A DNA stretch of 27,452 nucleotides from a virus. Below, one piece after another: positions 1 through 27,452 of the stretch (positions are counted from its first letter, which is position 1; the number at the start of each line of letters is the position of its first letter). Position numbers and translations under genes: made by a program. The stretch covers positions 1 to 27,452 of the IMG/VR virus record IMGVR_UViG_3300037585_003522; one strand, given 5' to 3'. The notes beneath the pieces are model-generated. The model searched no databases. It had not been told where the DNA came from and saw nothing but the letters and a program-made list of their open reading frames with translations.

Positions 1-2
1 GC

Positions 3-167
3 CTATTAGACTACGATAACCTAGTAGGTGGATGTAAACAGTTAATCGACGCACTCACCCACGAAGGTTTTATCTTCGACGATGCCCCTAAATACCTAGA
101 AAACCCCAAAATAGAACAAATTAAAGCTCCCACCGAACACATCTATATTAGCCGAGAAATATTATAA
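3..167 (+). CDS. RusA-like Holliday junction resolvase, C-terminal part
   Basis: Only the last 54 codons lie in the window; the start is upstream. The visible part reads L-L-D-Y-D-N-L-V-G-G-C-K, then I-D-A-L, G-F-I-F-D-D-A-P. This is the pattern of RusA-family crossover junction endonucleases, where acidic residues in D-x-D-N-L and in the later D-D bind metal and cut four-way DNA junctions. In phages such enzymes resolve branched replication intermediates before packaging. It ends with TAA at 165-167, and the next gene follows after a short gap holding a GTTTAAAC box. The family call rests on a partial sequence recognised by eye; the catalytic N-terminal half cannot be inspected. Confidence 0.72.
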   Translation, partial: LLDYDNLVGGCKQLIDALTHEGFIFDDAPKYLENPKIEQIKAPTEHIYISREIL

Positions 168-201
168 ATAAATTGGAAATAATAAAAATATTTTGTATAG
201 C

Positions 202-209
202 GTTTAAAC
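202..209. promoter_or_regulatory. Intergenic GTTTAAAC box 1
   Basis: This perfect 8-base palindrome, followed by G, lies in the 58-base gap before the ParB-like gene. A TATAAT-like sequence (222-227) overlaps the ATG at 226. It is one of six intergenic copies of the same box. A promoter or regulator-binding role is an inference from position and recurrence. Confidence 0.45.
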
Positions 210-225
210 GTGCCTAACTTATATA

Positions 226-846
226 ATGCAAAAACTAACAGAATACGCCATAAATGTAACAGAATACAATATAGATAATCTAAAACCTGCCGACTACAAC
301 CCCCGACAACTCACCAAAGACCAATATAAACAATTAACAGACAGCATATCAGCATTCGGGTTCGTTGAACCTGTGGTGGTCAATATTAATACAGAGCGTT
401 TAAATATAATTATTAGTGGACACCAACGGGTAAAATGTGCTAAAAATTTGGGCATAAAAAAAGTACCGTGCGTTGAATTAGATTTAACCTTAGAGCAGGA
501 ACGTGAATTAAACGTACGTATGAATAAAAATACGGGCGAATGGGATTGGGATTTACTTGCCAACGGGTTTGATTTGGATGAACTATTAAATTGGGGCTTT
601 AAGGATAAAGATTTAAAAATATTCGACGACGCTGATGATGATGAAATAGAGCCAGAAATCGAAATTACAGCAGAGTTATTCGAATCGCATAATTATATAG
701 TGCTATACTTTGATAATGATTTAGATTGGCAAACCGCAGAAGATGTTTTCGAATTAAAACCCGTGATAAGGAAAAATAAAAAAATCGGCGATAAGGGATT
801 AGGTAGAGTTATAGAAGGTAAAAAGGTCTTAAAAAAATTATTATGA
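226..846 (+). CDS. ParB-like nuclease-domain protein
   Basis: This 206-residue protein has an N-terminal ParB/Sulfiredoxin-type fold. The A-D-Y-N-P-R segment at residues 22-27 and S-G-H-Q-R at 64-68 match the two conserved boxes of the family, and a T-G-E-W-D-W-D segment follows at 103-109. The C-terminal third, with N-Y-I-V-L-Y-F-D-N, is the tail often seen in phage proteins of this kind. Stand-alone ParB-like genes commonly lie next to terminase genes. Their role is not settled; DNA binding or nuclease activity, sometimes paired with methyltransferases, is known in the wider family. The start ATG has no clear Shine-Dalgarno sequence and no in-frame ATG follows until the T-G-E-W region. The stop overlaps the next start (ATGA). 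Confidence 0.85.
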   Translation: MQKLTEYAINVTEYNIDNLKPADYNPRQLTKDQYKQLTDSISAFGFVEPVVVNINTERLNIIISGHQRVKCAKNLGIKKVPCVELDLTLEQERELNVRMNKNTGEWDWDLLANGFDLDELLNWGFKDKDLKIFDDADDDEIEPEIEITAELFESHNYIVLYFDNDLDWQTAEDVFELKPVIRKNKKIGDKGLGRVIEGKKVLKKLL

Positions 847-1559
847 AAATATTTGTACCATCTTATAAAAGGGCTGGTGATGTTTTAACCCGAAAGGTAA
901 TCCCCGATAGCATTATAGCTATACACGAATTTGAGGAAAAAGATTATAAAAAAAAAGAGGGTGGGGAATTATTAATCATTCCCGATGAATTGAGAGGGAA
1001 TATTGCAAAAGTTAGAAACTTTATCCTCGATAATGCCAATGATGATAAAATAGTTATGTTGGATGATGATGTAAGGGCAATAGGGTATTATGAGGATTGT
1101 ACGCAAAATGAGATGAGCTACAACCAAGTATTAGACTTTATTGATAATGGCTATGTTATGTGCGAAGAGTTGGGTTGCAGATTGTGGGGTATAAACTTAC
1201 AATCAGACCCGAAGTTTTACAGAGAATACAACCCATTTAGTTTATTGGGTGCTGTACTTGGTACGTTTTCTTGTCATTTTAAGCCAGAATTACGATACGA
1301 TGAAAAGCTGTTTTTGAATGAAGATTATGACTTTTTCTTAAAGAATATAAAGAAATACAGGAAGGTGCTAAGATTTTTAAAGTATCATTATATGGCTAAC
1401 CATTTAAATAAGGCTGGTGGGTGTGGTTCATACAGGCTAAAAGATACTGAGATAGAACAATCTAAAATTATGCAAAAAAGGTGGGGCAGTAAAGTGTTTA
1501 GATTTGATATTAATAGAAGCACTAACGGTATTGTTAATGTTCCACTAAAAGGCATATAA
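843..1559 (+). CDS. Probable TET-associated-type glycosyltransferase
   Basis: This 238-residue protein begins M-K-I-F-V-P-S-Y-K-R-A and carries V-M-L-D-D-D-V at 71-77. These are hallmarks of a GT-A fold glycosyltransferase with a metal-binding DxD motif. The N-terminus, the motif spacing and the later N-E-D-Y-D-F-F-L and H-L-N-K-A-G-G segments resemble the phage family called TET-associated glycosyltransferases. That family is linked to sugar decoration of oxidised 5-methyl-pyrimidines in phage DNA. No TET/JBP dioxygenase or methyltransferase gene is in the window, so its substrate here is unknown. It overlaps the ParB-like gene by four bases and the small terminase by one, so it is transcribed with the packaging genes. 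The glycosyltransferase fold is fairly safe; the DNA-modification role is inferred. Confidence 0.65.
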   Translation: MKIFVPSYKRAGDVLTRKVIPDSIIAIHEFEEKDYKKKEGGELLIIPDELRGNIAKVRNFILDNANDDKIVMLDDDVRAIGYYEDCTQNEMSYNQVLDFIDNGYVMCEELGCRLWGINLQSDPKFYREYNPFSLLGAVLGTFSCHFKPELRYDEKLFLNEDYDFFLKNIKKYRKVLRFLKYHYMANHLNKAGGCGSYRLKDTEIEQSKIMQKRWGSKVFRFDINRSTNGIVNVPLKGI

Positions 1560-1909
1560 TGGCAAGACCCCGTATCGATATAGATTATGCTAAATTTACT
1601 AGACTATGCGAAATACAATGCACAAAAGAAGAAATAGCACACGTTTTAGGCTGTAGTGCAGATACGATTAGTAGGGCTTTAAAGCGCGATAAAAGTATGA
1701 GTTTTGCGGACTACTATAAAAAGCACTCAGTAGTAGGCAAAATAGCATTAAGACGATACCAGTTTAATCTAGCTAAAAAAAGCGTACCTATGTGTATTTG
1801 GTTAGGAAAACAATATTTAGGGCAATCTGATATACCTATGGTAGACGAAACAGAATTAACTAGCGGGTTCGATGTAACTGAAATAGTAACGGCAGACAAT
1901 GCAAACTAA
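1559..1909 (+). CDS. terS: Terminase small subunit
   Basis: This 116-residue protein opens with M-A-R-P-R and contains a helix-turn-helix at residues 21-43 (C-T-K-E-E-I-A-H-V-L-G-C-S-A-D-T-I-S-R-A). That is the usual architecture of phage small terminases, which recognise the packaging site and load the large subunit. A helical, likely oligomerising segment follows. The start codon overlaps the upstream stop (TAATG) and the 3' end overlaps the large terminase by 11 bases, the classic terS-terL arrangement. The helix-turn-helix alone would not be specific; position decides the call. Confidence 0.88.
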   Translation: MARPRIDIDYAKFTRLCEIQCTKEEIAHVLGCSADTISRALKRDKSMSFADYYKKHSVVGKIALRRYQFNLAKKSVPMCIWLGKQYLGQSDIPMVDETELTSGFDVTEIVTADNAN

Positions 1910-3143
1910 TTTCAACGTACTACCCCACCAAAATAAATTTATAAGAACTAAAGCTAAATATCCCAGTTTAGTAACGGGGTATGGTGGCGGTAAAACGGTG
2001 GCTTTTGTTCTACGTGCGTTAGCTCATTGTGGTAAAAATATAGGTGGTACTATCTTACTAGCTGAACCTGTATTTCCTATGGTACGAGATGTATTACAGC
2101 CGACATTGGAAAAGTGTTTAAACGATTTGAAATTTGATTATACGTATAAAGCTAGTGATATGCGTTATTTAATTAAGTGGCGTGGTGGCTATGCCCATAT
2201 CATATTACGGAGCGCAGAGAATTGGCGCAGATGGGCAGGGCTAAACCTAGCAGGTGGTGGAATAGACGAAGCTGGGTTACTTAAAGATGGTAAGGCTTGG
2301 CAAATGCTAATAAGCCGTTTACGTGAGGGTAGAAACTTATCTGCTTGGACAAGCACTACGCCCGAAGGATTCAACTGGCACTATGAACATTGGGGGGAAA
2401 GCAAAACTGACGAATATGAATTAATACAGGGCAAAACAGAGGATAACCCATTTCTACCCCAAGAGTTTATAGATAGTCTTAAAGCTAATTACGATGATAA
2501 ACTAATAGAAGCCTATATGATGGGCAACTATGTTAATTTGCAATATGGAGCTACTTACTATGGTTACAGTAGAGAGAGAAACAATAGCGAAAACGCAGTA
2601 TATGACCCAAACCTACCAGTCCGTTTATCGCTGGACTTCAACGTCTTCCCGATGTGTGCCAGCCTTTGGCAACTCAAGACGGGCAGGGAAAAAGAAAAGG
2701 TAGTCGTATTCGATGAAGTTAAAATTAAACACCAAGATACGGGCGACCTAATGACCCAACGAATGATAGACGAGTGCAAACGCCGATACCCTAAAGCTAG
2801 ATTTATATGCTATCCCGACCCAAGTGGGAAAAGCCGTTCTACAAACTCTACTAAATCAGACCACGATATAATACGTTTAAACGGCATAGAGTTACGTGCT
2901 AAACTTAAAGCCCCAAGCATAACAGATAGCGTTAATGCTGTTAATAAAAGTTTTGATTTTACAATTATTAACCCAAAATGTAAGGGTTTAATTAAAGATT
3001 TTGAGCAGGTAGTAAATAAAGAGGGAACGCGCGAAATAGATAAAAGTAATAAGGATTTAACACATTTCAGCGATGGCTACCGCTATGGCATAGATTTTGA
3101 ATTACCTATAAGAAAACCACAAACACGAACCTATATGGCGTAA
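1899..3143 (+). CDS. terL: Terminase large subunit
   Basis: This 414-residue protein is the ATP-driven DNA packaging motor and headful or site-specific nuclease. Walker A is G-Y-G-G-G-K-T at 27-33. Walker B with the catalytic Glu is G-G-G-I-D-E-A-G at 119-126. The coupling motif is T-S-T-T-P-E-G at 151-157. The C-terminal RNase H-like nuclease shows S-L-D-F-N around Asp246, a second acidic strand V-F-D-E-V near 270-274, P-D-P-S-G at 306-310, and H-F-S-D-G-Y-R near the C-terminus. Length and motif order are normal for a siphovirus enzyme. The start lies inside the end of the small subunit gene, suggesting translational coupling. The portal gene follows after ten bases. Confidence 0.97.
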   Translation: MQTNFNVLPHQNKFIRTKAKYPSLVTGYGGGKTVAFVLRALAHCGKNIGGTILLAEPVFPMVRDVLQPTLEKCLNDLKFDYTYKASDMRYLIKWRGGYAHIILRSAENWRRWAGLNLAGGGIDEAGLLKDGKAWQMLISRLREGRNLSAWTSTTPEGFNWHYEHWGESKTDEYELIQGKTEDNPFLPQEFIDSLKANYDDKLIEAYMMGNYVNLQYGATYYGYSRERNNSENAVYDPNLPVRLSLDFNVFPMCASLWQLKTGREKEKVVVFDEVKIKHQDTGDLMTQRMIDECKRRYPKARFICYPDPSGKSRSTNSTKSDHDIIRLNGIELRAKLKAPSITDSVNAVNKSFDFTIINPKCKGLIKDFEQVVNKEGTREIDKSNKDLTHFSDGYRYGIDFELPIRKPQTRTYMA

Positions 3144-3153
3144 AAGGAAAAAT

Positions 3154-4497
3154 ATGTTTTATTATAATGGCACAACAGACGCAATTAAAACAACACTAGA
3201 CCAATTAGAAACTAAAATGGGGGGCGTATCAAAACATTCCGAACGTGATGCGTGTATCGATTACTATAAGTATAATGGTACTGAAAAATATATAGCTAAA
3301 TATTTTAAAGGAAGCCTACAAAAAGAGATACCACTTTATACCCAAAACTTTTCACAACGCTTAATTAATAGGATAAGTATGGTGTACAAAAATGCACCTA
3401 TACGTACAGTAGAGAATGACAGTTACGTAGATTTTATTAATTCAAAAGACTATCAACTAAAAAAGATAGAGCGATTACATAATTTACTAGGAACTATAGC
3501 TGTAAAAATTTGCCCCGATTACGATGGGTTAATGCAGTATATGCCAGTAGTTAAGTTTGTAGCATTTTGTGATGATATTGATACTATTACCCCAACTGCT
3601 ATCGCTTATAAAATAGGCGACGACCCTAGTGATTCATCCAATAATCGTTATGTATTTTGGTCAAAGGATGAACATTTTATTTTCGACAGTAATGGGGCTG
3701 TTCATAACCCAACTGAAGATAATGTAGATATGGTAAACCCTTACGGGGTATTGCCTTTTGTATTCCTGCAACCTAGTACGCAAGTTGATGAATTTTGGAA
3801 CGATGGGGCAAAAGATATAGTAACAGCAAATAGGCAAATAGATATAGCTATGACAATGTTACAGCACCATATTCGTAGTGCAGGTGGGCAGTTTGTTATA
3901 CAGGGCAGGGTAGATAGTAACCAAATAGAATTAGGGCTAAATAAAGCAGTTATCATCGAAGAAGGTAGTATGACTAATCTGAACCCAAATATAGATATTA
4001 ATAGCATTGTAGATGGTATAAAATTCCAGTTACAGCATATATTTCAAAACCATCACGTTACTTTCGATTATGGGATTAATGGCAGTAAATCGGGAGTTAG
4101 TCTAAAAATAGAAAACCTAGAATTAATTGAATCGCGTGAAGATGATGTAGAGAAATACAGAATAGCAGAGCGGGAGATTTATGCTATAGAAGTTGCCATA
4201 GCAGAAGCATTAGGCTCACCTATAAACTCAGACTTTAGTATCGATTTTGCAGAAGTCGAGTTTCCTCTAACCCCCGAACAAGAGCAAGCCCGTTGGGATT
4301 GGCTTTTCGCCAATGGCTTAAAGGATAAGGTTGATTACCTTATGGAATCTGACCCCGACGGCTTCCCCTCCCGTGAAGATGCTGAAGAATATTTATCGGT
4401 ACGTGGTGGTAGTGCTAACAAGGTAAAAAATATGTCTGATACAGAGGACAATGCGTTTAAACTTAATAGCGGGGTAAGTGCAGATGCCATACAATAA
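3154..4497 (+). CDS. Portal protein
   Basis: This 447-residue protein follows the terminase directly and has the size and character of an SPP1-gp6-like portal, the dodecameric ring at the capsid vertex through which DNA enters and leaves. The N-terminal segment with the Q-N-F-S-Q-R-L-I-N-R region resembles the portal clip/wing start. The middle part includes the acidic, helical D-I-V-T-A-N-R-Q-I-D-I-A stretch typical of the stem region. An AAGGA ribosome site lies a few bases before the ATG. The acidic, Ser-rich C-terminus ends just after the start of a tiny basic reading frame. Family assignment is by eye plus strong positional support. Confidence 0.92.
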   Translation: MFYYNGTTDAIKTTLDQLETKMGGVSKHSERDACIDYYKYNGTEKYIAKYFKGSLQKEIPLYTQNFSQRLINRISMVYKNAPIRTVENDSYVDFINSKDYQLKKIERLHNLLGTIAVKICPDYDGLMQYMPVVKFVAFCDDIDTITPTAIAYKIGDDPSDSSNNRYVFWSKDEHFIFDSNGAVHNPTEDNVDMVNPYGVLPFVFLQPSTQVDEFWNDGAKDIVTANRQIDIAMTMLQHHIRSAGGQFVIQGRVDSNQIELGLNKAVIIEEGSMTNLNPNIDINSIVDGIKFQLQHIFQNHHVTFDYGINGSKSGVSLKIENLELIESREDDVEKYRIAEREIYAIEVAIAEALGSPINSDFSIDFAEVEFPLTPEQEQARWDWLFANGLKDKVDYLMESDPDGFPSREDAEEYLSVRGGSANKVKNMSDTEDNAFKLNSGVSADAIQ

Positions 4498-4582
4498 GCG
4501 TACAGGTAAAAAGAAAAGTAGTAATGCGTACACCCAGTCTAAACGAAAAAGTAAAATGAATAAGCGTCGTGGCAGAAAATAA
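4484..4582 (+). CDS. Very basic 32-residue peptide, function unknown
   Basis: An ATG at 4484 inside the last codons of the portal gene opens a 32-codon frame ending with TAA at 4580-4582. The peptide begins M-P-Y-N-K-R-T-G-K-K-K and ends K-M-N-K-R-R-G-R-K. Nearly half its residues are Lys or Arg and none is acidic. It fills the otherwise noncoding gap between the portal and the next gene and overlaps both. That tight nesting is what a real coupled gene would show in this genome, although no good Shine-Dalgarno sequence is visible. A nucleic-acid-binding or capsid-interior role is possible but speculative. Confidence 0.5.
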   Translation: MPYNKRTGKKKSSNAYTQSKRKSKMNKRRGRK

Positions 4583-4901
4583 CGGCGCACGTTCGTATAA
4601 GGGTGAAGTAATAGGCGATTCGATGGCAATTACGATTAACTTCAAGTGGTTGCTACAAATTCTAGCAGGAACAGCCCTTTTAGTTTATACCTTTTGGCAG
4701 TACGAGGGTAGAATACAAGAGCTAGAGCGAAATATGACTATAGCACTAGAAGATATAGCAATATTTGAGGAAGAACGAGCCATACAAGAAGCAAAGCACA
4801 TAGAACAACTAGAAGCACAAATGCAAGAACAAAATGTATGGATAGAACAAGAATTAGGAATTAATTTAAATCCTTTTAGCTGGGGTAAGGGCAAAAAGTA
4901 A
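4569..4901 (+). CDS. Small membrane protein with coiled coil
   Basis: This protein of about 110 residues starts at a GTG. One hydrophobic segment, L-L-Q-I-L-A-G-T-A-L-L-V-Y-T-F, lies at roughly residues 29-43. A charged helix rich in Glu and Gln follows from 46 to 92, very likely a coiled coil, and the end is basic (W-G-K-G-K-K). An in-frame ATG at 4623 would still keep the membrane segment and may be the true start, because neither start has a strong ribosome site. This topology is shared by small holins, inner-membrane spanins and some virion-associated proteins. I do not recognise the family. It lies between portal and minor head genes and its stop overlaps the next start. Confidence 0.7.
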   Translation: MAENNGARSYKGEVIGDSMAITINFKWLLQILAGTALLVYTFWQYEGRIQELERNMTIALEDIAIFEEERAIQEAKHIEQLEAQMQEQNVWIEQELGINLNPFSWGKGKK

Positions 4902-5167
4902 TGGCAACAGGGCAAGAGATTATAGACGGCTATCACGATAAACTGGATAGCTTAAAAGAGAAGATAGATAAAAGCTCTGAGGAAATTATAAAAGTAATCG
5001 ATTTAAAAAAATTACTAGAAAACCCCCAACAGTATTTAGAATCTATAGCACGGCAATACTATGAAAGCCACGTACCAGAATTAAAAAAGGCAATTAAAAT
5101 AGGTGAACAGGAAGCTAAAGGCATATTAAAAAAATATGGTAAAACTGAAGAAAAAAGAAATATTTAA
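4901..5167 (+). CDS. Small helical protein, function unknown
   Basis: This 88-residue, strongly charged, almost wholly helical protein (Lys, Glu and Asp rich) has no membrane segment and no Cys. The start overlaps the previous stop as TAATG. The 3' end overlaps the following gene by 32 bases. I recognise no family. Its location between portal and minor head proteins suggests a head-assembly or minor virion part, but only position supports that. Confidence 0.7.
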   Translation: MATGQEIIDGYHDKLDSLKEKIDKSSEEIIKVIDLKKLLENPQQYLESIARQYYESHVPELKKAIKIGEQEAKGILKKYGKTEEKRNI

Positions 5168-5573
5168 GTTAAATAAGAACTTAAACCTAAAAGATTTAAT
5201 TAATGATATTGCTGACGCAACCGTACAGGATATACAGGATGGGTTACAACAGGGCGTAGATGTTAGTGGCACAAAGTTTAAACGACTTAAACCAGCCACC
5301 GTTAAGCGTAAAAAGAAAACAGGAAGTGCTACACCCAGTAAACCATTAATGGATAAACATAAGATGAAAAACGTGTACGTTAAAAAGAAGGCAACCGATG
5401 ATAATTTACGGGCGACTGTATCGATAAACAAGAGGGATAGAGCTGTGCCTAGTATAGTACATAATGAGGGTATAGGTGGGATGCCCCAGCGTGAATGGTT
5501 CGGGTACAGTAAACGTATGGATAAAAAAGCTAGTAAACTCGCCCTGCTACACATACAGGAAGCATTAAGATAA
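5136..5573 (+). CDS. Virion morphogenesis / neck protein (gpG or tail-completion type)
   Basis: This 145-residue basic protein has F-K-R-L-K-P-A-T-V-K-R-K-K, then K-P-L-M-D-K-H-K-M, and later V-H-N-E-G then M-P-Q-R-E-W-F-G-Y. The order 'L-x-P-x-T-x-x-R-K ... K-P-L-x-D ... H-N/F-G ... P-x-R-x-(W/F)-x-G' is that of the phage virion morphogenesis family (Mu gpG-like) and related tail-completion proteins. These act at the head-tail junction. The start lies in the end of the previous gene; no other ATG precedes the conserved part in this frame. The family match is by motif order only. HK97-gp10-like neck proteins look similar. Confidence 0.68.
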   Translation: MVKLKKKEIFKLNKNLNLKDLINDIADATVQDIQDGLQQGVDVSGTKFKRLKPATVKRKKKTGSATPSKPLMDKHKMKNVYVKKKATDDNLRATVSINKRDRAVPSIVHNEGIGGMPQREWFGYSKRMDKKASKLALLHIQEALR

Positions 5574-6043
5574 TGCCTGCAATAGATAACTACGATGATA
5601 TGAGTATTATGATTGAAGCGATGGTAGTTGCAGAAGCTAGTAAAGCAGTAATAGAAATTAACACAGTCATCAATACTTTAACGGCGGGTGGTGCAACAGA
5701 GGGTACGATACAAGCAGTATTGCTAGCGGACTTAAATCAAGGGGGTCGGGTTTTTGGGTCATTAACTTCTGGGCTAAAAAATGTAGTAAAAGATAGTTTA
5801 GGGCTAGCCAGTACGACAGGCGGGTTTAAACTGTATGAAAAAGAAGGAGTTAAAAAATTTAAGTGGGTAACGGTGGGTAGTGGTACTTGCCCAGATTGTT
5901 TATCTCGTGAGGGTCGTGAAGGCACGATGGATTTATTTTTAAACATAGGAACGCCCCGAAGTGGCTGGTCGGTATGTAGAGGGCATTGCAGATGTCGTTT
6001 AGTACCAGCAGGGTACACAGGCGCAACCAATATAAAAAGGTAG
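5573..6043 (+). CDS. Minor head protein, MuF-like C-terminal domain
   Basis: The C-terminal half carries the F-type minor head signature: K-W-V-T-V-G-S-G-T-C-P-D-C-L-S-R-E-G at 97-114, then G-T-P-R-S-G-W-S-V-C and H-C-R-C-R-L-V-P around 126-145. Five Cys plus the His form a likely zinc site. Proteins of this group (SPP1 gp7, Mu gpF) sit inside the procapsid near the portal and help portal incorporation or DNA ejection. At 156 residues it is short; the usual long N-terminal part is mostly missing and replaced by about 90 residues without clear homology. The gene starts on the previous stop (TAATG). Confidence 0.8.
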   Translation: MPAIDNYDDMSIMIEAMVVAEASKAVIEINTVINTLTAGGATEGTIQAVLLADLNQGGRVFGSLTSGLKNVVKDSLGLASTTGGFKLYEKEGVKKFKWVTVGSGTCPDCLSREGREGTMDLFLNIGTPRSGWSVCRGHCRCRLVPAGYTGATNIKR

Positions 6044-6046
6044 TCG

Positions 6047-6358
6047 ATGGAGTTAATAGATATTGTAGAAAAATTGGGCGTTCCCGTTGCTGTAGCGGGG
6101 GCGAGTATGTGGTTTATATGGCGACAAACGCAATTTATTCAAAAGTTTTTTATGGAGGATTTGACAAATTCCCAATTAAGATTAGAGCAAATTATAATAA
6201 CTCTAATTTCCCAGCAAAAAGAGTTGCAAATAAATATTAAAGAATCATTAGCCGATATGCGTAGTAGCTATGAAAGTTTAGTAGAGATTGTGCAGGCTTT
6301 ATCGGGAAACGGGTTAAGTAAAAAAAACAAAAAAAGGAGTAGTAAAGATGTTGAATAA
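6047..6358 (+). CDS. Small membrane protein, holin-like topology
   Basis: This 103-residue protein has one N-terminal hydrophobic segment (G-V-P-V-A-V-A-G-A-S-M-W-F-I-W, about residues 11-25). A helical charged region with likely coiled coil follows, and the end is very basic (S-K-K-N-K-K-R-S-S-K). Small single-span proteins with charged tails are common among phage holins and pore-forming peptides, but the recognised lysis genes are further right, so other membrane roles remain open. It starts three bases after the MuF-like gene and overlaps the next gene by 11 bases. Its 3' end contains that gene's ribosome site. Confidence 0.68.
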   Translation: MELIDIVEKLGVPVAVAGASMWFIWRQTQFIQKFFMEDLTNSQLRLEQIIITLISQQKELQINIKESLADMRSSYESLVEIVQALSGNGLSKKNKKRSSKDVE

Positions 6359-6560
6359 ATTATTTAATAGTTTGATAGGTGTGGGAGAGAAGTTACTTAT
6401 CAAAAAAGTTAAAGAAAATAAGGCAATGGCAGTAGAAATTATAAACAAGAATGTAAATTTACCCCTGCTTTCTGAGAAGGAAGAAGCTATTATTTATGGG
6501 GAAGCATTTGACGGCTTTGTAGAGTTTCTTGAATTGCTAGTTAAAAAATTAAAAAAATAA
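6348..6560 (+). CDS. Small helical protein, function unknown
   Basis: This 70-residue protein has one of the best ribosome sites in the window: AAGGAG about nine bases before the ATG, inside the preceding gene. It is amphipathic and Lys/Glu rich, with L-P-L-L-S-E-K-E-E in the middle and a C-terminal V-K-K-L-K-K. I do not recognise it. It closes the first head-gene block; a GTTTAAAC box and a new start region follow immediately. Confidence 0.68.
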   Translation: MLNKLFNSLIGVGEKLLIKKVKENKAMAVEIINKNVNLPLLSEKEEAIIYGEAFDGFVEFLELLVKKLKK

Positions 6561-6564
6561 ATGT

Positions 6565-6624
6565 GTTTAAACGCACTTTATTTTATTTTGTTTACATTAT
6601 ATTAAATTATATTAAGGATAAGAT
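6565..6624 (+). promoter_or_regulatory. GTTTAAAC box 2 and AT-rich leader before the scaffold gene
   Basis: GTTTAAACG at 6565-6573 is followed by an AT-rich leader containing CTTTATTTTAT and TACATT, then AGGATAAGATATG at the scaffold start. The order box, C-T-T-T-A-T-rich stretch, TACATT, AGGATAA, ATG is repeated before the tail chaperone gene (15402-15446). This makes the region a likely transcription or translation start signal for the capsid genes. Confidence 0.5.
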
Positions 6625-7176
6625 ATGCAAGAAAATACGACTAATAACGCCAATCAAGGCGATAAAATGACTTCCGAAAGTGCTACGAACAGCACAACCG
6701 ACACACAGGTCGAAAAACCGAACTTCGTTCCTCAAGGTAGAGTTAATGAAATGACTGCTAAATATAAGTCTGAAATAGACGAATTAAAAACCCAGTTAGA
6801 TGCAAAAAATAAAGCCGATAAGGATAAGGAATTATCCGATATGGCTAAAAGGGGTGAGCAGGACAAAGTAATAGAACAACTGAAGCAGGAACTAGAAAAG
6901 GCAACACCTTACCGAGAAAAGTATACTAACCTAGAAAATTCACAGAAGGCGGAACTGCTAAAGGACTTGCCAGAGGATTTACAGGAAAAGTATGCGAATC
7001 ACGATTTAGATGTAGTCGCGGACATTAGTAATGCTTATAAGAATAGTGCGAAAAAACCCAATATGGTAAATGCTAACGCACCTGTTAGAAATATAGCGGT
7101 AAAATCTACCGATGTAATTGATAATAAGGAATTAGCTTGGCACGAAAAAATAGCATACTTTAAAAACAAACAATAA
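6625..7176 (+). CDS. Capsid scaffolding protein
   Basis: This 183-residue, highly charged, Gln/Lys/Glu/Asp-rich helical protein without Cys lies immediately before the major capsid gene. The middle (about 40-110) is a strong coiled-coil candidate with K-S-E-I-D-E-L-K-T-Q-L repeats. The N-terminus is Asn/Thr rich and likely disordered, and the C-terminus is helical and basic. This is the standard profile of siphovirus scaffolds, which guide capsid protein into procapsids and then leave or are cut. Scaffold sequences diverge fast, so the call rests on composition and position. No protease gene is seen in the window. Confidence 0.85.
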   Translation: MQENTTNNANQGDKMTSESATNSTTDTQVEKPNFVPQGRVNEMTAKYKSEIDELKTQLDAKNKADKDKELSDMAKRGEQDKVIEQLKQELEKATPYREKYTNLENSQKAELLKDLPEDLQEKYANHDLDVVADISNAYKNSAKKPNMVNANAPVRNIAVKSTDVIDNKELAWHEKIAYFKNKQ

Positions 7177-7201
7177 ATTAAATTAAAATTGAGGTAAAAA
7201 A

Positions 7202-8164
7202 ATGGAACTATTTATGATGGATAGCGCCCTGCTAATCGATATATTAAGTATGATTTGCGTGGGTGGAACTATAGTAGGTTACGAATCCCATTCGTCTAGT
7301 AACGCTTCTAACACAGTTGGCGTTACGGATTTAGCTAAGATAATCCCAGAAATGTGGGCGACAGCTATGTGGCAATACTTTGAAACTGCTTTGGTATTCA
7401 AGCCGTTCTTTGATGATTACTCTGCGTTGGTTACAGGTAAGGGAAATAAAATACATATCCCAGAATTTCCAGCAACTGCATCTGCAACAAAAGGTGAACA
7501 ATCCTCTGTTGTGTATAGTGCATCGACAACAGACGCAACCGAATTAGATATAGATGAACACGAATACGTCGCCCATTTGTTCGAGGATATGGGTGTAGTG
7601 CAAGCTAATGAGGAACTATTTACTAAATATGCTAAAGGAATGGCATACCAGTTAGCTAAAGGTATCGACACCAATATCGAAACAGAGCTACAGAGTATAA
7701 ATACTTCTATGAGCTTATCGGCTAATAATACGCTTACTGGAGCAAAGGCAGAAGAAGCTTTTGCAACTATTTTAGAATTAGATATTGACCCTATGGAGTG
7801 CGCTTGGTTTGTTAATCCTACTCTTTACGCAGATATAGCGTCCAATGCTAGTTTTATCTCTAATCAAAACGCTGGTGGCGTTCTTGTTTCTGGGGTTGAT
7901 GCTACTGGTGCAGTTGGTAGCCTTTACGGGATGCCTGTATTAATGTCTAACCTTATTAGCTCGGCGTCGGGTACAGGAGTAGAAGCGGGCTACATTGCCC
8001 ACAAGTCTGCTGTCGCTGTGGCTATACAAAAAGGCATAAGGGTTCAGTCTGAATATAGTGTGGATTATCTTGGTACTAAGATGGTCGCCGATGTGCTCTA
8101 TGGTGTTCAATTAACTGATGATGCTTCTTTCAAAAAAGGAATCAAATTCAATCAAGCTAGCTAA
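7202..8164 (+). CDS. Major capsid protein
   Basis: This 320-residue protein follows the scaffold and has a strong GAGGT ribosome site. The segment I-I-P-E-M-W-A-T, followed by V-F-K-P-F-F-D-D and K-G-N-K-I-H-I-P-E-F, is typical of HK97-fold major capsid proteins of environmental phages. The later G-V-L-V-S-G-V-D, G-S-L-Y-G-M-P-V-L-M-S-N and K-G-I-R-V-Q-S-E-Y stretches match their A-domain and C-terminal strands. An unusual feature is the first 30 residues, which are hydrophobic (S-A-L-L-I-D-I-L-S-M-I-C-V-G-G) rather than the usual charged N-arm. A strong terminator follows the gene. Confidence 0.93.
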   Translation: MELFMMDSALLIDILSMICVGGTIVGYESHSSSNASNTVGVTDLAKIIPEMWATAMWQYFETALVFKPFFDDYSALVTGKGNKIHIPEFPATASATKGEQSSVVYSASTTDATELDIDEHEYVAHLFEDMGVVQANEELFTKYAKGMAYQLAKGIDTNIETELQSINTSMSLSANNTLTGAKAEEAFATILELDIDPMECAWFVNPTLYADIASNASFISNQNAGGVLVSGVDATGAVGSLYGMPVLMSNLISSASGTGVEAGYIAHKSAVAVAIQKGIRVQSEYSVDYLGTKMVADVLYGVQLTDDASFKKGIKFNQAS

Positions 8165-8180
8165 ACCATAGTTTTGCTTT

Positions 8181-8220
8181 TAGGGGTTCGTGAAATTTTG
8201 AGTTTGCGAACCCCTATTTT
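8181..8220 (+). terminator. Strong factor-independent terminator after capsid gene
   Basis: TAGGGGTTCG at 8181-8190 pairs perfectly with CGAACCCCTA at 8207-8216, a 10-base stem with a 16-base loop, followed by TTTT at 8217-8220. It lies 16 bases after the capsid stop. It would limit read-through into the lysis and neck genes, or protect the abundant capsid mRNA at its 3' end. Confidence 0.85.
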
Positions 8221-8244
8221 ATAAAGGAGTTATTTACTTATACT

Positions 8245-8658
8245 ATGGAAAAACTAAAAAAAGCGATATTAGAATCTGAGGGATACCGACCCAAAGCATA
8301 TTTATGCACAGAAAAGCATTTGACTATAGGCATAGGGTTTAAGGTTGATGATTTGTACTTGTCTAAAGAAGTTTGCGATATTATACTGGAAGAAAAACTA
8401 TTACGGTTTATGGAGGAAATTTCTAAGCAAGCCGAATGGGTCGAGGATATGCCTTTAAATATTAAAGATGTAATATTGGAGATGTGTTATCAAATGGGCG
8501 TACCTAATTTTTTACTTTTCCGTAAGACTATCGCTCTGTTTAAACAACGTAATTTTATTGGGGCAAGCAAAGAAATGCTGGATAGTAAATGGGCAAAGCA
8601 AACCCCAAACCGAGCCCGCAAACTATCTAAACTGGTAGAAAATGAAGCTGGACAATAA
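8245..8658 (+). CDS. Endolysin, T4-type lysozyme (GH24)
   Basis: This 137-residue protein matches small GH24 muramidases that cut peptidoglycan glycan strands. S-E-G-Y-R-P-K-A-Y at 11-19 holds the catalytic Glu12; T-I-G-I-G follows at 27-31. The C-terminal W-A-K-Q-T-P-N-R-A at 116-124 matches the T4 lysozyme signature. Aligning with T4 lysozyme (Glu11, Asp20, Thr26), the Asp position is Cys21 here and the His after G-I-G is Phe. No signal peptide or anchor is visible, so export would need the holin next door. The AGGAG site is about 14 bases before the ATG, a long spacing, but no nearer start exists. Confidence 0.93.
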   Translation: MEKLKKAILESEGYRPKAYLCTEKHLTIGIGFKVDDLYLSKEVCDIILEEKLLRFMEEISKQAEWVEDMPLNIKDVILEMCYQMGVPNFLLFRKTIALFKQRNFIGASKEMLDSKWAKQTPNRARKLSKLVENEAGQ

Positions 8659-8893
8659 AATAAACTTAGGTAACGTAATTGCTATATTCGCTTTTTTAGG
8701 AGGTTTAATCTTTTCTGGCGGTAAACTATTGGCTAATATGGAAACCTTACAGGAAAGGGCATCTACAGCCCTAGAATTAGCTAAAACTAACCAAATTGCA
8801 ATAGATGGAATAGATAGCCGTTTAATAGTTATAGAAACTAAACTGGATGATGGCTTCGATGACATTCTAAATGCCATTAAGGGGGGTGAATGA
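8642..8893 (+). CDS. Holin-like membrane protein
   Basis: This 83-residue protein overlaps the end of the endolysin gene by 17 bases. One hydrophobic segment (V-I-A-I-F-A-F-L-G-G-L-I-F, about 12-24) follows a short polar N-terminus. The rest is a helical charged tail, probably coiled coil (E-T-L-Q-E-R-A-S-T-A-L-E-L). Size, topology and tight coupling to the endolysin favour a holin that opens the inner membrane for endolysin release. A spanin-type inner-membrane subunit is the main alternative. The stop overlaps the next start (ATGA). Confidence 0.72.
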   Translation: MKLDNKINLGNVIAIFAFLGGLIFSGGKLLANMETLQERASTALELAKTNQIAIDGIDSRLIVIETKLDDGFDDILNAIKGGE

Positions 8894-9090
8894 TACCCCA
8901 AGCCGTACTTATTAAGGTGGCTACTATGGTATTTGATAAGTTTATCGCCCCAAGATTGCACCCCTTAGAAGATTACGTACATAAAGAAAATGAGCTAGAT
9001 ATACAAATGCGGGAAATGAAGGTGGAGATAACAGGGCTAAAAGAACAGATTACATTACTAAAAGATTTAGTCGTGAAGTATTCAGCCTAG
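8890..9090 (+). CDS. Small coiled-coil protein of the lysis group
   Basis: This 66-residue protein starts on the stop of the holin-like gene and ends directly against the next start. The C-terminal half (E-M-K-V-E-I-T-G-L-K-E-Q-I-T-L-L-K) has heptad spacing of hydrophobic residues, a clear coiled-coil candidate. The N-terminus is mildly hydrophobic but not a convincing membrane span. It could be a holin partner, antiholin or virion part. I do not recognise a family. Confidence 0.62.
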   Translation: MIPQAVLIKVATMVFDKFIAPRLHPLEDYVHKENELDIQMREMKVEITGLKEQITLLKDLVVKYSA

Positions 9091-9936
9091 ATGCCACGCA
9101 AAATTAATAATAATTTACAGATGGAACGAAATAGACCTGTAGATAAGTTTGAAAAATCTATAACGGCAGGGGGAAACCCTTTACCTATACAGGTATCAAC
9201 AGACCAAGTTAATGTAGATAAATTGCAGGTTAATGGCGATATGCAGATTAAGGGGCTCGCTAGCGGTATAAAGCTAAAAGATAATTTAGATGCTAATGGT
9301 AAAAACTTAATGGATGTTGGAAATATAAGTACAGACTCGATTACAATGGGCGAAAAAGCTTCAGCCATTTACGATGAAGATGATATGGCTAGTAATTCTT
9401 CGAATGGGTTATCTACACAGCAATCAATTAAAGCCTATGTAGACACCCATCAAAAGCACAGTCTTCAAGTTAATTTTAAATTCGAACAAGAGTCAGCGGG
9501 CAGAACATTTTTTAGGGATATAAATGCACAGTATGACGACCACGATTGGTACGAAAGTGATACAGAGGATAGCACTACTGTGGGAGATACGGCTTCTATT
9601 ATTCTTTACCCATCAATATCGGGGCTAATTGTTCCGTTTAATTGCAAACTAAAAGGGGCTAGATGGGTCGGCTACTCATCCCAAAACTTCGACAATGTTG
9701 TTCACTTGCAAACTTGGACGGGTACTAGCGTGCCCGATAATAGTTATGGAACTATAACGGCAACGCTTAGGGAAACTAACGAGCTAACAAATTACAAAGT
9801 AAAGCATTTTAATCAGTATTCGGCACTAGACGTTTCTATGACTTCGGGTCAAATGATATACCCAGCGTTTCAGTATGAAAGTGGTACTAGAATTGGATAC
9901 TATGGAAGTGTAGTTTACTTATTGGAGAGGGCATAA
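9091..9936 (+). CDS. Virion appendage / fibre-like structural protein
   Basis: This 281-residue protein begins with a polar segment holding Q-V-S-T-D-Q-V-N-V-D-K-L-Q-V-N-G-D and a later M-A-S-N-S. It then has L-S-T-Q-Q-S-I-K-A-Y-V-D-T at about 108-120, a phrase typical of trimeric tail-fibre and appendage proteins of environmental phages. The C-terminal 150 residues look like a beta-rich globular head domain (I-S-G-L-I-V-P-F-N-C-K-L, then S-G-Q-M-I-Y-P-A-F-Q-Y). Its place between lysis and neck genes suggests a head or neck fibre rather than a tail-tip fibre. The ATG directly abuts the previous stop. Confidence 0.7.
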   Translation: MPRKINNNLQMERNRPVDKFEKSITAGGNPLPIQVSTDQVNVDKLQVNGDMQIKGLASGIKLKDNLDANGKNLMDVGNISTDSITMGEKASAIYDEDDMASNSSNGLSTQQSIKAYVDTHQKHSLQVNFKFEQESAGRTFFRDINAQYDDHDWYESDTEDSTTVGDTASIILYPSISGLIVPFNCKLKGARWVGYSSQNFDNVVHLQTWTGTSVPDNSYGTITATLRETNELTNYKVKHFNQYSALDVSMTSGQMIYPAFQYESGTRIGYYGSVVYLLERA

Positions 9937-10722
9937 ATGGCAACCTTAGAAAACAAATCGCCATCCGAATTTTATAAGGATTTAGTACATACCAGTAATT
10001 CTAATGCTGGTGCTCATACGAACAGTACGACATTACAGACGGGTAATGGCAATTCAACCGCTTTAAGTCTTGGTAAAAAGCAATGTATCGTACAACCCGA
10101 ATCGAATGGCGTTAATAGTTTTGATGTAAAGGATGCGAGCGGAACTTCTCTTTTTAGGGTTGATACTACAAATAGCCGAGTTATGACAGGTAGCACCCCA
10201 ATAAATTTACAGGTAAAGGAATTTAATTTATCGTATGTGTCTGCGTTTCCCTCGTCGGCAGATACTTGGACGGCTTTACCCGCTTGTGCTGGAGTACAGG
10301 ACACCTTATCTGTTTTAGAAATGGGTGCTAGCTCTGGTGTGCCTACTGCAACAAAAACCATAACTGGAAACGCTCAAAGGATTATGCCTTATTTTTGGTA
10401 TGTTCCTCTAAATATAGAACTGTACGCAGTAAAGGCTCAAACTACGTGCGACACCACAACAGGGGATAATTTCCTATATGCAGTTAGTAAATATACTTTA
10501 AACTCTGGGAACACCGCTTCTAGTGGGGATTTATCATCTGGGGCACAAATAGCTATAAGTAGTGTACAGTCTTCCGCAGGGAACGAACAGATTTACTATA
10601 ATGATTTAGTTTTATCTAGTGCTACCGTATCGGCGGGGCAAGTGGTTATAGCTTACGTGGCACAAAATGGCGTAAATAGTGATTTAAGTTGCAATTTACA
10701 GATTTTCTATCGATTTGTTTAA
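9937..10722 (+). CDS. Second appendage-like structural protein
   Basis: This 261-residue, Ser/Thr/Asn/Gly-rich protein directly abuts the previous gene. The N-terminal part (S-F-D-V-K-D-A-S-G-T-S-L-F-R-V-D at about 66-81) is the short beta-repeat often seen in fibre stalks. The C-terminal part has I-M-P-Y-F-W-Y-V-P and S-A-G-Q-V-V-I-A-Y-V-A, echoing the hydrophobic strands at the end of its neighbour. The two may be distant paralogues or partners in one appendage. Receptor binding or capsid decoration are both possible. Confidence 0.65.
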   Translation: MATLENKSPSEFYKDLVHTSNSNAGAHTNSTTLQTGNGNSTALSLGKKQCIVQPESNGVNSFDVKDASGTSLFRVDTTNSRVMTGSTPINLQVKEFNLSYVSAFPSSADTWTALPACAGVQDTLSVLEMGASSGVPTATKTITGNAQRIMPYFWYVPLNIELYAVKAQTTCDTTTGDNFLYAVSKYTLNSGNTASSGDLSSGAQIAISSVQSSAGNEQIYYNDLVLSSATVSAGQVVIAYVAQNGVNSDLSCNLQIFYRFV

Positions 10723-10738
10723 ATAAGGAATTAAAAAA

Positions 10739-12460
10739 ATGGCGTATAAAAAATCATCCATAGAGAAAGTATCAGCACCTCAATCTAAGACGGTAGAGGT
10801 AGATAATTCTGATGGGTTTATTTTAGTATCTGAGTGGGATACGGAGAGTATTACAGCAAATAAATTTAGCGACTGCAATGGGTTGATAATAGAAAACGTG
10901 GGCAAAGTTGGGGCAGAAATCCAACTAACAATATCAAAGTGGACTGAAGGAACACCCGACGCACATACAGATAATACTACATACGTAGATATGTTGCTAG
11001 GGGCTGGTAAAAAAATTGAGCTACCACATAATAGGATGTTGTTTTACAGCACAGCAAATAGCTCGGCTAATGGGTATACCTATAATGATGACGGAGCGTA
11101 TGAAGGTTATTATACAGCTTCGTGCTTGTTAGCTGAAGCTATAGATACTACTGAAGTTGATTGGACTGTAGATGATACAGATTGGTTCTGTGTTGGCGAC
11201 TATATAGTAGTAGACCCAACGGCTACAACTATGGAAATAGTAAAAGTAACTAGTATTACTAACTCTACCGTATTAGTGGTAGAACGTGGGATGCTAGGAA
11301 CAGAAGGCGTAGCACATTCCGACAATGCCCAAATATATTTTTATTATGGAAATCATTACGAAAACTGTGCGGTTTATGGCGCTACTAGCATATCATTTGA
11401 TGAAACTACTGCTGATGCAATAGATGATAGTGCTAGCAACTTTCTAACGAAAGGGTTTCAGCCGTTTTATCCTGTAGCAGTAACAGGCTCAACATCTAAT
11501 AACGCGTCGTATTTTCCCTCTAAAGTGGTAGCAGGGAAAATTACATTACACCTAAAAGGAGCACAGGCTTTAACAGATGAATCCGCAGGCGATTCTGTTG
11601 TTATGATTCAAATACCTGCAAGTATCTGCGACGAAAAAGGTAGGTACGCATCTAGTAACTTTTTTGGCTATGGTAGAAATGGTGGTTCACAGCCCGCAGG
11701 AATCGTGAAAGGTTCTGTAGCATTTAAATACTATTCCAAATCATACGCCAAGTTTGGTTTCAAGAATTTAACTACTAATTTTGATACAAAATTATCGGCT
11801 AGTACCGCTTATGCGTTTGGTTTAACTGTAGATGGGTTAAATGTAGATGTAGCCTTTACCACAGATGCGACAGATTTAACTATAGGTGGGGTAAATGGCA
11901 TTATCAGAAAAATGCAAACGGCGATAGATGATTTAGTAGAAGCTGAAACTATACCCGTAGGGGCTGTAGTTGGTATGCGTGATGGTGATTTATGTATAAC
12001 GTCAAGAACAGGAATCGGGCAAGCGATGGGGCTTATAGCTTTAGATACGTCTAAGGGTAGTGATATAATTATAGGCGCACCTGCTAGCGGAACAACTGTA
12101 CTAGGAGCGGGAAGGTTTCCTAGTAAAACGATTACCTATAAATCTGCTTTACCAACAGATACAAAAGTAAATCTAAATCGCAGGGAAGTGAAGAACGAGG
12201 AAGAAATGATACTAGACGACGGCAATGGCGGTCTATATATGAATGGTGTACAGCACGGAACTATAGAATATGCGTCTGGTGCTTTTACATTATATAACCT
12301 GCCAGCTTATTCTGAGATAATAGGTTATGCTAGTTATAGCTCTGCTTTATCGGGAACGCTAGAAACTAATGCTAGTTTTAATTCGGGGGTGTATAAGGTA
12401 TCTGCACGCTCTTGCAACCCTAGAGCTAACGCAAAGATTAAATTAACTAACGTGGAGTAA
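10739..12460 (+). CDS. Large beta-rich structural protein
   Basis: This 573-residue protein has AAGGA about ten bases before the ATG. It is Ser/Thr/Ala/Gly/Asp rich. Residues 153-202 form a module (V-G-D-Y-I-V-V, then V-V-E-R-G-M-L-G-T-E-G-V-A-H) that recurs in the next protein. A middle segment (T-A-Y-A-F-G-L-T-V-D-G-L-N-V-D-V-A-F) resembles flagellin- or Ig-like strand pairs common in phage virion proteins. No enzyme motif is visible. A capsid decoration, neck whisker or collar role fits the position before the adaptor gene. I do not recognise the exact family. Confidence 0.65.
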   Translation: MAYKKSSIEKVSAPQSKTVEVDNSDGFILVSEWDTESITANKFSDCNGLIIENVGKVGAEIQLTISKWTEGTPDAHTDNTTYVDMLLGAGKKIELPHNRMLFYSTANSSANGYTYNDDGAYEGYYTASCLLAEAIDTTEVDWTVDDTDWFCVGDYIVVDPTATTMEIVKVTSITNSTVLVVERGMLGTEGVAHSDNAQIYFYYGNHYENCAVYGATSISFDETTADAIDDSASNFLTKGFQPFYPVAVTGSTSNNASYFPSKVVAGKITLHLKGAQALTDESAGDSVVMIQIPASICDEKGRYASSNFFGYGRNGGSQPAGIVKGSVAFKYYSKSYAKFGFKNLTTNFDTKLSASTAYAFGLTVDGLNVDVAFTTDATDLTIGGVNGIIRKMQTAIDDLVEAETIPVGAVVGMRDGDLCITSRTGIGQAMGLIALDTSKGSDIIIGAPASGTTVLGAGRFPSKTITYKSALPTDTKVNLNRREVKNEEEMILDDGNGGLYMNGVQHGTIEYASGAFTLYNLPAYSEIIGYASYSSALSGTLETNASFNSGVYKVSARSCNPRANAKIKLTNVE

Positions 12461-12464
12461 ATAA

Positions 12465-13718
12465 ATGGCTAATAGTACGTTCGTATATTGTAGCTCTGAT
12501 GATGTAAAAAAAGTTTATTCACGAATAGATGAGCACGACAGTAAAATTCAAATATTTAACTGGGATTTGGTATTTACCCATAGTGGCTTTAATCTATATG
12601 AAAGTAAAAACACGGGTAGCGTTACCCAGCTTTTTATGAATGGACAAAATTTAGGGGGCAGTAATGTTACTGTTAGTTATACAGATTCCACTACAAACAC
12701 GAACGAGGCTTTGGATGCTACTGAAGAAGTTATTACAATGGTAAGCGGTAGCGTGTTTAGTCGGGGTGATTATATAAAAATTGAAAACGAAGTTATGCTA
12801 GTAACGGTTATTTCTACCAACGATATAACAGTACGACGGGGGTGGGCAGGAACAACAGCAGTAAGTCATAGCACAGATACAGACGTATATATAGGCACTA
12901 GCTTCGATTATGAAAACGATTGGTATTATGATTCTGATTTAGATGTTACGCTACTGTATGTTTCATCTTCAACAGACCCAAACGATAATATCGTAGAATC
13001 GGGTTACGACTGGGATACCTATTTAACAAATCAGATAGAAGCGTCTAGTATGCAGTTGAATAGTATGCTAGACCATAGCAGATTCCCTATCCCTATACCG
13101 CAATCGGTTGTATATGACGACACAGTAAACCAAGCGGGAACACCAGAGTACGACTACGTAATAATCCGTTTAACTGCCCTATTAACGGCATATAATTGTA
13201 TAGTGGCACGCGAGCCGTTATCTGAAGAAGCAGAAGCGATAATGGGGCAAATATCTAACGAAAATGGTATGGGATTATTAGACCGTTTAAACGAAGGAAC
13301 TTTAACGCTTAATTTTGAAACTGACAGGGGCGACAGTACACAGGGCAAGATATTGCAAATTGTAAAGGCGGGTTCTATGCGCCTAGTTGAGGCAACTTGC
13401 CCAGAGGGTTTTTATGGTGAGCCTTACGAAAGGGTGCAGATTTTATGTACAGCTAGCGGGGGTTATGGCGATGCGAAGGCTTCGATAAAAGTAACAGGGG
13501 ATAGCAAGTTATATGGTAGCACAATCAGCACAGATTTTGAAATATCGGGCGGGCTTCAGCATATTGCATCTGGGTTATATTGTAGGTTCGAGGGGGCTAC
13601 TATGAATGTTGGCGACCGTTTCGATGTAGAGGTAAGGAATAGAACATTAAAAACGACAGACGGAAGGTTAAAAAGCGTTGATATTTTTAGGGGTAAACGC
13701 TGGACTAATGAAATGTAA
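12465..13718 (+). CDS. Head-tail adaptor-like protein with inserted beta module
   Basis: This 417-residue protein seems composite. It opens Y-C-S-S-D-D-V-K-K-V-Y, a typical start for neck adaptor proteins. Residues 101-143 hold the beta module shared with the upstream protein (R-G-D-Y-I-K-I, V-R-R-G-W-A-G-T-T-A-V-S-H). From about 190 to 275 a helical section (A-S-S-M-Q-L-N-S-M-L, R-F-P-I-P-I-P, I-I-R-L-T-A-L-L-T-A-Y, L-N-E-G) looks like the helical core of gp6/gp15-type connectors. The C-terminus is another beta-rich region ending R-G-K-R-W. It is larger than normal adaptors, which are about 100-150 residues. The gene starts four bases after the previous stop and its stop overlaps the next start. 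Confidence 0.6.
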   Translation: MANSTFVYCSSDDVKKVYSRIDEHDSKIQIFNWDLVFTHSGFNLYESKNTGSVTQLFMNGQNLGGSNVTVSYTDSTTNTNEALDATEEVITMVSGSVFSRGDYIKIENEVMLVTVISTNDITVRRGWAGTTAVSHSTDTDVYIGTSFDYENDWYYDSDLDVTLLYVSSSTDPNDNIVESGYDWDTYLTNQIEASSMQLNSMLDHSRFPIPIPQSVVYDDTVNQAGTPEYDYVIIRLTALLTAYNCIVAREPLSEEAEAIMGQISNENGMGLLDRLNEGTLTLNFETDRGDSTQGKILQIVKAGSMRLVEATCPEGFYGEPYERVQILCTASGGYGDAKASIKVTGDSKLYGSTISTDFEISGGLQHIASGLYCRFEGATMNVGDRFDVEVRNRTLKTTDGRLKSVDIFRGKRWTNEM

Positions 13719-14164
13719 TGGCAGTAACATACGATAAAATATCATACCCTTTAATAGAAGAAGCATTAAAAAATATCATTAACGATGAGTTTCAAAATGT
13801 TTATATTTCGCCTAAATTCGAAATGATTGGGAACGAGTGCATACGGATAAATTTGCTAAACAGTACGTTAGAGGAAAGCAATGCTAATTACGAGCGTAGA
13901 ATTTACGAAGTTAATATCAGATATTATTTTAATTGTGATATGCACCAGCCAAAAGTAAACGAAGCTGTAAAAAATAAGATTGATAGGCTAAAAAAACACC
14001 TGCTAGATAATCAGACAAAAAATCTAAGCAATGCTAAATGGGTTTGGCTCGATGTTCAGAGCATAGAATACAATGTAGAGGATGACGAGAATGATGATGC
14101 CGATGCCTTATATATTGCAGAATTTACTATAGAGTTAATAAATCATAACCAATGGAGCGCATAA
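13718..14164 (+). CDS. Probable tail terminator / tail completion protein
   Basis: This 148-residue protein has the shape of lambda gpU / SPP1 gp17-like proteins, which cap the tail tube where it meets the head. It opens with a helix (Y-P-L-I-E-E-A-L-K-N-I-I), followed by strands with C-I-R-I-N-L-L and R-R-I-Y-E-V-N-I-R-Y-Y-F, a long amphipathic helix, and a last strand A-L-Y-I-A-E-F-T-I-E. Order before the tail tube gene supports this. The fold call is by eye and could be mistaken for another neck protein. Confidence 0.7.
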   Translation: MAVTYDKISYPLIEEALKNIINDEFQNVYISPKFEMIGNECIRINLLNSTLEESNANYERRIYEVNIRYYFNCDMHQPKVNEAVKNKIDRLKKHLLDNQTKNLSNAKWVWLDVQSIEYNVEDDENDDADALYIAEFTIELINHNQWSA

Positions 14165-14371
14165 ATGGACTATTTTACAGCTAAAAAAGAATTTATGGAC
14201 TTGGAAAATAAATACTTCGGAGTGCATAAAATAAAGATGCTAGAAAGTGGTGGGAGCATCCCAATCGCAGACACTAAGGAAGTGCCTAGCGAAGTGATGG
14301 ACTGTTTAAACAATGTAACAAATCCCCCTAAACCGAAAACAAAAAAAACTAAAAAAGGAAGCAATAAGTAA
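14165..14371 (+). CDS. Small basic-tailed protein, function unknown
   Basis: This 68-residue protein lies between tail terminator and tail tube genes, abutting the first and overlapping the second (TAATG). The N-terminal half is helical, the middle contains G-G-S-I-P-I-A-D, and the last 15 residues are Lys-rich (P-K-P-K-T-K-K-T-K-K). I do not recognise a family. Small genes at this position are common and mostly unstudied. Confidence 0.65.
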   Translation: MDYFTAKKEFMDLENKYFGVHKIKMLESGGSIPIADTKEVPSEVMDCLNNVTNPPKPKTKKTKKGSNK

Positions 14372-15381
14372 TGGCACAAGCAACCAACTATAGCCCAACA
14401 CAGAATATAGCCCTGTATAAACAGGATGAAGCTGTAGTTGGCACTCAAGTCGATGATAACGACTTAAAACGTATGCAAGTTACTAGCTTTACTATCCCCG
14501 AAGCTAGTGCACCTTTAGAAATGTCCTCGCAAAAAGCAGGGCAATTTTTCCAAGAAGCATCACAGGGGCGACATAATCTCGAATCGAAAATGTGGACTTT
14601 TGATACAACTCTAAGGGGTTCTAGTGGCAGTTTACAATGGATGGGCGATTCTTTGTTTGAGGATGGAGGAAATCCGTTCATATTACCCGAAAATTATGCT
14701 TTCCCTACTTCATTATACAATAAAGCTACTTCGTCGGGTGCTAAGACTAAGGATATACGTTTAGTCGGTGCTGGTGCTGGTTCGTCTGCATCTAATATGG
14801 AGATAAATGGCTGTATCTGTACAGGTGCAACATTTGGGCAGGATATTGGAGCAGAAGCGGGGGAAATGACCTTGACGCTAAACTGGGCTACGGGTTTTAT
14901 GCCTGTGCATAGCTCTACAGCTATGGGGGGAACATCTACATACGATGAATATGTACCCACTAATATTAGGGATAATACTATAGCTACGACTGTACTAGAT
15001 TCACAAGAGTTAGTAATACATTCGTGGAGTGTGAGCATAAATCGAACTATCGAACGTGTTGGTTTTGATACTGCTGTTACTAATAATCCACCATTCGGCT
15101 ACGCTATGACAGGTGGCTGGGAAATTACTGGTAATCTAAATGTAATTAGAAATAACGATTATCACGATTTGCTAGGTGATTTTAAAGATAGTGCGCCAAA
15201 AGCATTAACGATTACTAATGCTACAGCATCGCTATTTACTTTAAGTTGCCCACAAGTGTTAATCAATGAACCAACTGTAGATAGTGGCGGTTCTATGCTT
15301 ATGGCTAATATACCGTTTACAGTAGTTGCCCCAAATACAACAGGCACAGGAACGGTAATTAGTGTTAGCGCTACTGGGTGA
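14371..15381 (+). CDS. Major tail (tube) protein
   Basis: This 336-residue, Ser/Thr/Gly/Ala-rich protein sits just before the tail chaperone and tape measure genes, the normal place for the tail tube subunit. It opens M-A-Q-A-T-N-Y-S-P-T-Q-N. Later segments such as G-A-E-A-G-E-M-T-L-T-L-N-W and G-G-W-E-I-T-G-N-L-N-V look like the beta-sandwich strands of siphovirus tube proteins. The C-terminal part, P-F-T-V-V-A-P-N-T-T-G-T-G, is compatible with a short Ig-like extension. It ends in TGA, followed by a 62-base gap with a GTTTAAAC box. Confidence 0.82.
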   Translation: MAQATNYSPTQNIALYKQDEAVVGTQVDDNDLKRMQVTSFTIPEASAPLEMSSQKAGQFFQEASQGRHNLESKMWTFDTTLRGSSGSLQWMGDSLFEDGGNPFILPENYAFPTSLYNKATSSGAKTKDIRLVGAGAGSSASNMEINGCICTGATFGQDIGAEAGEMTLTLNWATGFMPVHSSTAMGGTSTYDEYVPTNIRDNTIATTVLDSQELVIHSWSVSINRTIERVGFDTAVTNNPPFGYAMTGGWEITGNLNVIRNNDYHDLLGDFKDSAPKALTITNATASLFTLSCPQVLINEPTVDSGGSMLMANIPFTVVAPNTTGTGTVISVSATG

Positions 15382-15401
15382 GTAATTAGGTTTCAGTTTA
15401 T

Positions 15402-15443
15402 GTTTAAACGGCTTTATATTATTCTACATTTTAAAGGATAAAT
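15402..15443 (+). promoter_or_regulatory. GTTTAAAC box 3 and leader before tail chaperone gene
   Basis: GTTTAAACG at 15402-15410 is followed by GCTTTATATTAT, then TACATT, then AAAGGATAAATATG. This order closely parallels the stretch in front of the scaffold gene. The AAAGGA is the ribosome site. A start signal for the tail genes is inferred. Confidence 0.5.
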
Positions 15444-15710
15444 ATGGCAAATTTAGATAAGGAAGGTGCTAGCCCTCCAGCACCAAAATCTATTAAATAT
15501 GGACTGAAACCATTTAATTTAGATGAACGCTGTGAATTTAACGATAAAGTTTGGGCACAGGCGGGCAGTACAGAAAACGGATTTTCATTTTTTGTCTGGG
15601 TTCTGCGTACTGCAACAGATTTAACCGATGAACTTATAGACGGTTTAACGGCTGAAGATATAGTAACTATGGCAAATGAAGTAATAGAAAAAGTGAATAA
15701 AAAAAAATAG
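15444..15710 (+). CDS. Tail assembly chaperone, short form (gpG-like)
   Basis: This 88-residue protein precedes the tape measure and is the unshifted product of a two-part tail chaperone gene. It is mildly acidic and mainly helical (L-T-D-E-L-I-D-G-L-T-A-E-D-I-V at about 66-80). The stop TAG comes directly after AAT and nine A residues. These chaperones coat the tape measure and recruit tube subunits; they are usually absent from the finished tail. Identity is drawn from position, size and the slippery run at its end, not from clear sequence similarity. Confidence 0.8.
   Translation: MANLDKEGASPPAPKSIKYGLKPFNLDERCEFNDKVWAQAGSTENGFSFFVWVLRTATDLTDELIDGLTAEDIVTMANEVIEKVNKKK
15699..15707 (+). 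other. Slippery run of nine A, probable -1 programmed frameshift
   Basis: The reading frame ends AAT AAA AAA AAA TAG. A one-base backward slip on the A run gives AAA then ATA GAA ATT GCC, entering the next open frame with no stop. Lambda gpG/gpGT and many siphoviruses use this device at the same gene position. Polymerase slippage on nine A could give the same product. Confidence 0.8.
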
Positions 15711-16141
15711 AAATTGCCATATTGCGCCTAAATGTTAGGTTTTCTGCGTTAGGAGTGCCAGAGGATTTTAAGGGTTTTTCGGTTTTCCCTTATCTCGCAC
15801 CAAGTTTGGTTAGCGGTAAAAAGGCAAAATTCAATAATTTGGATGATGTCAAAGAGGAAATGACTAATATAATGGCAAACAAGTTACACGAAGGTACTGG
15901 AAATATAGGGCGAGTTTTGTACGAGGGCTTGCCCTTTTTTGCAAATGCTAGTAATTTTGTAGATTCCGACAACCAGTTATTAATTAAAAAGTTTCAGTAT
16001 TGCCAGCTAACTAATACCCCCCCTTTCCCATCACTAGACAAAACCCCCGCAAAAATAGTAGAGGATTTTACCACTATAGATAGTGAGATTAATGCAATAC
16101 AAAAAGAAATAAAAACAGAAGGCGCTAATAATGGCAGTTAA
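15707..16141 (+). CDS. Tail assembly chaperone, frameshift extension (gpT-like)
   Basis: From the slip site this frame stays open for 144 codons and gives a fusion of about 232 residues with the short form. It has no ATG near its beginning and no ribosome site; the only nearby candidate is a TTG at 15722. It reads well as a protein: V-R-F-S-A-L-G-V-P-E-D-F, then V-L-Y-E-G-L-P-F-F, then an acidic helical end. Its last 11 bases overlap the tape measure gene. In lambda the extension binds the tail tube subunit while the shared N-terminus binds the tape measure; the same division of labour is inferred here. Confidence 0.78.
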   Translation: MEIAILRLNVRFSALGVPEDFKGFSVFPYLAPSLVSGKKAKFNNLDDVKEEMTNIMANKLHEGTGNIGRVLYEGLPFFANASNFVDSDNQLLIKKFQYCQLTNTPPFPSLDKTPAKIVEDFTTIDSEINAIQKEIKTEGANNGS

Positions 16142-18809
16142 AAACGAATATATATTAGTAACCAAAGCAGAGGGCGCAAAAAAAACCAAAAAGCAAATGG
16201 ATGGGCTGACTGGTTCAGTTGGTGGGTTAGCTCTAAAAGTAGTTGGATTGGCTGGGGCATTTTATGCTGGTAAAGGTTTATTAAATGCGTTTGGTAATGC
16301 TGTTTCTGTGGCTGGAGATTTTGAAAAAGGGCTCAAAGAAGTACAAACCTTAACAGGTGGAAGTACGCAAGAATTTGCCAAAATGAGTAAAAGCCTTACG
16401 CAATTATCTGTAAAAGGTGCACAGAGCTTAAACGACTTATCTAAAGCCCAATATGATGTAGTTTCGGCTGGCTTTGCTATGAATAGGGTTGTAAATGGCG
16501 TAAGTGATGCTACACGCGTACTAGAGCAGTCTATGAAACTTGCTGTCGGGGGCGTAACAGATGTGGGCGTAGGGGCTGATTTATTAACTTCTGCGCTAAA
16601 TGCCTATAAATTAGAAGCTATTGACGTAACAAGCGTATCAGATACTTTTTTCCAAACTGTTAAATTAGGTAAAACCACTATAGACGAATTATCAGCGTCA
16701 ATGGGTCAAGTAATGCCGATTGCATCTGTAGCTGGGGTTAGCTTAGACGAATTAGGTGCTAGTATGGCTACTCTAACGGCTAGCGGTATTTCAACAGCCG
16801 AAGCTACCACCCAATTAAAACAATTATTTTTATCCCTATCTGCCCCAACGGACAAAGCCAAAGAAGCTATGAAGGAAGCGGGCATAGAAGTAGTTAAATT
16901 CGATGATGGTACTATGAATTTAGCTAGCACCCTACGGCAGTTTAGTGGTAAGTCATTAGAAGAACTTAAAGAGTTTATCCCGAATATTACCGCAATAAAT
17001 GCAGTTGCATCTCTATCAGATAACATCCAATCCCTAGAAAATAATATAGAATCGATGGCAAATAAGGCGGGTGCTTCTGAAAATGCAATGGATACAATGG
17101 CGGATAGTTGGAATTTTCAAATAGATAAACTGAAGGCTAACTTTACTACAATGCAAATAGCTTTTGGGCAAGAAATTATTAAAAACTTAAAGCCTAAATT
17201 AAAACAAGCAAATAAAGAGCTAGAAGAATTGGGTAATATTGGCTGGGATAAGGTGGCTGAAACTATAGGTAAAAATACCCATCTAGTTACTAAGCCTATG
17301 GTCGCAATCGTAAAACGCTCATTGAAGCTACTTCCCCCTATGGTGGGCAAGATGTTCGAACTGGCAGGAAAAGGCGCAGTAGTAGCGTTTAAACTCGGTT
17401 TGGAAGGCTTCCAGTCTATTAGCTGGAAAGATATAATTTTCGGCGATTCGGATATGGAAAATGCTGTAGCTTTTGCTGATATAGTTGGCAGAGATTCCGC
17501 AACGGCTTTTATAAATTCTATGGGTAAGGAAGTCGATGGCGTAAATGATGTTTTAGCTGATATGTGGGCTAATGGTATGAGTGAGGAAGATATACTAAAA
17601 GTCTTTAAGGATGCAGGACTATCAACTTCTTTAGCCCAACAATTAATAGACGGGGCTGAAACTGGTTCGTCGGCTTCCCAATGGATAATACGAAACACTT
17701 TCGGCGACGCAAAACTAACCGAAAATCTAAACTTCGATAGCGAATTTGAAGCCATAGGTACATCATTTACGCAGGAGATGACAAGCGCATACAATGACAT
17801 AACGGGCTATATAGCGGGTGCTGTTGGGGCTGTTCAAAAACAGGTTAAAGCAGACGTAGAATCATCCTCTAAATCTGTAAAAGACGGGGCAGACAAAAAT
17901 ACAGATTCATATAAAAACTCTGGCGAGCAGATTAGAAAGTCGGCTGGCGATTCAAATAATTACATAATACAAAAGGTTGCAGAGAGTGCAGGCTTTACAG
18001 AACAGACTTCTGGCGCACTTATTGAGAATCTAAAAGGAATGGGTACGGAATTTTCTGCATTTATACAGGGGCAGGGTTCTGAGCAAACGAACACAATGGT
18101 CGAAAATGTATCAAGTGGGTTAGAGATGGCTTCACAAATGGTATCTGAATTAGGGGGGGCAATACTTCAAGCTAAAGAAGCTGAGATGGAACAGGTAAGC
18201 AGAGATGAGGACAAAAAGAAAAAGGCTTTAAAGGATGAGTTTCAACGTGAAAAAGCTAAAATAATGATGATAAAAAACGAAGGGGTTAGGCGGGAAAAGT
18301 TAGCACAGCTAGAATTAAAATATTCAGAGGATATATCTAACGCTGAAAGTGAAGCAGACCAAAAACGTAGGGCAATAGCAAAAGAGCAATCGAGGATAGA
18401 AATATTAACGGCTGTAATTAATAGTGCACAGGCGATATTAAAGACAATGGCTACCATCCCTTACCCTGCTAATGTTCCATTGGCTATAATGCAGGGAATA
18501 GCTGGGGCGGTACAGGTAAATACTATAATGACTAACGCTAATGCAATGGCAGAGGGTGGAGATTTTATAACGGATGGAGCTACGAATATAATGGTCGGTG
18601 AATCGGGGCGCGAACGTGTAACCGTAACGCCTTTAGAAAGACGGGGGCTTGATTTTGCGGGTGGCGGTGGTGGTAGTGAAAGTATCCAAGTAAATGTAGA
18701 TTTTAGCGGGAATATTTTAACGCAAGATTTTATAGAAAATGAGGTTATAGATACTATAAATGAAGCTGTACTACGTGGGCATAGCTTAATAGCTTCTGGG
18801 GTTCAGTAA
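16131..18809 (+). CDS. Tail tape measure protein
   Basis: This 892-residue protein sets tail length and helps DNA ejection. After a coil-like start, residues 29-50 are hydrophobic and Gly/Ala rich. The TP901-type tape measure core follows with F-E-K-G-L-K-E-V-Q-T-L-T-G at 64-76, then D-L-S-K-A-Q-Y-D-V-V-S-A-G-F-A and G-V-S-L-D-E-L-G-A-S-M-A-T-L-T-A-S-G. A Lys/Glu-rich coiled coil lies near 690-760 and a hydrophobic A/I/M segment follows. The C-terminus has G-G-D-F-I-T-D-G-A and V-G-E-S-G-R-E, a common end of this family. At the usual rule of about 1.5 angstroms per residue the tail would be roughly 130 nm. Confidence 0.96.
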   Translation: MAVKNEYILVTKAEGAKKTKKQMDGLTGSVGGLALKVVGLAGAFYAGKGLLNAFGNAVSVAGDFEKGLKEVQTLTGGSTQEFAKMSKSLTQLSVKGAQSLNDLSKAQYDVVSAGFAMNRVVNGVSDATRVLEQSMKLAVGGVTDVGVGADLLTSALNAYKLEAIDVTSVSDTFFQTVKLGKTTIDELSASMGQVMPIASVAGVSLDELGASMATLTASGISTAEATTQLKQLFLSLSAPTDKAKEAMKEAGIEVVKFDDGTMNLASTLRQFSGKSLEELKEFIPNITAINAVASLSDNIQSLENNIESMANKAGASENAMDTMADSWNFQIDKLKANFTTMQIAFGQEIIKNLKPKLKQANKELEELGNIGWDKVAETIGKNTHLVTKPMVAIVKRSLKLLPPMVGKMFELAGKGAVVAFKLGLEGFQSISWKDIIFGDSDMENAVAFADIVGRDSATAFINSMGKEVDGVNDVLADMWANGMSEEDILKVFKDAGLSTSLAQQLIDGAETGSSASQWIIRNTFGDAKLTENLNFDSEFEAIGTSFTQEMTSAYNDITGYIAGAVGAVQKQVKADVESSSKSVKDGADKNTDSYKNSGEQIRKSAGDSNNYIIQKVAESAGFTEQTSGALIENLKGMGTEFSAFIQGQGSEQTNTMVENVSSGLEMASQMVSELGGAILQAKEAEMEQVSRDEDKKKKALKDEFQREKAKIMMIKNEGVRREKLAQLELKYSEDISNAESEADQKRRAIAKEQSRIEILTAVINSAQAILKTMATIPYPANVPLAIMQGIAGAVQVNTIMTNANAMAEGGDFITDGATNIMVGESGRERVTVTPLERRGLDFAGGGGGSESIQVNVDFSGNILTQDFIENEVIDTINEAVLRGHSLIASGVQ

Positions 18810-18813
18810 TAGT

Positions 18814-18821
18814 GTTTAAAC
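18814..18821. promoter_or_regulatory. Intergenic GTTTAAAC box 4
   Basis: The palindrome, followed by G, lies four bases after the tape measure stop codon and 18 bases before the ATG of the giant tail gene. Between them is CAATATAAGGGAAG, which includes the ribosome site. The short distance argues against a normal promoter with a long leader. An operator or phage-polymerase start site remains possible. Confidence 0.4.
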
Positions 18822-18839
18822 GCAATATAAGGGAAGTAA

Positions 18840-21800
18840 ATGCCTAGTATACCATCGGATTTAATAAATGAGTTAAAAACATCACCTAGAAAGCCAAAGG
18901 TGATAGTAGTGTTTAGCGATATTGGTGGAATCCCCAGACTAGCATTTGGGGAAACTCGTGGACAAATTTTTAAGGATAATAATACAGAATCCGAATGGAT
19001 AAATAGCCACCAAAACGAATACCCTAACGAGGTGGGAAATCCCGAAGGAAACGAGCCATCTGGTAGCACTTTACCCGAACCTTTAAAATTATACCCTTTT
19101 TTAAAATCTGTAGGGAAAATAAAACATAAAGTAGATATAAAAAATAAAAAAATAGTCATCCCTAACGTAAGTATTAAAATGTTTAATCTCGGTATAGATA
19201 GGAAAATTTTTCACTCTACAATGTGGGCGGAAGGGCAATTTACTTACAGTTTACAGGATGAATTTTTGACAGATATGCTAGCTAATCCGTACTGGAAACG
19301 GGGGCTTGGCGTTTTGGGTACTACTGATAATGTTGATGTTCCTTTAGTTAGTGGTGATAATGATATTTTCAGCCAATTCGAAGACGGTTGGGGTAACGCT
19401 AGTATTTGGGGCAACCAAATCCTTTACAATATGATAGGAATGACTGTAAATATCTATTATTCTGGTGAATCTTCTATTAACCAAAAGACAAAGACAATAT
19501 CGCTAGAGCGTTGTGCAAATATGCAGGATACTACAGTAAAATCATATAAGCAAGATACGAAATATGCTACGTTGCAATGCGAATCTTTTTTTAGTGAAAT
19601 TGCCCAGAAGGATATTACCCTAGATACTTTTGATACTGATTTTGAGTCTTCAAATGGAAAATATAAACCATTGGTTTTTGGCGATGAGCGCTACCATACG
19701 CTATACCCAGAAATATCCATAGATGATGAAAGTGAAAGAGGAATAAAATTTAACTATCTGGATAATAATTTTTCCATTCCATTCCCAAGCTCGTTAAATA
19801 ATTTGATATTGCTGGAGGGAGATAATGAATACACAGTACCGACTAATACACGATTTAAATCGCTAGTTTTTGGGGAAAAGGAAACTCATCTCGAGGGTCT
19901 GGATGGCGAATTTAAGCATAGAATACGCTCCTATGATGGGATTTATAACCAATGGACAGAGGCGGATGATGGACATAGAATTTATTTTAAGTTTAGAGAT
20001 GATTGCTGTTCACAACTTACATCGTATTCAGAAGAAAATTTAATTTATGTAAGCCATAAGGAAATACCACGAATACAACCCGCTGTAGGTGAAACCTTTG
20101 CAGAAGGGTTATTAACAGATCCCTACGCTTTGCAGGTTTTCCCTATGCGTTCGCTAGCACACCAAGACAGAACCCAACTTGGAACTTTTGGGGTATTGTC
20201 AGAGATGGCAACTATTGTCAAAATAGATGGGGGATTTGCCGTAGAAGGTGGGCAAACCTTATTACAACTTAGCGACGCTTATGTTCTTGGTGTAAACTCT
20301 GGAGAGGCGGGTGATGGTTCTGTACATTGCCCTAACGCAAAAGGGGCTATACTTTCCGTAAAAATACTTACGGGCGACCATTCATCATACGAAAACAGCC
20401 TAGTAGATACGCACGTAGATATGGAATCCCATCTGGAGTGGTTTCCTTTTACTTTCCCAAGTGGTACTATGCCAGAGCAGAACTATATGAACAGGTTAAG
20501 CTCATATTTATTATCTATTACAACTGCTAACCCAAGATGCGAGGAAGTATTGCAGACTGTTTTCGATGTGAGTCTAATTTGGACAGAATCGCAATTTCTT
20601 GAAGGTATGCCTGTTGATAGCAATGGCTTCCCTAGCCTATTGGATGATGATATTATTTCAGCCATAACGCATAAATTTTGGTTCGATTTAGTATATACTT
20701 CACAACTTACAGGGGGGGATATTCAGACTAACGAAAACGGAATGTCTAAAAAAGTTATGCTACGCGAATGGACAGACGATGATGATTGGCTGACCCAAGA
20801 ACCAGCCGAAGAAGGTTTCCCTATATATGACAGGTGGGATATAAATGATTTTATGCAATATGACAACGAATACTATGCCAATGATATTTATCAACAGCTT
20901 AACAGCGGTGAGGAAATTTTCAATAGCCATTTAAATTTAAGAATAGTACCCAATAGCGGGTATGGTGTGTCTAATGAAGAATTACCCCATAACCAATGGT
21001 CGTCATATAATTCAACAGAAAATTTACCACTCAATGAAAATAATCAAGATGTTTACGCTGTAGCAAACGTCGAACTATTTTTGGAAAAATTAGCCCTAAC
21101 GCATCATTTTTTAAAACCCGATTTACTAGATAGCGTAGATAGAATGTACGTTAAAGGGGATGGGTTTAGTATGTTAGAAGAAGCAGACTATTTACCTACT
21201 ATTGTCGATTATAGAAATATGCCAATGATGCAGGTAGCCTATTTGTGGAGAAAAACGCTTGGGATGCAATTTATGGGCGTGGGTACTTCTGACTATAAAT
21301 ACCAAATTATATATCAAGCTTTAAACCAAGATGGCACAATAAATCAGCTATACCCTAGCACTTCAAATTATACAATTAGTGAACCAGAAACCTTACTGTC
21401 AGCAACAGAGAATATATTAAAACATACTAACAGCTTCCCATTTTTAATGACCACAGGGTCAAAAGAAAAATTAGCCAGTTTTTTGATAAAAGACACGTAT
21501 ATAGGAAATGAAACTATGTACGATTTTAGGTTAATCGATATGGACTATTTAAAAATAAAAGTCGAAACCACAAAAATAAAAGATATATGCACAGGGGCAG
21601 AGGTTATATATGGCGGGGATAAATACGAATTAGGTTTAGATAAGATTTTAAAAACAGATACGGCAACGGCGCAAGATTATTACCCAGATTATGACTATGA
21701 TTTTTATAATACTACGCAGGGCGCTGGTCATCAAGTATTGGAATGTCCAAATATCAACAGCCTAGAGGAAGCAAACCGATATAGGGATTTTTATATTAAA

Positions 21801-24182
21801 AATAATTGTAACCAAAAAATAAAAATAAAAATGACTTTACCTTTAAAGTATATCGATTTACATATAGGTTCGATAATCAGATTTGATTATTTGCCAGAGG
21901 ATATGCGTGTTTTAGGGAAGGATTATACTACTTCGTGGTATTCTCAAATGATAAACCCTAATATCTATTTTGACGAAGATGAAATGGATTTCAGCGAAAT
22001 ACCCGAAGAAGGTAGCTTCTTCCAGTATGACGAACCGTTTAAACAGTCTGAAATTAAAATAAATGGGCAATATTTTTTACCGTTTTTTGTGGTTAATAAG
22101 TGTGATTATTCTATAGATTCTGTGGAAATTGAAGTATTGCAATTAATGCACTTAAAAGATTATCTAGGTGCGCCCCCACAGCCTTGCGATGATGGGGTCT
22201 GCTACAACCCAGACGAAGTATTTTTTCCTGTTGAGGGTTGTACGATTCCTTATGCTACTAATTATTCATTTACTGCGAACCAGCCTACGAATAGTATATG
22301 TGAATTTACTAGCTCAACGGAACAAGTACCCCCCGCGTATTTAGATGATAATAATGTAATGCGTGCTGGGTGGGTTGATATAAAACTAAAGCACGGACAG
22401 TTAGTTATTCCCTACGAAGATAATACAGAAACATATTATACGAATCCCATACTGGCAGGCTATGAAAATCCCGAACACCCGCAAGCTACTCGCCGAATGA
22501 CAACCTTAGACACTATTCCCAATCAAAAACAATGCTCAACAGATAGCCATCTAATAAAGTGTATAAACGCTGGCGGGGTTGTAGGCGACCACGAAACTAA
22601 CGACCCGATTAATGACAAGAGTCATTATTGGACGTATCCCTATATATACGCAAATGTATTACGTGCTTCACAGTATGATACAACTGAATATGCCCACTTT
22701 TACAGTCTTAATCACGGCATCGATAATAGTGGGGCGTGGTCATTAGTAAAATTTTCCGACCTTATAAACAACAGCCAGCCAAACTATATTGTAAACATTT
22801 CGAAGTACCAGTCCTCCAATATATGGGTTGGGTTTACTGTACTAGATGGGTTTTATAATGACTTCGAAAAGTATTATATTTCGCTTTTACTTTGGTATAG
22901 GTATTATGTAACGCAGGATTATTTCGCTATACCTAATATTGGTTATGTACCCGACGGGTCAGACGTAACTATCGGAGATTATATAAATAGTTGGGGTATT
23001 GTTAAGGATGGAGATTTTTACGTTTATGAAGATGGGGGAGGAAATGCAACCGTAGGGGCTAATTCACTTATAGATGCTTATGAAACTTATATAGCACCCA
23101 TATTAAATGCGCTTGGCGGGGGGGTTGAACATATTAACGAGCTATTTACTACCCCTAACCACACCCTAAAAGATAAGGGCGAGCACATTATGAAGGCAAT
23201 AGCTGAAGATATTTTAGATAATCTACCTACAGATGATTACTCGTTTGGCGTTTCAACTGAAAGCCCCGTTACGGCAGGGGGCGAACCTGCTAAAATGCTT
23301 TGGCAGTTTAATTATTCCCAACGAGTGGGGGTTTATACAGATTACGATGAATTGCCTAATGGCAACGATAGCGAGGAAGTACGTGTAGCATTGGACGGGC
23401 AACAGTATGAAAACGCTTGGGGCGTGCCTATGGGAAGGCTTGGGATCGAAGGGGCAACAACCGATACAAAGTACGTAAATAATAGTAGCCAAGATTACAA
23501 CTGGGTGAGTTATCGCAAGATGCACGGGGAAAACCCCGATAATTCTGATGCAGATTTTGATACAGATACTAAATTAAGAATAGGCAACCCACTAGGAACG
23601 CTCTACGAAAACGCACAAGGGCACGCGGACGGGCTTCCCCAGAGCGATGCAGGGCTACCAGTTTGTGCCGTACAGTACCGTTCACACAAAAACCCATACC
23701 AAAACCAAACAGATTTATATGATTTCGTAGCTTTAGCGACCGAAAATTTTGGGTTTTGCTCGCATCCTTATCAAAAATTTCAAGTTTTGAGAACCGCTGG
23801 TGGTACTGAAGGGTATTTGCCTGCGGGGCTATTAAATATAAAGAATAACAACGCACATTCTGCTTTCGAATATATTAGGATATGGAATTACAGCACAAGC
23901 CCTATCGATATACCGTTTAACAATACGTGTTATGAACGGGCTTGGGATAGTAACACAGACCCCGCATTATACGGCGATTTCGTATATGAGGCGGGTGATA
24001 TTAATTTAGATGGGTTTGTTAATGTTTTAGATGTTGTACAAATTGCAACCTATGTAATAAACCCAGCAAATTTTCCCTTAACAGATGAGCAGTTTGCTGT
24101 CGCTGATGGTTTTACAAATGACGGAATTATAAACATACTAGATATAGTTTCTGTAGTACAATCAATATTAAATATAGGGTAA
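18840..24182 (+). CDS. Giant tail-tip protein with C-terminal dockerin-like domain
   Basis: This 1780-residue protein follows the tape measure and takes the place of separate distal-tail, hub and central fibre genes. I see no enzyme motif. The N-terminal few hundred residues (V-I-V-V-F-S-D-I-G-G, later K-P-L-V-F-G-D-E-R-Y) look like a hub-type beta region. Residues 1116-1154 form a Cys-containing patch: P-C-D-D-G-V-C, then G-C-T-I-P-Y-A-T-N-Y and a closing Cys1154. The module pattern C-x-x-x-x-A-x-N-Y-...-C is frequent in secreted proteins of marine bacteria. The C-terminal 62 residues from 1719 contain G-D-I-N-L-D-G-F-V-N-V-L-D-V-V and T-N-D-G-I-I-N-I-L-D-I-V, two dockerin-type calcium loops, the second slightly irregular. 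A cell-surface or fibre-fibre attachment role is inferred. Confidence 0.85.
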   Translation: MPSIPSDLINELKTSPRKPKVIVVFSDIGGIPRLAFGETRGQIFKDNNTESEWINSHQNEYPNEVGNPEGNEPSGSTLPEPLKLYPFLKSVGKIKHKVDIKNKKIVIPNVSIKMFNLGIDRKIFHSTMWAEGQFTYSLQDEFLTDMLANPYWKRGLGVLGTTDNVDVPLVSGDNDIFSQFEDGWGNASIWGNQILYNMIGMTVNIYYSGESSINQKTKTISLERCANMQDTTVKSYKQDTKYATLQCESFFSEIAQKDITLDTFDTDFESSNGKYKPLVFGDERYHTLYPEISIDDESERGIKFNYLDNNFSIPFPSSLNNLILLEGDNEYTVPTNTRFKSLVFGEKETHLEGLDGEFKHRIRSYDGIYNQWTEADDGHRIYFKFRDDCCSQLTSYSEENLIYVSHKEIPRIQPAVGETFAEGLLTDPYALQVFPMRSLAHQDRTQLGTFGVLSEMATIVKIDGGFAVEGGQTLLQLSDAYVLGVNSGEAGDGSVHCPNAKGAILSVKILTGDHSSYENSLVDTHVDMESHLEWFPFTFPSGTMPEQNYMNRLSSYLLSITTANPRCEEVLQTVFDVSLIWTESQFLEGMPVDSNGFPSLLDDDIISAITHKFWFDLVYTSQLTGGDIQTNENGMSKKVMLREWTDDDDWLTQEPAEEGFPIYDRWDINDFMQYDNEYYANDIYQQLNSGEEIFNSHLNLRIVPNSGYGVSNEELPHNQWSSYNSTENLPLNENNQDVYAVANVELFLEKLALTHHFLKPDLLDSVDRMYVKGDGFSMLEEADYLPTIVDYRNMPMMQVAYLWRKTLGMQFMGVGTSDYKYQIIYQALNQDGTINQLYPSTSNYTISEPETLLSATENILKHTNSFPFLMTTGSKEKLASFLIKDTYIGNETMYDFRLIDMDYLKIKVETTKIKDICTGAEVIYGGDKYELGLDKILKTDTATAQDYYPDYDYDFYNTTQGAGHQVLECPNINSLEEANRYRDFYIKNNCNQKIKIKMTLPLKYIDLHIGSIIRFDYLPEDMRVLGKDYTTSWYSQMINPNIYFDEDEMDFSEIPEEGSFFQYDEPFKQSEIKINGQYFLPFFVVNKCDYSIDSVEIEVLQLMHLKDYLGAPPQPCDDGVCYNPDEVFFPVEGCTIPYATNYSFTANQPTNSICEFTSSTEQVPPAYLDDNNVMRAGWVDIKLKHGQLVIPYEDNTETYYTNPILAGYENPEHPQATRRMTTLDTIPNQKQCSTDSHLIKCINAGGVVGDHETNDPINDKSHYWTYPYIYANVLRASQYDTTEYAHFYSLNHGIDNSGAWSLVKFSDLINNSQPNYIVNISKYQSSNIWVGFTVLDGFYNDFEKYYISLLLWYRYYVTQDYFAIPNIGYVPDGSDVTIGDYINSWGIVKDGDFYVYEDGGGNATVGANSLIDAYETYIAPILNALGGGVEHINELFTTPNHTLKDKGEHIMKAIAEDILDNLPTDDYSFGVSTESPVTAGGEPAKMLWQFNYSQRVGVYTDYDELPNGNDSEEVRVALDGQQYENAWGVPMGRLGIEGATTDTKYVNNSSQDYNWVSYRKMHGENPDNSDADFDTDTKLRIGNPLGTLYENAQGHADGLPQSDAGLPVCAVQYRSHKNPYQNQTDLYDFVALATENFGFCSHPYQKFQVLRTAGGTEGYLPAGLLNIKNNNAHSAFEYIRIWNYSTSPIDIPFNNTCYERAWDSNTDPALYGDFVYEAGDINLDGFVNVLDVVQIATYVINPANFPLTDEQFAVADGFTNDGIINILDIVSVVQSILNIG

Positions 24183-24186
24183 GTAA

Positions 24187-24621
24187 ATGGCTTCTTTTGG
24201 TAACGAGGTAAGTAGTAGGGTAGAGATAGAATACGGCAACGGCGATATTTTTTTTAAAACAGAACCATCGAAGGTAATAAATGGTATACAGATTTCATAT
24301 ACAGGTTTCCCGACAATTACAATAAATGAAATAGATAACTGGGTATTTAAAAAAGGTACTAATATTTTTATTGGGTACTTCAATAGCGCAGGCGAAGGCT
24401 ATATGGAAAAAAATATAGCAACATACTATGGCGATTTAGATATAGAAAAAATAATAATATGCGATAATAAATCTATGCCATATAAAGTTAAAGTAACTAA
24501 AATTTCTGGAAAAGCCAAGCTAGATAAATCTAATTGGAGTACAGACGAGAACAAAGTACAATACTTGGGCACTAATAAAAATATAAGAAAACCCGAAGGG
24601 GGGCTAGAACGTGGCAGATAA
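24187..24621 (+). CDS. Small tail-associated protein, function unknown
   Basis: This 144-residue protein lies four bases after the giant tail gene. It is rich in aromatic and charged residues with alternating beta pattern (I-E-Y-G-N-G-D-I-F-F, I-N-G-I-Q-I-S-Y) and a basic end (N-I-R-K-P-E-G-G-L-E-R-G-R). No membrane segment is seen. Being sandwiched between tail-tip genes, it is likely a tip or fibre accessory part, but I recognise no family. The end overlaps the next gene by 11 bases. Confidence 0.65.
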   Translation: MASFGNEVSSRVEIEYGNGDIFFKTEPSKVINGIQISYTGFPTITINEIDNWVFKKGTNIFIGYFNSAGEGYMEKNIATYYGDLDIEKIIICDNKSMPYKVKVTKISGKAKLDKSNWSTDENKVQYLGTNKNIRKPEGGLERGR

Positions 24622-25756
24622 AACCTTTATTAAAAAACCTATCCTATATTGTGATTTTTTACAATATTTTTCAGCCATTCAGAATACCACCGCTAATTCT
24701 GGTGGATGGCAATATACCCCCCCCCATAATATTGATTATTTAGGGTTGCAAACCCAAAGCCCTAGAAAACGATTTACGTTCCAGTCGGGTGCAGGCGAAA
24801 ACTACTATAACCCGTTTTTTTCTCTTTCAAATATAAGGGTTTCAAAGAAATTTTTAAAGCAAGCCAATTATCTAGCTATTTTTGGGCATACATTGGCTTC
24901 AACGGGTACTGGTATCGAAGTTTCTTTTCATTATGAAAATACCCAAGTAGGTAACTGTATAACTAGCCCATTAGCTAACGGTGGCACGGGTACTAGCGTG
25001 GAAGGAGATGATTACAATTCCACAGGATTTACCTATGATGGGTTCAGCTTGCTAACTATATTGCCATTTTTTACCGACCCTACTGGGTACGTCGATGAAA
25101 TTAGATTTTATTTCCATAAAAACGATAACCCTGTTTGGGGTTATAATTTAGATGTGGCGGGTATATCGCTTGGGAGGTCATTCGTATTCCCTACCCCTGT
25201 AGATTTATCCTCTAAAGTTACTTTTTCAAACGATAACGTAGATAATATTAAAAGCCCGTCGGGGCGTGAGTTATACAAAGTAACGACAGATGGGCGAGAA
25301 AATCACGGGCAATTTATACCATTTCAGTATTATAAAAACGAATATGAAGGCTTCCACTCTAGCGGTACGTATGCTATGGAAGTAGGTAAAAGAACCAGTA
25401 GGGCTAATTTCCAATTCCAAGTATCTTACCTAGATGATGACAAAATAATACCAACTTTCGATGGAGCTTTTGACCAAAAAAAGGCAGATGATGACTTCGG
25501 TGCTAACTATTTTGAAGACCATCTAGGGGGCGACGGAACTATAGGGGATGTGGATAATATCGGTGCGCTTATGAATGTAACATATAATGGAAAGCTACCT
25601 ATGATGTTAAACGCTAACAGTCTTAGCCTAACACCCGATGGAGAATTTAAAAACGATAAATTTTACATCGTAAAAAACAAGAAAAAAGAAATATCATACA
25701 CACCCATATCGCCGAATTTATATAATATAAAGTTTGATTTAATCGAAACTTGGTGA
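24611..25756 (+). CDS. Tail protein, possible receptor-binding protein
   Basis: This 381-residue protein starts at a GTG (G-rich upstream stretch may serve as ribosome site) and is the last gene of the tail block. It is beta-rich and aromatic: F-L-Q-Y-F-S-A-I-Q-N, Y-Y-N-P-F-F-S-L-S, Y-V-D-E-I-R-F-Y-F. The middle holds S-P-S-G-R-E-L-Y-K-V-T-T-D-G-R-E-N-H-G. Being terminal in the tail operon fits a receptor-binding or baseplate-like protein; a distal tail role is also possible. Sequence alone does not settle this. After its TGA comes the long noncoding stretch. Confidence 0.68.
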   Translation: MADKTFIKKPILYCDFLQYFSAIQNTTANSGGWQYTPPHNIDYLGLQTQSPRKRFTFQSGAGENYYNPFFSLSNIRVSKKFLKQANYLAIFGHTLASTGTGIEVSFHYENTQVGNCITSPLANGGTGTSVEGDDYNSTGFTYDGFSLLTILPFFTDPTGYVDEIRFYFHKNDNPVWGYNLDVAGISLGRSFVFPTPVDLSSKVTFSNDNVDNIKSPSGRELYKVTTDGRENHGQFIPFQYYKNEYEGFHSSGTYAMEVGKRTSRANFQFQVSYLDDDKIIPTFDGAFDQKKADDDFGANYFEDHLGGDGTIGDVDNIGALMNVTYNGKLPMMLNANSLSLTPDGEFKNDKFYIVKNKKKEISYTPISPNLYNIKFDLIETW

Positions 25757-25767
25757 TTTTCCACACC

Positions 25768-25775
25768 GTTTAAAC
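25768..25775. promoter_or_regulatory. Intergenic GTTTAAAC box 5
   Basis: The copy starts 12 bases after the last tail gene stop and is the only intergenic one not followed by G. An AT-rich run with seven T follows. It does not stand close to a gene start, so it may mark an end or an operator rather than a gene-proximal start. Confidence 0.35.
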
Positions 25776-25820
25776 ACCCCAAATAGTTAAATTTTTTTAT
25801 TATAACGATAAAATTGCACG

Positions 25821-25835
25821 TAAAGTAATACTTTA
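25821..25835. promoter_or_regulatory. Palindrome TAAAGTAATACTTTA, candidate operator
   Basis: Two seven-base arms, TAAAGTA and TACTTTA, are perfect complements around a single A. Such symmetry is typical of sites bound by dimeric repressors, and it lies between tail and early-type genes. No bound protein is known from the window. Confidence 0.4.
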
Positions 25836-25857
25836 ACTGCTTTACTATCTCTCCTTA

Positions 25858-25880
25858 TGAGAATCGGTTTCTCACTTTTT
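25858..25880 (+). terminator. Factor-independent terminator after the tail genes
   Basis: TGAGAA (25858-25863) pairs with TTCTCA (25869-25874) around a TCGGT loop, and TTTTT follows at 25876-25880. The stem is six bases, so strength is moderate. It lies about 100 bases after the last tail gene and would end the late transcript. Confidence 0.55.
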
Positions 25881-25990
25881 AGGTCTGTATATACTATATA
25901 AACACTAAAGTAGCAGGAAACGGCAATTTTAGCCCTCAGAATTAAAATCACAAAAGTCAAGCATTTTTTATATCCCTCTATAATTCAACT

Positions 25991-25998
25991 GTTTAAAC
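25991..25998. promoter_or_regulatory. Intergenic GTTTAAAC box 6
   Basis: The copy, followed by G, precedes a long T/A-rich run and the candidate structured RNA beginning near 26070. It is a reasonable candidate for the start signal of the rightward transcript. Confidence 0.4.
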
Positions 25999-26069
25999 GA
26001 ACCCACTAGGAAAACTTTTTTTATTTATTTTAATTATTTATTTGGTTTATATAATATAAACTGTATTAG

Positions 26070-26297
26070 ATTTCAATAGCGCAGGGGCGCTACGTTTTTT
26101 GAAATTGTTGTTGAGGGTGGGCGAGCAGGGAGAATCGACCCCAATAGACAACGGCACACGCCACAGACATTAGTAGGTGCTTCTGATGTATAAATGACAC
26201 AGAAGATGAACAAAGAGCCTAACCGTGTAACACCAAGCAGTATCGGGATTGTAGGGAGCGTTTTAGGAAACAGACTATTATAACCAAGTGCCAGCGA
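26070..26297 (+). ncRNA. Candidate structured RNA or long leader, class unknown
   Basis: Base composition becomes more GC-rich than the surrounding sequence although no reading frame is present. Several stems can be drawn. ATTTCAA (26070-26076) pairs with TTGAAAT (26099-26105), with TAGCGC/GCGCTA inside (26077-26092). TTG(A)GGG at 26111-26117 pairs with CCCCAA at 26139-26144. CTTCTG-A-TGT at 26180-26189 pairs with ACACAGAAG at 26197-26205. CCTAA near 26218 can pair with TTAGG near 26268. The inner first hairpin is followed by TTTTTT (26095-26100) and could alternatively act as a terminator. I do not match it to a named RNA class; a group I intron and tRNA were considered and not supported. 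Confidence 0.4.
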
Positions 26298-26400
26298 AGC
26301 CCACCTATTAAAAGGGGGCTACCCTTAATGCAGGCTATGGCGGTTGCAACCCCGCATAAGAAATGCAGAGCAAGGGCAAAAACAAATAAAACTAAAAGGA
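26298..26400 (+). promoter_or_regulatory. Structured 5' leader element, copy A
   Basis: An upstream hairpin AGCCC/GGGCT (26298-26302 with 26316-26320) is followed by a compact three-stem element. P1 is CCCTT 26322-26326 with AAGGG 26372-26376. P2 is TGCA 26329-26332 with TGCA 26364-26367. P3 is AT-(G)-GCGG 26337-26343 with CCGCAT 26352-26357, with a bulged G and the loop TTGCAACC. An A-rich tail and AAAAGGA ribosome site then lead into the ATG at 26410. A second copy with compensatory changes lies at 26711-26820, strong evidence that the RNA fold matters. It may be a riboswitch, protein-binding leader or stability element. Confidence 0.75.
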
Positions 26401-26409
26401 ATATATATT

Positions 26410-26706
26410 ATGGAATACAAAAGCGAAGCAGTTGAAAAAGTACAAGTAAGGGTAGAAGAAAATGTTAATACTAGAGGTGATGGTTTAAATTATACTAATA
26501 TAAAAATAGACCTACCTAGTGGAAAAGGAGTTTGGATTACTGTGGCAGAACACGAATTAGACGGACACGAGTGGGTGAGTGAAAGGATAAGCGTACACAC
26601 CGATAAGCCTAATACAAATATTACCAAAAAGAAACAAACTCATAAGAATACCACTTGGACAGAGATAGAGCAAGACGATAAAAGTTTACTTACTGTTTTC
26701 CATTAA
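26410..26706 (+). CDS. Small protein behind leader copy A, function unknown
   Basis: I place the start at the ATG preceded by AAAAGGA; the frame is open further upstream to a TTG at 26344, but that lies inside the conserved RNA element. The 98-residue product is hydrophilic. It has likely beta strands (Y-T-N-I-K-I-D-L-P-S-G-K-G-V-W-I-T-V-A), then H-E-L-D-G-H-E-W-V, and a Lys/Thr/Asn-rich end. There is no membrane segment and no motif I recognise. It is the first gene after the late-to-early boundary. Confidence 0.72.
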   Translation: MEYKSEAVEKVQVRVEENVNTRGDGLNYTNIKIDLPSGKGVWITVAEHELDGHEWVSERISVHTDKPNTNITKKKQTHKNTTWTEIEQDDKSLLTVFH

Positions 26707-26710
26707 CCCT

Positions 26711-26820
26711 TAACCCTGCCCCCTTAATTGGGGGCAACCCTTAAACTAGCCTATGACAGTTGCAAGCCTGTATAAATAGTGAGCAAGGGCAAAAATAAAT
26801 AAAATAAATATAAGGAATAA
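26711..26820 (+). promoter_or_regulatory. Structured 5' leader element, copy B
   Basis: The hairpin TGCCCCC/GGGGGCA (26717-26723 with 26730-26736) precedes the same element as copy A. P1 is CCCTT 26738-26742 with AAGGG 26785-26789. P2 is ACTA 26745-26748 with TAGT 26777-26780. P3 is AT-(G)-ACAG 26753-26759 with CTGTAT 26768-26773, again with the bulged G and the loop TTGCAAGC. GAGCAAGGGCAAAAA follows as in copy A, then AAGGA and the ATG at 26826. P2 and P3 differ from copy A by paired changes on both strands. The P1 5' sequence AACCCTTAA also occurs at 26705-26713, so an alternative pairing exists. Confidence 0.75.
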
Positions 26821-26825
26821 CGATA

Positions 26826-26969
26826 ATGGATAATGAAATAATAGCAATTTATGAGAAATATTTAGACAGGATTTGGAATGACTTATCTAAGGATGACCAA
26901 ATAAGGCTTGAAGGTCATTTTAACGGGATTATAAATGAAATTGATGAATGTTTAGAGGGAGAGGAATAA
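26826..26969 (+). CDS. 47-residue acidic protein behind leader copy B
   Basis: The frame starts at an ATG with AAGGA about ten bases upstream and ends with TAA at 26967-26969. The product (M-D-N-E-I-I-A-I-Y-E-K-Y-L, ending C-L-E-G-E-E) is acidic and mainly helical. It is too short for a domain call and I recognise no family. Good ribosome site, the dedicated structured leader and tight spacing to the next gene (one base) support it as real. Confidence 0.68.
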   Translation: MDNEIIAIYEKYLDRIWNDLSKDDQIRLEGHFNGIINEIDECLEGEE

Positions 26970-26970
26970 A

Positions 26971-27246
26971 ATGGATTATTTATATGATTGTATCTTAAAG
27001 TCGCTAGCATATACCGATGGCTTAGTACGTGATAGTGAAATAGCAGTAAGCAATAAGTACGAATACATAATCGTATCAGTACCTAAAAAATACGGTAAAA
27101 AGATTATGGTTAATTTCTGCGATTTGGTTTGTAAGTATGTTACGGCTGAATACATACTAGACAATACTAATCACGATGAACTATTCGTAGTGCAGTTTAA
27201 GCTAAAACGGGATTATCTTGATGGTGATTTTAGGGGGGATAAATAA
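26971..27246 (+). CDS. Small protein, function unknown
   Basis: This 91-residue protein has a GAGAGGA ribosome site in the end of the preceding gene. Strand-rich middle segments (Y-E-Y-I-I-V-S-V-P-K-K-Y-G-K-K-I-M-V-N-F) and a charged end are seen; Cys residues lie at 8, 50 and 54. I recognise no family. It is probably co-transcribed with the 47-residue gene and the next gene, which starts two bases after its stop. Confidence 0.68.
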   Translation: MDYLYDCILKSLAYTDGLVRDSEIAVSNKYEYIIVSVPKKYGKKIMVNFCDLVCKYVTAEYILDNTNHDELFVVQFKLKRDYLDGDFRGDK

Positions 27247-27247
27247 G

Positions 27248-27452
27248 ATGGCACGTATTACTAGAGAAGAATGGCTTAACAAGATGGCAAGAGAATTAAA
27301 TACTAAAGTTTTTAAGCCTGCTGGCTATCCTTTAAATATGAAAAAGGTTAGAATTAGTTGCGGTTATCCACCTAAAGGCGGACACGCATTTAATAAAACT
27401 ATAGGGGTTTGTTTTAGTGATTTAGTTAATGGCTATAATGAAATATTTATCC
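27248..27452 (+). CDS. Probable SprT-like metallopeptidase-type protein, N-terminal part
   Basis: The frame opens at an ATG two bases after the preceding stop and runs off the window. About 68 codons are visible: R-E-E-W-L-N-K-M-A-R-E-L, then V-R-I-S-C-G-Y-P-P-K-G-G, then I-G-V-C-F-S, then N-E-I-F-I. The order V-x-x-S/T-C-G-x-P-x-x-G-G ... I-G-x-C ... E-I-F-I is characteristic of phage SprT-like proteins, whose zinc-binding H-E-L-x-H comes just after the part seen here. The catalytic motif is outside the window, so activity cannot be judged. Confidence 0.65.
   Translation, partial: MARITREEWLNKMARELNTKVFKPAGYPLNMKKVRISCGYPPKGGHAFNKTIGVCFSDLVNGYNEIFI

Follow-up and report, generated by a model that had tools for sequence, protein, structure and literature searches.

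Two tandem phage leaders assigned to the compact type-P1 twister ribozymes, with a predicted role in cutting the transcript at gene junctions

What are the two similar leader RNAs that precede two adjacent small genes of a phage, and what might they do to the transcript that carries them? The window, i.e., the whole stretch of DNA that was analysed, is the 27.5-kb virus record IMGVR_UViG_3300037585_003522, in which phage terminase, capsid, and tail genes are present according to PHROG and Pfam matches. A sister record (L033) is 99.97% identical to the window over 25.75 kb and continues beyond the window end with Rad52-like, replication, RusA, and ParB-methyltransferase-like genes, names which were read off the translations. 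A module difference was seen between the two records: window 1-1701 encodes a ParB-like protein and, in a separate gene, a 238-aa protein, whereas L033:1-1630 encodes a ParB-DNA-methyltransferase-like fusion.

Both leaders, here called copies A and B, are located on the coding strand. Copy A precedes gene 1 (98 aa; 26410..26706, plus strand), which has AAAAGGAAT ahead of its ATG, and it follows a non-coding stretch of about 540 nt, with no gene directly 5'. Copy B lies between gene 1 and gene 2 (47 aa; 26826..26969, plus strand, with AAGGA ahead of the ATG). The products of genes 1 and 2 gave no PHROG or Pfam match. An IMG/VR search with the downstream proteins (98 aa, SprT-like) returned the same phage only, and a 91-aa protein was without match in deposited phages. 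The 540 non-coding nt ahead of copy A (25757-26297) are nearly unchanged in the sister record and contain an intrinsic-terminator-like hairpin (26077-26092) followed by CGTTTTTT. That the 240 nt ahead of copy A form a larger structured RNA was unsupported (fold z -0.54). Elsewhere in the sister record, at about 7000-7145 of L033 on the minus strand and behind the SprT-like gene, a non-coding tRNA-like stretch has a T-arm (GGCGGTTCAATTCCGCC) and acceptor-like ends; ARAGORN made no call there.

An earlier note, made from the letters of the window, had described a duplicated leader, and the two copies are indeed present, with a gap of 357 bases and 416 bases from start to start. They share the proposed architecture: a GC hairpin, CCCTT/AAGGG, TGCA/TGCA in copy A or ACTA/TAGT in copy B, a loop with TTGCAA, the string GAGCAAGGGCAAAAA, and an A-rich tail, and in both an AAGGA ribosome site stands 9 nt 5' of the ATG. 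The apical stem carries two G-C to A-U exchanges between the copies, just as claimed. RNAfold reproduced the described structure in both copies. The folding energy of the bare cores is ordinary (z -0.55 and -0.14) and thus does not by itself speak for the core; with the upstream hairpin included, z is -1.69 and -2.64. The hairpin of copy A (26298..26320, plus strand, RNAfold) directly precedes the core, has one bulge, and is below the threshold of the hairpin test. The hairpin of copy B (26718..26735, plus strand, RNAfold) is likewise directly 5' of its core, starts 12 nt past the gene 1 stop, and has a stem score of 20.

The identity of the core came from Rfam. At the curated gathering cut-off, no family was reported anywhere in the window. 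When searched by E-value, twister-P1 (RF03160) aligned to both copies over its full length (1-68 of 68 positions), with 35.0 bits (E 1.3e-5) for copy A at 26322..26376 and 47.0 bits (E 4.5e-9) for copy B at 26738..26789, both on the plus strand. The two copies of the sister record scored 47.0 and 33.5 bits. The copies were missed because the cut-off of RF03160 is 67.2 bits, which both fail to reach; this value is a database threshold and not a property of the class, and the model does not score pseudoknots and expects a P3 stem.

The essential stems P1, P2, and P4 are present in both copies in twister order, as seen in the Rfam alignment and in the covariance model R1 described below. In copy A, P1 is 26322-26325/26373-26376, P2 is 26329-26332/26364-26367, and P4 is 26340-26343/26352-26355. 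In copy B, the same stems are 26738-26741/26786-26789, 26745-26748/26777-26780, and 26756-26759/26768-26771, and the RNA reads CCCU-UAA-ACUA-GCC-UAU-GACAG-UUGCAAGCC-UGU-A-UAAA-UAGU-GAGCA-AGGG. What had been taken for a third stem with a bulged G is actually the twister linker from P2 to P4, to which the bulged G belongs, together with P4 itself.

Pseudoknot T1 joins L4 with the 3' side of L1 by three Watson-Crick pairs, which are UGC/GCA in both copies (26345-26347/26370-26372 in A; 26761-26763/26783-26785 in B), where the Rfam consensus has CCC/GGG. Its L4 half is part of the TTGCAA loop and its L1 half part of the GAGCAA string. The earlier note had rightly regarded this loop as kept; the reason for its conservation is that it supplies one half of a pseudoknot. 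Pseudoknot T2 joins L2 with L4 by two pairs: the internal GGC of copy A or GCC of copy B pairs with CC or GC in the loop. The result is GG/CC in A (26333-26334/26350-26351) and GC/GC in B (26749-26750/26766-26767), a two-sided change.

The highly conserved nucleotides of L1 and L4 (UAA, GU..CAA, UAA, and GAG) all occur in both copies, and the deviations are the paired T1 and T2 changes and a 3-nt insertion in copy A. By the twister-P1 alignment, the predicted scissile U-A step in L1 and a candidate active-site G are present as residues at U26326-A26327 and G26368 in copy A and at U26742-A26743 and G26781 in copy B (plus strand). Copy B presumably aligns without gaps to the minimal twister of O. 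sativa, and the first G of GAG is what we take to be its G45. In that ribozyme, A7 and G45 are the catalytic residues, P0, P3, and P5 are optional in the class, and the O. sativa RNA cleaves at about 2.4 per min without P3 and P5 (PMC5408937). It is near certain, judged from sequence and predicted fold, that both leaders are twister ribozymes, and from the same features we infer that copies A and B cleave themselves.

Strict sequence patterns of the copies returned the same phage and chance hits only. A looser pattern was used for IMG/VR, with the core letters fixed and with P2, P4, two of the three T1 pairs, and one of the two T2 pairs left open, except that one side of the innermost P4 pair was also fixed. 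The search returned 75 stretches, i.e., 72 distinct viral elements after removal of near-duplicates, where by our own estimate about one or none was expected by chance. T1 and T2 pair in all 72. The T1 kinds comprise CAC/GUG, GAC/GUC, UGC/GCA, UCC/GGA, CUC/GAG, UAC/GUA, AAC/GUU, and CCC/GGG, plus one G-U variant. L048, a true relative, was gained with a pattern in which T1 was set to UGC/GCA. In genome contigs, only 17 stretches were returned from 257 Gb; two of these (L128 and L138) have unpaired T1 and T2 and look like chance. A hit in a Bacteroides uniformis phage (L141; 16 bits with model R1, E 0.13) was not counted.

Among 62 non-redundant relatives, 95.4% of cells were paired vs. 74.0% after shuffling, and none of 500 shuffles equalled this value. 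Two-sided changes were found at 14 of the 17 pairs, the other three being wholly or largely fixed by the search pattern. T1 and T2 were paired in every relative, with two T1 pairs covarying. The claim that the differences between the two leaders are compensatory and reflect selection on RNA shape is thus strongly supported by the wider alignment. Both forms of T2, GC/GC and GG/CC, occur among the relatives (GG/CC in L062, L079, and L100), and the insertion of copy A, which falls after P4 and ahead of the 3' strand of P2, is also seen in L091, L099, L113, L074, L081, and L116.

Covariance model R1 was built from these 62 relatives, none of which is from this phage. In the 27-kb window it found copy B (62.8 bits, E 1.2e-17), copy A (51.0 bits, E 7e-14), and nothing else, and it had no hit on 16 chance loci used as controls. 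Since R1 matches exactly two sites in 27 kb, the leader pair exceeds chance. The class membership is established by sequence, structure, and pseudoknot covariation, and A and B join, as new members, a class of ribozymes that was already known. With an E-value threshold, the compact phage twisters that were scored have 36-61 bits, all below 67.2, and at the cut-off RF03160 was reported in none of 24 carrier loci. At Rfam's cut-off this population therefore stays unannotated, and its size and regularity seem under-recognised.

The relatives recur in many phages at gene junctions with one layout: stop codon, GC hairpin, twister, ribosome site, and start codon. Of 92 elements, 70 have a stop codon on their own strand no more than 45 nt ahead of the cut, compared with 23% of random positions and, for the opposite strand, 24 of the 92; in about a quarter of the elements no upstream stop codon was detected. 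In 60 of the 92, the 60 nt that follow GAG contain a ribosome site with a start codon, which holds for 17.5% of random positions and, for the opposite strand, for 11 of the 92. Of 88 elements, 68% have a GC hairpin whose end is 0-7 nt from the cut on its 5' side; shifted positions gave 5-10% and shuffled sequences 5%. The downstream genes are diverse and many of them are unrelated. Arrays also occur, with one copy per gene or per few genes: L081 has five copies in 2.4 kb, L074 has four, and L058, L091, and L099 have three each. In the literature searched, whose coverage was incomplete, we found no description of this unit of hairpin, twister, and gene.

Other self-cleaving classes occur in the same loci, namely pistol (L057, L098), hammerhead-II (L088, L060, L072), twister-P5 (L072, L116), and RAGATH-16 (L103); some of the pistol, hammerhead-II, and twister-P5 copies are directly behind stop codons. 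The window itself has no match to pistol (RF02679), Hammerhead_II (RF02276), Twister-P5 (RF02684), or RAGATH-16 (RF03047). The 4.5-kb phage piece L072 carries five ribozymes of three classes at 1842-4105: three twister-P5, one compact twister, and one hammerhead-II. The first four, i.e., the twister-P5 copies and the compact twister, begin 1-28 nt past the stops of successive ORFs, and the hammerhead is further on. Four hammerhead-II and two compact twisters were seen in L088, and three pistol and one compact twister in L057. In the crass-like phage cr6_1 (NC_055894.1, 33635-33688; L140), a compact twister of 44 bits is intergenic, upstream of a run of plus-strand genes. In L062:4866-5098 and L100:2926-3158, a compact twister is located within a phage tRNA array and ends 3 nt before a tRNA-Ser gene; possibly, it is a ribozyme for tRNA 5' processing.

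Very probably, given these sequence features, both leaders are compact type-P1 twisters that lack P3, stand directly behind a GC hairpin, and cut the phage transcript at a gene junction during transcription. The nascent RNA would fold into P1, P2, and P4 with T1 and T2 and then cut at U26326|A26327 and U26742|A26743, which would separate genes 1 and 2 into messages of their own. The upstream piece would carry a stable hairpin near its 3' end, followed by 6-7 nt that terminate in a 2',3'-cyclic phosphate. The downstream mRNA would start with a 5'-OH and leftover P2/P4 structure; the A-rich stretch that comes next, ahead of the ribosome site, would be unstructured. If both copies cut, arithmetic from the predicted sites gives a 416-nt RNA (26327..26742, plus strand) with gene 1 and its ribosome site, a 5'-OH start, and a 3' end closed by hairpin B. 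This hairpin may protect the 3' end of the gene 1 message, and the 5'-OH start may alter its decay. We infer that the use of the cut is transcript processing and stabilisation. Against this explanation stand the scores below the Rfam cut-off, a trait of all the compact phage twisters that were scored, the insertion and changed T2 of copy A, the quarter or so of relatives in which no upstream stop was detected, and the non-coding stretch, in place of a gene, ahead of copy A. The suggestion of an mRNA stability element in the earlier note survives only as something to which the predicted cut might lead.

Could twisters that do cut serve another end, such as a circular RNA of gene 1 whose ends are joined by RtcB or by the reverse reaction? 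P1 is identical in A and B, so that the released piece could bind again to copy A through its 3' end, and twister products carry termini suiting RtcB. Adjacent copies of the same phage are also more cross-compatible than copies across phages (3.25 vs. 2.30 of 5 pairs). However, compatibility is equal in the useless direction (about 3.2), and hence kinship explains it and natural circular mRNA gains no support from it. Many tandem arrays, moreover, have incompatible P1 strands, and a search for circular or spliced products of prophage hammerheads was negative (PMC3088659), so that we consider this use unlikely.

The copies might instead be twister remnants, inactive but retained as structured leaders. 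Copy A has diverged further, with 35.0 bits and the 3-nt insertion, and the sister strains differ by one C-to-U change in its P4; this change, however, keeps the pair as G-U, and the insertion site matches that of relatives. Both copies, moreover, have an intact U-A step and GAG motif, all four pairs of P2, and both pseudoknots, and the two-sided T2 change in copy A is unexpected for a decaying element, which leaves this reading only a slim chance. The earlier note had proposed a new riboswitch or a site for a phage protein co-regulating both genes, for which the position ahead of two genes and the structural conservation speak. We regard this as barely credible: the twister fold, a known self-cleaving class, accounts for every conserved feature, no riboswitch family matched the leader region in Rfam even at E up to 10, and the relatives precede many unrelated genes and sit among phage tRNA genes, unlike a ligand-specific switch. 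A tRNA-like or tmRNA reading found no call by ARAGORN.

Beyond the transcript-cutting role of this leader pair, we lean slightly towards a broader reading, in which hairpin and ribozyme cassettes with interchangeable classes act as gene-junction punctuation in many phages and the transcript would self-dice, protein-free, into single-gene mRNAs. If true, such mRNAs would begin with a 5'-OH and be protected by a hairpin at the 3' end, and the compact twister would be a common cutter hidden by the Rfam cut-off. About 90 compact phage copies with one layout make the processing idea testable by mapping of 5'-OH ends.

The role of bacterial and phage twisters has been described as largely speculative (PMC5408937). 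The copies share P1-P2-P4, T1 and T2, UAA with the U-A step, and the GAG motif with the minimal twister-P1 of O. sativa type (RF03160), and as in that minimal form a 3-nt linker replaces the P3 of fuller twister-P1 RNAs. They differ from RF03160 in T1 (UGC/GCA, not CCC/GGG), the score below the cut-off, the upstream GC hairpin, and the tandem arrangement in a phage. Pistol, Hammerhead_II, Twister-P5, and RAGATH-16 share phage loci with compact twisters, some at gene junctions, but their folds differ. The setting is of a known kind. Tandem hammerheads bracketing prophage genes cleave in vitro and in E. coli, and processing into gene-length mRNAs was proposed for them by Perreault and colleagues (PMC3088659); there, too, several self-cleaving ribozymes bracket single phage genes, although the ribozyme class is another. 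Theta ribozymes of gut phages are likewise phage-encoded self-cleaving RNAs that process phage transcripts, in their case tRNAs (PMC10879173). Unlike the leaders of the window, whose neighbours are protein genes, they have an HDV-like fold and process tRNA 3' trailers, whereas in L062 it is a compact twister that stands 5' of a phage tRNA-Ser.
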